Shown piece after piece: positions 1 to 64,000 of a stretch of DNA of 64,000 bases (position 1 is its first letter; each line of letters begins with the position of its first letter). Location of the stretch: the NCBI RefSeq assembly GCF_041821025.1, contig NZ_JBGUAY010000005.1, positions 62,001 to 126,000 of the forward strand, given 5' to 3'. A model generated the notes under the pieces. That model saw nothing but the letters and a program-made list of their open reading frames with translations. It did not search any database and was not told where the DNA came from. A program made the position numbers and the translations under genes. This stretch comes from Egicoccus sp. AB-alg6-2. GTDB taxonomy: Bacteria; Actinomycetota; Nitriliruptoria; Nitriliruptorales; Nitriliruptoraceae.

Positions 1-734
1 CGTGAAGCAGACCCCGATGCCGCAGGCCATCTGCTCCTCGACTGCGACCTGGACCGGCAGCTCGAGCTCCGCACAGCGCTCCGACACGGCGCGCAGCATC
101 GGGTTGGGACCACACGCGTAGACCACACCGGTCCGGCACTGGGTCGCGACGTCCTCCAGCACGTCGGTCACCCGGCCCCGCTCCCCGAGCGAACCGTCCT
201 CGGTGGTGAAGGTGACGCTGGCCGAGATGCGTTTCGCCTCGATGACGTTGAGCATCCGCGCCTGGCTGGCGGCGCCGACGATCATGTCGACCCGTAGGCC
301 CTGGCGTGTGAGCTCCTCGGCGAGGAAGAACAGCGGCGCCGCGCCGTATCCGCCGCCGACGAGCAGGCAGGACACCTTCCGTTGTGGCAGCGGGAAAGCC
401 CCGCCGAGCGGTCCGACGACGTCGATCACGTCGTGCACCGCGATGCCCGTCAACCACTCGGTGCCGGGCCCGTGGGCGTCGAACACCACGTCGACGGTCC
501 CCGCGAAGGCGCCCTGCCGCGACACGCGGGCGATCGAGAACGGGCGCCGCAGCAGCGCACCGGGGCTCTGCACCGCAATGTTGACGAACTGTCCCGGACG
601 GGCCCGTTCGGCGATCTCCGGCGAGGAGAACGAGAGCAGCCAGTACGCGCCCTCGCGGCGCCGGGCGACCACCTCGCACCGCGCCCGGACCGGCAGGTCC
701 TTGTCGTCGCGACCCTGGACGGCGGCGGGCCGCC

Positions 735-738
<4 letters not shown>
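1..738 (-). CDS. pyrK: Dihydroorotate dehydrogenase electron-transfer subunit, 3' end cut by window edge
   Basis: Flavin and 2Fe-2S subunit that passes electrons from the class 1B dihydroorotate dehydrogenase PyrD to NAD+ in UMP synthesis, in the cytoplasm. 246 codons are visible. The reading frame shows the flavin-binding RRPFSI motif near residue 65, a GGGYGAAPL nucleotide-binding loop near residue 127, YACGPNPM near residue 208 and the start of the iron-sulfur cluster ([11 protein letters not shown]) just before the edge; the last cysteines lie outside the window. The ATG overlaps the carB stop as ATGA, so translation is coupled to carB. The catalytic partner pyrD is expected just to the left. 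Confidence 0.93.
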
Positions 739-4080
<3,342 letters not shown>

Positions 4081-4094
<14 letters not shown>

Positions 4095-5256
4095 CACGGA
4101 CCTCCTCGATCAGGCGGGCGAACCGCTGGAACAGGTAGCGGGCGTCGGTGGGGCCGGGCGCCGCCTCGGGGTGGTACTGGACGCTGAAGGCGGGCACGTC
4201 GAGCGCGGTCAGCCCCTCCACCACGTCGTCGTTGAGGTTGACGTGACTGACCTCGACGCGACCGTGGTCGCGGGTGGCGAACGTGTGCCCGTCGACCTGC
4301 TCCCCCAGTGTCGAGGCGCGCACCGCGAACCCGTGGTTGTGGCTGGTGATCTCCACCGCGCCGTCGCGACGGCGCAACACCGGCTGGTTGACGCCGTGGT
4401 GGCCGAAGTCGAGCTTGTAGGTGTCGGCACCCAGCGCCTGCCCGAGCAACTGTGAGCCGAGGCAGATCCCGAAGGTCGGCACCTCCCCCAGCAGCGCCGC
4501 CGTCGTGGCGATGCCCTGCGACACCGTCGCCGGGTCGCCCGGCCCGTTGGACAGGAACAACCCGTCGGGTTCGCGTTCGCGCACCTGCTCGGGGGTGGCG
4601 AACGCCGGCAGCACGTGCACCTCGGCGCCCTGCTCGCGCAGATGACGGCTGATGGACCGCTTCATGCCGAAGTCGAGCGCGACGACCCGGAACCGCCGTT
4701 CGCCGACCGCATCGAGCACGTACGGCTCGGGCGTGGTGACCTCGCTGGCGAGCTCGGCCCCCTCCATGCCGGGACTGTCGAGGACGCCGGCGAGGAGCAC
4801 GTCGGCGTCGAGGACGTCGGTCGACAGCCCGGCGCGCATCGCCCCCTTGTCGCGGAGCAGACGCGTGAGGCGCCGGGTGTCGATGCCCTCGATGCCCACG
4901 ACCCCGGCGTCGGCCAGCGCATCGCGCAGGTCCCGCTGTGACCGCCAGTTCGAGGGGCGGCGTGCGGCCTCGCGCACCACGAAGCCGGCGACCTGGATCC
5001 GGTCGGACTCCATGTCGTCGTCGTTGAGGCCGTAGTTGCCGACGTGGGGGGCCGTCATCGCCACGATCTGGCGCCGGTAGGAGGGGTCGGTCAGGACCTC
5101 CTGGTAGCCGGCCATCCCGGTGTTGAACACGGCCTCGCCGTACACCGTGCCTGCGGCGCCGATGGAACGGCCACGGAAGGCGCTGCCGTCCTCGAGCACC
5201 AGCAGGGCCGGCAGGCTGCGCCGGGGGGCACCGGGGAGCGTCTCGTAGCCGGTCAT
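4081..5256 (-). CDS. carA: Carbamoyl-phosphate synthase small (glutaminase) subunit
   Basis: 391 residues. It hydrolyses glutamine and feeds ammonia to CarB for both arginine and pyrimidine synthesis. The N-terminal small-chain domain begins with [17 protein letters not shown], and the class I glutamine amidotransferase domain fills the C-terminal half. The nucleophile Cys is in [11 protein letters not shown] and the His/Glu pair is in VQYHPEA. The residue after Gly in the nucleophile motif is Ser where many CarA proteins have His; that position is not part of the catalytic triad. The ATG overlaps the pyrC stop by 4 nt and the 3' end overlaps carB, as in a tightly coupled operon. Confidence 0.97.
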
Positions 5257-6583
5257 GCCTCGACCTTCCCGTCGCGCAGGGTGAAGCGTCCACGAAGCAG
5301 CGTGTGGACCGGCCGGCCGACCAGCTCGGAGCCGTGGAAGGGCGTGTTGCGGGCCTTGGAGTGCAGGCCGCGACCGTCGACCGTCCAGCGCGCCTGCGGA
5401 TCGAGCACGGTGAGGTTGGCCGCGCCGCCGGTGGCCACCGCCGACCCGTGCGCGCCGACCGAGCGCACGCCCGCGGGCCCGGTCGTCAGGCGGGCGATCG
5501 CGGTGATCGGGTCGAGCAGGCCGCTGCGCACCAGCTCGGTGTTGACCACGGCGAACGCCGTCTCCAGGCCGAGCATCCCGCACGGGGCGTGCTCCCACTC
5601 CTGGTCCTTGAGCTCGGGCGCGTGGGGGGCGTGGTCGGTTGCGACGCAGTCGATGGTCCCGTCCACCAGGGCGTCCCGCAGCGCGGTGACGTCCGCCTCG
5701 GTGCGCAGCGGCGGGTTGACCTTGAGCACCGGGTCGTAGCTGCTCACGAGGTGGTCCTGCAGGCTCAGGTGGTGCGGCGTCACCTCGGCGGTGACGCGGA
5801 CGCCTCGGGCCTTCGCGGCCCGGATCAGCTCGACCGCGCCGGCGGTGGTGACGTGCGGCACGTGCAACCGGGCGCCCAGGCCGGCGGCCAGGATCAGGTC
5901 GCGCGCGATCATGATCTCCTCGGCCTCGTGCGGCCAGCCGGGCAGCCCCAGGGTCGAGGACATCTCGCCCTCGTTCATCTGGGCCTCGGCGGTGAGGTCG
6001 GGATCCTCGGCGTGGTTGCAGATGACGGCGTCGAACGCGCCGGCGTACTGCAGGGCGCGACGCATGACGAGGCTGTCGGCGACGGGCTTGCCGTCGTCGG
6101 AGAAGAAGTCGACGCGGGCCGCCGAGTGGCGCAGCTCGCCGAACTCGGCCAGCTCCTCGCCGCGCAGGCCCTTGGTGATCGCCCCGACCGGGAAGAGGTC
6201 GACGAGCCCAACCTCCTGGCCGCGGCGCCACACCGACTCGGCAACGGCCGCGGCGTCGCACACGGGGTCGGTGTTCGCCATCGGGCACAGGGCGGTGTAG
6301 CCGCCCGCGGCGCCGGCGGCCGAGCCGCTGGCGATGTCCTCGGCGTCCTCGAAGCCCGGCTCGCGCAGGTGGGTGTGCAGGTCGACGAATCCGGGCGCCA
6401 CCCACAGGCCGTCGCAGTCGACGACCTCGGCCGCGACGGCGGACAGGCCGGAACCGGTTTCGACGACGAGTCCGTCGCGGACCAGGACGTCGGTGACGGT
6501 GTCGGTCCCGGAGGCGGGATCGAGGAGGCGTCCGCCGCGAAGCAGCACCGGCTGAGCGCCCGAAGCGGCGGTGGTGTGGTCGG

Positions 6584-6587
<4 letters not shown>
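5253..6587 (-). CDS. pyrC: Dihydroorotase
   Basis: 444 residues. Cyclises N-carbamoyl-aspartate to dihydroorotate, third step of UMP synthesis. It is a class I (bacillary and actinobacterial) dihydroorotase of the amidohydrolase fold: zinc ligands in [13 protein letters not shown] near residue 60, a [11 protein letters not shown] loop, and later motifs [20 protein letters not shown] and [11 protein letters not shown]. The start ATG at 6587 overlaps the pyrB stop (ATGA), and the stop overlaps the carA start in the same way. No feature suggests loss of activity. Confidence 0.96.
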
Positions 6588-8235
<1,648 letters not shown>

Positions 8236-8262
8236 CTAGCACGCCCACTCGCCTGCGCCACC

Positions 8263-9207
8263 TCACCGACGTGCGCCGAGCCAGGCGCTGGCGGCGGCGC
8301 GACCCCGGTCGGCGAGTGCAGCGCGTTGCTCCGCCGACAGGCCGAAGTCCAACGACGGGTAGCCGGTGGTGTCGACGAAGATCGTGCGCTCGATGACGCG
8401 GGGATCGTCGAGGTGGCGCTGGTCCCATGCGGTCACGGCGGTCCCGATCACGGCGCGCAGGTAGCTGACCGGGCCCGTGACGGGCTGGACGATCGCTGCG
8501 GTCCCCTCCGGACGTGCGGAGAGCTTCACGCCGATCGTCGGCCAGCGCGGCGGCTGCCCGTCGTGGCGGTCGAAGACGTCGACCGGGAAGTTCGACAGCA
8601 GGCCGCCGTCGACGAGGACCGCCGTGTCGGCACGGTCCGGGAACGGCAATCGGACGGGTTCGAAGACCAGCGGGATCGCGGCCGAGGCCGCGACCGCCTG
8701 CACGACCGGTTGGGCGTCGGGGTCCAGGCCGTAGTCGGCGTAGTCCCACGGCAGCAGGACGCGGCGGCTGCGGGTGACGTCGGCCGCGGCCAGCACCAGC
8801 CGGTACTGGCGCCGGCCGCTGGGGTCGTCGCCGTCGTCGTCGCGACGGAGGTCACCGAAGGTGCGTACGCCCAACGCCGACAACCGCTCGTGCAGCCACG
8901 CCTGCATCGGTCGGTGGTCGTACAGGCCGAGTTCGAGCAGCACCGACAGTCCCCGAAGCCCCTGCCCGAGCGTGCCGAGACGGTCCAGCGGTCCGGCCGG
9001 CACGAGGTCGCGCAGGTCCAGGTCACGGGCGAGTGCGTCGAGGTCGGCCGGGCGCATGCCCGCGGCGAGCAGGGCGGCCACGACGGCGCCGGCCGACGTG
9101 CCGGCGATGCGTTCGAACCGGACCCCGCCGGCATCCAGTCCGGCCACGGCACCGGCGAGCGCGACGCCCTTCGCGCCGCCGCCCTCGAGCACCAGGTCCG
9201 CCTGCAC
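8263..9207 (-). CDS. Patatin-like phospholipase family protein
   Basis: 314 residues. A predicted serine lipid acyl hydrolase of the RssA/YchK type. All patatin signatures are present: the oxyanion loop LEGGGAKGVALAGA at residues 7-20, the nucleophile elbow GTSAG near residue 36, and the catalytic Asp in VDGGLLSNFPVDVF near residue 196. No signal peptide or membrane segment is seen, so it should be cytoplasmic or peripheral. It lies between nusB (29 nt gap) and pyrR (135 nt leader), in the same direction. Its substrate cannot be told from sequence. Confidence 0.88.
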   Translation of the reverse strand: MQADLVLEGGGAKGVALAGAVAGLDAGGVRFERIAGTSAGAVVAALLAAGMRPADLDALARDLDLRDLVPAGPLDRLGTLGQGLRGLSVLLELGLYDHRPMQAWLHERLSALGVRTFGDLRRDDDGDDPSGRRQYRLVLAAADVTRSRRVLLPWDYADYGLDPDAQPVVQAVAASAAIPLVFEPVRLPFPDRADTAVLVDGGLLSNFPVDVFDRHDGQPPRWPTIGVKLSARPEGTAAIVQPVTGPVSYLRAVIGTAVTAWDQRHLDDPRVIERTIFVDTTGYPSLDFGLSAEQRAALADRGRAAASAWLGARR

Positions 9208-9236
9208 GCCTCGCTCCCGTCGGGTGCGCGGCGACC

Positions 9237-9773
9237 TTAGCCCTCGGCCGGAACGTCCTCGCCGGCGACGGAACGGCGGACGGACTCCAGCACGCCGTTG
9301 ACGTAGCGGCCCGAGTCGTCGGTCGAGAGCGATTTCGCCAGCTCGACCGCCTCGTTGATGACCACGGCCGGGCTCGTGTCCTCGTGGGTCAGCTCGAAAG
9401 TGGCGAGTCGCAGGACGGTGCGGTCGACGACGGGCATGCGGCTGATCGCCCAGCGTCGCGCGAACCGTTCGATGAGCTGGTCGATCTCGACGCGGTGCTC
9501 GTTCACGCCGACCACGAGCCGACGGGTGAACGCGTCGATGGGCGAAACCTCGCCGGCCGCTGGCACGTCGAGGTCGTCGAGCATCGCGCGGGCGGACGCG
9601 TCGGTCGTCACCCGCTCGAGCGTCTCGAGCGGGTCCGCGTTGCGCAGGTCGGCCTGGAACAGGATCTTGAGCGCCCGTTCACGCGCACGGCGTGGGTCGT
9701 GGGTGCCCTGCCGGCGGCCGCTCCTGCGCCGCCCCTGTGGCGCGTCGTGCGGCGCGTCGTGCGGTTGCGTCAT
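9237..9773 (-). CDS. nusB: Transcription antitermination factor NusB
   Basis: 178 residues. RNA-binding helical protein that works with NusE (S10) at boxA of rRNA operons. The core starts at RRARERALKILFQADLRNADPLETLE and ends with AVVINEAVELAKSLSTDDSG and YVNGVLESVRR, as in the family. The first 25 residues are a basic, low-complexity tail (HDAPHDAPQGRRRSGRRQGT), which is common in actinobacterial NusB. Its ATG overlaps the efp stop by one base (TGATG), and the pair efp-nusB is conserved in many bacteria. Confidence 0.95.
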   Translation of the reverse strand: MTQPHDAPHDAPQGRRRSGRRQGTHDPRRARERALKILFQADLRNADPLETLERVTTDASARAMLDDLDVPAAGEVSPIDAFTRRLVVGVNEHRVEIDQLIERFARRWAISRMPVVDRTVLRLATFELTHEDTSPAVVINEAVELAKSLSTDDSGRYVNGVLESVRRSVAGEDVPAEG

Positions 9774-10330
9774 CAGGCGCGCGAGAGGTAGGCGCCGGTG
9801 CGCGTGTCGACCTTGATCTTCTCGCCCTGTTCGATGAACAGGGGCACCTGCACCTCCTTGCCCGTCTCCAGCGTCGCCGACTTGGTGGCGCTGGTCGCGG
9901 TGTTGCCCGCGACGCCCGGCTCGGTGTAGGTGATCTCGAGCGCCTTGGACGCCGGCAGCTCGACGCCGACGATGCGGCCGTCGTACATCTGGATCTGCAG
10001 CTCGTCGCCCTCGACGAGGTAGTCCGAGGCCTCACCGATCGCGGCGGCGGGCGCGGTCTGCTGCTCGTAGGTCTCGTTGTTCATCAGGACGTAGTCGTCG
10101 CCCTCGCGGTACAGGAACTGCACCGTGGAACGCTCGACGATCGCCTGCTCGACGTCCTCGCCGGCACGGAAGGTCTTCTCCACCACCTTGCCGGTCTCGA
10201 CCTCCTTGAGCTTGGTGCGGACCACCGCGCCGCCCTTGCCGGGCTTGTGGTGGTTCCAGTCGACGATCTGCTGCAGCTTCCCGTCGATCAGGAGGGTCAT
10301 GCCGTTCTTGAGGTTGTTGGTCGAAACCAC
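9773..10330 (-). CDS. efp: Translation elongation factor P
   Basis: 185 residues. EF-P binds stalled ribosomes between the P and E sites and helps form proline-proline bonds. The KOW-like N-terminal domain carries the loop HHKPGKGGAVVRTK, in which the Lys between Pro and Gly is the residue modified in some species. The OB domains follow and the end reads VPLFIEQGEKIKVDTRTGAYLSRA, typical of the family. Start is a GTG at 10330 after a GAGG element. Downstream nusB overlaps by one base; upstream pepQ ends 31 nt away. Confidence 0.97.
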   Translation of the reverse strand: MVSTNNLKNGMTLLIDGKLQQIVDWNHHKPGKGGAVVRTKLKEVETGKVVEKTFRAGEDVEQAIVERSTVQFLYREGDDYVLMNNETYEQQTAPAAAIGEASDYLVEGDELQIQMYDGRIVGVELPASKALEITYTEPGVAGNTATSATKSATLETGKEVQVPLFIEQGEKIKVDTRTGAYLSRA

Positions 10331-10361
10331 GATGGGACCTCGCAGGATGCCGTGGCGCGCT

Positions 10362-11504
10362 CTAGAGGATGCGCAGCTCGCGGGGGGCGGTCGTCAGGAT
10401 GCTCGGCGGTCCGTCCGCGGTGACCACGATCGTGTCCTCGATGCGGACGCCGCCGACTCCGGGCAGGTACACCCCGGGCTCGACGGTCAGCGCCATTGCG
10501 GCCGAAAGCGTAGCAGCCGACCCTTTGGCGACCGCCGGGGCCTCGTGGATGTCGAGCCCGACACCGTGACCCGTGCCGTGGACGAAGTGGTCGCCGTAGC
10601 CGAGGTCGTCGAGGAGGTCGCGACAGGCCGCGTCCACGTCACCGGCGCTCGCGCCGGCCACCGCAGCGGCCCGGCCCCTGGCCTGCGCGGCCTCGACCGC
10701 CGAGTGGACACGCACGAGCTGGTGGTCGAGGTGGCCAAGCGCGACCGTGCGGGTGCAGTCGGCGTGGTAGCCGTCGACGAGGGCGCCGCAGTCGACGGTC
10801 AGCAGGTCACCGGGCCGCAGCGGGCGTTCCGTCGGGGCATGATGGGGCACCGACGCGTTGGGACCGCTGGCGACGATGGACGCAAAGGCCACCCCGTCGG
10901 CGCCGAGGTCGACGAAACGGCGTTCGAGGGCGGTCGCGAGCTCACGTTCCGTCCGGCCTTCGGCCACCACCTCGGCGAACAGCCACGCGAGGGCGTCGAC
11001 GGTGAAGGCGCAGGCGGCTTCGAGGCGGGCGAGCTCGGCGTCGTCCTTGACCACCCGCAGCCCTTCGACCACCGGAGCGGTCGGGCGCACCTCGATGCCG
11101 GCCTCGTCTGCGCGCTCGCACCAGCGCTGTGCCTGCGCCCACGGCACGTGCTCGGCTTCGATGCCGAGGACCGCCCCGGAGGCGGCGCCGTCGAGCGCGA
11201 CGGCGAAGGGGTCGCGGCTGAGCGCTACCGCCAGGCCGGGCGACTCGGTGGCGGCACGCTCCTCGTACCGGGCGTCGGTGACGAGGCGGTCCGTGTTCGC
11301 GTCCGCGCCGACGAGGACCTGACCGTTGCTGCCGGCGAACCCGCTCAGCCAGCGGACGTTGGCGGGCGCGGTCACCAGCAGTGCCTCGACACCGTGGTCG
11401 GCCAGCGCTGCACGCAGCCGGTCGCGACGCCGCAGATGGTCGGCCGCCGGCAGGTCGCCTCGCGGCCCGGCCGGCGCTCGCCCGTTCGTTTCCGCGGCGC
11501 TCAC
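10362..11504 (-). CDS. pepQ: M24 family Xaa-Pro peptidase (PepQ-like)
   Basis: 380 residues. A two-metal creatinase-fold aminopeptidase or dipeptidase acting on Xaa-Pro bonds. The N-terminal creatinase_N domain covers about residues 25-150. The catalytic half shows metal ligands in LLTVDCGALVDGYHADCTRT, in VHGTGHGVGLDIHEAP and in MALTVEPGVYLPGVGGVRIEDT. The GTG start overlaps the aroQ stop (GTGA). The cluster aroQ-pepQ-efp-nusB is widely conserved in Actinobacteria and Firmicutes, consistent with recycling of proline peptides near EF-P, though that link is inference. Confidence 0.92.
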   Translation of the reverse strand: MSAAETNGRAPAGPRGDLPAADHLRRRDRLRAALADHGVEALLVTAPANVRWLSGFAGSNGQVLVGADANTDRLVTDARYEERAATESPGLAVALSRDPFAVALDGAASGAVLGIEAEHVPWAQAQRWCERADEAGIEVRPTAPVVEGLRVVKDDAELARLEAACAFTVDALAWLFAEVVAEGRTERELATALERRFVDLGADGVAFASIVASGPNASVPHHAPTERPLRPGDLLTVDCGALVDGYHADCTRTVALGHLDHQLVRVHSAVEAAQARGRAAAVAGASAGDVDAACRDLLDDLGYGDHFVHGTGHGVGLDIHEAPAVAKGSAATLSAAMALTVEPGVYLPGVGGVRIEDTIVVTADGPPSILTTAPRELRIL

Positions 11505-11950
11505 GCCGACGTCTGCGGCAACAGCGCCATCGCAGCGCGGACGGCGAGTGGGTAGCCGGCCGTTCCGAAGCCGGCGATCGACCCGTCGCAGGCGGCGGCG
11601 ATCACCGAGTGCTGGCGGAAGTCCTCGCGCGCATGCACGTTGGACAGGTGCACCTCGACGCAGGGAACGGGCAGCAACTCGAGCGCGTCCCGCAGGGCAT
11701 GGCTGTAGTGGGTCAGGGCGCCGGCGTTGATCACCACCGCCCCGGTGCCGTCCGTGCGGGCGGCGTGGAGGCGTGCGACGAGCTCACCTTCGGACTCGTA
11801 CTGCTCGGCGACGAGCTGCGCGCCGGCGTCGACCGCTTCGTCGCGGGCGGCGGTCACGACGTCGTCGAGCGTGTCCATGCCGTACTGCAGCGGGTCCCGG
11901 GTGCCGAGTTGCGACAGGTTGGGGCCGTGCAGCAACAGAATCGTGGTCAT
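11501..11950 (-). CDS. aroQ: Type II 3-dehydroquinate dehydratase
   Basis: 149 residues, the class II dodecameric enzyme that dehydrates 3-dehydroquinate in the shikimate pathway. The active-site lid is GPNLSQLGTRDPLQYG at residues 9-24 (catalytic Tyr in YG, Arg in TR), followed by INAGALTHYSHALRDAL and VEVHLSNVHAREDFRQHS. The usual NPGA is NAGA here, a mild substitution. It lies downstream of aroB and dodecin and overlaps pepQ by 4 nt. Confidence 0.95.
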   Translation of the reverse strand: MTTILLLHGPNLSQLGTRDPLQYGMDTLDDVVTAARDEAVDAGAQLVAEQYESEGELVARLHAARTDGTGAVVINAGALTHYSHALRDALELLPVPCVEVHLSNVHAREDFRQHSVIAAACDGSIAGFGTAGYPLAVRAAMALLPQTSA

Positions 11951-12051
11951 CGTCCGCCTTGGTCGCCGATCGCGCCGGCAACCCTACGCAACCGTGGCGC
12001 CGGGACCGGTGCGGCGTCGCACGCCGCGCCGGTCCAGCGCCACGGAGAGGT

Positions 12052-12258
12052 TCAGTCGTCGAGCTCGAACGTCACCAGCAGGTTGACCTGGTACCCGGTG
12101 ACCTTGTTGTCGGTGATGGCGACGCGCTGTTCCTTGACCCATGCCGACTCGACGTTGCGGAGGGTCTTGCAGGCGCGTTCCACACCGGCGTTGATCGCGT
12201 CCTCGAAGCTCTTCTCCGACCGGGCGCTGATCTCGGTGACGCGTGCGACGCTTGCCAT
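12052..12258 (-). CDS. Dodecin family flavin-binding protein
   Basis: 68 residues from the ATG at 12258, with GAGGAG 5 nt upstream; a longer reading frame upstream is not needed. Dodecins are small 12-subunit shells that bind riboflavin, FMN or CoA and buffer flavin in the cytoplasm. The hallmark pattern is present: VTEISARSEKSFEDAINAGV, then ERACKTLRNVESAWVKEQR, then a final strand VTGYQVNLLVTFELDD. It interrupts the aro cluster between aroB and aroQ, with about 100 nt of non-coding sequence on each side, so it may have its own promoter. The upstream gap can form a GC-rich stem. Confidence 0.93.
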   Translation of the reverse strand: MASVARVTEISARSEKSFEDAINAGVERACKTLRNVESAWVKEQRVAITDNKVTGYQVNLLVTFELDD

Positions 12259-12401
12259 GGGTGCTCCTCGTGGTTGGGTGCGATCCCCATCCTGCACCCT
12301 TCACGCGGCGGCACAACCCGCCCGCCCCCACATTCCGACCGTGCTCGCCGGTACGGGTTTCCGGGGGCCGAGAGGAGCTTTGTCGGGGGCCCCGCGGCGC
12401 G

Positions 12402-13547
12402 TCAGCCGGCCAGTTGGTCGCCCTCGGTGCCGTCGCCGGCGTCGGGCGCCGCGAAGGCACCGAGGTCATCGAGGACCGCTTCGACGTCGACGCGGTCGGG
12501 GGTCACCACGGACGGGTCCGCCAGCGCATCGAGCACGACGAAGCGGACCCCGCCGGCGTCGGCCTTCTTGTCACGGGCGATCGTCTTCCAGACCTCGTCG
12601 CGGTCCAGCGCCGGTCCGCGGGTCGGCAGGCCGAGCCGTTCGAGCAGCGCCTCGGCCCGTTCGGCGAGCTCCGGCGGTGTCCGTCCCAGCCGGACACCGA
12701 GGCGGAGTGCGACGACGGTGCCGATCGCGACCGCCTCGCCGTGCAGCACCTCGTCGTAGCCGGTGAGCGATTCGACGGCGTGGCCGTAGGTGTGTCCGAG
12801 GTTGAGGTGGGCACGGACGCCGCCCTCACGTTCGTCCGCCGCGACGACGCGGGCCTTGACCGCGACGGCGCGGTGCACGATCTGTTCGAGCAGTCCGGGG
12901 TCGCCCTCCAGCACCGACTCGGAGCGGGTCTCGAGCAACTCGAGCAGCTCGGGGTCGGCGATGAGGCCGTACTTGACGACCTCGCCGAGCCCCTCGACCC
13001 GGATGCGTCGGGGCAGCGTCGCGAGCGTGGCGACGTCGCAGGCGACCGCGACCGGCTGGTGGAATGCCCCGACCAGGTTCTTGCCCTGGGGCAGGTTGAT
13101 CCCGGTCTTGCCCCCGATGGCGGCGTCGACCTGTGCCAGCAGCGTGGTCGGCACCTGCAGCACGCCGACACCCCGGTTCCAGGTCGCGGCCGCGAAACCG
13201 GCCAGGTCGCCGACCACGCCGCCACCGAGCGCGACGACGAGATCGCGGCGGCTGAGCGGCGCCTCGGCGCAGGCCTCCCACAACTCGCGCAGCACGCCGG
13301 CGGTCTTCGCCGCCTCGCCGTCGGGCACGTCGTAGCGGTGCACCTCGATACCGGCCTGCTCCAGCGTGGCGACCACGCCGTCGACGTGGCCGGCCGCGTC
13401 GATCGGTTCCTGGGTCACGAGCACCACACGTGCCACACCGTCGGGAAGGCTGACGTGGTCGAGGAGCCGGTCGAGCCAACCGGTGCCGATGATGACGGGG
13501 TACGCCCGGCCTGCGAGCTCGACCTGGACTCGGGTGGGAGCGCTCAC
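12402..13547 (-). CDS. aroB: 3-dehydroquinate synthase
   Basis: 381 residues. NAD- and metal-dependent enzyme that cyclises DAHP to 3-dehydroquinate. The Rossmann part has VVALGGGVVGDLAGFAAAT near residue 108 and VPTTLLAQVDAAIGGKTGIN after it. The metal ligands are in the C-terminal half: GLGEVVKYG, LNLGHTYGHAVE and VLHGEAVAIG. Start GTG at 13547 overlaps the aroK stop (GTGA), so aroC-aroK-aroB is one translationally coupled run. Confidence 0.97.
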   Translation of the reverse strand: MSAPTRVQVELAGRAYPVIIGTGWLDRLLDHVSLPDGVARVVLVTQEPIDAAGHVDGVVATLEQAGIEVHRYDVPDGEAAKTAGVLRELWEACAEAPLSRRDLVVALGGGVVGDLAGFAAATWNRGVGVLQVPTTLLAQVDAAIGGKTGINLPQGKNLVGAFHQPVAVACDVATLATLPRRIRVEGLGEVVKYGLIADPELLELLETRSESVLEGDPGLLEQIVHRAVAVKARVVAADEREGGVRAHLNLGHTYGHAVESLTGYDEVLHGEAVAIGTVVALRLGVRLGRTPPELAERAEALLERLGLPTRGPALDRDEVWKTIARDKKADAGGVRFVVLDALADPSVVTPDRVDVEAVLDDLGAFAAPDAGDGTEGDQLAG

Positions 13548-14101
13548 CGCATCACCTGTTCGTGTTCAGACGGCGTCAGCACGTCGCCCTGGGCCAAGGC
13601 CCATTCGAGGATCTCGTCGACGACCTGTTCGGGTGCTCGGGCGGCGTCGACGGTGACGTCGGCGACCGCCCGGTAGCGCGCCTCGCGGGCCTGCCAGGTG
13701 GCGTGGACGCGGCGTTCGAGTTCGTCGGGCGCGCCGAGCAGCGGGCGGTCGCTGCTGTCCTGAAGACGCGCAACGAGGACGTCGGGCTCGGCCCGGAGTT
13801 CGACCAGGACGCCGGTCAGCAACAGCGAAGCGACGTTGTCATCGCGCAGGACGGCGCCGCCGCCGAGGGCGATGACGAGATCGTGGAACTTCGCCAGCTC
13901 CTCGATCACCTGCCGCTCGAGGTCGCGGAAACCCGACTCGCCATATTCGGCGAACAGCTCCGGGATGGAGCGGCCGGTCCAGCTACGCAGTTCGTCGTCG
14001 GTGTCGGCGACGCGGCGGCCGAGGCGGTCGCCGAGCAGCGTGGCCACGGTCGACTTGCCGGCCCCCATCATCCCGTGGAGGGCGAGATTTCGACTCATCA
14101 T
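13544..14101 (-). CDS. aroK: Shikimate kinase
   Basis: 185 residues. Phosphorylates shikimate at O3. The P-loop GMMGAGKS is at residues 10-17, the shikimate-binding DTDDEL follows, then FRDLERQVIEEL and the GGGAVL core strand; the lid region holds RPLLG. The start, ATGATG, overlaps the aroC stop, and the end overlaps aroB by 4 nt. The last 20 residues after the usual end are a short acidic tail of no known role. Confidence 0.96.
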   Translation of the reverse strand: MMSRNLALHGMMGAGKSTVATLLGDRLGRRVADTDDELRSWTGRSIPELFAEYGESGFRDLERQVIEELAKFHDLVIALGGGAVLRDDNVASLLLTGVLVELRAEPDVLVARLQDSSDRPLLGAPDELERRVHATWQAREARYRAVADVTVDAARAPEQVVDEILEWALAQGDVLTPSEHEQVMR

Positions 14102-15288
14102 CAGCGTTCGGCCACCTCGGCGAGATACGCCGCGAGGTTGCGCTGGACCTCGGCGAGGGTGTCACCACCGGTCTTCTCCAGCAGCGCGTCCGCGAGTTCG
14201 TGCGCGACGACGGACTCCAGCACCACGCCGGCGCGCGGCACCGCGCAGGCGTCGGAGCGCTGCGTGATCGCGACCGCCTCGTCGTGGGTGTCGATGTCGA
14301 CCGTCCGCAGCGGGCGGGGCAGCGAGGAGATCGGTTTCATCGCGACGCGCAGCCGCAGCGGTTGTCCGGTCGACATGCCGGCCTCGAGGCCGCCCGCGCG
14401 ATCGGAGAGCCGGGCGTAGGTGGAGCCGTCGTGGACGATCTCGTCGTGGGCCTGGGAGCCGGGGCGGTCGGCGAGCGCGAAGCCGTCGCCGAACTCGACG
14501 CCCTTCATGGCCTGGACCGACAGGCACGCGGCCGCGAGCCTGGTGTCGAGCTTGCGGTCCCAATGGACGTGGCTGCCGAGTCCCGGAGGCAGGCCGTACG
14601 CGATCACCTCGATGGTGCCGCCGAGCGTGTCGTTGTCGGCATGGGCCCGGTCGATGCGCTCGATCATGGCCCGAGCGGTGGCGTCGTCGAAGCAGCGCAC
14701 CTCGGAGGCGTCGATGCGGTCGAGGTCGTCGGGTCCCGGACGCGGGGCGTCGTCGGGGGCGCGGACCCCGCCGATGTTGACGACGTGGCTGACGACGGCG
14801 ATGCCGACCTCGGCCAGCAGCCGCTTGGCGATCGTGCCGACGACGACGCGAGCCGCGGTCTCGCGGGCCGAGGCGCGCTCCAGCGCGTCGCGGACGTCGT
14901 CGTAGCCGTACTTGAGCGCGGCGGTGAGGTCGGCGTGTCCGGGCCGCGGACGCGTCAGGCGTTGTCCCCGGCCCGTTTCCCGGATCGTGTCGAGGTCGTC
15001 CCGAGGCTCGGGATCCATCGCGTCGACCCACTTGGGCCACTCGGTGTTGCGGATCAGCACGGCGATGGGCGCACCCATGGTGCGGCCGTGACGGACGCCG
15101 CCGAGGATCTCCAGCTCGTCGACCTCGAACGCCATCCGTGGCGAGCGGCCGTGTCCGAGCCGGCGGCGTGCGAGCTCCTCACCGAGCAGCTCGCTGGACA
15201 CCGTCAGGCCCGCCGGCATGCCCTCGAGCGTGGCGACCAGCGCAGGACCGTGCGACTCCCCTGCGGTCAGGTAGCGCAGACGCGGCAC
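14101..15288 (-). CDS. aroC: Chorismate synthase
   Basis: 395 residues, full length. FMNH2-dependent enzyme that turns EPSP into chorismate, last step of the shikimate pathway. Begins LRYLTAGESHGPALVATLEG, with the conserved GHGRSPRM and the sequence RPRPGHADLTAALKY; the FMN-binding C-terminal part has RSDACAVPRAGVVLE. An aroE gene lies 15.6 kb upstream, on the far side of the pilus block. 80 nt separate its start from the next gene. Confidence 0.97.
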   Translation of the reverse strand: MPRLRYLTAGESHGPALVATLEGMPAGLTVSSELLGEELARRRLGHGRSPRMAFEVDELEILGGVRHGRTMGAPIAVLIRNTEWPKWVDAMDPEPRDDLDTIRETGRGQRLTRPRPGHADLTAALKYGYDDVRDALERASARETAARVVVGTIAKRLLAEVGIAVVSHVVNIGGVRAPDDAPRPGPDDLDRIDASEVRCFDDATARAMIERIDRAHADNDTLGGTIEVIAYGLPPGLGSHVHWDRKLDTRLAAACLSVQAMKGVEFGDGFALADRPGSQAHDEIVHDGSTYARLSDRAGGLEAGMSTGQPLRLRVAMKPISSLPRPLRTVDIDTHDEAVAITQRSDACAVPRAGVVLESVVAHELADALLEKTGGDTLAEVQRNLAAYLAEVAER

Positions 15289-15368
15289 GGCGAACAGTCC
15301 TCGGACGGCGGTGATGCACGGCGGAGCCTACCGGCGCGCCCACCTGCGCCCGACGCGGGGTCGGCCGC

Positions 15369-16550
15369 TCAACCGGATCCGAAACTGGTGGTCCCGGTGT
15401 GCTCCTCGCGCCAGCCCTGCACCGTGAAGTCGTCGGCGACCACGTCGCGGAACCGTTCGTCGTAGTGGAACTTCCAACCACCACGTCCGTCGAGCGTCCG
15501 ACAGACGATCGACCCGTAGATGTCGCCCTGCGCGTTGGGGCCGGCGCAGTCGGAGGTGGGGGCGTAGATCCCGGCCGCGATACTGGTGTGGTTGTTCGCC
15601 GAGACGGTCCCGTTCGCGAGGTAGATCAGCAGCGCGGTCGCTTCCGGTCGCGGTGTCAGCGTGCTCGCGTTGAAGCCGCTGGGGAGATTGACGCAGGCGA
15701 CCTTGGTGCAGTCGGGGTCGTTTCCCTGTCCCTCGAGCCGCAACGTGCCCGACGGCGCGATGTAGATCCGCGTGGGCTCGGTGGTTGGCGGGTCAGCGGC
15801 CTGCAGCTGGTGGTTGCCCGCGGGAAACGTGACGTTGCTGAAGCAGTAGGTGTGCCCCCTCACCAGGCGGTACTGCCCGGTGTACGCGCCGTCATTGCGG
15901 CCGAAGCAGGGCCCGTCGTCGGCGTAGGCCTGCTCACCGAGGTTGGGGAGGTAGGCCGGCTCGGGAACGGTCTCCACCCCGACGACCACGGTGCCCTTCT
16001 CGCCATAGGTCGCGTTGTTGTAACGCATCACCCAGTCGACGGTCGCGTTGCCGCGAAGTGTGATCTCGTTGTTCGAGCCGACGCGTCCCAGGCGGTTGGT
16101 CCCCGTGGCGTTGTAGGAGTCGGAGACGTTGCCGCCTCGGAGTTCGATCCGCAGATCGGCGAACGCGGCCAGGCTGAACACCTGGTGGGGGCCGATGGTG
16201 GCCTCGACCACGCGGGTTGCCTCGCCGAACCGGCCCTCCGAGCGCACCTGCCACCGCGTCTCGCCGACGCGGGTGGCCGTCCAGCTGGTCTCGCCACCGT
16301 CGATCGGCAGGACTTCGTCGAGACTCTGGATCGGGTCGTCCGGCTCGATCAGCGCCAACTGCGTGAAGGCGCGCTGCACACCCGCGTCCGCCACCTGGAT
16401 CGCCTGGTTGAAGTCGCGGTCGCTGCGTGCGGTGAGCTGGCCGGTTCGTACGTCGCTGAAGACGACCACGATCAGCCCGCCGATCACGATCGACGCGAGC
16501 AGGACCATGATCAACGAGCCGGACTCGTCCCGATGAAGACGTGTAAGCAT
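15369..16550 (-). CDS. PilX/GspK-like pilus assembly protein with single N-terminal membrane segment
   Basis: 393 residues from ATG 16550, one base after the stop of the upstream prepilin gene. The N-terminus (HRDESGSLIMVLLASIVIGG) resembles a class III prepilin leader with a hydrophobic helix at about residues 12-32 but lacks Glu at +5, as in GspK and PilX-type minor pilins. The following 350 residues are polar and rich in Asn, Thr and Gly, with Cys pairs (TYCFSN, CTKVACVN, DCAGPN), and look like an exported head domain. The repeated mention of loop-rich segments suggests an adhesive or tip role, which is inference. Last gene of the pilus block. Confidence 0.7.
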   Translation of the reverse strand: MLTRLHRDESGSLIMVLLASIVIGGLIVVVFSDVRTGQLTARSDRDFNQAIQVADAGVQRAFTQLALIEPDDPIQSLDEVLPIDGGETSWTATRVGETRWQVRSEGRFGEATRVVEATIGPHQVFSLAAFADLRIELRGGNVSDSYNATGTNRLGRVGSNNEITLRGNATVDWVMRYNNATYGEKGTVVVGVETVPEPAYLPNLGEQAYADDGPCFGRNDGAYTGQYRLVRGHTYCFSNVTFPAGNHQLQAADPPTTEPTRIYIAPSGTLRLEGQGNDPDCTKVACVNLPSGFNASTLTPRPEATALLIYLANGTVSANNHTSIAAGIYAPTSDCAGPNAQGDIYGSIVCRTLDGRGGWKFHYDERFRDVVADDFTVQGWREEHTGTTSFGSG

Positions 16551-16551
16551 T

Positions 16552-17181
16552 TCAGCCGCTCCTGTACCGCATGTTGCGGACGGTGATGTAGGTCTCGGCG
16601 CGCACCGGCGACTGGTCGGACAGCGTGCGTTCGAGGCGGAGGCCGATCTTGTAGGCGTCGGAGTAGGCCAGGTCGCACGCCTCCGACGGACCAGGCGTCG
16701 GAGGGGTGCACACGATCGGGTCCCCGTAGTCGTCGAAGTAGGTGAAGACGGGGTCGGAACCGTTGTCGACGGCGGTGACGAGGGTTCGGCGCGGCAGGGT
16801 CGTGAGCTCGACGACGCCGCTCTCGATGTCGGCGATGTCGCCGATGGCCGTGTCCTGGACCAGGAACTGCTGGCCGTCCTCCTCCACCACGGCGAACGAG
16901 ATGACCTGCACCTGACCGTTGCGCACGACCTCCGCACCGATCTGGGTGCCGTAGGCGCCGTTCTCGCTGACGTAGAGCGGGTCGGCGGCGCGAAGTTCAC
17001 GACCGACGCGTTGCAGGGCCACCTCGAGCTCGTGGATGGCCATGGTGCGTGCCGTGGTCGTTCGGGCGCTCTGCATCCCGGTCACGATGGCACTGACGAC
17101 CACCGATCCGACGACACCAAGCAGCACCATCGAGACGAGAAGCTCGACGAGGGTGAATCCCTGTTCCGACGATCGCTTCAT
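16552..17181 (-). CDS. Type IV minor prepilin (PilW/PulJ-like)
   Basis: 209 residues. Class III leader MKRSSEQG followed by FTLVELLVSMVLLGVVGSVV, with cleavage expected between Gly8 and Phe9 by PilD and Glu at +5 of the mature protein. The remaining part is a soluble pilin head with the basic stretch RTTTARTMAIHELEVALQRVG, as in PilW/GspJ-type minor pilins that prime pilus assembly. Overlaps the upstream large prepilin gene by 4 nt and is followed after 1 nt by the PilX-like gene. Confidence 0.85.
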   Translation of the reverse strand: MKRSSEQGFTLVELLVSMVLLGVVGSVVVSAIVTGMQSARTTTARTMAIHELEVALQRVGRELRAADPLYVSENGAYGTQIGAEVVRNGQVQVISFAVVEEDGQQFLVQDTAIGDIADIESGVVELTTLPRRTLVTAVDNGSDPVFTYFDDYGDPIVCTPPTPGPSEACDLAYSDAYKIGLRLERTLSDQSPVRAETYITVRNMRYRSG

Positions 17182-18680
17182 TCGCAGCTCGAGTCGAGTT
17201 CGACCCGGTTCGGCTGGCGGACCTCGAGCTGCGAGGACTGGACCGGACCGGCCGACCCTCCATCAGCCGTACGCGCGGCGCTGACGCTGAATCGCGTGCG
17301 GTCGTTCTTGCGGAATCCGTGGCTGTCGCCCATCGGCAACGTCAGGGTGAAGTACGTGCCGGCCGGCGAGATGGTGGCCGGGTCGGGAGGAACCATGGCC
17401 TGCGTGCGCTGCTCGCGGTTGGCGGTGTAGCTGACCGTCACGGAATAGTCGCCGGGGGTCATGCCGGTGACCAGCGCAGTCACCTCGACGGTGCGGTAGA
17501 AGCGTCCATTGGCGTCGAGGCAGACCCGATGCCGGTTGACGATCGGTGTGCCGACCGTCACGGCATACGACGTCGCCGGTTCATCCCCGCCAGGAGGCGG
17601 CGTCACGACGGGCGGCAGGGCCTCACCGGAGTCCGTGGGATCGAGGCGCTGCGGGAAGGGCGTGCCGCCCCAGAACGACGCGGTCGTCGTGCCGCCGAAG
17701 GTCTCGGTGCCCGAAGCAACGGTGAGCGAGCCGGTGACGCGAAAGGGCCGCGGTCCGTTCGGGAAGCGGTGTTCACTCGGCACGGTGCCCTCGAAGGCGA
17801 GGAACAGGCCGGTTTCGGGATCCGTGACGGACGGCGTCAGGTGCAGGGTGCGCTGCTCCAGCGGCGGTGGTGGCGCCTGTTGTGGCTCCTCCTCCGGCGG
17901 CTCGGTCGGCGCCTCCTCGGATTCGTCGACCGGTTCGGGCTCCTCCGGCACGAAGAAGTGGTCCGCGGGGATGCTGAAGTAGCTGACCGACGCGGCCTCC
18001 ACCCCCCGACTGAACCGCACCACGACGTTCAGCGGCTGCGTCGGGCTGTCCACCAGCGATCCGGCGTCGGGGCCGCGCAGCTCCATCGGCGACGGACCGA
18101 CCTGGAACTGGATGACCCGTGGACGGAGGGGGTCACCGGCCTCCGCTGGCGTGGCCGCGCGCATGCTGTCGAAGCGTTGCGTGATCGTGTTGCCCATGAC
18201 CTCCCACCGCAGGAAGGTGGTGAAGCGCTTGATGCCGCCGTCGTCCTCGTCCCAGGTGACGAGCTGGAACACCTCGTAGTCACGTCCGTCGATGGTCAAG
18301 GTCGGCGGCACGGCATAGGGCACGAGGTCACGGCGAGAGGAGCACGGGGCGGGTGGCGCGGGGCAGGCGCCCGGCCCCTCGAGGAGCACGAGGTCGCGCC
18401 CCTCGAAGGTCTCGGCGTCCGGGTCGAAGGTCGCCGCGATCTCCGGGAGGTCCGCCAGCCCGTCCAGTTCCTGGTCGTAGAGGGCGGTGTCCGACCAGGG
18501 CAACGCCTGCAGTTCCTCGTGGAGGCGATTGGCGACGGCCGTGGCCTGCACCCGGCGCTCGTTGTCGACGGCGCTGCGCCCGAAGGTGATGAGCGAGCCG
18601 GCCGCTGCCGCAAGGATGATCGAGAGCAGGCTGAACGCGACGATGAGTTCGACGAGGGTCAGACCCGCCTCGTCGCGCAT
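17178..18680 (-). CDS. Large type IV minor prepilin, about 500 residues
   Basis: Start is set at ATG 18680 so that a normal short leader (MRDEAG) precedes LTLVELIVAFSLLSIILAAA; a GTG at 18773 is in frame but would add 31 polar residues and span a hairpin. Cleavage is expected after Gly6, with Leu rather than Phe at +1 and Glu at +5. The protein is far longer than ordinary pilins: a pilin-like N-terminal third is followed by an acidic Pro/Glu stretch (EPEPVDESEEAPTEPPEEEP) and beta-rich C-terminal segments. This points to a modular tip or adhesin pilin. No family name can be assigned. Confidence 0.8.
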   Translation of the reverse strand: MRDEAGLTLVELIVAFSLLSIILAAAAGSLITFGRSAVDNERRVQATAVANRLHEELQALPWSDTALYDQELDGLADLPEIAATFDPDAETFEGRDLVLLEGPGACPAPPAPCSSRRDLVPYAVPPTLTIDGRDYEVFQLVTWDEDDGGIKRFTTFLRWEVMGNTITQRFDSMRAATPAEAGDPLRPRVIQFQVGPSPMELRGPDAGSLVDSPTQPLNVVVRFSRGVEAASVSYFSIPADHFFVPEEPEPVDESEEAPTEPPEEEPQQAPPPPLEQRTLHLTPSVTDPETGLFLAFEGTVPSEHRFPNGPRPFRVTGSLTVASGTETFGGTTTASFWGGTPFPQRLDPTDSGEALPPVVTPPPGGDEPATSYAVTVGTPIVNRHRVCLDANGRFYRTVEVTALVTGMTPGDYSVTVSYTANREQRTQAMVPPDPATISPAGTYFTLTLPMGDSHGFRKNDRTRFSVSAARTADGGSAGPVQSSQLEVRQPNRVELDSSCE

Positions 18681-18719
18681 GGGCTTGCCGTCGGTTCTCA
18701 CGTCCGGGCACTCCGACAC

Positions 18720-18752
18720 GTGTGGAGGGACCGCGATCCGGTCCCTCCACAC
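18720..18752 (-). repeat. Perfect 14-bp inverted repeat with 5-nt loop between pilus genes
   Basis: Arms GTGTGGAGGGACCG (18720-18733) and CGGTCCCTCCACAC (18739-18752) pair without mismatch around CGATC. It lies in the 89-nt space between the PilP-like gene and the large prepilin. No T-run follows on the minus strand. It may be a GC-only terminator or attenuator, or an RNA-stabilising end that sets the pilMNO-PilP messages apart from the prepilin genes. Confidence 0.75.
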
Positions 18753-18769
18753 ATCGGCACCTCGACCGG

Positions 18770-19564
18770 TCACCTTGAGCTGGCCGGGGCCACTGGTTCG
18801 GCCTCCAGGCAGAGTCGAATGGCACCCTCGACATGCAGCACCTCGGTGCAGGTCCCGTCGATGGCCAGGAGCACGAACTCGTCCGCGAACGACTGGCCGG
18901 GCACGACGCCGTACAGGCGGGGACCGACGCGGATGACGGCGAAGGCCGAACCGTCACCGATGGGCTGGACGGCAGCCAACGTCACCGGCCTGCCGGCGCA
19001 GAGGATGATTCCGTCCTGCAGTGTGCAGGTCGGCGCGCTCGGATCCGGAGCGGGCTCGGTCGGCTCGGGTGACGGCGGCAACGGGACGACGGGTTCCGTC
19101 GGCTCGGGAGCCGGTGGCACCGGCGTCGGTTCCACCGGGATCCACGGTGCGGGCTGGGAGGGATCCGGTTCCCACGGCACCGGCTCGGTGACCGGCGGTG
19201 TCGGCGCTGGCTCGGAGGGTGTCGGCGTCGGGGTGGGATCGACGCCCTCGTCTGCAGCTGCCGGCTCGGGCACGACCGGCTTGAAGGGGTCGTAGGAGAG
19301 CAGCAGTTCGACGGCGTCACCCTGCGTCGTGGCCTCGGCCGGCGTGGCGTGCCCCTCCTCCGCGACCGGTGACTCCTCCGCCGCGTCGGTCCCGTCCTGT
19401 GTCGCTGCGGGTGCGACCGGCAACGACGTCGGTGACTTCCACAACAGGCTGGCACCCAGCACGGCGACGGCGAGGAGCGCCAGGATCCCGAGGACGACGA
19501 GGAGCCTGGACGGACGTCGGGACGTCACGGCTTCCATCGGTGCGGTGGTTGTCGTCGACATCAT
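18770..19564 (-). CDS. PilP/GspC-like bitopic pilus assembly protein
   Basis: 264 residues. One membrane segment (LLVVLGILALLAVAVLGASLLW, about residues 21-42), then a long Pro/Glu/Thr-rich linker (about residues 55-175), then a small C-terminal domain of about 80 residues. A YDPFKPVV motif before the linker recalls the DPF signature of PilP, and the last domain (GDGSAFAVIRVGPRLYGVVPGQ) resembles the HR-type domain of PilP and GspC. Position directly after pilO supports this. In a cell without outer membrane secretin its partner would differ from the Gram-negative case. Overlaps pilO by 4 nt. Confidence 0.65.
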   Translation of the reverse strand: MMSTTTTAPMEAVTSRRPSRLLVVLGILALLAVAVLGASLLWKSPTSLPVAPAATQDGTDAAEESPVAEEGHATPAEATTQGDAVELLLSYDPFKPVVPEPAAADEGVDPTPTPTPSEPAPTPPVTEPVPWEPDPSQPAPWIPVEPTPVPPAPEPTEPVVPLPPSPEPTEPAPDPSAPTCTLQDGIILCAGRPVTLAAVQPIGDGSAFAVIRVGPRLYGVVPGQSFADEFVLLAIDGTCTEVLHVEGAIRLCLEAEPVAPASSR

Positions 19565-20208
19565 CGGTCCCCCATGGCGATGTCCGTGTCGGACCCGCCG
19601 GCCTCGGGTGCGGACGGGTCACCCTCCGCGTCCGTGTCTGCCTCGGCCTCCGGCGGAGGCGGGGTCGACGGAGCGAGCGTGTAGATCGTTCCGCTCAGCG
19701 ACACCGTCAGCAGCGGGTACTCGCCGCGCGCGACCGTCACGTTGGTCCACTGCAGACCGCGAGCGGTGATGGTCGGGTCCTCGATGCGGCGGAAGAAGTC
19801 GACGAGTTGGAAGTAGCTGCCCTCGACCTGCGCGGTCAGGTCGATCGCCGTGATCGGCTGGACGCTCTCCGGGAGCGGTGACGGCCTCGAGGTCGACACC
19901 GCGAGCATCGTGATGCGGGCATCGTCGGCGGCACGCTGCAGTTGGGCGACGGCCGCCGGCAGGGCCGTGTCCTCGGGAACGATGGCCGCCATGGCCGTCA
20001 ACTCGGCCTCGACCTCGGGTGCCCGGTCGCGGATCAGCTGCAGGCGCTCCAGCTCCAACCGCAGCCGTGCCTGTTCGTCCTCCTGAGCCACGATGCGGGT
20101 CTCGACCGCGGCCAGTTCCTCGCGTTGCGGGCGGAACATGAGGAACCAGTACATGCTCGTCACCAGCACGCTGGCGAGGACCACGAGCAGGATGGTCTGG
20201 CGTTTCAT
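19561..20208 (-). CDS. pilO: Type IV pilus inner-membrane alignment protein PilO
   Basis: 215 residues. An N-terminal membrane helix (residues 5-24), a coiled coil with heptads (about 30-65: REELAAVETRIVAQEDEQAR) and a ferredoxin-like C-terminal domain (GSYFQLVDFFRRIED) match PilO, which pairs with PilN to build the ring around the motor. The last 30 residues are a Pro/Glu/Asp-rich tail. Overlaps pilN and the PilP-like gene by 4 nt on either side, so pilM-N-O-P is one coupled unit. Confidence 0.88.
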   Translation of the reverse strand: MKRQTILLVVLASVLVTSMYWFLMFRPQREELAAVETRIVAQEDEQARLRLELERLQLIRDRAPEVEAELTAMAAIVPEDTALPAAVAQLQRAADDARITMLAVSTSRPSPLPESVQPITAIDLTAQVEGSYFQLVDFFRRIEDPTITARGLQWTNVTVARGEYPLLTVSLSGTIYTLAPSTPPPPEAEADTDAEGDPSAPEAGGSDTDIAMGDR

Positions 20209-20825
20209 CGCATGGCCTCCGGCAGACCTTCGGCGTAGCGGTTGGTCCGCGCAAGGGGCGCCAGTTCTCCGTCGATGGAGAACGATGCGACGTCACCTTC
20301 GCCGTCGTCGAGCGACGAGGAGTTGAAGTACAGGTTCTGGAAACTGGCCAGCCTGCTGAGTTCGTGGAGGATGGCCTCCACGCCGGGGGCGTGTGCCTCC
20401 ACCGACTTCCCGGTCAGCGTGAACGAGCCGACGTGCGGGCTCTCGGCCACTGGGCGCGGCAGGTTGATCGAGATCGTCTCGAGTTGCGCATCGCGCGGCA
20501 TCACGGTGGCGAGGTCGTAGAGGATCCAGGAGAGCGACACCTCGTGACCGAGCGCGTCGTGCAGCGCCGCCGCGGCGTTCTGTCTCCGCAGCTCGAGTTC
20601 ACGGAACTCGCTCATCGCGTTGACGTCGTTGCGGACAAGAGCCGTCGCGCTTTCGGCGGCAAGCAACCGCTCCTCCGCGTCACGTACCTGGCCGACGGAC
20701 CAGACGTGCACGGCGCCCAGTGACGCGATCAGCGCCAGTCCGGCACCGGCCACCATCCGTCGCTGACGGGCGGCGCGGCGGCCATCGCGGGTCGACTGCG
20801 GGAGCAGGTTGACGCGGACGCTCAT
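20205..20825 (-). CDS. pilN: Type IV pilus assembly protein PilN
   Basis: 206 residues. Starts with the conserved VRVNLLPQ that binds PilM in the cytoplasm, then a membrane helix at about residues 26-44, a coiled coil and a periplasmic-type domain. Length and order are those of the family. The ATG overlaps the pilM stop (ATGA), and the end overlaps pilO. It bridges the cytoplasmic actin-like PilM with PilO. Confidence 0.9.
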   Translation of the reverse strand: MSVRVNLLPQSTRDGRRAARQRRMVAGAGLALIASLGAVHVWSVGQVRDAEERLLAAESATALVRNDVNAMSEFRELELRRQNAAAALHDALGHEVSLSWILYDLATVMPRDAQLETISINLPRPVAESPHVGSFTLTGKSVEAHAPGVEAILHELSRLASFQNLYFNSSSLDDGEGDVASFSIDGELAPLARTNRYAEGLPEAMR

Positions 20826-21859
20826 TCCAACCCTCCGAGCGCCAGGCCGATGGCCGTGGTCAGCGTCGGGCCGACGGCGCGTAGGCCTTCGGCGTCGTAG
20901 GCCTTGGTCTTCGCCCGCGTGTAGTCGAACGGGCTGGCGAGGTTGACCGGGAGGCGCAGGTGCTGTGCCAGCCGATCCGCGAGGCCGACGAGGCTGGCAC
21001 CGCCGCCGCTGATCACGACCGAGGACACCGGGCGACTGCCGGGCTGCGCCTGGTAGTAGGCGAGCGAACTGCGGAGCTCGTCGATGAAGCGATCGACGTG
21101 CCCGGTGACCACCTGGCTGGCGGCATCCTCGCCACCCAGTCGGCACCGACGCTTCTGTGCCTCTGCGTCGGCCGTGTCGGTGCCGAGCCCCTGCGCAAGG
21201 GCGTCGGTGATGGCGTCGCCCCCGGTCGACAGGATGCGCACGAAGGTCGGCGTACCGGCTTCGTGCACGATCAGGCTGGTCACGCCGGCGCCGAGATCGA
21301 TGAGCGCCTCGCTGCCGCGTTCGAGCGACGAGGTGTTGCCGACTGCGCGCAGCAGCGCGAAGCAGTTGAGGTCGACGCCCTGCGGCTTGAGCCCGGCGCG
21401 CGTGGCGACCTCGACGTGGCTGGCGAGCATCTCGCGGTGCGCAGCGACCAGCAGCACGCGCTGCAGGTGGTCGCCCTCCTCGGTGACCCAGTCCGCGACG
21501 ACGTGCAGGTCGATCTCCGCTTCCTCGACCGCGATCGGCAGGTGCTCCTGCGCCTGGTAGCGGATCGAGGTGCGGAGCTCGTCGATCGGCATGTAGGGCA
21601 TGTCGATCTGGCGAACGACGACCCGTGGATTCGCCACGCCGAGCCAGACCTTGCGGGTCTTGAGCTTGGCGCTGGCGAGCACTTCCTTCAGCGCCTCGGC
21701 GGCGGCGACGGGGTCGAGCACCTCGCCGCCGTTGACGATCGTGGCGGGCAGTTCGATGCCGCCGAAGTTGGTCACGACGGCGCCGGAGCGGGCTTCACTG
21801 ACCTCGGCCACCGTGATGGTGTGCGTACCGATGTCGATCCCTACGGAGCGATTGGCCAC
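20822..21859 (-). CDS. pilM: Type IV pilus assembly protein PilM (actin-like ATPase)
   Basis: 345 residues. Actin/FtsA-fold protein that nucleates PilN on the inner face of the membrane. Phosphate loops VGIDIGTHTITVAEV (N-terminus), LIDLGAGVTSLIVHE (about residue 190) and VVISGGGASLVGLADRLAQ (about residue 280) are clear. Start is GTG at 21859, with no strong Shine-Dalgarno. It opens the pilMNO-PilP unit and sits 54-61 nt behind a sigma-28-like promoter motif. Confidence 0.93.
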   Translation of the reverse strand: MANRSVGIDIGTHTITVAEVSEARSGAVVTNFGGIELPATIVNGGEVLDPVAAAEALKEVLASAKLKTRKVWLGVANPRVVVRQIDMPYMPIDELRTSIRYQAQEHLPIAVEEAEIDLHVVADWVTEEGDHLQRVLLVAAHREMLASHVEVATRAGLKPQGVDLNCFALLRAVGNTSSLERGSEALIDLGAGVTSLIVHEAGTPTFVRILSTGGDAITDALAQGLGTDTADAEAQKRRCRLGGEDAASQVVTGHVDRFIDELRSSLAYYQAQPGSRPVSSVVISGGGASLVGLADRLAQHLRLPVNLASPFDYTRAKTKAYDAEGLRAVGPTLTTAIGLALGGLE

Positions 21860-21919
21860 GATTCAGCCGTTCGAGAGCGTGGCGTACCAGGCGGATTGCT
21901 GGGCGCGTCAAGACGTTCC

Positions 21920-21946
21920 GTCGGCAGCAGAGGGCCCGGGCTTGAG
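21920..21946 (-). promoter_or_regulatory. Sigma-28-like promoter motif upstream of pilM
   Basis: CTCA (21946-21943) is followed after exactly 17 nt by GCCGAC (21925-21920), with GCTCAAG as the full upstream box and GCCGACGG downstream. The same arrangement occurs upstream of the pilin and of the Roadblock gene. FliA/WhiG-class consensus is TAAA or CTCA, 15-17 nt, then GCCGATAA. The start of transcription would be near 21913, about 54 nt before pilM. Confidence 0.6.
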
Positions 21947-22015
21947 CGAATAGGCCGTGCCGCGCGCCCGCGCAGCCGATACGCCCATGTTGCGCGGGTG
22001 GTTACCGCGCCCGGC

Positions 22016-22819
22016 TCAACCGAGACCGAGGACCGATCGCACCACGGCAGCGCTGCCGTCGGGGGCCAGGACCGGGATGAGCGCCCCCGCCGCGAGGTAG
22101 GGACCGAAGGGGATCCGGCTGGCGAGCTTCGCGCGGCGCATCGCCAGGAGGACGACGACCACGATGACCGCACTGATCATCGTTCCGTACGCGAACGCAA
22201 CGAGGTGCACCCCGCCGAGGTAGCCGACGACGAGCCCGATGGAGATGGCGAGCTTGACGTCACCCATACCCATGCCCGTCTGCCCGCGGACGAGCCGGAA
22301 CGCCTCGGCGAACAGGAACATGATGCCCGGGACGGCGACGGCCCAGATCAGTGCACGGCGTAGATCGGTCCACGTGCCAGTGAAAGCCGCGGCGGGAACC
22401 AGCAGCGCCAGCAGCACGAAGGGCAGCCGGTAGGTCAACCGGTTGGGGATGATGCGGTGCTCGAGGTCGATCGCCGTCGCGACGACGAGGGACCACGTGA
22501 AGACCAGCAGGACGGGCAATATCGGGTCCAACCCCCACACCCAGGCGACGGCCCCGAACAGGATCGCGGTCGTCGCCTCGACGACGGCGTAGCGCGCGGC
22601 GATGGGCGCGCCGCAGTGGCGGCACCTCCGCTGCAGGAGGAGCCACGAGACGACCGGCACGTTGTCCCGCGCCGAGATCAGCGCCCCACATGCGGGACAT
22701 GCCGATCGCTTCGGCGAGGTGACCGTCCCCCCACGCGGCCACCGATGGATCGGCACATTCGCGAAAGACCCGACCAGCAGACCGATGATCACCGCCAGCG
22801 CAACGACAGCCGCGTCCAC
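22016..22819 (-). CDS. pilD: Prepilin peptidase / N-methyltransferase
   Basis: 267 residues, polytopic membrane protein. Cleaves class III leaders and methylates the new N-terminus. The cytoplasmic N-methylase loop keeps both zinc pairs (CPAC and CRHC, about residues 41-69). The two catalytic aspartates are in TAIDLEHRIIP and in TGMGMGDVKLA, the GxGD protease signature. Start GTG at 22819 has AAGGGGCGGA just upstream. Mycobacteria have a related gene at the corresponding place between aroE and aroC. A terminator separates it from the pilin gene. Confidence 0.95.
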   Translation of the reverse strand: MDAAVVALAVIIGLLVGSFANVPIHRWPRGGTVTSPKRSACPACGALISARDNVPVVSWLLLQRRCRHCGAPIAARYAVVEATTAILFGAVAWVWGLDPILPVLLVFTWSLVVATAIDLEHRIIPNRLTYRLPFVLLALLVPAAAFTGTWTDLRRALIWAVAVPGIMFLFAEAFRLVRGQTGMGMGDVKLAISIGLVVGYLGGVHLVAFAYGTMISAVIVVVVLLAMRRAKLASRIPFGPYLAAGALIPVLAPDGSAAVVRSVLGLG

Positions 22820-22856
22820 TTCCGCCCCTTCAGCCGCGCGAAAACTAGCCCAAGCC

Positions 22857-22884
22857 GAAGGGGCGGCCCGCAGGCCGCCCCTTC
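22857..22884 (-). terminator. Intrinsic terminator after the pilin gene
   Basis: A perfect 12-bp stem GAAGGGGCGGCC / GGCCGCCCCTTC closes a 4-nt loop. On the minus strand it is followed by GGCTTGGGCTAGTTTTC, with four T residues starting about 11 nt later. It lies 13 nt after the pilin stop, so most pilin transcripts should end here while pilD is served by read-through or its own start. Confidence 0.8.
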
Positions 22885-22897
22885 AGATGCTGATCTC

Positions 22898-23332
22898 TCA
22901 CTCCCAGGGCGAGTTGGCCAAACCGCCGTCAGCGGCGTCGTACACCAGCGTGTTCTCCCCGTCGTCCAGCAAGGCGTGCGTACCCGTGATGGTGTAGGTG
23001 TTGCCATCAGGGGCGTAGCTAAGCGTGACATTGTCCGAGATCGTGACCGAGACGCCGGAATCTGCGCCGTCTACGAGCAGTGGTTCCGTGGCTGGACCTT
23101 CAGTCTCGCCGAGAGCATCGGGATAGACACCGTCGCGGGTCATGACGGTTTCGATCTGAATGGCGGCGTTGCGGAGGTCGGACTCGACGGCGGAGCGCCA
23201 CGCGTTCTCGCGCTGGTTGAGGAACACGGGGATGGCGATCGCGGCGAGGATGCCGATGATGAGAACCACGACGAGCAGTTCGATGAGGGTGAAGCCCTCT
23301 TCGTCCCGCTTGGTGCGGATGGTGCTGAGCAT
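22898..23332 (-). CDS. pilA: Major type IV pilin (PilA-like)
   Basis: 144 residues. Short leader MLSTIRTKRDEEG, then FTLIELLVVVLIIGILAAIA, with cleavage expected between Gly13 and Phe14 and Glu at +5. A helical spine and a compact head (about residues 55-144) rich in Asp, Thr and Gly follow, with no cysteine pair. Start ATG 23332 has AAGGAG 6 nt upstream, which can be masked by an upstream complementary segment. Single-gene unit between the riboswitch-like leader and a strong terminator, as expected for an abundant pilin. Confidence 0.93.
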   Translation of the reverse strand: MLSTIRTKRDEEGFTLIELLVVVLIIGILAAIAIPVFLNQRENAWRSAVESDLRNAAIQIETVMTRDGVYPDALGETEGPATEPLLVDGADSGVSVTISDNVTLSYAPDGNTYTITGTHALLDDGENTLVYDAADGGLANSPWE

Positions 23333-23338
23333 GGAACG

Positions 23339-23421
23339 CTCCTTGGATGATGGCGATGATGAACCTGTGCGACGTCCCCGCTCGCTTCCCCTGCACAGGC
23401 CCCATCGGCGATGGAGCGTCC
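23339..23421 (-). promoter_or_regulatory. Anti-Shine-Dalgarno pairing upstream of the pilin gene
   Basis: The segment GGACGCTCC (23421-23413), two bases after the aptamer's closing helix, is complementary to GGAGCGT-T-CC that holds the pilin Shine-Dalgarno (AAGGAG, 23344-23339): seven pairs, one bulged base, then two pairs. Between them a CCTGTGC/GCACAGG stem (23399-23393 with 23370-23364) could bring the two segments together. A competing hairpin CCATC-GCC-GATGG overlaps the end of the anti-SD. Whether ligand opens or closes the site cannot be decided by eye. Confidence 0.55.
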
Positions 23422-23422
23422 T

Positions 23423-23520
23423 GCGCGAGGCAGCCCGGCCGACCTGCCCCGATGAAGGTGGGGTGAGGTCCCGTTGGCGTTGCTCGCCCGCCTCTCGACG
23501 GAGTCGCCCTTGTCACGCGC
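23423..23520 (-). ncRNA. Candidate cyclic-di-GMP-I (GEMM-like) riboswitch aptamer
   Basis: A 98-nt leader folds like the c-di-GMP-I class. GCGCG (23520-23516) pairs with CGCGC (23427-23423) as P1. AAGGGC then leads into a 6-bp hairpin UCCGUC-GAGA-GGCGGG with a GNRA tetraloop, followed by CGAGCAACGCC where the Vc2 RNA has GACGCAAAGCC. A second arm GACCU/AGGUC with inner CCCC/GGGG follows, then GGCCGGGCUGCC. Counterparts of Vc2 G20, A47 and C92 are kept, but A22, A24, A42, C43 and A48 differ. It lies about 15 nt after a predicted transcription start and ahead of a pilin, a common GEMM target. Confidence 0.55.
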
Positions 23521-23541
23521 TTGCGGTTGGTCTCCCGAGTC

Positions 23542-23568
23542 ATCGGCCGCGGGCGTGACCTACTTGAG
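23542..23568 (-). promoter_or_regulatory. Sigma-28-like promoter motif upstream of the riboswitch-like leader and pilin
   Basis: CTCA (23568-23565) and GCCGAT (23547-23542) are separated by 17 nt; the full boxes are GCTCAAG and GCCGATGA. The predicted start of transcription, near 23535, is about 15 nt before the P1 helix of the candidate aptamer, giving a pilin leader of about 200 nt. One of three matching sites in the pilus block. Confidence 0.62.
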
Positions 23569-23608
23569 CTATTGATCCATCAGTGCGTCGCGCGCACCTG
23601 GGGGACCT

Positions 23609-24847
23609 TCAGCCGATCATCTCGAAGATCTTGAACATCGGCATGTACAGCGCGATCACCATGCCGCCGACGATCCCGCCGATGACGCCGATCATCAGCG
23701 GCTCCATCAACGCCGTCAGCTGTTCCGTCATCGTCTCGATCTCGGTGTCGTAGAAGTCCGAGATTTTGCCGAGCATCCCGTCGATGTTGCCCGTCTCCTC
23801 ACCCACCGCGATCATCTGGACGACCATGGGTGGGAACACCTCGTGCTGGGACAGCGGCCGGTTCATCGACTCGCCCTGGCGGACCGAGTCCTTGACGTCA
23901 GTCACCGCGTTCGCGATCGGGCCGTTGTTGACCGTCTCGGCCGTGATCTCGAGCGCCTGCAGGATCGGCACACCTGCTGCCAGGAGCGTGGAGAGGTTGC
24001 GGGCGAAACGCGTCAGTGCGATCTTGTGGAACAGCGAACCGAAGACTGGCAGCCGAAGCTTCATCACGTCGAGGACGAACCGGCCCTTCTCGTTGGCGCG
24101 GATCTGCTTGTAGGCGGTCCACAGCACCACCGGCACGACGATGTACGTGATGATCCCGAGCCACGACGTCACGAAGTCGGACGCCCTCACCAACTGCGCG
24201 GTGAGCCAGGGCAACTCGCCACCGAGATCGGCGAACATGCCGTCGAAGACCGGGACGATGAAGATCAGCATCACGGTGGACAGGCCGATCGCCATGAAGA
24301 AGACGATCACCGGGTACGTCATCGCGGACTTGATCTTGCTGCGCAGCTTGACGTCGGCCTCCAGCATCATCGCGACGCGCAGGAGCACCTGGTCGAGCAT
24401 GCCGGCCGCCTCACCGGCCTTGACCATGGCGATGTAGAGCTTGGGGAACACCTTGGGGTGCTCGGCCATCGCGCCCGACAACGACGCGCCGGCCTCGACC
24501 TGACCACGGATCTCGTCGATGACCTCGGCGAGCTTCTTGTTCTCGGTCTGGTCGTGGAGGATCGACAGCGCCCGGATGAGCGCCAGGCCGGAACTGATCA
24601 TGGTCGCGAACTGGCGCGAGAAGATCGCCAGGTCCTTGAGCTTGACCCGGTCCGACAGACCGGGGATCCGGATCTCGGTGTTGAGACCCTTCTCGCTGAC
24701 CTCGGTGATACGCACGGGCGCGTAGCCCATCGAGGTCAGCTTGCTGGCCACCGCCGCGGAGGAGTCGGCCTCGAGCTGGCCGGAGACGAGCTTTCCGCTG
24801 CGGTCGCGGACCTGGTAGTCGAACTTGCTGAGTGTGGACGTCGCCAT
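23609..24847 (-). CDS. pilC: Type IV pilus platform protein PilC
   Basis: 412 residues. Inner-membrane GspF-family platform that couples motor rotation to pilin insertion. Two homologous cytoplasmic repeats (about residues 70-190 and 270-395) show the family pattern: FSRQFATMISSGLALIRAL in the first and FARNLSTLLAAGVPILQALEI in the second. Membrane segments occur near residues 172-192, 215-240 and at the C-terminus (GVIGGIVGGMVIALYMPMF). Follows pilT after 11 nt in the same operon as pilB and pilT. Confidence 0.95.
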   Translation of the reverse strand: MATSTLSKFDYQVRDRSGKLVSGQLEADSSAAVASKLTSMGYAPVRITEVSEKGLNTEIRIPGLSDRVKLKDLAIFSRQFATMISSGLALIRALSILHDQTENKKLAEVIDEIRGQVEAGASLSGAMAEHPKVFPKLYIAMVKAGEAAGMLDQVLLRVAMMLEADVKLRSKIKSAMTYPVIVFFMAIGLSTVMLIFIVPVFDGMFADLGGELPWLTAQLVRASDFVTSWLGIITYIVVPVVLWTAYKQIRANEKGRFVLDVMKLRLPVFGSLFHKIALTRFARNLSTLLAAGVPILQALEITAETVNNGPIANAVTDVKDSVRQGESMNRPLSQHEVFPPMVVQMIAVGEETGNIDGMLGKISDFYDTEIETMTEQLTALMEPLMIGVIGGIVGGMVIALYMPMFKIFEMIG

Positions 24848-24858
24848 CGTTTCGCCTC

Positions 24859-26475
24859 TCAGGCCCGGCCGGCGAGACGCTGGAACTCGGCCACGTTGTT
24901 GGCCTTCTCCAGCGCCGCGTCGTAGGTCACCCTGCCCTGCTTCACCAACGTGGCCAGGGACTGGTCCATCGCGACCATGCCGTGCTGCGCACCGGCCTGG
25001 ATCGCGCTGTAGAGCTGGTGCGTCTTGCCCTCACGGATCAGGTTCTTCACCGCGGAGGTCGCCGTCATGATCTCGACCGCGGCAGCGCGGCCGGCGCCGT
25101 CGGCGGTCTTCATCAGCGTCTGACACACGACCCCCTGCAGCGCACCGGCGAGCATCACGCGGATCTGTTCCTGCTGGTGCGGTGGGAACACGTCGATGAT
25201 GCGGTCCACCGACTGCGGCGCGTCCTGGGTGTGCAACGTGCCGAAGACGAGGTGGCCGGTCTCGGCCGCGGTCAGCGCGATCTGGATCGTCTCCAGGTCG
25301 CGCATCTCGCCGACCAGGATCACGTCGGGGTCCTGACGCAGGACGTGCTTGAGCGCCTGCGTGAACCCGTGGGTGTCGGCGCCGACCTCGCGCTGGTTGA
25401 CGACCGACCGCTTGTGCTTGTGCAGGAACTCGATCGGGTCCTCGACCGTCATGATGTGCGACGGACGGTTGCGGTTGATCAGGTCGATGATCGAGGCCAG
25501 CGTCGTCGACTTGCCCGACCCGGTCGGGCCGGTCACGAGCACGAACCCACGCGGGAGGTAGGCGAAGTTGGCCACCTGCTCCGGGATCCCGAGCTTTTCG
25601 AGCGGCAGGATCTCGAACGGGATGACACGCATCACCGCACCGATGGAGTCGCGCTGCATGAACACGTTGACGCGGAACCGGGACTTGCCCGGGATCGCGT
25701 AGCTCATGTCCAGCTCGAGCTCGTTCTCGAACTGTTCGCGCTGCTTCTGCGTCATGATCGAGTACAGCAGCTTCTGCAACTCGTCCGGCGTGCAGACCGG
25801 GTAGTCCTCCAGCGGCGTGAGGTCGCCGTGCACGCGGATGGTCGGCGGGACGCCGGCCGTCAGGTGCAGGTCCGAGCCCTTGCGGTCGACGAGCTCGCCC
25901 AGGAGCTCGTCGAGGTCGATGACGGCCGTCTCCTCGTGCGGCAGCGCCGGATCGCCGACATCGGCCATGGTCATCGCAGCCGGCGGTGGCGAGGTCGGAG
26001 CCGCTCCCCCGTTGACGACCGTCAGCGACGGCGCGCCGACACCCGCACCGACCGGCGCGACCTGCGCCGCGATCGCCTCGGTCAGCTCCCGCCTGGGAGC
26101 CAGCGCGAGCGCCACCCGCATCCCCAGTTCCTGCTCGAGGCGCGGCCGCAGCGTCGCGTCGTGAGGATCGGCGACGGCGACCACGATCTCGTCACCGGCG
26201 CCGAAACCCACCGGGAGCGCCAACAGCTCACGCGCCACCTCGCCGGCCAGCAGCGCCGCAGCGTGTGGGTCCACGTTGGCCGCGTCCACCTCGGCGTACG
26301 GCATGCCGAGCGTCTCTGCGAGCGCACGCACGAGCTGCGACTCGGTGGCCAGCTGGTGGTCGAGCAGGACCTTGGGCAGGCTGCCGCCGCCGGCCGCGGA
26401 ACGTTCCGCGGCCCAGCGCAGCTGGTCCACGGTCAACACGCCGTGGCGGACCAGTGCCTCGCCCAGTGCATCCAT
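24859..26475 (-). CDS. pilT: PilT-type retraction ATPase with an MshEN-like N-terminal domain
   Basis: 538 residues from ATG 26475, which has GGAGGAG 8 nt upstream; a further start at 26514 lacks one. The C-terminal 350 residues are a canonical PilT: VTGPTGSGKSTTLASIID (Walker A), Asp box MTVEDPIEFLH, DPDVILVGEMRD (Walker B), SAVKNLIREGKTHQ and GMVAMDQSL. Ordinary PilT is about 345-380 residues. Here about 150 extra N-terminal residues resemble the GspE/MshE N-domain of PilB (GGSLPKVLLDHQLATESQLV), joined by a Pro/Ala linker. The Arg of the c-di-GMP motif is not kept. It reverses PilB-driven assembly. Confidence 0.93.
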   Translation of the reverse strand: MDALGEALVRHGVLTVDQLRWAAERSAAGGGSLPKVLLDHQLATESQLVRALAETLGMPYAEVDAANVDPHAAALLAGEVARELLALPVGFGAGDEIVVAVADPHDATLRPRLEQELGMRVALALAPRRELTEAIAAQVAPVGAGVGAPSLTVVNGGAAPTSPPPAAMTMADVGDPALPHEETAVIDLDELLGELVDRKGSDLHLTAGVPPTIRVHGDLTPLEDYPVCTPDELQKLLYSIMTQKQREQFENELELDMSYAIPGKSRFRVNVFMQRDSIGAVMRVIPFEILPLEKLGIPEQVANFAYLPRGFVLVTGPTGSGKSTTLASIIDLINRNRPSHIMTVEDPIEFLHKHKRSVVNQREVGADTHGFTQALKHVLRQDPDVILVGEMRDLETIQIALTAAETGHLVFGTLHTQDAPQSVDRIIDVFPPHQQEQIRVMLAGALQGVVCQTLMKTADGAGRAAAVEIMTATSAVKNLIREGKTHQLYSAIQAGAQHGMVAMDQSLATLVKQGRVTYDAALEKANNVAEFQRLAGRA

Positions 26476-26500
26476 TGCGGTTCTCCTCCCGGCCGCCGTC

Positions 26501-28168
26501 TCAGACGACGACACGGCCGATCTCCTCGAGCGTGGTCCGGCCGAGCAGCACCTTCGCCAGCCCGTCCTCGCGCAGCGTCTGCATGCCCTGTTCGATGGCG
26601 GTCCGTGCGATGACCTCGGTGGACGCGCGCGAGACCGCGAGCCGCTCGATCTCCTCGGTCACCGTCATCACCTCGTGGATCGCCATGCGTCCGCGGTAGC
26701 CGGTGTTGCTGCACGCCGAGCAGCCGCTCGCGCGCGGCAGTTCGGGCCGTTCGTTGACGATGTCGGCCGGGAAGCCGGCCGCGGCAAGCATTTCCGGCTC
26801 GGGTCGCACCATCTCGACGCAGCGCGGACACACCTTGCGAGCGAGGCGCTGCGCCAGGACGCAGTCGACCGCGGAGCCGACCAGGAACGGCTCGATGCCC
26901 ATCTCGGTGAGCCGGGTCACGGCCGACGGCGCGTCGTTGGTGTGCAGCGTCGACAGCACGAGGTGGCCGGTGAGCGCGGCCTCGATGCCGATGTGCGCCG
27001 TCTCGCGGTCTCGCATCTCGCCGACCAGGACGATGTCGGGGTCCTGACGCAGGATCGATCGCAGCGCCGAGGCGAACGTCAGCCCCACCTTCGGGTTGAC
27101 CTGCACCTGGCTGATCCCCTGCAGGCGGTACTCCACCGGGTCCTCGGTGGTGATGATGTTCACGCCGGGCTCGTTGAGCACGTTCAGCGTGGCGTACAGC
27201 GTCGTCGACTTGCCCGACCCCGTCGGACCGGTCACCAGGATCGTCCCGTAGGGCTTACGGAACGCCTCCTCGAAGCGCTTGTGGTTGTGCTCGAGGAAGC
27301 CGAGGTCCTCGAGCTCGAGCAGGATCGACGTCTTGTCGAGGATGCGCATCACGACCTTCTCGCCGAACACCGTCGGCAGGGTCGAGAAGCGCAGGTCGAT
27401 GGCCTTGTTGTTCGACGTGACGCTGATGCGCCCGTCCTGCGGGATCCGCCGCTCGGCGATGTCGACGTCGGCCATGATCTTCAGGCGGCTGATGACGCCG
27501 GACTGGATCGTCTTGGGTGAACGCATGACCTCGTGGAGGACGCCGTCGATGCGGTAGCGGACCCGCAGGTCGCGCTCGCCGGGCTCGATGTGGATGTCCG
27601 ACGCGCCGTCGGCGACCGCCTGCGAGATCAGCAGGTTCACGAACTTGACGATCGGTGCTTCCTCGACCACGGCCCGGATGGAGCGCAGGTCGTCGTCGCC
27701 GTCCTCACCGTCGGCGATGTCGCCGGCCATCGCCTCGATGTCGTCACCGAGGTGGGCGAAGCGGTCGATGGCGGCCTGGATGTCGTCGCGCGTGGCGACC
27801 ACCGGCTGGATGTCGAGCTTGGTGATGGTGCGCACGTCGTCGATCGCGACCACGTTCGACGGGTCGCTCATCGCGACCAGCAGCTTCTCGCCGCGCATCG
27901 CGTAGGGCAGCACCGTGTGCTTCTTGAGCGTCTGGGCGCTGACCATGGTGGCCAGCCGTGCGTCCACCTCGGCCTCGGCGAGGTCGACGAAGTCGAGGCC
28001 GATCTGTTCCGCCAGCGCACCGACCAGCTGCTTCTCGCTCAGCACCCCACGGTTGACGAGGACCCGGCCGAGCGAGCCACCCTCCGCGCGCTGGACCTCC
28101 TCGGCCTGGCGCAGCTGCTCGGGATCGACGAGCTGTCGCGCCAGCAGCGTCTGCGCCAGGGACCTCAC
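26501..28168 (-). CDS. pilB: Type IV pilus assembly ATPase PilB
   Basis: 555 residues. Hexameric extension motor. An MshEN/GSPII_E_N domain fills residues 1-145 (GGSLGRVLVNRGVLSEKQLV and further). Catalytic part: SDIHIEP, VTGPTGSGKSTTLYATLN (Walker A), ITTEDPVEYRL (Asp box), DPDIVLVGEMRDRETAHI (Walker B) and STLHTNDAPSAVTRL (His box). A zinc site CPRC...CSAC lies near residues 425-460, typical of PilB and absent in PilT. It overlaps the upstream GTPase gene by 4 nt, tying the motor to the control module. Confidence 0.96.
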   Translation of the reverse strand: MRSLAQTLLARQLVDPEQLRQAEEVQRAEGGSLGRVLVNRGVLSEKQLVGALAEQIGLDFVDLAEAEVDARLATMVSAQTLKKHTVLPYAMRGEKLLVAMSDPSNVVAIDDVRTITKLDIQPVVATRDDIQAAIDRFAHLGDDIEAMAGDIADGEDGDDDLRSIRAVVEEAPIVKFVNLLISQAVADGASDIHIEPGERDLRVRYRIDGVLHEVMRSPKTIQSGVISRLKIMADVDIAERRIPQDGRISVTSNNKAIDLRFSTLPTVFGEKVVMRILDKTSILLELEDLGFLEHNHKRFEEAFRKPYGTILVTGPTGSGKSTTLYATLNVLNEPGVNIITTEDPVEYRLQGISQVQVNPKVGLTFASALRSILRQDPDIVLVGEMRDRETAHIGIEAALTGHLVLSTLHTNDAPSAVTRLTEMGIEPFLVGSAVDCVLAQRLARKVCPRCVEMVRPEPEMLAAAGFPADIVNERPELPRASGCSACSNTGYRGRMAIHEVMTVTEEIERLAVSRASTEVIARTAIEQGMQTLREDGLAKVLLGRTTLEEIGRVVV

Positions 28169-28830
28169 GAGCCGACCGCCCGGGCCGAGGCCGCGGGCGG
28201 TCCGGCGGGACCGTCGCCGGCACGCGCGCGGAGCCGCTGCGCGACCGCGTGGAGCAACGCGAGCAGGACGCGCTTTACGTCCTCACGGTCGCGGACGTCG
28301 GTGGCGAGCACCGCTACCTCGGCAGGGACGTCGAGGTAGCCGCGCACCCGGTCGAGCACGGTGGCGGTGTCGCTGTTCGGGCCGAGCTTGTTGACCGCGA
28401 CGACCAGCGGGACGTCGGCGAGGCCGGCGAAGTGCACCTGCTGGCCGCGCGCCTCCACGAGGGTCTCGGGACGTCGTGCGTCCACGACCAGCACGAACCC
28501 GAGCATGCCCTCCGCCAGGATGTCCCACATGAACTCGAAGCGTTCCTGGCCGGGCGTGCCGAACAGGTGCAGGGCGAGGTCGCGGTCGATCGCAATGCGC
28601 CCGTAGTCCATCGCCACCGTGGTGCGGCCGGAGTTGCCGCCCGCGACCGTGTCGGAGGCCCAGTCGCTCACGTCACGCTCGGTCGAGACGACCTGCACCT
28701 CGGAGATCGTCTCGATCAGCGTGGTCTTGCCGGCGTCGAACGGACCGGTGACGAGCACCTTGAAGCTGGGATGGCGGGCACTGCCGACGACCGGCCGTCG
28801 GTGGGAACCGGCGAACCGGACACCAGTCAC
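28165..28830 (-). CDS. Small GTPase of the MglA/CvnD-like class
   Basis: 221 residues. P-loop GPFDAGKTTLIE near residue 29, a switch-like TTVAMDYGRI and the G3-type LHLFGTPGQERF near residue 88. The G4 motif reads NKLG instead of NKxD, so guanine specificity may be relaxed. Such GTPases pair with Roadblock proteins in actinobacterial conservons and with MglB in myxobacterial pilus polarity. Here the Roadblock gene lies just upstream in the same operon and pilB directly downstream with 4-nt overlap, so control of the extension motor is likely (inference). Confidence 0.88.
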   Translation of the reverse strand: MTGVRFAGSHRRPVVGSARHPSFKVLVTGPFDAGKTTLIETISEVQVVSTERDVSDWASDTVAGGNSGRTTVAMDYGRIAIDRDLALHLFGTPGQERFEFMWDILAEGMLGFVLVVDARRPETLVEARGQQVHFAGLADVPLVVAVNKLGPNSDTATVLDRVRGYLDVPAEVAVLATDVRDREDVKRVLLALLHAVAQRLRARAGDGPAGPPAASARAVGS

Positions 28831-29792
28831 AGCTTTTCCACGCCGTGGATCAACCGTTGCAGGATGTTCTGGTCGACCCCGTTGTTGTCGTGCCCGCCGC
28901 CGCCCAGCCGCTCGGCGCGGACCCGGGTGTGCAGGCCGCGGGGACCGCTGCCCTCGTAGACGACGGCCGGCGGTGCCGGGATCGACGGTGCTGGTGCCGG
29001 CTCGGCCACGGGTGTCTCCGCCGCGGCAACCGGCACAGCCGGCGCCGGCTCGGGGCGCGCGAACAGGTCCTCGTCGGTGCCCGGTTCGTCGGTCATGGTC
29101 ACCTCGGCCGACACCTCGGCGGGCTCGACGGGTACCTCGGCCACCGTCGGCTCGTCCGCCGCGGCGTCTTCGGTGATCGGCGTCGCCGGCACGTCGGTGG
29201 CCGCGGCGGGAGCGATCAGGCCCTCGTCGAGCAGTTCGGCGAGGGCGCGGTGCGCCGCGTAGTCACCGCGGCCCCAGTGGGCCGCCAGCTCGGCGACCGG
29301 GCGACGGCCGTCGACCAGCGACACCAGCCGCCAGCGGTCGGCGGTCAACGTCACCGGGTTGTGGTGGTGCGGGGCGGCCAACGCGAGCACGGCGTCGCGG
29401 CCGCCGACCCGTTCGGTGAGTTGCGGCCATTCCTGCAGCCGGCGGCGTGCCTCCTCGAGCAGGGGATCGGTACGGGGCGTGTCGGGTGCGGGCGACTGCT
29501 CGGCCGGGCCCTCGAAGTGGAACCGGCCCGAGCGCAGCGACAGCAGGTCGACCAGGCCGTCGACGCGTGCGTCGTGGCGCAGGTCACCGTCGTCGGCCGG
29601 CGAGCCCGGGAGCCGGTCGGAGGCGTCGCCCGCAGGCGAGATCTCCGTGAGCAGCCCTTCGCGCACGTCGAGGCGCGCGGGCACGCCGGCGGCGTCGAGC
29701 TCCAGGCGTCCCGTCTTAGCGGACGCGTTCAGCAGCTGCAGGATGTCGAGGAGACGGAAGTCTCCGAGTTGGCCTTCGAGCACGGCACTCAC
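28827..29792 (-). CDS. DUF4388 (PatA-like N-terminal) domain protein
   Basis: 321 residues. The N-terminal 90 residues match the DUF4388 pattern: LEGQLGDFRLLDILQLLNAS, KTGRLELDAAGVPARLDVREG and a later FHFEGP. This domain occurs in proteins tied to gliding and pilus control and in PatA of Anabaena. The middle contains a winged-helix-like part (DRWRLVSLVDGRRPVAELA), and the C-terminal 100 residues are low-complexity Ala/Pro/Glu. No enzymatic motif is seen. It probably acts as an adaptor between the Roadblock protein and the GTPase, with which it is co-transcribed. Confidence 0.78.
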   Translation of the reverse strand: MSAVLEGQLGDFRLLDILQLLNASAKTGRLELDAAGVPARLDVREGLLTEISPAGDASDRLPGSPADDGDLRHDARVDGLVDLLSLRSGRFHFEGPAEQSPAPDTPRTDPLLEEARRRLQEWPQLTERVGGRDAVLALAAPHHHNPVTLTADRWRLVSLVDGRRPVAELAAHWGRGDYAAHRALAELLDEGLIAPAAATDVPATPITEDAAADEPTVAEVPVEPAEVSAEVTMTDEPGTDEDLFARPEPAPAVPVAAAETPVAEPAPAPSIPAPPAVVYEGSGPRGLHTRVRAERLGGGGHDNNGVDQNILQRLIHGVEKL

Positions 29793-30812
29793 CTACCCCC
29801 AACCGTTTGCGGACGTCGACTCCTGGCGGCCCCAGGCGTGACTCGGTGCATGGTCACCACCGGTTGCCCGACGCACCTCGAACAGCGCCTCGGTCAGCAG
29901 GTCGTGGTCGTCGGACGGACGCAGCGGCTCGGTGGCGATCACGTTGCGCAGCGCCTCGTCGGCGTCGTCGGCCGGGGCCCCCGGCGCGATCGGCGCCGCC
30001 GCCGGGCTCTCGAACGTGGCTGGAGGCGAAGCGACCGGCGAGGGGCTCGCGACGGCACGCAGTTCGCCCAGTGCCGCGAACGGCGACTCGTCGTGGTCGG
30101 TCGGCTCGGGAGCCGGCGCGGGCACGAACGGCTCGGGCTCGGGCGCGCGCTCCGTGACGGCTTCGAACGCCTCCGGCATGGGCGACGGTGCGTCGAAGGC
30201 AGCGGGCGCCTCGAAGGCGACGGGCGCCTCGAAGGCAGCGGGCGCCTCGAAGGCAGCGGGCGCCTCGAAGGAAGCGGGCGCCTCGAACGCAGCCGGGGCG
30301 TCGAACGCGGCGGGAGCGGGGGCGGCGAAGGCCTCGACGACCTCCTCGACGGGGCTGGGCTGCAGGTCGGCGGGTGCCGGCGCGGCCCACGGGTTGACGT
30401 TCGGCGCCGGCAGGTCGAGGTCGGTGTTCGGGGCCAGCAGCGTGCCGATGCGCTCGGCGGCCTGGCGCATCTCGAACAGCATGAACCCGATCTTGGCCTG
30501 GCGCGCCGCCACGGCGGCGAGGACCGCCTGGTCGCGGCAGCTCATCAGGAACACGAACCCGTGCTCGCCCTCGACGAAGACCTGGTTGAGCTGTCCCCGT
30601 CCGAGTCCGAGTGCGGCCTGCTCGCCCAGGGACAGCAGGGCCGCGCTCATGGCGCCGACCCGGTCCTCGTCCAGCTCGTCGGGCAGGGCGCTGGCCATCG
30701 GCAGCCCGTCGAACGAGACCACGGCGGCGGCCTCGACGTCGGGCGAGGAACCGAGGAAGTCGTCGAGTGCGGCGGCGAGCCTGGCCGCGCGGGTGTCGAG
30801 GTGGTCGAACAC
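29793..30812 (-). CDS. Roadblock/LC7 domain protein with a hexapeptide-repeat tail
   Basis: 339 residues; start GTG 30812 with GGAGA upstream. Residues 1-115 form a Roadblock/LC7 domain (VEAAAVVSFDGLPMASALP, then MSAALLSLGEQAALGLGRG and FVEGEHGFVFLMSCRDQAVLAAVA), the fold of MglB and CvnB that acts on small GTPases. The rest is a Pro/Ala/Glu linker that includes seven tandem hexapeptides of the type AFEAPA. The GTPase of the same operon is its likely partner. First gene of the operon Roadblock-DUF4388-GTPase-pilB-pilT-pilC. Confidence 0.86.
   Translation of the reverse strand: MFDHLDTRAARLAAALDDFLGSSPDVEAAAVVSFDGLPMASALPDELDEDRVGAMSAALLSLGEQAALGLGRGQLNQVFVEGEHGFVFLMSCRDQAVLAAVAARQAKIGFMLFEMRQAAERIGTLLAPNTDLDLPAPNVNPWAAPAPADLQPSPVEEVVEAFAAPAPAAFDAPAAFEAPASFEAPAAFEAPAAFEAPVAFEAPAAFDAPSPMPEAFEAVTERAPEPEPFVPAPAPEPTDHDESPFAALGELRAVASPSPVASPPATFESPAAAPIAPGAPADDADEALRNVIATEPLRPSDDHDLLTEALFEVRRATGGDHAPSHAWGRQESTSANGWG
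30190..30315. repeat. Seven tandem 18-bp units inside the Roadblock gene
   Basis: Seven consecutive 18-nt units close to GCCTCGAAGGCAGCGGGC on the plus strand encode seven AFEAPA-like hexapeptides on the minus strand. Units 3 and 4 are identical and the others differ by one to four bases. Such near-identical units can change in number by slippage, altering linker length. Confidence 0.9.
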
Positions 30813-30877
30813 GTGGTCTCCGTTCGCGCATGAGGTGCAGTCGGAGGCGGTCGTCGACCGCTACCCCGCTCTCCTCC

Positions 30878-30904
30878 ATCGGCTGGAGACCCCGGGCTCT
30901 TGAG
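30878..30904 (-). promoter_or_regulatory. Sigma-28-like promoter motif upstream of the Roadblock-pilBTC operon
   Basis: CTCA (30904-30901) and GCCGAT (30883-30878) are 17 nt apart; the full boxes are GCTCAAG and GCCGATGG. Predicted start of transcription is near 30871, about 59 nt before the Roadblock GTG. CGGGCT/AGCCCG around the upstream box can also form a short stem. Confidence 0.62.
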
Positions 30905-30943
30905 CACTAGCCCGAATGACGTTCGATGCGCGACCGGGCCGGG

Positions 30944-31846
30944 TCAGGAACGGTGGGTCAGCGCGGCCAGCGCGGCCGCCGACATGACCTCGACGGGCGC
31001 CGGCATCCCGGTCCAGCGCTCGTAGGAGGCCGCCGCCTGGCCGACCAGCATCCCGAGACCGTGGAACGCCTCGGCGCCGCGCTCGCGCGCCGCCTGCAGG
31101 AACGGGGTCGGCTCCACTCCGGGGGCGGAGGGCGTACGTGGGTACAGCAGGTCGTAGGCGACCTGGCCGGGGTGCAGGCCGTGGAAGGCCGCCGGCAGGT
31201 CCTCGCCCCGCAGGCCGAGCGGAGTGGTGTTCATCACGATCCTGGCCTCGCCGACCGCCCGCGCCACCGCCTGCCCGTCGGCGACGTCGACGGCCCGCGG
31301 GTCGCTGGCACCCGCCCGCTCGCCGAGTTCCGCCAGTGCCGCGGCCGCGTCGGGGCGTCGGCCGACCACCGTCAGGCGGCACCCCAGACGTCCCGCGGCC
31401 ACCACGGCGGCTCTGGCAGCGCCGCCGGTCCCGAGCAGCACCAGGCGGTCCCCCGCGGCGACGGCGACGTCGGCCCGGAGGGCATCGGCCAGGCCGACGG
31501 CGTCGGTGTTGTCCCCGAACAGCCCGTCGGCGTCCCAGCACAGCGTGTTCACCGCACCGATCAACTCCGCTTCGGGCGACTGCCGATCACACAACGCGAC
31601 CACGTCCTGCTTGTGCGGAACGGTGACGTTCGCACCGACGCCACCGACCTCACCGAGGCTCGTGACCACGCGACGTAACGCCTCGGGTGGACACGGCAAC
31701 GCCAGATACACCAGGTCGAGGTCCTGTTCGCGGAAGGCCGCGTTGTGGATGACCGGGGACAGCGACTGCGCGACCGGCCACCCCAGCAGCGCGACCGGGC
31801 GGGTCGCCGCGGTCGGCCAGGGCGCACCGTCCTGGGGGCGGCTCAC
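30944..31846 (-). CDS. aroE: Shikimate dehydrogenase
   Basis: 300 residues from GTG 31846. NADPH-dependent reduction of 3-dehydroshikimate. Shikimate contacts are visible in VAQSLSPVIHNAAF and NVTVPHKQDVV (catalytic Lys), with NTDAVGLADAL and the Rossmann loop LLGTGGAARAAVVAA. Other in-frame GTG starts lie up to 40 nt upstream. It follows mltG by 46 nt, as in mycobacteria. The remaining shikimate genes are on the other side of the pilus block. Confidence 0.94.
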   Translation of the reverse strand: MSRPQDGAPWPTAATRPVALLGWPVAQSLSPVIHNAAFREQDLDLVYLALPCPPEALRRVVTSLGEVGGVGANVTVPHKQDVVALCDRQSPEAELIGAVNTLCWDADGLFGDNTDAVGLADALRADVAVAAGDRLVLLGTGGAARAAVVAAGRLGCRLTVVGRRPDAAAALAELGERAGASDPRAVDVADGQAVARAVGEARIVMNTTPLGLRGEDLPAAFHGLHPGQVAYDLLYPRTPSAPGVEPTPFLQAARERGAEAFHGLGMLVGQAAASYERWTGMPAPVEVMSAAALAALTHRS

Positions 31847-31892
31847 GGGGTGGCCACCGCGCGCGGGCCCTGCTGTCGCGACCACGCTGGCG

Positions 31893-33062
31893 TCATCCGG
31901 GCAGGTCCTCGCCCTGGCAGCGGCCGGCGTCGCGGAAGGCGGCGACGTTGACGTTGTGCTCGTCGAGGGTGTCGGCGAAGACGTGCGTGCCGTCGCACTC
32001 GGGCGAGAGCACGTAGAACAGGAACGACACGTCACTCGGCTGGAAGGCAGCCAGCAGCGAGGCACGGCCCATCCCCGAGATCGGGCCGGGCGGGAGGCCG
32101 TCGACGCGGTAGGTGTTGTAGGGGTGGTCCACCTCGAGGTCCTCGAGCAGCACCACGTCGCGGTCCTCGTCCAGGGCGTAGAGGACGCTGGCGTCGATCT
32201 GCAGCCGCATGTCCTGATCGAGCCGGTTGACGATCACGCCGGCGACGGTCTCGCGTTCGTCGTCGACGCGGGTCTCGCGTTCGATGAGGCTGGCGAGCGT
32301 GAGCACGTCGAAGCGCTCCAGGCCACGGTCGGCGGCGGCGGTGACCTGCTCCTGCGGCACCTCCGACATCACCAGATCGAGCTGGTCGACCATGCGCTGC
32401 AGGATCTGCAGCGGCGTCGCGTCGCCCGGCACCTCGTAGGTCTCGGGGAACAGCAGCCCCTCGTAGGGTTCCTCGACCACCTCGGGCGCCTCGGCCGGTT
32501 CGGGCACCCACTCGGGCAGTCGCAGGACACCGTCGTCGTTGCTGCCGGCGGCGGTCCGTTCGTCGAGGACGGTGCGGAAGTCCACCTCGTCGAACTCGTC
32601 GAACTGTGCTGCCAGCCGTTCGAGGGTGGTGTCGACCGACAGGCCCTCCTGGACGGTGAAGCGGATGCCGGCGGTCGGCCCACCACGCGCCGGCCCGGCG
32701 AGCAGCACCTCGAGTGCCGCGTCGGAGCTCATGCCGGTCTCGAGGTCGTACTCCCCCGGCTGCAGGCGGGAGGCGAGCTCGGCCTCGCCGGCGGCGATCC
32801 GGAACGTGGTGGCGTTGCGGACCACGTCGAGTTCGGCGAGCCGGTCGGCGACCGTCCGGACCGACTCACCGGACTCGACCGTCAGGACGACCTCCTGGCC
32901 GGCCTCGACCTGGTCCACCTCGGGCAGGGCGTCCTGCAGCCACATGATGCCGGCGCCGACGCCGACGGCGACGAGTCCGAGGAACCCCAGGAACCATTTC
33001 GAGCCCCGACTCAACGCCACCTTCGCCACTCCTCGTCCACGTCGGCCTGAAGGCCGCTCCAC
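31893..33062 (-). CDS. mltG: Endolytic transglycosylase MltG
   Basis: 389 residues. Membrane-anchored enzyme that cuts nascent peptidoglycan strands. A membrane helix (WFLGFLGLVAVGVGAGIMW, about residues 23-41) is followed by a LysM-like region (VVLTVESGESVRTVADRLAEL) and the YceG domain with the catalytic Glu in LTLASLIERET near residue 257, then VIVNRLDQDMRLQID and NTYRVDGLPPGPIS. Start GTG 33062 follows ruvX by 18 nt. Part of the conserved alaS-ruvX-mltG-aroE run. Confidence 0.95.
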   Translation of the reverse strand: MERPSGRRGRGVAKVALSRGSKWFLGFLGLVAVGVGAGIMWLQDALPEVDQVEAGQEVVLTVESGESVRTVADRLAELDVVRNATTFRIAAGEAELASRLQPGEYDLETGMSSDAALEVLLAGPARGGPTAGIRFTVQEGLSVDTTLERLAAQFDEFDEVDFRTVLDERTAAGSNDDGVLRLPEWVPEPAEAPEVVEEPYEGLLFPETYEVPGDATPLQILQRMVDQLDLVMSEVPQEQVTAAADRGLERFDVLTLASLIERETRVDDERETVAGVIVNRLDQDMRLQIDASVLYALDEDRDVVLLEDLEVDHPYNTYRVDGLPPGPISGMGRASLLAAFQPSDVSFLFYVLSPECDGTHVFADTLDEHNVNVAAFRDAGRCQGEDLPG

Positions 33063-33080
33063 GGTCCCCGGTGCGCGTTT

Positions 33081-33560
33081 CTAGCCGGTCCGGCGGCGCC
33101 GCTGCGCCTCGAGCACCGACTGCAGGAACAGGCTGGCGGCGACGCCGTCGATGCTACGCCGACGCTCGTCGCGCGAGGCGTCCTGCGCCAGCATGATCCG
33201 TTCCGCCTCGGTCGTGCTGAATCGCTCGTCCCACAGGGCCACCGGCAGGCCGGTCCGCTCGCGCAGACGTTCGGCGAACCAGCGCGCCCGCTGTGCCGGC
33301 GGGCCCTCGCTGCCGTCGAGTTGACGCGGCTCACCCACGACGACGCCGGCGACATCGTGCCGGCCGACGGCGTTGACGAGTGCGTCCAGGGCCGGTCCGT
33401 CCTGGTTGCGCGGCACCTCCAACGTCTCGGCGGGGGAAGCGATGGTCTGCGTGGGGTCGGACACGGCCAGGCCGATCCGCACCTCACCGAGGTCGATGGA
33501 CAGCAGGCGTCCGCTGGTCGGGAGGTCGTCGGAGAACCGTTTGCCGAGTGCGTACCCCAT
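33081..33560 (-). CDS. ruvX: Holliday-junction-type nuclease RuvX (YqgF)
   Basis: 159 residues. RNase H-fold protein needed for 16S rRNA 5'-end maturation in E. coli and proposed as an alternative resolvase. Acidic site LLSIDLGEVRIGLAVSDPT near residue 20, then VVVGEPRQLDGSEG and the last acidic residue in RSIDGVAASLFLQ. The WDERFSTTEAER motif is typical. The ATG overlaps the alaS stop by one base (TGATG). Confidence 0.94.
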   Translation of the reverse strand: MGYALGKRFSDDLPTSGRLLSIDLGEVRIGLAVSDPTQTIASPAETLEVPRNQDGPALDALVNAVGRHDVAGVVVGEPRQLDGSEGPPAQRARWFAERLRERTGLPVALWDERFSTTEAERIMLAQDASRDERRRSIDGVAASLFLQSVLEAQRRRRTG

Positions 33561-36208
33561 CAGCGGCCACCGACGGCGGCGCGTGCCTCGCGGGCGGCCA
33601 CCTGCAACGCCTCGTCGAGCTTGGCGCCCTGCTTGCCACCGGCCTGGGCCAGGTCACCCTTGCCGCCGGCACCGCCACCGACCACCTGGGCGGCCGGGTG
33701 AAGGATCGGTCGGGCCTCGACGCCGGCCGCGGCCAGGTCGGCGGACACCGCGCAGATCAGCTGCGCCTTGCCGTCGTCGGTCGCCGTGCCGACCACCACC
33801 ACGGCACGCTCGCCGAGGTGGTTGCGCAGTTCGGTGGCCAGCCGCCGCAGGTCGTCGTGGCCGAGACCGTCGGCGCGTTGCACCACGACCGCGAGGCCGT
33901 CGTCGCGCGGGGCCGCGTCGGCGATCTGCTTGGCCTGCTGGGACAGGTTGGCACCCCGCAGCTTCGCCAGTTCCTTCTCGGCCGTCTTGAGGCGCTCCAG
34001 CAGCTGGCCGACCCGCTCGACCGCCTGCTCGCTGGGGACGTCGACCAACCGCGAGACCTCCTCGGCGACCAGGCGTTCGCGCGACAGGTGGTTGAACGCG
34101 TCCAGGCCGGTGAGCGCTTCGATGCGGCGGGTGTTGGACCCGATCGACTCCTCGCGAACGATCGTGATCGTGCCGATCTTCGCGCCCGAGGGGACGTGGG
34201 TGCCGCCGCACAGTTCCTTGGAGAACTCGCCGATCGTGACCACGCGGACGACCTGGCCGTACTTGTCGCCGAAGTTGGCGACCGCTCCGGCACGCTTGGC
34301 GTCGTCGAGGCTCATGACCTCGGTGTGGACGTGGGGGTCGCGCAGCACCCGTTCGTTGATCGAGCCCTCGATCTCGGCGAGCCGGTCGCGCGAGACCGAC
34401 TCGAAGTGCGGGAAGTCGAAGCGCAGGCGCCCGGGCTGGACCAGCGAGCCGGCCTGCTGGGCGTGCTCGCCGAGGAACTCCTTGATGGTCGCGTGTAGCA
34501 CGTGCGTCGCGGAGTGGCTGCGGGCCGTCGCCACCCGGCGCGAAGGATCGACGTGTGCCTCGACGGGTTGTCCCTGGCGGACCTCGCCGGCGGTGACGCG
34601 GGCACGGTGGACGGTCAGGCCCTCGATCGCCTCCTGCGTGTCGAGCACCTGCAGCCGTCCGGTCGGCGTCTCGAGCACGCCGATGTCGCCGATCTGGCCG
34701 CCGCCCTCGGCGTAGAACGGCGTGCGCGGCAGGACGATCTCGACCTCGTCGCCCTCGCCGGCGGTGTGCTGCACGCCGCCGGGCGTGACGATGGCGCCCA
34801 GCTCCGCCTCGGCGGTGAGCGACTCGTAGCCGAGGAAGTCGGTCGTGCCCACGACCGCGGCCGCCTCGCGGTAGGCCTCGACCGGGATGCCGCCGCCGCC
34901 CTTCTTCGCGCCGGCACGGGCACGATCGCGCTGCTGCTGCATCAGCGACTCGAACGCATCGCGGTCGAGGTCGAGCCCGGCGTCCTCGGCGATCTCCGCG
35001 GTCAGGTCGACCGGGAACCCGAACGTGTCGTGCAGTTCGAACGCGACGTCGCCCGGAAACGCGTCGCCGTCGGCGGCGCGGACCGCGGTGATCGCCTGGT
35101 CGACCCGTTCGAGCCCCTGCCGGATCCGGGCACCGAAGTCGTGCTCCTCGGCGGTGGCGATGCGCGTGATCAGCTCACGCTGGCGTTGGAGGTCGGGATA
35201 GCTCTCGCGCATCTGCTCGATGACCTGCTCGACCATCGGCAGCAGCAGCTGCTGGCCACCGCCGACGTCCATGCCGAGCAGCTGACCGTGCCGGATCGCG
35301 CGGCGCATGAGCCGACGCAGGACGTAGCCGCGGCCCTCCTTGGACGGCAGCACGCCGTCGGCGATCAGGAACGCCGACGTGCGGGCGTGCTCGGCGATGA
35401 CCCGCAGCGACACGTCGTGGTCGTCGCGCTGCCCGTAGCGGACCCCGCTCAGCTCGCCCGCACGGGCGAGCAGCGGCGCGAACAGGTCGGTCTCGAACAC
35501 GTTGTCGACGCCCTGCAGCAGCACGGCCATGCGTTCGAGCCCGAGCCCGGTGTCGACGTTCTGTGCCGGCAGCTCGCCCAGGATGGTCCCGGCGTCGTCG
35601 AGTTCGTGCTGCATGAACACCAGGTTGTAGAACTCGAGGTAGCGCTCGTCGTTGACCGCCGGGCCGCCGGCTTCGCCGTACGCCTCGCCACGGTCGTAGT
35701 ACAGCTCGGTGTTCGGACCACCCGGTCCGGCGGCGTGGGTCCACCAGTAGTTGTCCTCGGCGCCGAGCCGCTGGATCCGCTCGGCCGGGACGCCCGACTC
35801 CTCGAGCCACAGCTGCTCGGCCTCGTCGTCGTCCTCGTAGACGGTGACCCAGATGCGTTCGGGGGCGAGGCCGAAGTGCTCGGTCGACAGCTGCCAGGCC
35901 CACCGGATCGCCTCGCGCTTGAAGTAGTCGCCGAAGCTGAAGTTGCCCAGCATCTCGAAGAACGTCAGGTGGCGGGTCGTGTGGCCCACGTTCTCGATGT
36001 CGTTCGTGCGGGCGCACTTCTGGTAGCTCGTCGCGCGCGGCGTCGGCGGCGTCGCGTCACCCATGAAGTAGGGCTTGAACGGCAGCATGCCGGCGATGGT
36101 GAGCAGGACGGTCGGGTCCTGCGGGATCAGCGACGCCGAGTCGTAGCGCCGGTGGCCGTGTTGCTCGAAGAAGTCGAGGAACGTCTTGCGGATGGTCAGG
36201 GAGTCCAA
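33560..36208 (-). CDS. alaS: Alanyl-tRNA synthetase
   Basis: 882 residues, full length. Catalytic domain begins RKTFLDFFEQHGHRRYDSAS, with GLGLERMAVLLQG; the editing domain keeps the zinc ligands HSATHVLH (about residue 560) and CGGTH (about residue 666); a coiled coil and the C-Ala/DHHA1 domain end the protein (VVGGGAGGKGDLAQAGGK). The only start fitting the family's N-terminus is a TTG at 36208, an uncommon codon, with no strong Shine-Dalgarno. No T-box is seen in the 90-nt space upstream. Confidence 0.96.
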   Translation of the reverse strand: MDSLTIRKTFLDFFEQHGHRRYDSASLIPQDPTVLLTIAGMLPFKPYFMGDATPPTPRATSYQKCARTNDIENVGHTTRHLTFFEMLGNFSFGDYFKREAIRWAWQLSTEHFGLAPERIWVTVYEDDDEAEQLWLEESGVPAERIQRLGAEDNYWWTHAAGPGGPNTELYYDRGEAYGEAGGPAVNDERYLEFYNLVFMQHELDDAGTILGELPAQNVDTGLGLERMAVLLQGVDNVFETDLFAPLLARAGELSGVRYGQRDDHDVSLRVIAEHARTSAFLIADGVLPSKEGRGYVLRRLMRRAIRHGQLLGMDVGGGQQLLLPMVEQVIEQMRESYPDLQRQRELITRIATAEEHDFGARIRQGLERVDQAITAVRAADGDAFPGDVAFELHDTFGFPVDLTAEIAEDAGLDLDRDAFESLMQQQRDRARAGAKKGGGGIPVEAYREAAAVVGTTDFLGYESLTAEAELGAIVTPGGVQHTAGEGDEVEIVLPRTPFYAEGGGQIGDIGVLETPTGRLQVLDTQEAIEGLTVHRARVTAGEVRQGQPVEAHVDPSRRVATARSHSATHVLHATIKEFLGEHAQQAGSLVQPGRLRFDFPHFESVSRDRLAEIEGSINERVLRDPHVHTEVMSLDDAKRAGAVANFGDKYGQVVRVVTIGEFSKELCGGTHVPSGAKIGTITIVREESIGSNTRRIEALTGLDAFNHLSRERLVAEEVSRLVDVPSEQAVERVGQLLERLKTAEKELAKLRGANLSQQAKQIADAAPRDDGLAVVVQRADGLGHDDLRRLATELRNHLGERAVVVVGTATDDGKAQLICAVSADLAAAGVEARPILHPAAQVVGGGAGGKGDLAQAGGKQGAKLDEALQVAAREARAAVGGR

Positions 36209-36298
36209 CGTCGTCTCACTGTGGTTGCGATTGCGCCACGTCCGGCCGGGAGGACCGGGGGCGCAGGGCGGTGGGGCTGGCGGTGGCGTGCGATCAGC

Positions 36299-36553
36299 TC
36301 ACTCGCCGACTGCGGTGGTCAGGTCGGGCACGCGGTAGCGGGTGCGCAGTTCGGCCTCGCGCACCTGTGCGGCGCGGCGACCCTCCTCGGCGGCGAACCG
36401 CAGGCGCTCCGCGAAGGTGCCGGCGGCCTGTCCGGCGCGGCCGGCCACGTGGACCGGTGACGTGGCGCGCTTGGCGGCGTCGAGCTTGCGTACGGCGTAG
36501 GCGCCGACGAGCAGACCAGCACCGAGTCCGAGGGCGAGCGTGAAGACGCGCAT
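36299..36553 (-). CDS. Small membrane-anchored protein of unknown function
   Basis: 84 residues. One N-terminal membrane helix (FTLALGLGAGLLVGAYAVRKL, residues 4-24) followed by a basic, amphipathic tail (ATSPVHVAGRAGQAAGTFAERL). Proteins of this size between alaS and rarA recur in actinobacteria next to a DUF948 gene. No function can be given. Lies 14 nt after the DUF948 gene and 90 nt before alaS. Confidence 0.75.
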   Translation of the reverse strand: MRVFTLALGLGAGLLVGAYAVRKLDAAKRATSPVHVAGRAGQAAGTFAERLRFAAEEGRRAAQVREAELRTRYRVPDLTTAVGE

Positions 36554-36567
36554 GTCGAGGCTTTCGG

Positions 36568-36918
36568 TCAGCTGCGCAGGGCCCGGGCGGCCTTTGCGGT
36601 TCCGGCGGCCACCGCGGCGGCCTTGATCAGCGGGTTGGCGAGGGTTGCGTGCACGACGCCGAGGATGCGGTCCGTGGTCGAGGTGATCGACTGCACGCCC
36701 GCCATGATCGTGTCCACGCGCGCCAGCTCGACGTTCACCCCCGCGACGGTCTCGTTGACCCCGCGCAGGATCGGCACCGTCTCGTCGGTGACGCGCCCGA
36801 CGGTGCCGATCACGCTGTCGAGCACCTTCACCGCCCGCATGACCAGCAGGCACAGCGTGAGCACGAGCACGCCCCAGAAGAGTGCGGCGGCCACGATCGC
36901 CCAGTCCCTGACGGTCAC
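36568..36918 (-). CDS. DUF948 family membrane protein
   Basis: 116 residues. An N-terminal membrane helix (AIVAAALFWGVLVLTLCLLVM) precedes a long helix with heptad character (VIGTVGRVTDETVPILRGV), the pattern of DUF948 proteins, some of which are general-stress proteins. Start overlaps the rarA stop by 4 nt. Co-transcribed with the following small membrane gene and probably alaS. Confidence 0.82.
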   Translation of the reverse strand: MTVRDWAIVAAALFWGVLVLTLCLLVMRAVKVLDSVIGTVGRVTDETVPILRGVNETVAGVNVELARVDTIMAGVQSITSTTDRILGVVHATLANPLIKAAAVAAGTAKAARALRS

Positions 36919-38345
36919 GTCGGCTTGTCTCCCTGTCTGCGGTGGGTACCCCGACCGGGCTGGTCGCGCTGGTCGCGGAGGACCGCGACCCGGTCGGCAA
37001 CCGCTGCCTCGTGGCCGTGACGGGATGGCTCGTACAGCCGCGTCCCGTCCAGTTCGTCCGGCAGATACTGCTGCCCGGGCGCGAACCCGCTGGGGTGGTC
37101 GTGAGGATAGTCGTACCCGGCGCCGTGCCCGAGGGCGCGCGCGCCCTTGTAGTGGGCGTCGCGCAGGTGCGGCGGAACCGGCGCGTTCCCGTGGGTCCTG
37201 ACGGCGTCGAGGCCGGCGCCGATCGCGCGGGTGACGCTGTTGGACTTCGGCGCGACCGCGAGCGCGATGGCCGCATGGGTCAGGGCGAACCTCGCCTCGG
37301 GCAGACCCACCTTGTCCAGGGCGTCGAAGGCGGCGACGGCGAGCGGCAGCGCCTGGCGGTCGGCCAGCCCGATGTCCTCGGAGGCGAAGATGACCATGCG
37401 GCGCGCGACGAACCGCGGGTCCTCGCCGCCCTCCAGCATCCGCAGCAGCCAGTAGACCGCCGCGTCCGGGTCGGAGCCGCGCATCGACTTGATGAAGGCG
37501 CTCACGATGTCGTAGTGCTGATCCGAGGCCTTGTCGTAGCGGAACCGCTGCATCGCATCGGCCACGTGCTCGACCTGCAGCGTGGCGGTCGGCCCCTCGG
37601 CTCCGGGCCGGGTGACCCCGGCGGCGGCGGCAGCGATCTCCAGCGCGGTCAGGGCCGCACGCGCGTCGCCGTCGCCCACGTGCACGAGGTGGTCGACGGC
37701 TTCCCCGTCGAGGCTGACGCGATCACCGAAGCCTCGGACCGGGTCCGCGACGGCACGCTCGATCAGCGCCCGCAGGTCGTCGTCGGTGAGCGACTGCAGC
37801 CGCACGAGCTGGCAGCGCGACAGCAACGGCGGGTTGAGTTCGAAGAACGGGTTCTCCGTCGTCGCGCCGATCAGCGTCACCCAGCCGGCCTCGACGCCGG
37901 GCAGCAGCGCGTCCTGCTGGCTCTTGTTGAACCGGTGGATCTCGTCGACGAACAGCACGGTCCGACGTCCCCGTAACCCGAGACGGCTGCGGCCCTCCTC
38001 GATGATGCGCCGCACGTCCTTGACGCCGGCGGTCACGGCGGACAACTCGGTCCAGGCGGCGTCGACGTGGGCCGCGATCACGGTGGCGAGGCTGGTCTTG
38101 CCGACGCCCGGCGGCCCCCACAGGATCAGCGAGCGCAACTCCCCCTGGTCGAGCATGGCGCGCAGCGGCTTGCCGTGCCCGAGGGCGTCGAGCTGGCCGA
38201 CGTACTCGTCGAGATCGCGCGGCCGCATGCGGGCCGCCAGCGGCATGCCGGCGGGCACGCTGCCGGGTCCTGACCGGTCGCCACCGATGGAGGTGTCGGG
38301 CGGCGCGGACGCCGAGGGCCCGTCATCGAACAGCTGATCGCTCAT
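36915..38345 (-). CDS. rarA: Replication-associated recombination protein A (MgsA/WRNIP1 AAA ATPase)
   Basis: 476 residues. Clamp-loader-like AAA+ ATPase acting at stalled forks. After a 30-residue Ser/Pro-rich leader, PLAARMRPRDLDEYVGQ begins the core. Walker A LWGPPGVGKTSLA near residue 76, Walker [20 protein letters not shown], sensor 1 GATTENPFFELN and SRCQLVRLQSL. The tetramerisation domain holds SDQHYDIVSAFIKSMRGSDPDAAVYWL and the final part NAPVPPHLRDAHY. Located between aspS and alaS as in other Actinobacteria. Confidence 0.95.
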   Translation of the reverse strand: MSDQLFDDGPSASAPPDTSIGGDRSGPGSVPAGMPLAARMRPRDLDEYVGQLDALGHGKPLRAMLDQGELRSLILWGPPGVGKTSLATVIAAHVDAAWTELSAVTAGVKDVRRIIEEGRSRLGLRGRRTVLFVDEIHRFNKSQQDALLPGVEAGWVTLIGATTENPFFELNPPLLSRCQLVRLQSLTDDDLRALIERAVADPVRGFGDRVSLDGEAVDHLVHVGDGDARAALTALEIAAAAAGVTRPGAEGPTATLQVEHVADAMQRFRYDKASDQHYDIVSAFIKSMRGSDPDAAVYWLLRMLEGGEDPRFVARRMVIFASEDIGLADRQALPLAVAAFDALDKVGLPEARFALTHAAIALAVAPKSNSVTRAIGAGLDAVRTHGNAPVPPHLRDAHYKGARALGHGAGYDYPHDHPSGFAPGQQYLPDELDGTRLYEPSRHGHEAAVADRVAVLRDQRDQPGRGTHRRQGDKPT

Positions 38346-38470
38346 CCGGGCACCGTACCGGCGGGCGCAGGGACCACGGCTCCGCCCAGCAGACGGACGC
38401 TCCGGAACCCCGGGCGACGCGATGCCGTCACACTGACGACGGATGCCGGCGGATACCAGGAGTCACGACC

Positions 38471-39451
38471 ATGCGAACCGGGAACGTCATCGGTCTCGCA
38501 CTGCTCGCGTCCCTGGTGGCGGCGTGTGGTGGCACCTCCGGAGCGTTCGAGCCGCCGATCGGTTCGGGCCCGGCGCCCGACGCCACCGTCACGGCACCGG
38601 GCGAGGAGGAGCCGGACGCCGGCCGGGACGTGTGCCGCCCACCACTCACCGGCGACGACCCGAACCCGCTGACCGAGGCGTCCGGTCAGCACGAGCGGTT
38701 CGCGGGCGAGGACTGGGTCGAGCCGGTCATGCAGGCGGCCATGCGCGATCATGCCGACGAGTACGCGGGGCTGTGGCTGGACCAGGCGGCGGGTGAGCTG
38801 GTGGTGATGCTGGCGGCCGACGACCCGGTCGCGGTCCTGGAAGACCTGCGGACCCACACCGAACACCCCGACGCCCTCGTCTGCATGCGGGCGACGTACA
38901 CCGAGGCGGAGCTCGCCTCCCTGCTCGACGAGGCCTACCGCGCCCTGCAGGCCGAGGGCAGCCCCGTCTCCGGCCACGTCGACACGCTGCGCAACCGCGT
39001 CGAGCTGCAGTACGAGGGTGATCTGACGGCCGTGGACGACGTGCTCGGGGACCTCGCCGACCACCCCGCCCTGCGGGTCGTCCGGCCCGAGTGCGCCGAG
39101 ACTGTGAAGCTCCCGGACGGCGCGACCGCCCTGCCCGGCGGGGGTTCGACCTGCTCCATGATGCAGGCGCTGCTGAGCGGCACCCTCGCTGGAGATCCCG
39201 CCACCGGTTGCCTGTGGATCGAGGCCGCGGACGGAGCACGGTTCGACGTCCTGTGGCCACGCGGGTGGTACGTCACCGCCGACGGGGTCGTGCACGACCA
39301 CCACGGCGAGCCGCGCGCGGTGGTCGGCGACGACGTCGAAGCCGGCGGCGGTCACTCCCCCACGGCCGCCGAGGCGCTGCCCGAGACCTGCCTTGCCGGA
39401 TCGCAGGACGCGTTCGTGCTCGGCAGCCTCGAATCCGCCGGCCGAGGGTGA
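38471..39451 (+). CDS. Predicted lipoprotein of unknown function
   Basis: 326 residues, the first rightward gene in the window. A signal peptide ends in a lipobox (LVAAC, Cys19), so the protein should be lipid-anchored outside the membrane. The mature part is acidic, with six further cysteines and a Pro/Glu linker after the anchor. Two short repeats of an alpha/beta pattern (LVVMLAADDPVAVLEDLRTH and LQYEGDLTAVDDVLGDLADH) suggest a small duplicated domain that handles a peptide or sugar, but no family is recognised. CAGGAG lies 8 nt before the ATG. Divergent from rarA and convergent with aspS. Confidence 0.8.
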   Translation: MRTGNVIGLALLASLVAACGGTSGAFEPPIGSGPAPDATVTAPGEEEPDAGRDVCRPPLTGDDPNPLTEASGQHERFAGEDWVEPVMQAAMRDHADEYAGLWLDQAAGELVVMLAADDPVAVLEDLRTHTEHPDALVCMRATYTEAELASLLDEAYRALQAEGSPVSGHVDTLRNRVELQYEGDLTAVDDVLGDLADHPALRVVRPECAETVKLPDGATALPGGGSTCSMMQALLSGTLAGDPATGCLWIEAADGARFDVLWPRGWYVTADGVVHDHHGEPRAVVGDDVEAGGGHSPTAAEALPETCLAGSQDAFVLGSLESAGRG

Positions 39452-39532
39452 ATGCGTGCGTCCTGGCGCGCAAATTCCCACGTCAGGGTGCACACATCCG
39501 GCGGGTCGGTCGGCCCTCGGCTGCGACGGCGG

Positions 39533-41350
39533 TCAGTCGGCCTTCGGCTTCGGCAGCTCGCGCAGGCCGAGGTCCTTGAGCGCGTCGGGGTCGTAGGGCG
39601 CCGGAGCGTCGGTGAGCGGGTCGCTGCCGGTCTGCGTCTTCGGGAAGGCGATCACCTCGCGGATCGACTTCTCGCCGCAGATCAGCATCACGGTGCGGTC
39701 GATGCCCGGCGCGATGCCGGCGTGCGGCGGGACGCCGTGGCTGAACCCGCGCAGCAGGAACCCGAACTTCTCCTCGGCGGCCTCGTCGGAGATGCCGAGA
39801 AAGCGGAACACCCGCCGCTGGAGCTCGGCGTCGTGGATACGCACCGACCCCGACGCGAGCTCGGTGCCGTTGAGCACGATGTCGTAGGCCCGGGCGGTGG
39901 CCACGTCGGGACGCTGTTCGAAGTCGTCGAGGTACTCCGGAGCCGGCGAGGTGAACGGGTGGTGGTTGGGCACCCACCCGGCCGAGGTCGCGGCCGTCGG
40001 GTCGTCGGACTCCGAGGCCGCGTCGAACATCGGCGGTTCGACGACCCAGCAGAACTCCCAGCGCCCTTCGGGGATCAGCCCGCGGTCCTCGGCCAGCGCG
40101 ACCCGCAGCGCACCCATGAGTTGGCGTGCGAAGTTGCGCGGGCCGGCGCCGAAGAACACCGCGTCGCCGGGCTGGGCGCCGGTCTCGCGCTTCACGCCGG
40201 CAAGTTCGTCGTCGGACATGAACTTCGACAGCGGACTGCGGAGCGACCCGTCCTCCTCGACCACGCCCCAGGCCAGGCCCTTGGCGCCGCGGCGCTTGGC
40301 CCACTCGGTCCACTCGTCGAACTCGCGACGGGTCAGCTCGCCGCCCTTGGGCAACGCGAGCGCCACGACGGCGCCGCCGGACTCGAGCACGCCCTTGAAC
40401 ACGCCCACCTCGGTGGTCGCGAACACCTCGCCGAGGTCGGCCAGCTCCATCTCGAAGCGCAGGTCGGGCTTGTCCGAACCGAAGCGGCGCATCGCGTCCT
40501 CGAACCGGATGCGGGGGAACGGAACCGGCAGGTCGACGTCGAGGACCTCGCGGAAGATCTCGGCGAACATCTCCTCCATGAGGCTGAAGACGTCCTGCTC
40601 GTCCCCGAACGACATCTCGAGGTCGAGCTGGGTGAACTCTGGCTGACGGTCGGCGCGCAGGTTCTCGTCGCGGAAGCAGCGGGCGATCTGGTAGTAGCGC
40701 TCGATGCCGGACACCATCAGCAGCTGCTTGAACAGCTGCGGCGACTGCGGCAGCGCGTACGTGGTCCCCGGCTGCAGACGTGACGGCACGAGGAAGTCAC
40801 GGGCACCTTCGGGCGTCGGACGGGTCAGCTGCGGCGTCTCGACGTCGATGAAGCCGTTGCGCTCCATGACCCGGCGGATGATGGACACCACCTGGGCCCG
40901 GACCTGCAGGTTGCGCAGCATGCGCGGCCGACGCAGGTCCACGTAGCGGTGGGTGAGCCGGCGTTCCTCGGCGACCTCGACGTCGTCCTCGACCGGGAAC
41001 GGGGGCGTCTGCGCCTCGGAGAGCACCTCGATCGAGGTGGCAGCCAACTCGACGTCGCCGGTCGCGAGCCGGTCGTTGCGCATGCCCTCGGGTCGAGCGC
41101 GCACGACGCCGGTGACCTTGACCACCCACTCGGTGCGGACCCGGTGCGCCGCCGCGAGCGCCTCGGACGACTCGGGGTCGGCCACCACCTGCAGGATGCC
41201 GCTGCGGTCACGGAGGTCGAGGAAGGCCACGCCGCCGTGGTCGCGACGGGTGTCGACCCAGCCGGCGACGGTGACGGTCTCGCCGGCGTGCTCGGCACGC
41301 AGGGTGCCGGCGCCGTGGGTGCGCATGGCGCCGAAGGGGGTGATGCTCAC
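39533..41350 (-). CDS. aspS: Aspartyl-tRNA synthetase
   Basis: 605 residues, bacterial class IIb type. The OB anticodon domain (residues 15-125) holds VAGWVDTRRDHGGVAFLDLRD. The catalytic domain holds the aspartate loop FLVPSRLQPGTTYALPQSPQ, motif 2 IARCFRDENLRADRQPEFTQ, the inserted GAD domain and motif 3 GIAPGIDRTVMLICGE. Separated from hisS by 63 nt, a pairing conserved across Actinobacteria. Whether it also charges tRNA-Asn cannot be judged here. Confidence 0.97.
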   Translation of the reverse strand: MSITPFGAMRTHGAGTLRAEHAGETVTVAGWVDTRRDHGGVAFLDLRDRSGILQVVADPESSEALAAAHRVRTEWVVKVTGVVRARPEGMRNDRLATGDVELAATSIEVLSEAQTPPFPVEDDVEVAEERRLTHRYVDLRRPRMLRNLQVRAQVVSIIRRVMERNGFIDVETPQLTRPTPEGARDFLVPSRLQPGTTYALPQSPQLFKQLLMVSGIERYYQIARCFRDENLRADRQPEFTQLDLEMSFGDEQDVFSLMEEMFAEIFREVLDVDLPVPFPRIRFEDAMRRFGSDKPDLRFEMELADLGEVFATTEVGVFKGVLESGGAVVALALPKGGELTRREFDEWTEWAKRRGAKGLAWGVVEEDGSLRSPLSKFMSDDELAGVKRETGAQPGDAVFFGAGPRNFARQLMGALRVALAEDRGLIPEGRWEFCWVVEPPMFDAASESDDPTAATSAGWVPNHHPFTSPAPEYLDDFEQRPDVATARAYDIVLNGTELASGSVRIHDAELQRRVFRFLGISDEAAEEKFGFLLRGFSHGVPPHAGIAPGIDRTVMLICGEKSIREVIAFPKTQTGSDPLTDAPAPYDPDALKDLGLRELPKPKAD

Positions 41351-41413
41351 GTCGTCGTCCTCGTGTGTGGTGGAAGTGGCGCCCGTGGCAGGACGGGCGC
41401 CGGGCCGTGGGCG

Positions 41414-42724
41414 TCAGCGCCCGAGCAGCCGGTGCAGGTGGTCGACCAGGTCGGCTTCGGCGACGGTCGTCTGCTCGCCGGAGCCGAGATCCTTGACCGC
41501 GACGGTACCCGCGGCGCGCTCGTCGGCCCCGCGGATCAGCGCGAGCCGGGCCGCACGGCGGTCGGCGTGCCGGAACTGCTTGCCGAGCTTGCCGCCGCCG
41601 ACGTAGACGTCGGCGCTGAAGCCCTGCGCACGCAGCCGCTGCGCGGTCGCCAGGGCGTCCGCCGCCGCGTCGTCGTCCATGACGGTGACGAGCACGTCGG
41701 GACCCCGCGGGGCGGCCTGCTCCTGCTGTTCGAGCAGCAGCAGGATGCGCTCCATGCCCAGCGAACCGCCGGTGGCCGGCACGTCCTGGCCCTGGAACAT
41801 GCCGATCAGGCCGTCGTAGCGCCCACCAGCGGCGATGGTGGCGTGCAGGCCGTCGTGGACCACCTCGAAGACCGGACCGGTGTAGTAGCTCAGCCCGCGC
41901 GCGAGGACGGGCGAGAACGACACCACGCCTCCCGGGACGTCGCCGACCAGTTCCAGGACCCGGTCGACCTCGGCGAGGCCGGCACGTCCGCGCTCGGTGC
42001 CCGACAGCCGGTCGCGGACACGGTCGGCGAGGTCGTCGGCGCCGAGGTCGTCGGCCAATGCCGCGACCGCGGCCGCCGGTACGTCGCGCTCCCGCAGTTC
42101 GCTCGCGACGCCGTCCGCGCCGATCTTGTCGAGCTTGTCGAGCGCCACCAGCGCCGAGTTCTCGAGCGCCTCGGGGACGCCGTACGCCTCGATGAGCCCC
42201 TGGAGGGCCTTGCGCGAGTTCAGCTGCACCCGGAAGCCGGACAGCCCGAGCCGGTCGAGCACGTCGGCGACCGCCTGCAACGTGGCCGCGTCGGCGACCA
42301 GCGAGTCGGAGCCGACCGTGTCGACGTCGCACTGGAAGAACTCGCGGTAGCGGCCCTTGCCGGGCCGGTCCGCACGCCAGACCGGGGCGATGTGGTAGCG
42401 CTTGAACGGCATCGCCAGCTGCGAGCCGTACCGGGCGACGACGCGTGCCAGCGGCACGGTCAGGTCGTAGCGGAGGGCGTGGTCGGCCTCGCCGGTGGCC
42501 TCGTGTTCGCCGCGGCGCAGGATCTTGAAGATGAGCTGGTCGCCCTCCTCGCCGTACTTGCCGGTGAGGACCTCGAGCCGTTCGAAGGCGGGCGTGTCGA
42601 GCGGCTCGAAGCCGTGCGCGTCGAAGGCGGCGCGGATCGTGGCGAACGCCCGCTCGCGGCGCATCACCTCACCGGGCAGGAAGTCGCGCGTGCCCGACGG
42701 CGGGTTGGCGTCGATGGTGGCCAT
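41414..42724 (-). CDS. hisS: Histidyl-tRNA synthetase
   Basis: 436 residues from ATG 42724; an upstream GTG at 42763 would add 13 residues not seen in the family. Class IIa synthetase with NPPSGTRDFLPGEVMRRE at the start, motif 2 HIAPVWRADRPGKGRYREFFQCD, the HisA signature LARGLSYYTGPVFEVV and the glycine-rich IAAGGRYDGLI, then an anticodon-binding domain (VLVTVMDDDAAADALATAQ). No clear Shine-Dalgarno precedes the chosen start. Confidence 0.96.
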   Translation of the reverse strand: MATIDANPPSGTRDFLPGEVMRRERAFATIRAAFDAHGFEPLDTPAFERLEVLTGKYGEEGDQLIFKILRRGEHEATGEADHALRYDLTVPLARVVARYGSQLAMPFKRYHIAPVWRADRPGKGRYREFFQCDVDTVGSDSLVADAATLQAVADVLDRLGLSGFRVQLNSRKALQGLIEAYGVPEALENSALVALDKLDKIGADGVASELRERDVPAAAVAALADDLGADDLADRVRDRLSGTERGRAGLAEVDRVLELVGDVPGGVVSFSPVLARGLSYYTGPVFEVVHDGLHATIAAGGRYDGLIGMFQGQDVPATGGSLGMERILLLLEQQEQAAPRGPDVLVTVMDDDAAADALATAQRLRAQGFSADVYVGGGKLGKQFRHADRRAARLALIRGADERAAGTVAVKDLGSGEQTTVAEADLVDHLHRLLGR

Positions 42725-42794
42725 GGGGAGCAGGGACCTTCGAGGGACGGCGGCATCCGCCACGACGGGGATGCGCGGCGGCCGGTCCGCGAGG

Positions 42795-44138
42795 CTAGCG
42801 GCGGTCCCCGGGATCGCCGACGTGCAGGCCGTCGGGACGGGCCGTCACCCCGTGCAGGTGGCAGGCCACCTCACGGCCGGCGACGTGCTGCTCGTCGGGT
42901 TCGGGGCCGGGACCGAAGCGGACGGTGACGCCGTCGGGGCCGGACTCGACGTCTTGGACCGCGCTGAACACGCTGGTCGGAAGGTGTTCGCCCTGGTCCT
43001 TGAGCCACTGCGCCAGCTCGGGCGATCCGGAGCCGAAGCGGACGTGGTCCTCGGCCACGTCGGCGCTGCCGAGGTCGCCGACCAGCGCGAGTTCGCGCTC
43101 GAAGGTGTCCTCGTCGACCTCGGTCCAGCGGTCCTCGAGGGCATCGATCAGGTCACGACCCTCCCAGCCGCACGGGGCGAACGCCACCGGGCAGCGCGGG
43201 TGGAACCGGCAGCCGAGCGGTGGACGCAGGGCGTCGGGGATCTCGCCGCGCGGCAGTTCCTTGACCCGGTCGCGACGGCTGGGGTCGGGCAACGGGATCG
43301 CGTCGAGCAGTGCCCGCGTGTAGGGATGCTGCGGGTCGTCGAAAAGCCGGTCGGTGTCGCCCCACTCGGCGAAACGGCCGAGGTAGAGGATCCCGATGCG
43401 GTCGCACAGGAACCGGGCCGTGGCCAGGTCGTGGGTGATGAACAGGTAGGTGAGATCGAGGTCGCGCTTGAGCTCCAGCATCAACTCGAGCACGCGAGCG
43501 CGCACCGACATGTCCAGCGCCGCCACCGGCTCGTCCGCGACGACGAACTTGGGTGAGGTGATCAGGGCGCGGGCGATCACCACGCGCTGCTTCTGACCGC
43601 CGGAGACGTCCTCGGGGTACTTGTCGAGGAACGCCTCGGGCGGGTTGAGGCCGACGCGGTCCAGCATGTCACGCACCTGCGCCCTGGCTTCGTTGCGCGA
43701 CGAGGCCAGCCCGTGGATGCGCAGCGGGTGACCGACCCCCTGCCCGATCGTCATCGCCGGGTTCAGCGACGCGTTGGGGTCCTGGAAGATCAACGCGAGT
43801 TCGCGGCGCAGCGGACGCATCTCGCGTTCGGCCAGCGGGACCAGATCGCGGCCGCGGTAGCGCACGCTGCCGCCGGTCGGTTCGACGAGCTTGAGCACCG
43901 AGCGACCGAGCGTGGTCTTGCCCGAGCCACTCTCGCCAACCAGCCCGAAGACCTCGCCCGCCTTCACGTCGAAGCTGACGCCGTCGACCGCGCGGACCAC
44001 CAGGTTTTCGCCCCTGCCGAACAGCGAGGAGCGCACCGGGAAGTGGGTCTCGAGGTTGCGGACCTCGAGCAACGGGGCACCCGGCGCGGCAGCGGCCGCC
44101 TGGGCGTCGGTCTCGGACGCGGGGACGGCGTGGCTCAT
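42795..44138 (-). CDS. Peptide ABC transporter ATPase (DppF/OppF-like) with extended C-terminus
   Basis: 447 residues, about 110 longer than usual. ATPase core: [18 protein letters not shown] (Walker A, about residue 60), [20 protein letters not shown] (signature) and [12 protein letters not shown] (Walker B). The C-terminal oligo_HPY region has a C-x5-C-x6-C pattern ([15 protein letters not shown]) and a fourth Cys in REVACHLHG, separated by about 95 residues of acidic insert where about 25 is usual. In related OppD proteins these cysteines bind an iron-sulfur cluster. The ATG overlaps the preceding ATPase gene (ATGA). Last gene of the transporter operon. Confidence 0.92.
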
Positions 44139-45157
44139 CGGAGCACCTCGGCGCCCTCGGCCCCCGGGTACAGCAGGCACGCGGCGCGTTGACCGTCGCC
44201 GACGTCGGTCAGCACGGGGTCGATCGTCGGACAGTGCGCCATCACGGCCGGGCACCGCGGCGCGTAACGGCAGCCCGACGGGGGGTCGACGAGGTCGGGC
44301 GGGTAGCCCTCGATGGTGTGCAACTCGGTGGTCTCGAGGGAGATGGTCGACGCAAGCAGCCCCTGCGTGTAGGGGTGCTTGGGGTTGGCGAAGACCTCCT
44401 CCACCGGCCCGATCTCGACGATCCGGCCCGCGTACATCACCGCGACCCGGTCGCACGTCTCCGCGACGATGCCGAGGTTGTGCGTGATCAGGACCAACCC
44501 GACCTGGGCGTCACGGCGCAGGCGGTCCAGGATGTCGAGGATCTGCGACTCGACGATGACGTCGAGCGCGGTGGTCGGTTCGTCGGCGACGACGAGCTTG
44601 GGCTGCAGGACGATCGCGAGCGCGATCATGATGCGCTGGCGCATCCCGCCCGAGAACTCGTGCGGGTAGTCGTCCACGCGCGTGGGCGGAATGCCCATCT
44701 GCGCCAGCGCGGCCCGCGCCATGTGACGGGCCTCGTCCTTGGACACGTCGCTGCGGTGGGCGCGGATCGTCTCGACGAAGTGCGTACTGACCTTCATCAG
44801 CGGATCGAGCCGGGTCATCGGTTCCTGGAACACGAGCGCGATCTGCTCGCCGCGCCGCTGGCGCAGCGAGCCGGCGCCTGAGCCGACGAGTTCCTCGCCG
44901 TCGAGTTGCACACTGCCGCGCACCCCGGCGCCAGGCGGCAGCAGTTGCACCAGCCCGCGTCCGAGCGAGGACTTGCCGCAGCCCGACTCCCCGACCAGGC
45001 CGACCGACTCGCCGGGCGCGACGTCGAGATCGATGCCGTCGACGGCCCACAGCGGGCCGCGTGCGGTCCGGTAGCCGACGCGGAGGCCGCGCACGCGCAG
45101 GACCGGCTCGGACGACGCCGCGGGGACGTCGCCGACGAAGCTGATCTCGGCGCTCAT
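44135..45157 (-). CDS. Peptide ABC transporter ATPase (DppD/OppD-like)
   Basis: 340 residues. Walker [19 protein letters not shown], signature [20 protein letters not shown], Walker [19 protein letters not shown]. The C-terminal oligo_HPY part carries the C-x5-C-x6-C...C pattern ([15 protein letters not shown], then AACLLYP). With the following gene it forms the cytoplasmic ATPase pair of an importer for peptides or nickel; the ligand cannot be read from the ATPases. Overlaps both neighbours by 4 nt. Confidence 0.94.
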
Positions 45158-46206
45158 GGCGATCCTCCCGGGTCACGGCGTGGGGTGACGTCGTCGGGCT
45201 GGGGTGCGGCACCGGCGGTCGACTCCGGCCCCGCGTCCACGCCTCCGCCGGCGGAGGTGGCGGGGGCGTCGTCGAGCTTGGCGCCGGCCGCGCCGCGACT
45301 GCGCAGCAACGGGTTGATGACGTCGTTGAGTCCCTCACCGACCAGCGTGAGGGCCGCCACCAGTGTCACGATGGCCAGGCCCGGCCACAGCGCCGTCCAC
45401 CACACGCCGGAGGTGATGTCGATGACCGCCTGCGAGATGTCGTAGCCCCATTCGGGCGTCGGCGGCTGCACACCGAATCCGAGGAAGCCCAGCGACGCCA
45501 GGGTCAGGACGGCATCCGCGGCGTTGAGCGTGAAGATCACCGGCACCGACTGGATCACGTTGAACGCGACGTAGCGGGTGATGACCGTGCGTTCCTTGGC
45601 CCCCAGCGACTTCGCCGCCTCGACATAGGGCTCCTGCTTGATCGACAGCGTGTGGTTGCGCACGACGCGGAAGTACTGCGGGATGTACACCACCCCGACG
45701 GCGGCGGCGGCCGAGGGCACGCCCCGCGCCAGGCCGGCCTGCAGCAGGAAGGCCACGATGATCGCCAGCAGCAGGGGCGGGAACACGTACACCGCGTCCA
45801 TGATGGTGACGATCACGCGGTCGAGTTTGCCGCCGCGGTACCCCGACAACAGACCCAGCGGCACCCCCACCGCCATGGCCAGCAGCGTGGAGAAGAACAC
45901 CACCGCCAGCGCGAGCCGGCCACCGTCGATGATGCGGGCCAGCACGTCGTAGCGGTCCCGGGTGGTCCCGAGCGGGTGCTCGGCCGACGGCGGCGCCAGG
46001 CGCGGCAGCTGCTCGTAGCTGCCGTCCTCCTGCTCGACGCGGTACTGGATGCCGTCGTACTCGTAGAAGTTGGGTCCGACGAAGGCGACGACCCCGAACA
46101 CCAGCGTGATGAGCAGTCCGGCGGTGACGAGGACGCGGGCGGTCCGGCTCGCCTGTCGGAACGGGCGGGCCGCGTGCTCGAGTCGGACGCGCAGCTGGGA
46201 GGCCAT
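45154..46206 (-). CDS. Peptide ABC transporter permease (DppC/OppC-like)
   Basis: 350 residues. A first membrane helix (VLVTAGLLITLVFGVVAFVG) is followed by an outside loop (EYDGIQYRVEQEDGSYEQLP), longer than usual by about 35 residues, with HPLGTTRDRYDVLARIIDGG and five further helices of the binding-protein-dependent permease domain (EAA loop EAAKSLGAKERTVITRYVAF). A Gly/Ala/Pro-rich cytoplasmic tail of 50 residues ends the protein. Start ATG 46206 overlaps the permease-B stop by one base. Confidence 0.94.
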   Translation of the reverse strand: MASQLRVRLEHAARPFRQASRTARVLVTAGLLITLVFGVVAFVGPNFYEYDGIQYRVEQEDGSYEQLPRLAPPSAEHPLGTTRDRYDVLARIIDGGRLALAVVFFSTLLAMAVGVPLGLLSGYRGGKLDRVIVTIMDAVYVFPPLLLAIIVAFLLQAGLARGVPSAAAAVGVVYIPQYFRVVRNHTLSIKQEPYVEAAKSLGAKERTVITRYVAFNVIQSVPVIFTLNAADAVLTLASLGFLGFGVQPPTPEWGYDISQAVIDITSGVWWTALWPGLAIVTLVAALTLVGEGLNDVINPLLRSRGAAGAKLDDAPATSAGGGVDAGPESTAGAAPQPDDVTPRRDPGGSP

Positions 46207-47234
46207 CAGTAGCGGATCCTCGGGTCGACGAGTCCGTTGATGAGGTCGATGATCAGGCTGATGACGACCACGACGATCGCGAAGAACGTCACGATGCCCT
46301 GCACCCCGACGTAGTCGCGCGCCTCGAGAAAGCGCAGGATGGCGGTCCCCATGCCGGGCCACGAGAACACCCGCTCGGTCAGGATCGCGCCGCCGAGCAG
46401 GAGCGCGAACTGCAGGCCGACGATGGTCACGACCGGCACCAACGCGTTCTTGAACGCGTGTCGGAACAGCACCGTCCGTTCGTTGACACCGCGGGCGTGG
46501 GCCGCCTCGACGTAGTCCGCGCGCAGGGTCTGAAGCATGTTGACCCGGACCAGGCGGACGAAGATGCCGCCGATCACCAGGCCGAGCGTGGTGCCCGGCA
46601 GGATCAGGTGGTGGAGGCTGGCCATCAGCGCCGGGGCGTCGAGCGTGATGATCGAGTCCACGACGTGGAGCCCGGTGATCTCGCGAGGGGCGTCGAAGCC
46701 GGTCATCCGCGAGCCCGTCGGGAACCAGCCGAGGCGCAACGAGAACAGCAGCTGCGCCAGCAGGCCGAGCCAGAAGATGGGGGCGGCATAGATCAGGATG
46801 CCGAAGAGGCGTCCCCCGACGTCGAACGGGGTGTCGCGCAACCGGCCCGAGATCGCACCGATGAGCACGCCGACGCCGATGGCGACCACCATCGCGAACA
46901 GCGTCAGCTCCAGCGTTGCCGGGAAGGTGTCGCGGATCACCCCGACGGTGGTGCGCCGGTCGGTGATCGGGTTGCCGAGGTCGCCCGTGAGGGCGCCGGC
47001 GAGGTAGCGGCCGTACTGCACGATGAGGGGATCGTTGAAACCGAGGGCCTCGCTGCGCGCCTCGATCTCCGCCGTCGAGAGGCGGTCACCGAGGGTGGCC
47101 CGGATCGGATCCCCCGGGGCGACGCGCAGCAGCAGGAACACGATCGTGAGCAGGATCAGCAGCATCGGCAGCGTCAGCGCGACGCGCGTCAGCAGATACC
47201 GGCGCAGCGAACCGCCCGCCTTGGCTGAGCTCAT
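46206..47234 (-). CDS. Peptide ABC transporter permease (DppB/OppB-like)
   Basis: 342 residues from ATG 47234. The first helix (LTLPMLLILLTIVFLLLRVA) and the following PGDPIRATLGDRLS are family hallmarks, and the EAA loop is YVEAAHARGVNERTVLFRHAF. Six membrane segments in all. An upstream extension in the frame reads into the hairpin region and is not used. Preceded by a 156-nt gap that holds a large stem-loop, so expression probably steps down from the binding-protein gene. Confidence 0.94.
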   Translation of the reverse strand: MSSAKAGGSLRRYLLTRVALTLPMLLILLTIVFLLLRVAPGDPIRATLGDRLSTAEIEARSEALGFNDPLIVQYGRYLAGALTGDLGNPITDRRTTVGVIRDTFPATLELTLFAMVVAIGVGVLIGAISGRLRDTPFDVGGRLFGILIYAAPIFWLGLLAQLLFSLRLGWFPTGSRMTGFDAPREITGLHVVDSIITLDAPALMASLHHLILPGTTLGLVIGGIFVRLVRVNMLQTLRADYVEAAHARGVNERTVLFRHAFKNALVPVVTIVGLQFALLLGGAILTERVFSWPGMGTAILRFLEARDYVGVQGIVTFFAIVVVVISLIIDLINGLVDPRIRY

Positions 47235-47320
47235 GCACCCACCACCGTCGGCCACGGGGCCGCAACATCGAAGGTCACCGACGGACGCAGGCTGCCACAC
47301 GCGCCGCCGGGCACGGACAT

Positions 47321-47376
47321 CCGACGGGGCGGTACCGCGGGCCGGAAGCTGCTCCGGTCGCGATACCGCCCGTCGG
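47321..47376 (-). other. Large stem-loop between binding-protein and permease genes
   Basis: CCGACGGGGCGGTA (47321-47334) pairs with TACCGCCCGTCGG (47364-47376), 13 pairs and one bulged G, enclosing a second hairpin around CCGGAAGCTGCTCCGG. It stands 15 nt after the stop of the binding protein and 86 nt before the permease. Without a T-run it is more likely an mRNA-stabilising or partial-termination element, as known between malE and malF. Confidence 0.7.
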
Positions 47377-47390
47377 CGGGACGAGGAACG

Positions 47391-49037
47391 TCAGTTCTTG
47401 CTCACCAGCCAGTAGCGCATGATGAGCGTCTCGTCCATGGTGTCCTCGAGACCGCTGATCTCGGGCCGTGCGAACACGTACGGCACCTCCTGGAACAGCG
47501 GGATGTTGACGACGTCCTCGGCCGCCTTCTGCTGGATCTGGTCGAAGATGTCGGTGCGGGCGTCCGCGTCGAGCTCGGCCTGCTCGGCCAGCACGAGTTC
47601 GTCCATCTCGGGGTCGTTGTACATCGATCCCACGAAACCCTCGGACCAGTAGAACTGCTCCACGTAGGTGTCGGGGTCGATGTAGTCGGGGTTCCAGCCG
47701 AGCATGAAGACCGGGTACTGCCCGTCCTCGCCCGGCCACGCCTCGGTGGTGAACTGGGCCCAGTCGGTGGAGACGAGCTCGACCTCGAACAGGCCGCTCT
47801 CCTCGAGCATGCGCTCGATCACCTGGACCAGCGAGGGCTCGGTCGGGCCGTAGCGCTCACCGCCGTAGTGGAGGCTGAACGAGACGGTCTCGTCGATGAA
47901 GTCGCTGGGCTCCATGTCGTCGTACTCCTGGAAGTACGGCTGCGACTCGGGGTAGCCCGGCGGAATCATCGAGTAGATGGGCTCGACCTTGCCGTTGAAG
48001 ACGTCCTCGGAGATGCGCTCGCGGTCCATGGCCGCGGCGATCGCCCGGCGCACGTCGGGGTCGCTGACCTCGTCGTGGAACGGGTTGAGCACGATGTAGC
48101 GCGTGCGCCCGCCCTCACCGGCGATGACCTGGATGTCGTCGTTGCCTTCGAGGTCGGCCTGCTCGTCGGGGCTGAAGTCGCGGTGCGCGACGTCGATCTC
48201 GCCACTCTCGAGTGCCAGCTTCATCTGGCTCGAGGTCTGGAAGAAGCGGATCATGACCCGGTCGTTGGCCGGGGCGTCGCCCCAGTAGTTCGGGTTGGCC
48301 TCGAGGGTGATGGACTCACCCTCGCGGAACTCGGCCACGGTGTAGGGGCCGGTGCCGATCAGCTCCTCCTGGACGAACTCCTCGGCGGCCGTCTCGGCCT
48401 CCTCGGCGTCCTCTTCCTCGATGGCGTTGCTGGGCGCCGGGTAGCTGCCGTCGCTCGGCACGATCGTGGCCACCGTGTAGGCCAGACGTGCGAGGAAGGT
48501 GCTGTTGGGCTGCGACAGGTTGACGACGGCCGTCCGCTCGTCGGGCGTCTCGACGCTGTCGATGACGAACAGCATCGAGGCAGCACCCGCCGGGTGGGCC
48601 ATGTCGACGACGCGGTCCAACGAGAACTTGACGTCCTCGCTGGTGAGTTCGTGACCGTTGGAGAAGGTCACGCCCTCACGGATCGTGAAGGTGTAGGTGA
48701 GCCCGTCGTCGGAGACCTCCCAGTCTTCCGCGAGCAGCGGCGCCGGCTCGGTCTCGCCCGGGGGGAAGCCGACCAGCGTCTCACCGACGTTCTGCAAGAT
48801 GTTCGACGAGGCGAAGTCATAGGCCTTCGCCGGGTCGAGCGTGACGACCGTGTCGGTCGTCCCGAAGATGATGTCGCCACCGCCGCCGGTGGCCTGGTCC
48901 CCGTTGTCTCCCTGGTCCGTGGTGTCGGTGTCGTCGGTGCCCTCGGCACCTTCGCCCCCACCGCCGCCACAGGCGGCCAGCGCCAACGTCAGCGCAAGGG
49001 CTCCCGCAAGTGCCCGTCCCTGGTACTTCGAACGCAC
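47391..49037 (-). CDS. Peptide ABC transporter substrate-binding lipoprotein (SBP_bac_5)
   Basis: 548 residues. Signal peptide with lipobox LAAC (Cys23), a Gly/Asp/Thr-rich linker, then a family 5 solute-binding protein: DIIFGTTDTVVTLDPAKAYD, LLAEDWEVSDDGLTYTFTIR and GTGPYTVAEFREGESITLEA. Captures peptides or similar solutes outside the membrane and hands them to the two permeases. Start GTG 49037 with AGGAG 6 nt before. An acidic insert (EEEDAEEAETAAEE) near residue 200 is unusual for the family but stays in a loop. First gene of a five-gene operon. Confidence 0.95.
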   Translation of the reverse strand: MRSKYQGRALAGALALTLALAACGGGGGEGAEGTDDTDTTDQGDNGDQATGGGGDIIFGTTDTVVTLDPAKAYDFASSNILQNVGETLVGFPPGETEPAPLLAEDWEVSDDGLTYTFTIREGVTFSNGHELTSEDVKFSLDRVVDMAHPAGAASMLFVIDSVETPDERTAVVNLSQPNSTFLARLAYTVATIVPSDGSYPAPSNAIEEEDAEEAETAAEEFVQEELIGTGPYTVAEFREGESITLEANPNYWGDAPANDRVMIRFFQTSSQMKLALESGEIDVAHRDFSPDEQADLEGNDDIQVIAGEGGRTRYIVLNPFHDEVSDPDVRRAIAAAMDRERISEDVFNGKVEPIYSMIPPGYPESQPYFQEYDDMEPSDFIDETVSFSLHYGGERYGPTEPSLVQVIERMLEESGLFEVELVSTDWAQFTTEAWPGEDGQYPVFMLGWNPDYIDPDTYVEQFYWSEGFVGSMYNDPEMDELVLAEQAELDADARTDIFDQIQQKAAEDVVNIPLFQEVPYVFARPEISGLEDTMDETLIMRYWLVSKN

Positions 49038-49059
49038 AACCTCTCCTCTCGAGGGGGTC

Positions 49060-49075
49060 TACGACCGCAGTCGTA
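49060..49075. promoter_or_regulatory. Palindrome upstream of the peptide transporter operon
   Basis: TACGAC-CGCA-GTCGTA, two 6-bp arms around 4 nt, lies 22 nt before the binding-protein start, just ahead of its Shine-Dalgarno. It may be an operator or the foot of the mRNA leader. No clear -35/-10 pair is seen in the 143-nt space. Confidence 0.35.
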
Positions 49076-49180
49076 CCAACGTTCATACCCGTGGTCGGGC
49101 CCTCCGAGCGCGCCAGGTGCGCCGAGCGCCCGAAACACGCCGCCTCGACACGGTATGCCCGTGCCAACCGCCAGGACGGA

Positions 49181-49918
49181 CTACACGCCGTGACGGTCGG
49201 CCGCCTCGCGCAGGAACGGATTGGTCCGTCGCTCGCGGCCGACCGTGGTGTCGGGACCGTGCCCGGACAGGATCAGCGTGGCGTCCTCGAGGGGCAGCAC
49301 GCTGTCCACCAGCGACTGCGACATCTGGGCACTCGAGCCGCGGGGGAAGTCCGTCCGTCCGATCGACCCGGCGAAGATCAGGTCGCCGGAGAACAGCACG
49401 TCGTCACTCGCCGAGTCGGCCGAACCCAGCGGGAAGTCGATCGGCGCTTCGGCCAGCTCGCGCCCGAGGTAGGTGACGTGCCCTGGGGTGTGACCGGGGT
49501 TGTGACGGACGTCGAAGCGAATGCCGGCGAACGACAGTCGGGCACCGTCGTGCACGGCCTGCAGGCGCTCGTCCGGCGGGTCCCAGTGCAGGCCGAACTG
49601 CTGCGCCAGCACCTCGGGCGGGGCCCCGAAGGCGGCCGCGGGATCGTCCCACAGCCAGCGGTCGTCCTCGTGCAACAGCACCGGTACGTCCAACGAGCGG
49701 GCCAGGTCCGGGACTGCCCAGACGTGGTCGATGTGGCCGTGGGTGAGCAGGATCGCCTCGCACGCGACCCCGGCGGCGGCGAGGAGGCGGGGCACCTCGA
49801 CCGCGCCGTGCTCCCCGGGATCGACGACCACCGCACTCCCCCGGGCGCGGTCCCCGACGACCCAGCAGTTGGTCTGCCACCGGCCCAGCGGCAGACCGAG
49901 CACGAACCGGTCGGTCAT
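49181..49918 (-). CDS. Metallo-beta-lactamase-fold hydrolase (glyoxalase II-like)
   Basis: 245 residues. Zinc ligands in LLTHGHIDHVWAVPDL near residue 62, VRHNPGHTPGHVTYLG and FSGDLIFAGSIGRTDFP, with a last His in LILSGHGPDTTVGRERRTN. Proteins of this class near hisS and relA are conserved in Actinobacteria (Rv2581c-type) and are taken to hydrolyse thiol esters such as S-lactoyl-glutathione or mycothiol analogues. The thiol partner here is inference. Divergent from the TetR unit. Confidence 0.88.
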   Translation of the reverse strand: MTDRFVLGLPLGRWQTNCWVVGDRARGSAVVVDPGEHGAVEVPRLLAAAGVACEAILLTHGHIDHVWAVPDLARSLDVPVLLHEDDRWLWDDPAAAFGAPPEVLAQQFGLHWDPPDERLQAVHDGARLSFAGIRFDVRHNPGHTPGHVTYLGRELAEAPIDFPLGSADSASDDVLFSGDLIFAGSIGRTDFPRGSSAQMSQSLVDSVLPLEDATLILSGHGPDTTVGRERRTNPFLREAADRHGV

Positions 49919-50344
49919 CGCGTCCTCCTCGTCGGGCGGCGCGACGCTAGACGAATCCCCCGTGCCACTGGGAAGACGTCGCGCTGCGGCATCGAGGGAA
50001 CACGGCGGTTCCGCGCATGTCGGTCACCCGACCGTGTGACGCCAGATCGAGGACGTGATCCCAGATCGGGGCCAACCTCGGTCTGGCGTCACAGCCACGT
50101 CCTCACGTCACATCGCCCGTGACCAGGGCCTGGACGCTGAGCCGGTGATTCTGGGCGACCGTCGCAACCCCGACGCCGCACTTCTGCCCTCCGAGACGTT
50201 CGGGTCTGCACCGGTTGACGAAGCCACAGCAGCTGCTGTCGCGTCAAGCCGCAGAAGAGGTAGGGGCAACCCCCGATGCCGCCGGTCGCGGCTACACGCG
50301 ACCATGACGCAACGAGGCAGGAGGGAACGGCGTTTGGCGGGAGC
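49919..50344. other. Gene-free stretch with inverted repeats
   Basis: No convincing gene is found in 426 bases; short open frames on both strands lack start signals and family resemblance. TGTGACGCCAGATCGAGG (50035-50052) and CCTCGGTCTGGCGTCACA (50076-50093) form 18-bp arms with one mismatch, and a third copy CCCAGATCGGGG lies between them. ACAGCAGCTGCTGT (50226-50239) is a perfect palindrome nested inside TTGACG...CGTCAA. These may be protein-binding sites, remains of a mobile element or RNA folds; nothing decides. Confidence 0.6.
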
Positions 50345-50373
50345 TTGACAGATCGCCTCCGGGAGCGGATAAT
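50345..50373 (+). promoter_or_regulatory. Near-consensus housekeeping promoter for the tetR unit
   Basis: TTGACA (50345-50350) and GATAAT (50368-50373) are spaced by 17 nt, the optimum. Transcription should start about 50380, 35 nt before the TetR ATG. Such a strong promoter in this GC-rich window suggests that repression by the regulator sets the level. Confidence 0.85.
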
Positions 50374-50393
50374 GAACACTGTTAGGTTATCCG
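50366..50393 (+). promoter_or_regulatory. Likely TetR autoregulatory operator
   Basis: CGGATAA (50366-50372) and TTATCCG (50387-50393) are inverted around AACACTGTT (50375-50383), itself a palindrome, so two nested dyads share almost one centre. They cover the -10 box and the expected start of transcription, where repressor binding would block RNA polymerase. The layout is typical of TetR self-control. Confidence 0.7.
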
Positions 50394-50414
50394 AACGACG
50401 TTAGGGCGAGCCCG

Positions 50415-51002
50415 ATGGCGCTGGACGGCACGCCGGTCCGTGACCGGCGGCACCTGCAGACGCGAACCGACATCGTGCGCGTCGCCTGGGCGTTGGCGGA
50501 ACGGGACGGCATCGCCGGGCTCTCGCTGCGCGAGGTGGCGCGCGAGGTCGGGATGCGGGCCCCCTCGCTGTACACCTACTTCGCCAGCAAGGCGGCGATC
50601 TACGACGCCATGTTCGCCGAGGGCTACCACGCGCTGGAGGCGCACTTCGACCTGGTCGCGTTCGAGCCCGCCGATCCGGTCGCGTCGCTGACGGCGTCCA
50701 TCGAGGCATTCCTCGACTTCTGCACCGCCTCGGTGGCCCGATTCCAGCTGCTGTTCACGCGGGCGGTGCCCGGGTGGCAACCGTCTCCCGACGCCTACGC
50801 CGTGTCCGTCGCGACGTACGCGGCGATGACGGCACGACTCGCGCGCCTCGGCATCACCGAACCCGACGACGTCGACCTGCTGACGGCGTTGACGGTGGGG
50901 CTCGCCTCGCAGCAGCTGGCCAACGATCCGGGCGGTGACCGGTGGCGGCGTCTGAGCCGTCCCACCGCCGAGATGTATTTCGCCCACACCAGGAGACGAT
51001 GA
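50415..51002 (+). CDS. TetR family transcriptional regulator
   Basis: 195 residues. The helix-turn-helix near residues 34-65 reads GLSLREVAREVGMRAPSLYTYFASK, a very typical TetR recognition region. The ligand domain (residues 70-190) has a FDLVAF, FQLLFTRAVPGW pattern of the WHG-type subgroup. Probably represses its own promoter and the downstream gene, which overlaps its stop as ATGA. The ligand is unknown; the partner gene suggests a thiol- or xenobiotic-related signal (inference). Confidence 0.93.
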   Translation: MALDGTPVRDRRHLQTRTDIVRVAWALAERDGIAGLSLREVAREVGMRAPSLYTYFASKAAIYDAMFAEGYHALEAHFDLVAFEPADPVASLTASIEAFLDFCTASVARFQLLFTRAVPGWQPSPDAYAVSVATYAAMTARLARLGITEPDDVDLLTALTVGLASQQLANDPGGDRWRRLSRPTAEMYFAHTRRR

Positions 51003-51817
51003 CCGTGGGACTGGACACGACGACCGTGGTGGCCGACATCCGGCGCATCACCCGCGACCGCGACGCCGCCGAGGTGGCGACGGCCGCCTACGAGCAGATG
51101 ATCCGCTTCCTCGAGGAACTCGAACCGACGGACTGGACGAGCCCGACCGAGTGCACCGGGTGGGACGTCGCGGCGATGGTCGGCCACGTCATCGGGGCTG
51201 CGAAGTCCTGCGCCTCGATGCGCGAGGCGGTACGGCAGCAGCTGCACGGCGCCCGGCACGCGGGCGAGTACGGCGGCAACAGCCTGGACGCGGGCAACGC
51301 TCTGCAGGTCCGCGAGCACGCGCACCTCACCCCGACCGACCGGATCGCCGAACTCCGCCGCCTGGCTCCTGCCGCCGTGCGTGGCCGCATGCGCCTGCCC
51401 GGCCCGCTGCGCAGGATCTCGCTGCCGATGGACCAGGGCGGCTCGACAGCCGAAGGCATGCCGGCGCGGTTCCGGCTCGGTGACCTCATGGACGTCATCT
51501 ACACCCGCGACGTCTGGCTGCACACCGTCGACATCGCGCGGGCGACGAGCAGGGCGCACCCGGCCGACGCCGAGCTCGACCGCCGCATCGTCGCGGACGT
51601 CGTCGCCGAGTGGGCCAACCGGCACGGGCAGCCGTTCGAGCTGACCCTGACCGGTCCGGTCGCAGGGCGCTACCGCCACGGCTCGGACGGCGCGTCGATG
51701 CGGCTCGACGCGATCGAGTACTGCCGCGTGCTGTCCGGGCGCGCCGAACCCGACGAGGTGGGTGCCGACCTCACGCCGGATGCCGTGGCGCTGCTGCGGA
51801 CCCGCCTGCTCTTCTAG
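50999..51817 (+). CDS. Mycothiol-dependent maleylpyruvate isomerase-fold protein
   Basis: 272 residues from ATG 50999, with AGGAG just upstream. The N-terminal MDMPI/DinB-type four-helix domain has TECTGWDVAAMVGHVIGAA near residue 51 and the later metal-site pattern YTRDVWLHTVDIARA near residue 165, both with His. An SCP2-like C-terminal domain follows. Members transfer or isomerise substrates using mycothiol. Overlaps the TetR stop by 4 nt and ends in a TAG that shares CTAG with the relA stop on the other strand. Confidence 0.85.
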   Translation: MTVGLDTTTVVADIRRITRDRDAAEVATAAYEQMIRFLEELEPTDWTSPTECTGWDVAAMVGHVIGAAKSCASMREAVRQQLHGARHAGEYGGNSLDAGNALQVREHAHLTPTDRIAELRRLAPAAVRGRMRLPGPLRRISLPMDQGGSTAEGMPARFRLGDLMDVIYTRDVWLHTVDIARATSRAHPADAELDRRIVADVVAEWANRHGQPFELTLTGPVAGRYRHGSDGASMRLDAIEYCRVLSGRAEPDEVGADLTPDAVALLRTRLLF

Positions 51818-54141
51818 CGGGACGCGGCCGTCTGCGGCACGACCCGGTAGGCGTCGTAGACGCCGTCGACGCGACGCACGCTGCGGAGTGCGTACTCGAG
51901 GTGGGTCGGGTCGCCGAGCTCGAACTGGAACCGCAGGACGGCCACGCGGTCCTTGCGGGTGGCGACCTGTGCGGAGGTGATGTTGATGTGCAGGTCGCCC
52001 AGCACGGCGGTGATGTCACGCAGCAGGTGCTTGCGGTCGAGCGCTTCGATCTGCACCGAGACCAGGAAGTTGGCCGTGACCTCGCCGGACCAGTCGACCG
52101 GCACGAACCGCTCGGACTCGTTCTCGAGGTCGGCGACGTTGGAGCAGTCGGCGCGGTGCACCGAGACCCCGCGGCCCCGGGTGACGAAACCGATGATCTC
52201 GTCGCCGGGGACGGGCGTGCAGCACCGGGCGAGCTTGACCAGCATGCCGCTGTCGCCCTCGACCTCGACGTCGTCGCCGCTGCCGCGGGCCAGCCGGATC
52301 GGTGCGCTGGTCGTGGTCGGCGGGAGCTCGTCCGCCGGCTCCTCCTCCACCTCGGTCAGTTCGTTGAGGACCTGCTGCGCCACCGTCCCCGCGCTGACGT
52401 GGTTCTCGCCGACGGCGCGGAACAGGGCCTCGACGTTCTTGTAGGACAGGGCGCGCGCCACCTCGGTGAGGTCACCGGAGGCCATCGCACGTGGGTAGCT
52501 GATGCCCTTGCGACGCAGCGCCCGTGTGATCGCGTCGCGTCCGCGCGTGATGGCGTCCTCGCGGCGCTCACGGTTGAAGTAGGCCCGGATCTTGGACTGT
52601 GCCCGGGTCGACCCGGCGATCTGCAGCCAGTCCCGCGAGGGCCCGGCGTCCTCGGCCTTCGAGGTCAGCACCTCGATGGAGTCGCCGTTCACGAGCTGGT
52701 GGTCGAGCGGGACCAACCGCCCGTTGACGCGGGCGCCGATGCAGCGGTGCCCGACCTCGGTGTGGACCGCGTAGGCGAAGTCGATCGGCGTCGAGCCGGC
52801 CGGCAGCCCCATCACCTCGCCCTTGGGGGTGAAGACGAACACCTCGTCCTGGTACAGGTCGATCTTGAGCGACTCGAGGTAGTCGCCCGGCTCCTGGACC
52901 TCCTGCTGCCACTCGAGCAGCTGCTCGATCCAGGGCAGGTCGTCGGTCGAGGCAGAGTCGCCGTCGGCGCTGCGCGAGCCGTCCTTGTACTTCCAGTGGG
53001 CGGCGACGCCGTACTCGGCGGTCTCGTGCATGGCGCGGGTGCGGATCTGCACCTCGAGCGGGCGGCCCTGGGGCCCGATGACCGAGGTGTGCAGCGACTG
53101 GTACAGGTTGACCTTCGGCATCGCGATGTAGTCCTTGAAACGTCCCGGAACGGGACGCCAGGTCGCGTGCAACTGGCCGAGGACCGCGTAGCAGTCGCGG
53201 ACGGACGAGACGATGACGCGGACGGCGACGAGGTCGTAGATCTCGTCGAACTCCTTGCCGCGCAGGACCATCTTCTCGTAGATGGAGTAGTAGTGCTTCG
53301 GCCGCCCGGTGACCTCGCCGCGGACCTTCAGTTCGCGCAACTCGTCGCGGATCGCGGCCATCACCTGCTCGATGTAGGCCTCGCGCTCGGGGTTTCGCTC
53401 CTCGACCATCGCCACGATCTCGTCGTAGCGCTTCGGGTGCAGCGTCTTGAACCCGAGGTCCTCCAGGCGCAGCTTGAAGTTCTGCATGCCGAGGCGGTGC
53501 GCGAGCGGCGCGTAGATGTCCAGGGTCTCCTGGGCGATGCGCTTCTGCTTCTCGCGCGGCATGTGGCCGATGGTCTCCATGTTGTGGAGCCGGTCGGCCA
53601 GCTTGATGACGAGCACCCGGATGTCGCGGGCCATCGCCAGGATCATCTTGCGCAGCGTCTCGGCCTGCTGCTGCTGCTTCGACTCGACCTGGATCCGGTC
53701 GAGCTTGGTCACCCCGTCGACGAGGTGCGCGACCTCCTCGCCGAACCCCTCGCGGATGTCCTCGAGGGTGGCCGGGGTGTCCTCGACCGTGTCGTGGAGC
53801 AGCGCCGCCGCCAGCGTCGGGGTGCCCAGGCCCAGGGTGGCGAGCTCGGTCGCGACGGCGACCGGATGCGTGATGTAGGCCTCGCCGGACTTGCGGCGCT
53901 GCCCCTCGTGCATCAACTCGGCGAAGCGGTAGGCGCGGACGACCTCGCGCAGGTCGGCGCGGGTCGAGGCGCGGATCGCGGCCGCCAGCCCCTCGAGTTC
54001 GGGCGGGACCTGTTCACGCTGCACCAACGGCAACCGCGAGAAGACGCCGAGGACGCCGCTCGGGCGCGCCGGACGTGCCCCAGGGCGCGCTTCACGGCCC
54101 TGCTCGGTCCCGGTCCCCGACTCCTGCGCCAGCTTCGCCAC
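51814..54141 (-). CDS. relA: Bifunctional (p)ppGpp synthetase/hydrolase Rel
   Basis: About 775 residues from GTG 54141. The N-terminal hydrolase domain keeps HDTVEDTP and KLADRLHNM; the synthetase domain shows RPKHYYSIYEKM, the RFKD signature typical of dual-function enzymes, and NLYQSLHT. A TGS domain (FVFTPKGEVMGLPAGSTPID) and a C-terminal ACT domain follow (TANFLVSVQIEALDRKHLLRDI). Makes and destroys the alarmone in amino-acid stress. Preceded by a sensor kinase gene at 7 nt, an unusual neighbour. Confidence 0.95.
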   Translation of the reverse strand: MAKLAQESGTGTEQGREARPGARPARPSGVLGVFSRLPLVQREQVPPELEGLAAAIRASTRADLREVVRAYRFAELMHEGQRRKSGEAYITHPVAVATELATLGLGTPTLAAALLHDTVEDTPATLEDIREGFGEEVAHLVDGVTKLDRIQVESKQQQQAETLRKMILAMARDIRVLVIKLADRLHNMETIGHMPREKQKRIAQETLDIYAPLAHRLGMQNFKLRLEDLGFKTLHPKRYDEIVAMVEERNPEREAYIEQVMAAIRDELRELKVRGEVTGRPKHYYSIYEKMVLRGKEFDEIYDLVAVRVIVSSVRDCYAVLGQLHATWRPVPGRFKDYIAMPKVNLYQSLHTSVIGPQGRPLEVQIRTRAMHETAEYGVAAHWKYKDGSRSADGDSASTDDLPWIEQLLEWQQEVQEPGDYLESLKIDLYQDEVFVFTPKGEVMGLPAGSTPIDFAYAVHTEVGHRCIGARVNGRLVPLDHQLVNGDSIEVLTSKAEDAGPSRDWLQIAGSTRAQSKIRAYFNRERREDAITRGRDAITRALRRKGISYPRAMASGDLTEVARALSYKNVEALFRAVGENHVSAGTVAQQVLNELTEVEEEPADELPPTTTSAPIRLARGSGDDVEVEGDSGMLVKLARCCTPVPGDEIIGFVTRGRGVSVHRADCSNVADLENESERFVPVDWSGEVTANFLVSVQIEALDRKHLLRDITAVLGDLHINITSAQVATRKDRVAVLRFQFELGDPTHLEYALRSVRRVDGVYDAYRVVPQTAASR

Positions 54142-54148
54142 CCCGCGA

Positions 54149-55945
54149 TCAGTCGTTTGGATCCACTGTACCGACCGCCGCCCGGGGCACCGGGGCGGCC
54201 AGGGGCAGCCGCAGCACGAAGCAGGCACCGGGCCGGTCGGCCGCGGGCTCGTACGACAACCGGCCACCGTTCGCCTCGGCGAGTCGGTGGCTGATGGAGA
54301 GCCCGAGGCCCAGCCCGTGTGCCGTGCGCTCCAGTCCCGTCGGCGCCTGTGCGAACGGCGTGAACAGGTCCGGGACGAAGGCCGGCGGCACCCCGTCGCC
54401 GTGGTCGCGGACGCGCACCACGGCGACCTCGTCCTCACGGCTCACCTCGACCTCGACGGGGGCGCGCCCGTAGGTGTGGGCATTGACCAGCAGCCCGGTC
54501 ACGACCTGCGCGACGTGGCCGCTGTCGGCCTCGGCCACCACGTCGGGGTCGAGGTGCGCGCGGATCGCCGACCCCAGGACCGGCCGCAGCTCGGCAAGCA
54601 GGTCCGCGACCGTCGTCGCCAGCGCCACCGGCTCAGGCTGGACGGGCGTCGCGACACGTTCGATCCGCGCGTGGGTCAGCAACGTGGAGACCAGCCGGGT
54701 GAGCCGGTTGCCGGCCCGGTGGGCCCGATCGAGCAGTTCGAGCCGGCGATGGTCGTCGAGTCCGTCCCAGCGCACCATCACGGTTTCGAGCAGGCCGTTG
54801 ACGGATGCGAGCGGCGTCCGCAGCTCGTGCGCCACGCGCGACACCAGGTCGTCGCGCAGCCGGTCCAGCTCCACCTGCGCCGTGACGTCGCGGCCGACCA
54901 GGACCACGCCCTGCCGCGGGTCGTCCCCACCGCCGATCGGCGTGCGGTCGAGGCGGACCGTCCGGATCTCCCCCGAGGCGGACCGCAGCCGTGTCTGGCC
55001 GTCCTGGACCGGTTCGCCCGCCGGCGCGGCTTCCGCGAGGACGTCGTCGGCGCGTCGGCCGATCACGGCATCGTGGTCGGTGCCCGTCAGGGCCGCCATC
55101 GCCGGGTTCCAGACCTCGATGCGCCCGTGGACGTCGAGCAGGGCGATGCCGTCGGACGCACCGGCCAGCGTGCGCTCGAGGCGGTCGTGCTGGGCCATGC
55201 GGGAGCGTTCGAGCGCCTCCTGCTGCTGGAGCCGGCCGCGCTGGACGACGATCGGCAGCACGAGCAACGGCACCAGGGCCGGGGTGTGGCGCAGGAGCGC
55301 GGCACCGACCAGTCCGGTGGCCCCGGCGAGCAGTCCGGTGACGAGGTGGCTGACCAGGCCGTCCCAAAACACGGTGGGCAGCGGACGACGGTCGCCCAGC
55401 CGCTGCCGGAGCCCGGCGATGGCGACCCAGTTGACCAGCGTGAAGGTCGTGACGGCGGCGGCGATCGCGACGAGCCCGAGCGGTCCGAACGCGTCCGTCG
55501 GCCCGATCGCGACATAGACGAGCATGGCCGAGGCGACGGCCGCTGCGGACCAGGCCGTGTTGAAGCCGAACCGCAGCCTGCCCCGGCGCTCGAGCATGGA
55601 GGCGCCGACCGTCCCCGCGAGCGCGATCACGACCGCCCAACCGGGGCGGAGCACGCACAACCCCGCGGCCAGGATCAACTCCTCGGGGCCCTCGACGCCC
55701 TCGAGGTGTCGCCCGAGGATGTCCACGCCGTAGCTGCTCAGGACGACGGCAACGGCCCCGAGCGCCAGCAGGTACCACCACGGCCCCTCGGACGTCGCCG
55801 GCCAGGGCAGGCCCACGTACACGAGACCGGCCGCCAACACCGCGGCGCCCACGACGGCACACAGGATCACATACGACGGCACGCCGGCGGGAACGCTCCG
55901 GGCCTCGCTGTCGGTGTCCACGATCCTCGGCGCCTCCGATGCCAC
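54149..55945 (-). CDS. Membrane sensor histidine kinase with PAS domain
   Basis: 598 residues. The first 235 residues hold about seven membrane segments (MASE-like sensor), then a PAS domain (LAGASDGIALLDVHGRIEVW), the HisKA motif VSRVAHELRTPLASVNG, an N box (GLLVNAHTYGRAP) and G boxes (DHGDGVPP, HGLGLGLSISHRL). No response regulator gene adjoins it, so it is an orphan. It stands between apt and relA, where mycobacteria have none, which hints at a recent insertion into the Sec-apt-relA cluster. Confidence 0.92.
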   Translation of the reverse strand: MASEAPRIVDTDSEARSVPAGVPSYVILCAVVGAAVLAAGLVYVGLPWPATSEGPWWYLLALGAVAVVLSSYGVDILGRHLEGVEGPEELILAAGLCVLRPGWAVVIALAGTVGASMLERRGRLRFGFNTAWSAAAVASAMLVYVAIGPTDAFGPLGLVAIAAAVTTFTLVNWVAIAGLRQRLGDRRPLPTVFWDGLVSHLVTGLLAGATGLVGAALLRHTPALVPLLVLPIVVQRGRLQQQEALERSRMAQHDRLERTLAGASDGIALLDVHGRIEVWNPAMAALTGTDHDAVIGRRADDVLAEAAPAGEPVQDGQTRLRSASGEIRTVRLDRTPIGGGDDPRQGVVLVGRDVTAQVELDRLRDDLVSRVAHELRTPLASVNGLLETVMVRWDGLDDHRRLELLDRAHRAGNRLTRLVSTLLTHARIERVATPVQPEPVALATTVADLLAELRPVLGSAIRAHLDPDVVAEADSGHVAQVVTGLLVNAHTYGRAPVEVEVSREDEVAVVRVRDHGDGVPPAFVPDLFTPFAQAPTGLERTAHGLGLGLSISHRLAEANGGRLSYEPAADRPGACFVLRLPLAAPVPRAAVGTVDPND

Positions 55946-55998
55946 ACCGGTGGACCTGTCGGCCGCCTGCGTGCTCGGACGAGGGCCGGCCCGGTGGA

Positions 55999-56529
55999 TC
56001 AGTAGGTCAGCAACGCCACATGGTCGTACTTCAGTCGCTCGGCACCGGCGAGGAACGCCAGTTCGATCAGGAAGCCCAGCCCGACGACCTCGCCACCGAG
56101 CTCCTCGACCAGCTGGATCGCCGCCGCCGCCGTCCCACCGGTCGCCAGCACGTCGTCGACGATCAGGACCCGGTCGCCGGGCGCGATCGCGTCGCGGTGC
56201 AGCTCGAGGGTCTCGGTGCCGTACTCGAGGTCGTAGGTGGCCGTGACGGTGTCGCCGGGCAGCTTGCCGGCCTTGCGTGCCGGCACGAAGCCGGCACCGA
56301 AGTGGTAGGCGACGGGCGCGGCGAGGATGAACCCGCGCGCCTCGATGCCGACCACCTTGTCGACCGTGCCGCGCCCGAAGCGCGTGACCAGCCAGTCCAC
56401 GGCGGTGGAGAAGGTGACGTGGTCACCGAGCAACGGCGTGACGTCCTTGAAGACCACCCCCGGCTTGGGGTAGTCGGGGACGTCGCGGATCCGGTCGGCC
56501 AACACCGCCGGATCGAGTTGGATCTCCAC
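55999..56529 (-). CDS. apt: Adenine phosphoribosyltransferase
   Basis: 176 residues from GTG 56529 with AGGAG 5 nt upstream. Salvages adenine to AMP using [22 protein letters not shown], then [17 protein letters not shown] and the PRPP loop [18 protein letters not shown] are full family motifs. The secF-apt-relA order is conserved in Actinobacteria; here the kinase gene lies between apt and relA. Confidence 0.95.
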
Positions 56530-56572
56530 CTGCTCTCCTGTCGAGCGCGCCGACGCCGGCACCCTACTGCGA

Positions 56573-57628
56573 CTAACGCCGACGCTTCTTGCGCTTGCCC
56601 TCGCCGCGGACGTACTCGGTCGTGATGGGCGCACGACGGCTGGCGCTGGCGGTGGGGGCGGCGACCTCGGCGTCGGGTTCGTCACCGCGGGCGAGCCGTT
56701 CGGTCTCGCGCTCGGCGGCCTTGCGCTGCTCGGGCTCGCGCATCTTCCACCATGCGAGGAAGGGCGAAGCCACGAACAGCGACGAGTAGACGCCGACCGC
56801 CATGCCGAGGAACAGCGCCAAGGCGAGGTCCTGCAGCGTCGTCGCACCCAGGACCTGGGCGCCGATGAACAGCAGTGCCGCGACCGGCAGGACCGACGTG
56901 ATCGAGGTGTTGAGCGAGCGGTACAGCACCTCGTTCATCGACGCGTTGATCAACTGCGCGTACGTGCGTCGGCCCGGCTCGCCGAGCTGGACCGCGTTCT
57001 CCTTGACCCGGTCGAACACCACCACCGTGTCATAGAGCGAGTAACCGAGGATCGTCAGCAGCGCGATCACCGTGGCCGGCGAGACGTTGAAGCCCACCAA
57101 GGCGTACAGGCCGATCGTGATGAGCAGGTCGTGCACCAGCGCGACGACGGCCGCGACGGCCATCTTGAACTCGAGCCGGAAGGAGATGTAGATCACGACC
57201 ACGACCATGAAGACCAGCAGGGCCTCGAGCGCCTGCTGGGTGATGCGCTGGCCCCAGTTGGGCCCGACGAAGCTGATGGTGGCGTTGTCGGCGTCCGACA
57301 CCTCGACCAGCGCCCGCTCCACCGCGAGCGCCTCGTCGCTGCCGGGCTCCATCGCGTCCGTACGCACGAGTGCGCCGCGGGTGTCGCCCTCGCCCTGCAG
57401 CTGCGGGAGCACGTCGCGGGCACCGGCGTCCTCGGCGGCCGCGCGCAGGTCGTCGGAGGTCGTCTCGGGATCGATGCCCTCGAGCCGGTAGGCGGTCCCC
57501 CCGACGAAGTCGATCGACAGGTCGAGGCCGCCGATCAGCAACGAGCCGAGGCTGACGAGCACCAGGGCACCCGAGATCATGGCCCACAGGCGGCTGCGCC
57601 CGACGAAGTCGAAGTTGGGCGTCCTCAT
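56573..57628 (-). CDS. secF: Protein translocase subunit SecF
   Basis: 351 residues. Membrane partner of SecD that uses the proton gradient to help protein export. N-terminal helix, outside domain with [14 protein letters not shown], then the five-helix C-terminal block with [17 protein letters not shown] (D-x-x-x-x-x-x-D-R motif) and [21 protein letters not shown] basic tail ([10 protein letters not shown]) ends the protein. Overlaps secD by 4 nt. Confidence 0.96.
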
Positions 57629-59106
57629 CGGCGTCCCCCTGCGGTCACGGTGGCCGGTTCGGCGGCCCGGACCGTCCGGCGGTTCATCAGCTTGGTACCC
57701 GAGAGCAGGAACACCAGCGGGCGGGTGAAGAAGTACATGATGACGATGTCGAGGATGCTGGCGATGCCGAGCATCAGCGCGAAGCCACGGACCGGGCCCA
57801 CGGCGAGGAAGTACAGGATCACCGCGGCCGCCAGCGTGACGGTGTTGCCGGCCAGGTTGGTCCGGAAGGCCGACGAGAAGGCGGTCCGGACGCTGGTGCG
57901 TACCGTCTTGCCCAGGTTGGCCTCGTCACGGATGCGTTCGAAGAAGATGATCGAGGAGTCGGCGGTGATGCCGATCGAGACGATCAACCCGGCGATGCCG
58001 GCCAGGGTCAGGGCGAACCCGACCGTGCCGAGCGCCGTGACCAGCGACAGGATGACCACGCCGAAGATGCCCAGCGCCGCGAGCGCGACCGCCCCGAGCG
58101 CGCGGTAGAAGAAGAGCAGCCAGATCGCGACCAGCACCAGGCCGATGATCCCGGCGAGCAGCCCCGAGCGCAACGACTCGGTGCCCAGGGTCGGCGACAC
58201 GACGTCGAAGGTGGCGGCGTCGAGGCTGATCGGCAGCGCACCCGTGCGCAGGATCAGGGCGAGGTCGACCGCGTCGGTCTCCTGTTCGGCCTGGGTCGCG
58301 CCGCCGGTGGTGATCGTCGCCTGTCCGCCCGTGATGCCGACGCCGCAGGCGACGCCGGGGTTCATCCCGGGCGCGGACTCCACGACGTTGTCGAGGACGA
58401 TGGCGAGCATCCCTGGCTGGCCCTGGTCGCGCTGGCAGGCCAGGTCGCCGGTGATCTGCGCCCACTCCGCCGCGCCCTGGCTGTCGAGCTGCAGCGACAC
58501 CTCGAAGCCGCCTTGTCCCAGGGTCGGGAAGGCGTCGTCGATCCGTTCGCCGGTCAGGGCGATCGGTCCGACGCGGTACTTCTCGACCTCGGCGAGGGCG
58601 GCCTCGTCGTCGTCGTCACCGGGGGTGGCGCCGTCGGTCGGGGACCCGCACAGGATCCCCGACTCCTCGGCCGGGAGCTCCTCGCGCTCGTCGACCGGGG
58701 CGGTGCAGTCGGGGCCCTCGTCGTAGGCGGGGTCACCGGGCACGAGGATGTCCTCGACCGGACGGAAGGCGAGCTGCGCCGTCGTGCCGATGATCTCCTG
58801 GACCCGGTCCGCGTCGGAGATGCCAGGCAACTGCACGATGATGTCGTTGCCGGCCCGCGAGATGTCGGGCTCGGCGACCCCGAGGCTGTCGACGCGCGCG
58901 CGGATGACCTCGACGGTCTGGTCGAGGATGTCGTCGATGCCCTCCTCGGGCTCGTCCCCCTCGAGTTCGGCGGTGTAGACCGCGCTGATGCCGCCCTGCA
59001 GGTCGAGGCCGAGGTTGGGCCGGTTGCCCAGGCCGAGGTAGGTGCCGGCGAGCAGCACCACGAGCAGGGTCACCATGAGGGTGGCGACGAGGCTCCGTTT
59101 GTTCAC
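57625..59106 (-). CDS. secD: Protein translocase subunit SecD
   Basis: 493 residues. N-terminal helix with LGLGNRPNLGLDLQGGISAVY, then VIRARVDSLGVAEPDISRAG and IIVQLPGISDADRVQEIIG, a large outside domain with an acidic insert (DDDDEAA region near residue 165), and six C-terminal helices including SIGITADSSIIFFERIRDE. Works with SecF and YajC at the SecYEG channel. Separated from the HD gene by 33 nt. Confidence 0.96.
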   Translation of the reverse strand: MNKRSLVATLMVTLLVVLLAGTYLGLGNRPNLGLDLQGGISAVYTAELEGDEPEEGIDDILDQTVEVIRARVDSLGVAEPDISRAGNDIIVQLPGISDADRVQEIIGTTAQLAFRPVEDILVPGDPAYDEGPDCTAPVDEREELPAEESGILCGSPTDGATPGDDDDEAALAEVEKYRVGPIALTGERIDDAFPTLGQGGFEVSLQLDSQGAAEWAQITGDLACQRDQGQPGMLAIVLDNVVESAPGMNPGVACGVGITGGQATITTGGATQAEQETDAVDLALILRTGALPISLDAATFDVVSPTLGTESLRSGLLAGIIGLVLVAIWLLFFYRALGAVALAALGIFGVVILSLVTALGTVGFALTLAGIAGLIVSIGITADSSIIFFERIRDEANLGKTVRTSVRTAFSSAFRTNLAGNTVTLAAAVILYFLAVGPVRGFALMLGIASILDIVIMYFFTRPLVFLLSGTKLMNRRTVRAAEPATVTAGGRR

Positions 59107-59139
59107 GTCAGGTCCTACGTTCGTTCGGCGCCGGCTGGA

Positions 59140-60033
59140 TCAGCCGAGCGGGACGCCGTTGGCGGTGATGCGGAACTCGCATCCGAGGGTCCGCGCGGCG
59201 CGGCGGCACATCACCATGCGTTCCAGGAAGATCTCGAAGTACTCGATCACCGTCGACCGTTCCGTGTCGAGATCGAGTTCGAGGGTGATGGTGGCGCGGT
59301 CGGCGTCGACCCGCAGGAACGAGTGCGTGACGGCATCGTTCACGCGGTCGTGGATGTCCGTCGCGGTGTCGGCGCCCTTGCGGACCCGGCTGCGGTGCAC
59401 GTCGGCCTTGTCGGCGAGGATCACGGCCGCGCCGACGGGACCGATGGAGGACCCGTACTGCTCCTCGTGGTTGCCGATGGCCGATAGCACCAACCCGATG
59501 CGGTAGGGATCCACCTCCAGCCGGCGCAGCGCGTCGTAGGCGATCCACGCGCCGGACAGGCCGTGGTTCATGCGGCTGACGACGTTGCCGACGTCGTGCA
59601 TGTACCCGCCGATGGCGGCGAGGTCGCACAGGTCCTGGTCGGCGCCGAGGTGCAGCAGCACGTTGTGGGCGATGCGGCCGACCAGGTTCGCGTGGCGGAA
59701 TCCGTGCTCGGTGAACCCCTGGGTGCCGAGGAACTGGTCGGAGAGCTTGATGAAGGCGCTGACGACCTCGTCCTGCTGCAACTGCGTGAGGATGGAGACC
59801 TGACCGGCACTGCGCTCGGCGGCCAGGGCGACCTCGGCGGCCTCGACGACCGCGTCCTGCGCGTCCGCCCCTCGCACGAGCGCGGCCTCGGCGGACTCGG
59901 CGATGGTCGCCGCCGGGTCGCTGAGGCCGGCCGGGTCGGCGAGCTGCTCGGGCCGCTCGACCTCGGCGGCCGCCAGCGGTGCCGCGTCGGCGCGTTCGGC
60001 GGCGGCCGGGTCGAGATCGTCGTGCTCGGTCAC
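59140..60033 (-). CDS. HD-domain phosphohydrolase-like protein
   Basis: 297 residues. Residues about 105-235 have the metal pattern of the HD superfamily: GFRHANLVGRIAHNVLLHLG, GGYMHDVGNVVSRMNH, ...IGNHEEQYG and ILADKADVHRSRVRK. A 95-residue Ala/Glu-rich leader and a C-terminal alpha/beta part (ERSTVIEYFEIFLERMVM) flank it. HD proteins cleave phosphate esters or cyclic nucleotides; the substrate is not evident. Its place between yajC and secD, overlapping yajC by 4 nt, is unusual and suggests co-regulation with the Sec machinery. Confidence 0.82.
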   Translation of the reverse strand: MTEHDDLDPAAAERADAAPLAAAEVERPEQLADPAGLSDPAATIAESAEAALVRGADAQDAVVEAAEVALAAERSAGQVSILTQLQQDEVVSAFIKLSDQFLGTQGFTEHGFRHANLVGRIAHNVLLHLGADQDLCDLAAIGGYMHDVGNVVSRMNHGLSGAWIAYDALRRLEVDPYRIGLVLSAIGNHEEQYGSSIGPVGAAVILADKADVHRSRVRKGADTATDIHDRVNDAVTHSFLRVDADRATITLELDLDTERSTVIEYFEIFLERMVMCRRAARTLGCEFRITANGVPLG

Positions 60034-60305
60034 GCGGTCTCCGCGTCCTCGCGCACGACACGCGCGAGCGAGCTGCGCTGGAAGCGCAGCACGACGTCGT
60101 CGGTCACCAGCAGGTCCATGGTGTCGTCGGACAGGGCGGTGATGCGCCCATGCAGACCACCGATCGTCACCACGTCGTCGCCGACCTGCAGGTCCGCGAC
60201 CTGGGCCTGGTGCTGCTTCTGGCGCTTCTGCTGCGGGCGGATGAGCAGCATGTAGAGCACGACCAGGAACAGCAGCGGCAGCAGCAGTCCACTGAGGTTT
60301 TCCAC
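60030..60305 (-). CDS. yajC: Preprotein translocase subunit YajC
   Basis: 91 residues. One N-terminal membrane helix (LLLPLLFLVVLYMLLIRPQ) followed by the conserved RPQQKRQKQHQAQVADLQVG and DVVTIGGLHGRITALSDD. Accessory protein of SecDF. Start GTG 60305 with AAGGA 9 nt upstream. The 120-nt space to the antiporter gene shows no clear signal. Confidence 0.95.
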   Translation of the reverse strand: MENLSGLLLPLLFLVVLYMLLIRPQQKRQKQHQAQVADLQVGDDVVTIGGLHGRITALSDDTMDLLVTDDVVLRFQRSSLARVVREDAETA

Positions 60306-60425
60306 GGCGAGGTCCTTTTGGCGAGTCGAGCCCGCGCGGCCGGCTGACGCCCCGGAACCGGCCGGAGGTGACCGCGCGGAAAGCCGCCCAGACCGGTGGG
60401 GACGGTGGGCGGACGGACGGGCAGC

Positions 60426-61976
60426 CTACCGTCCAGCGTCCCGGCTGCCACGACGACGCCGCCGCTCCGCGTCCCGGTCCTCGCCCCGCGCGGCGGGTAG
60501 GGCCTCACCGCGCGCCCATGCGGTCAGCCGCAGCAGCGCGTCGCCCTCGCGTTGGGCGGTCAAGAGCAGCACGTCGCCGTTGGCCAGGCGCGTGTCGCCG
60601 CGCGGGATCAGCACCCGGTGCCCGCGCACGATCGCGGCGACGAGCGCGCGCTCCGGTGGGGGCACCTCCCGCAGGCGGCGTCCGTGCAGGGGCAGGTCCT
60701 CGGTGACGAACACCTCGATGAGGTCGACGTCGATGCCCTCGAGCGGCAGCGCCTCGGCGACCGGCGACCAACCGGGGCGGGTGACCTCCAGACCCAGCCA
60801 ACGCACCAGTGGCACGAGGGTCGTGCCCTGCACGAGCACGGACACCAGCACGACGAAGAAGACGACGTTGAAGATCGCGCCGCCGTCGTCGAGGTCGGCG
60901 GTTGCCGGAAAGGTTGCCAGGACGATCGGGACCGCGCCGCGGAGCCCACCCCACGACATCAGGGCACGTTCGCGCCAGCCGTAGCGCTGACCGAGGGTGC
61001 ACGCCCACACCGCGATCGGCCGGGCGACGAAGGTGAGCACGAACGCCACCAGCAGGCCCGCCAGCGCCACCCCCGGCAGGTCCGATGGGAACACCAGCAG
61101 GCCGAGCAGCAGGAACAGCCCGATCTCGCTGGCGTTGGCGAGCGCTTCGTGGACGCCGCGGATCGAGCGCCGGTGGCGGGGTACGAGGGCGCCGATGAGC
61201 AGCCCGGCCAGGTACACCGCGACGAAGCCGGAGGCGCCCAGGGTGGCCGCCACCGCGTAGGCGAGCGCCCCGAGGGCGCCGGCGATCACCGGGTACATCC
61301 CCTCGGCGCCCAGCTCCAGGCGACGCAGGGCGGCGACGCCGGCGAGACCGATCGCACCGCCGACCAGGGCGCCCCCGAACAACTGGGTGACGGCGAAGAC
61401 GACCCAGTCGCCGGACGTGACGCCGGGACCGGTGAGCGTGGCGATGAGGCCGACGGTGAGCATCACCGCGATGGGGTCGTTGGCGCCGGACTCGAGCCGC
61501 AGCAGGGCCGACACCCGTCGCGGCAACGGCGTCGTGCGCATCATGGAGAAGACCGCGGCGGCGTCGGTGGACGCGACCACCGCACCGAGCAGCCCGGCGG
61601 TGAGCGGGTCGAGGTCGAGCACGAGCCAGATCCCGAACCCGGTGACTGCGGCCGTGATGGCCACTCCCAGTGTCGCGAGCAGCGTCCCCGGCAGCGCGGC
61701 CAGCCGGAGGTCGGTGGGCTTGGTGGTCAACCCGCCCTCGAACAGGATGAACAGCAGCGCCATCGTGCCGACGTTCTGGACCAGCGCGGGATCGCTCATG
61801 CGCACCAGCCCGAGGCCGTCGTCGCCGGCGAGCATGCCGAGGCCGAGGAACAGCAACGCGCCCGGGATGCGCAGCCGCGCGCCTGCGGAAGCCATCACGG
61901 CCGCCGTGACCGCCGCGGCGAGCAGCAACACGGAGCCGATCAGCAGGACACCGTCGACGCCGAGTTCGAGTTGCAC
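60426..61976 (-). CDS. Monovalent cation/proton antiporter (CPA1, NhaP2/CvrA-like)
   Basis: 516 residues from GTG 61976. About twelve membrane segments; the ion-exchange core shows FILFEGGLTTKPTDLR, VVASTDAAAVFSMMR and LESGANDPIAVMLTVGLIA. A cytoplasmic TrkA_C-type regulatory domain fills about residues 400-490 (VFVTEDLPLHGRRLREVPPP), ending in an Arg-rich tail. Expels K+ or Na+ in exchange for protons. The reading frame continues upstream without stop but has no family support. Lies between yajC and ruvB. Confidence 0.93.
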   Translation of the reverse strand: MQLELGVDGVLLIGSVLLLAAAVTAAVMASAGARLRIPGALLFLGLGMLAGDDGLGLVRMSDPALVQNVGTMALLFILFEGGLTTKPTDLRLAALPGTLLATLGVAITAAVTGFGIWLVLDLDPLTAGLLGAVVASTDAAAVFSMMRTTPLPRRVSALLRLESGANDPIAVMLTVGLIATLTGPGVTSGDWVVFAVTQLFGGALVGGAIGLAGVAALRRLELGAEGMYPVIAGALGALAYAVAATLGASGFVAVYLAGLLIGALVPRHRRSIRGVHEALANASEIGLFLLLGLLVFPSDLPGVALAGLLVAFVLTFVARPIAVWACTLGQRYGWRERALMSWGGLRGAVPIVLATFPATADLDDGGAIFNVVFFVVLVSVLVQGTTLVPLVRWLGLEVTRPGWSPVAEALPLEGIDVDLIEVFVTEDLPLHGRRLREVPPPERALVAAIVRGHRVLIPRGDTRLANGDVLLLTAQREGDALLRLTAWARGEALPAARGEDRDAERRRRRGSRDAGR

Positions 61977-62032
61977 ACCGCGCCTGTCGTCACCTGGCCG
62001 AACACGCCCGTGCCCGGGTCCGCGCGCAGAAG

Positions 62033-63142
62033 TTAGCCGGCGTCGCCGCCGGGCTCGTCGCGGTCGTCGAACAGCGACACCGCCCCCGGCGTGCGGTGCG
62101 GCAGACCGCTCGCGGGCGGCGGCATGGGCCGGCCGAGGTGGGCATAGGCGCCGGCCGTGGCGATCCGTCCGCGCGGCGTGCGTTGCAACAGGCCGCAGCG
62201 GAGCAGGAACGGTTCGACGGCGTCCTCGAGGGTGTCGGACTCCTCGGTCACCGCGGTCGCCAGCGTGCCGAGGCCGACCGGTCCCCCGCCGAAGCTGTCG
62301 ACCAGTGCCTCGAGGACCCGCCGGTCGAGCCGGTCGAGCCCGAGTTCGTCGACGTCGAAGACCTCCAGCGCGGCCCGCGCGACGGTGAGGTCGATGTGGC
62401 CGCCCGCCTCGACCTCGGCGTAGTCGCGGACGCGGCGCAGCAGGCGGTTGGCGATGCGCGGGGTGCCGCGCGAGCGGCTGGCGATCTCGCTGGCTCCCTC
62501 GTGGTCGACGTCGACGCCGAGCAGGCCCGCCGAGCGACGGACGATGGCGAGCAGCTCGTCGGTCTCGTAGTGCTCGAGGTGCGCGGCGAACCCGAAGCGG
62601 TCGCGCAGCGGCGAGGAGATCAGGCCGGTGCGGGTGGTGGCGCCCACCAGCGTGAAGCGCGGCAGGTCGAGACGGATGGACCGGGCGCCCGGACCCTTGC
62701 CGACCACGATGTCGAGTTGGAAGTCCTCCATGGCGGAGTACAGGACCTCTTCCACCGTGCGTGGCAGCCGGTGGATCTCGTCCACGAACAGCACGTCGCC
62801 GCCCTCGAGGCCGGTGAGGATCGCGGCGAGGTCGCCGGGCCGCTCGATCGCGGGGCCCGACGTGGCCCGGAACTGTGCCCCGACCTCGGCGGCGACGATC
62901 GCGGCCAGGGTCGTCTTGCCGAGCCCCGGCGCACCCGAGAGCAGGACGTGGTCGGCCGGCTGCCCGCGACGGCGGGCGCCGGTGAGCACGAGCTGCAGTT
63001 GGCGGCGGACCCGGTCCTGGCCGATGAACTCGTCCAGCCGCGTCGGGCGGAGACTCGCCTCGAGGCCGTCCTCGCCCGGCAGCGGATCCACGTGCAGCAA
63101 CGGGTTGCCGTCGAGGGGTTCGTGGCCGGGACCGCCGGTCAT
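62033..63142 (-). CDS. ruvB: Holliday junction branch migration ATPase RuvB
   Basis: 369 residues. AAA+ motor that drives branch migration with RuvA. Signatures: [20 protein letters not shown], Walker [18 protein letters not shown], Walker [42 protein letters not shown] and the winged-helix end [21 protein letters not shown] Pro/Gly-rich tail of 30 residues is present. Overlaps the ruvA stop by 4 nt. Confidence 0.97.
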
Positions 63143-63762
63143 CGGGCGCCCTCGAAGGCGGCGGCGCCGAGGTGGCGCAGGCACGCGCGAAGCACGTCGG
63201 TGACCTGCGCGTCGGCCGGCAGGCCGCCGTCGGCACCGACCGCCCCCAACGCCTGCTGCACCTCGCCGGAGGAGTAGCCGAGTGCCAGCAGCGCGTCGCG
63301 CGCCTCGGTCAGCAGGTCGGCGTCGGGGCCGTCGACCGACACGCCCGCGAGCTGACCGCCGGTCACGCCGCCGACCTTGTCCTTGAGCTCGAGCACCAAC
63401 CGTTCGGCGACCTTCTTGCCGACGCCGGGGATGGCGGTCAGCGTCGCGATGTCCCCGCCTCCGATCGCGGTGCGCAGGACGTCGGGGCGGTGGGTGCCCA
63501 GGGCCGCGAGGGCCAGCTTGGGCCCGACGCCGGAGGAGGTCAGCAGCAGTTCGAACAGCTGCAGCATGCTGCGTTCGGCGAAGCCGTACAGGGTCATCGA
63601 CTCCTCGCGGACCTGCAAGGAGGTGTGCAACTCGACCGACTCACCCCGGGCGGGGATGCGCTCGGCCGGCGTCACGTGCACCAGGTAGCCGACGCCGCCG
63701 ACGTCGACGACCACGGTCGAGGTGTCGCGGTGGGCGACCCGGCCCCGGAGTGAGGCGATCAC
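63139..63762 (-). CDS. ruvA: Holliday junction binding protein RuvA
   Basis: 207 residues. Binds four-way junctions as tetramers and recruits RuvB. Domain I begins [20 protein letters not shown], helix-hairpin-helix motifs lie in [14 protein letters not shown] and [20 protein letters not shown], and domain III at the end binds RuvB ([19 protein letters not shown]). GTG start overlaps the ruvC stop (GTGA). Confidence 0.96.
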
Positions 63763-64000
63763 GAACGTCCTCCTGCGGGCCGGGCGGAGCGGGCCGGGCG
63801 GCGCGCGGGCGTGCCGGCCGGTTTCGGCAGCCGGTCCCCCAGTACCGCCTCCCAGCCGCCTCGGGCGGCGGTGTCGGCCGCGCGATGCGCGTCGGCGAGC
63901 TCCGACGCCGCGGCGGTCCCCACGACCCGGCTGGCGAGCCGCGACCGGGCCAGGTGGGTGAGGGCCACCGCGAGGGCGTCGGCGACGTCGGCCGGACGCG
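63759..64000 (-). CDS. ruvC: Holliday junction resolvase RuvC, 3' end only
   Basis: The last 79 codons are visible; the N-terminal part lies beyond the window. RPADVADALAVALTHLARSR matches the conserved C-terminal RuvC helix with the catalytic Asp, after which comes an unusually long Ala/Arg/Pro-rich tail of about 60 residues. Order ruvC-ruvA-ruvB is the standard operon. Cut by the right edge. Confidence 0.88.
   Translation of the reverse strand, partial: RPADVADALAVALTHLARSRLASRVVGTAAASELADAHRAADTAARGGWEAVLGDRLPKPAGTPARRPARSARPAGGRS

Follow-up and report, generated by a model that had tools for sequence, protein, structure and literature searches.

A divergent c-di-GMP-I aptamer upstream of a type IV pilin gene in Egicoccus and the predicted layered control of its pilus by c-di-GMP

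We found that, in the nitriliruptorian actinobacterium Egicoccus sp. AB-alg6-2, the leader preceding a type IV pilin gene is a divergent member of the known c-di-GMP-I family with a lineage-specific scaffold. In the 64,000-nucleotide stretch of contig NZ_JBGUAY010000005.1 that was analyzed (hereafter, the window), a 94-nt element with the c-di-GMP-I fold lies on the minus strand at 23425–23518, flanked by the end of pilC (23609) and the start codon of the pilin (23332). The gene that follows (22898–23332, minus strand) encodes a prepilin with an N-terminal methylation motif (PF07963, 35.6 bits; TIGR02532, 30.4 bits). The original prediction, a GEMM-I–type RNA in front of the pilin gene, was thus correct, as the element is of the c-di-GMP-I type and retains G20, A47, and C92. 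The best explanation, which we consider likely, is a riboswitch of the c-di-GMP-I class acting on pilin translation, as part of a layered gating of the pilus by c-di-GMP.

At Rfam's own cut-offs (59 bits for RF03167 and 35 bits for RF01051), no match was found in the window; the leader scores below both and is therefore not reported at default settings. A permissive scan of the window with RF03167 gave 33.1 bits (E = 4.7e-6), and the same score was obtained genome-wide (E = 8.2e-6), where the runner-up place reached 17.2 bits, 16 bits lower. The covariance search with RF01051, which had been proposed as a check, returned the leader as the sole match in the 3.7-Mb genome (E = 2.1e-4); the hit is unique and above background, but its 32.6 bits fall short of the cut-off of 35. 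Our own covariance model (R1), built from nine leaders including variants, scored the leader at 97 bits, but the leader belonged to its training set.

The secondary structure was found in the minus-strand sequence as first described, with the closing helix P1 GCGCG/CGCGC (23520–23516 with 23427–23423), AAGGGC followed by a 6-bp hairpin with a GAGA loop, CGAGCAACGCC at the place of the GEMM core, the second arm GACCU/AGGUC, and GGCCGGGCUGCC. The leader folds into P1, P2, and P3 with a GNRA tetraloop in P2. It resembles the Vibrio Vc2 RNA (c-di-GMP-I, or GEMM-I; RF01051) in P1, the GNRA loop of P2, the two-base bulge of P3, and the bases G20, A47, A48, and C92.

Alignment of relatives, also suggested at the outset, revealed covarying pairs in P2, P3, and part of P1. 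Across 98 distinct actinobacterial sequences, 93.9% of the cells were paired, a count inflated by the fitting of the alignment to the model, and double changes occurred at 18 of the 22 pairs. Changes on both sides were seen in 305 cells as compared to 83.9 in shuffles, a value reached by none of 500 shuffles, and the signal was lost when the strands were slid. The weakest helix was P1 (66.6% of cells paired), whose three outermost modelled pairs covary in relatives.

Orthologues precede the same pilin gene in three other genomes of the genus, all above the RF01051 cut-off of 35 (40.3, 37.4, and 35.8 bits). This model matched 37 of the 66 genomes of the class, while R1 matched 118 of the 396 genomes of the phylum. 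In sister lineages, the RNA preceding this pilin gene has a canonical c-di-GMP-I core. We considered whether the leader might be a decayed, nonfunctional relic, its hairpins serving only as constitutive modulators of the Shine-Dalgarno (SD) sequence. Such decay would fit the score under the threshold and the altered tertiary contacts; however, every one of the four genus members retains the variant core, which also recurs elsewhere among the lineages, the ligand bases and the GNRA loop of P2 are kept, and other families of the class have such an RNA at the same place before the pilin. Thus, a relic is very unlikely.

The proposed counterparts of the Vc2 ligand contacts were borne out by the alignment: G20, A47, and C92 (minus-strand positions 23508, 23481, and 23430) are present in the leader and in 125 of 141 aligned aptamers. 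The genome has 24 matches to GGDEF and 21 to EAL domains. Because the ligand contacts are retained and GGDEF domains are numerous, c-di-GMP is the expected ligand, and we infer that the leader senses it. It had been suggested that the leader might instead sense a related ligand, such as 3',3'-cGAMP or another cyclic dinucleotide, and core bases 23, 44, and 49 are indeed off consensus. This suggestion is not supported, since G20, A47, A48, and C92 are all unchanged, A20 and G47 are absent, the altered bases make interhelical contacts and covary with each other, the sister cores are canonical, and GGDEF and EAL domains abound; we regard a related ligand as very unlikely. GEMM RNAs of the cGAMP type carry A20, and assignment to the 3',3'-cGAMP type was rejected because the leader has G20. 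RF03167 (c-di-GMP-I-GGC) was likewise rejected as the best family: although its score is slightly higher (33.1 versus 32.6 bits), its model has G47 (consensus GCGAAGCC), presumably the source of "GGC" in its name, while the leader has A47.

The leader departs from Vc2 by the changes A23G, C44A, and A49C (23505, 23484, and 23479, minus strand). The Watson-Crick pair C44–G83 is replaced by A44·G83 (G83 at 23439), and the A-minor contact of A49 is lost. The former has been described as universally conserved among GEMM RNAs (PMC4744006), and the latter, with G45–C22, as highly conserved (PMC3764141). As two contacts considered conserved are changed, the affinity may be low. In the 141 aptamers, which are related sequences rather than independent events, the 44–83 pair was C-G in 119, A-U in 7, U-A in 2, A·G in 10, and another combination in 3. 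In a covariation test on one alignment, double changes at this pair numbered 9 cells versus 1.5 in shuffles (0 of 500). Among the same related sequences, position 49 was C or U in 10 of 10 A·G cases, a pyrimidine at 49 was found in 10 of 12 aptamers with 44–83 unpaired as compared to 6 of 129 with it paired (Fisher p = 8e-10), and G23 accompanied 21 of 22 non-C44 bases versus 4 of 119 with C44. Three C49 cases carried U83. L115, L133, and L062 had been picked up by a pattern containing the variant core, while L163, L215, L246, L243, L264, and L260 had not been so chosen. Four apparent position-44 variants (L249, L261, L051, and L016) were rejected as misaligned, the true base being C.

Judging from the compensated pairs, C44–G83 is a common, not a strictly defining, feature of c-di-GMP-I RNAs. 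A swap of partners, to C49–G83, can be put forward as a hypothesis. The divergent bases (44, 49, and 23) are structural, in keeping with the divergent subclass that had been envisaged.

An exact pattern scan of the contigs yielded 91 stretches, mostly chance matches in coding sequence, from which L062, L089, L105, L107, L109, L111, L115, L128, and L133 were retained. In Acidimicrobiia or unplaced Actinobacteria, L062, L115, L128, and L133 are variant-core aptamers that lack a downstream pilin and lie just before small secreted-looking proteins. They may overlap the end of an upstream reading frame, and in some of them, the SD seems to lie inside the 3' strand of P1. Other core changes were seen in single aptamers (L181, G44·G83; L216, C47; L032, G47), which may recognize a different ligand or may have decayed.

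Downstream of the aptamer, an anti-SD sequence, GGACGCTCC (23421–23413, minus strand), pairs over 9 bp with the SD region GGAGCGTTC (23342–23334), which includes the SD core GGAG of the pilin gene (23342–23339). The anti-SD claimed earlier is thus real, but it starts one base, not two, past the closing helix. In dinucleotide shuffles, an SD-covering helix arose by chance in 1.5% of cases for the genome of the window (G000; 9 bp), 3.1% for G041 (8 bp), and 1.2% for G042 (10 bp); the helix of the more distant G064 has 6 bp and was matched by 12.9% of shuffles. The anti-SD is retained in G041 and G042; in G040, 5 bp remain, one compensatory change included. Two further hairpins emerged from computed folds on the minus strand. 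H1b (CTCCATC-GCC-GATGGGG; 23400–23416) is able to capture the anti-SD and is replaced by CACGCC/GGCGTG in G064. H2 (CCTGTGC/GCACAGG; 23364–23399) forms the inner part of a rod that closes the SD; it is retained in G041, G042, and G040 and, with a G-U, in G064. GCGCAGG (23426–23420), which shares bases with the 3' strand of P1, can alternatively pair with CCTGTGC (23399–23393), for which it competes with GCACAGG.

These elements suggest how the leader might switch. When the aptamer folds, c-di-GMP bound between G20, A47, and C92 would close P1, which would compete with the downstream helix for GCGC. The outcome of this competition would set the fate of the anti-SD, which would be either paired with the SD (rod H2+H3) or captured elsewhere (H1+H1b). 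When the aptamer and P1 were imposed, the minimum in G000, G041, and G042 was the SD-closing rod; with P1 not imposed, H1+H1b was favored by 3.5, 0.1, and 1.7 kcal/mol, respectively. Openness of the SD is only relative here, since H1+H1b leaves part of it base-paired to the beginning of the coding sequence. The folds therefore weakly suggest an off-switch in the genus, in which the ligand would close the SD; the energy gaps are small (0.1 to 3.5 kcal/mol), and G040 and G064 depart from the off model.

The same riboswitch might work with the opposite polarity, with the SD freed and the pilin switched on by the ligand, in line with the folds computed for sister lineages. In leaders from other families of the class (L011, L111, and L109), a 5' strand, GCAAG(TCGC), captures the anti-SD, (GCGA)CTTGC, and the SD opens more with this 5' flank pairing, which makes them on-switch–like in computed folds; in L011, SD openness was 0.56 with the flank and 0.14 without it, as compared to 0.56 and 0.55 in the leader of the window. 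There is also a precedent in Clostridioides difficile, where a c-di-GMP riboswitch before a type IV pilin gene turns the pilin on (PMC4744006), although that RNA belongs to another class, c-di-GMP-II. In contrast, the P1+H1b+H2 fold is 6 to 8 kcal/mol worse than the closed rod in G000, G041, and G042, and the 5' GCAAG/CTTGC pairing was not found in the genus leaders when read by eye. We therefore regard an on-switch as somewhat less probable and favor the off-switch for this genus only tentatively.

About 50 nt upstream of the aptamer lies a predicted σ28/WhiG-type promoter, CTCAAG-N-GCCGATG (23541–23568, minus strand), from which transcription of the leader would start. It is one of five exact matches to CTMAAGN{14,16}GCCGATR in the 3.7-Mb genome, three of which fall in the pilus cluster; the reversed pattern matched twice. 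Compared with a −35 of TAAA and a −10 of GCCGATAA at the usual spacing, it reads TCAA-N16-GCCGATGA, with two mismatches in total. A looser form of the motif was found within 110 nt upstream of 69 of 137 actinobacterial c-di-GMP-I RNAs (mononucleotide shuffles, 0.7; opposite strand, 1) and before 28 of the 42 that precede a pilin. By pattern match, a second WhiG-type promoter (30877–30904, minus strand) lies before the pilus operon and a third (18752–18779, minus strand) before another prepilin gene (17178–18773). Within 18700–18780, an inverted repeat, TGTGGAGGGACC/GGTCCCTCCACA, comes immediately after the latter promoter.

The genome encodes one σ factor of the FliA/WhiG family above the cut-off, WhiG (277 bits), in a neighborhood whose names, read from the frames, are frr-pyrH-tsf-rpsB-whiG-xerC-dprA. 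It also encodes a twin-motif RsiG, with the Pfam RsiG domain matched twice (60.9 and 37.2 bits) within one 199-aa frame; the motif E(X)3S(X)2R(X)3[QH](X)3D is perfect in the first copy and has F at the Q position in the second. RsiG was found in 27 of 35 genomes of the family, including 20 of 20 with a c-di-GMP-I match, while none of the eight RsiG-less genomes had such a match (Fisher p = 3e-4, uncorrected for kinship and based on draft genomes). In Rubrobacter, type IV pili are under the control of RsiG and WhiG, acting at three promoters within the pilus cluster (PMC8325347). The system described here likewise has WhiG, RsiG, and, in its pilus cluster, three promoters of the flagellar type; it differs in that its RsiG has twin motifs instead of a single one and that its pilin mRNA additionally bears a predicted c-di-GMP riboswitch. 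The Rubrobacter paper makes no use of the word "riboswitch."

The operon upstream of the leader (23609–30812, minus strand) encodes Roadblock/LC7, DUF4388, and small-GTPase proteins, PilB and PilT, each with MshEN, and PilC. The first three genes (28165–30812) start the operon behind its own WhiG-type promoter, and the PilT-family ATPase (24859–26514; TIGR01420, 497 bits), whose MshEN is N-terminal, adjoins PilB. The MshEN domain scored 78.6 bits in PilB and 44.2 bits in PilT. With a model of the c-di-GMP motif (cut-off 38), PilB passed at 45.3 while PilT failed at 35.1, and the motif of PilT looks degenerate.

As the probable riboswitch lies just downstream of a predicted promoter for a σ factor that c-di-GMP probably restrains in its turn, pilus production seems to be gated at several levels. 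RsiG with c-di-GMP would probably restrain WhiG, and PilB would bind c-di-GMP through its MshEN, so that one signal is predicted to gate transcription, translation, and assembly. We can only tentatively extend this to layered pilin control by RsiG-WhiG, c-di-GMP-I riboswitches, and MshEN motors throughout the Actinobacteriota, together with a recurrent subclass whose interhelical lock is re-engineered, by A-U or U-A in place of C44-G83 or by a repartnering of G83 to position 49. A full-text search of open-licence papers found none that combines these elements, and an earlier description may exist elsewhere.

The leader provides a natural exception to the C44–G83 contact that was called universal, with compensatory pairs in other lineages, which makes this structural claim amenable to a mutational test. 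The more interesting inference, beyond the family assignment, is the layered wiring of the pilus. If correct, one second messenger would act on the σ factor, the mRNA, and the motor ATPase of a single pilus.
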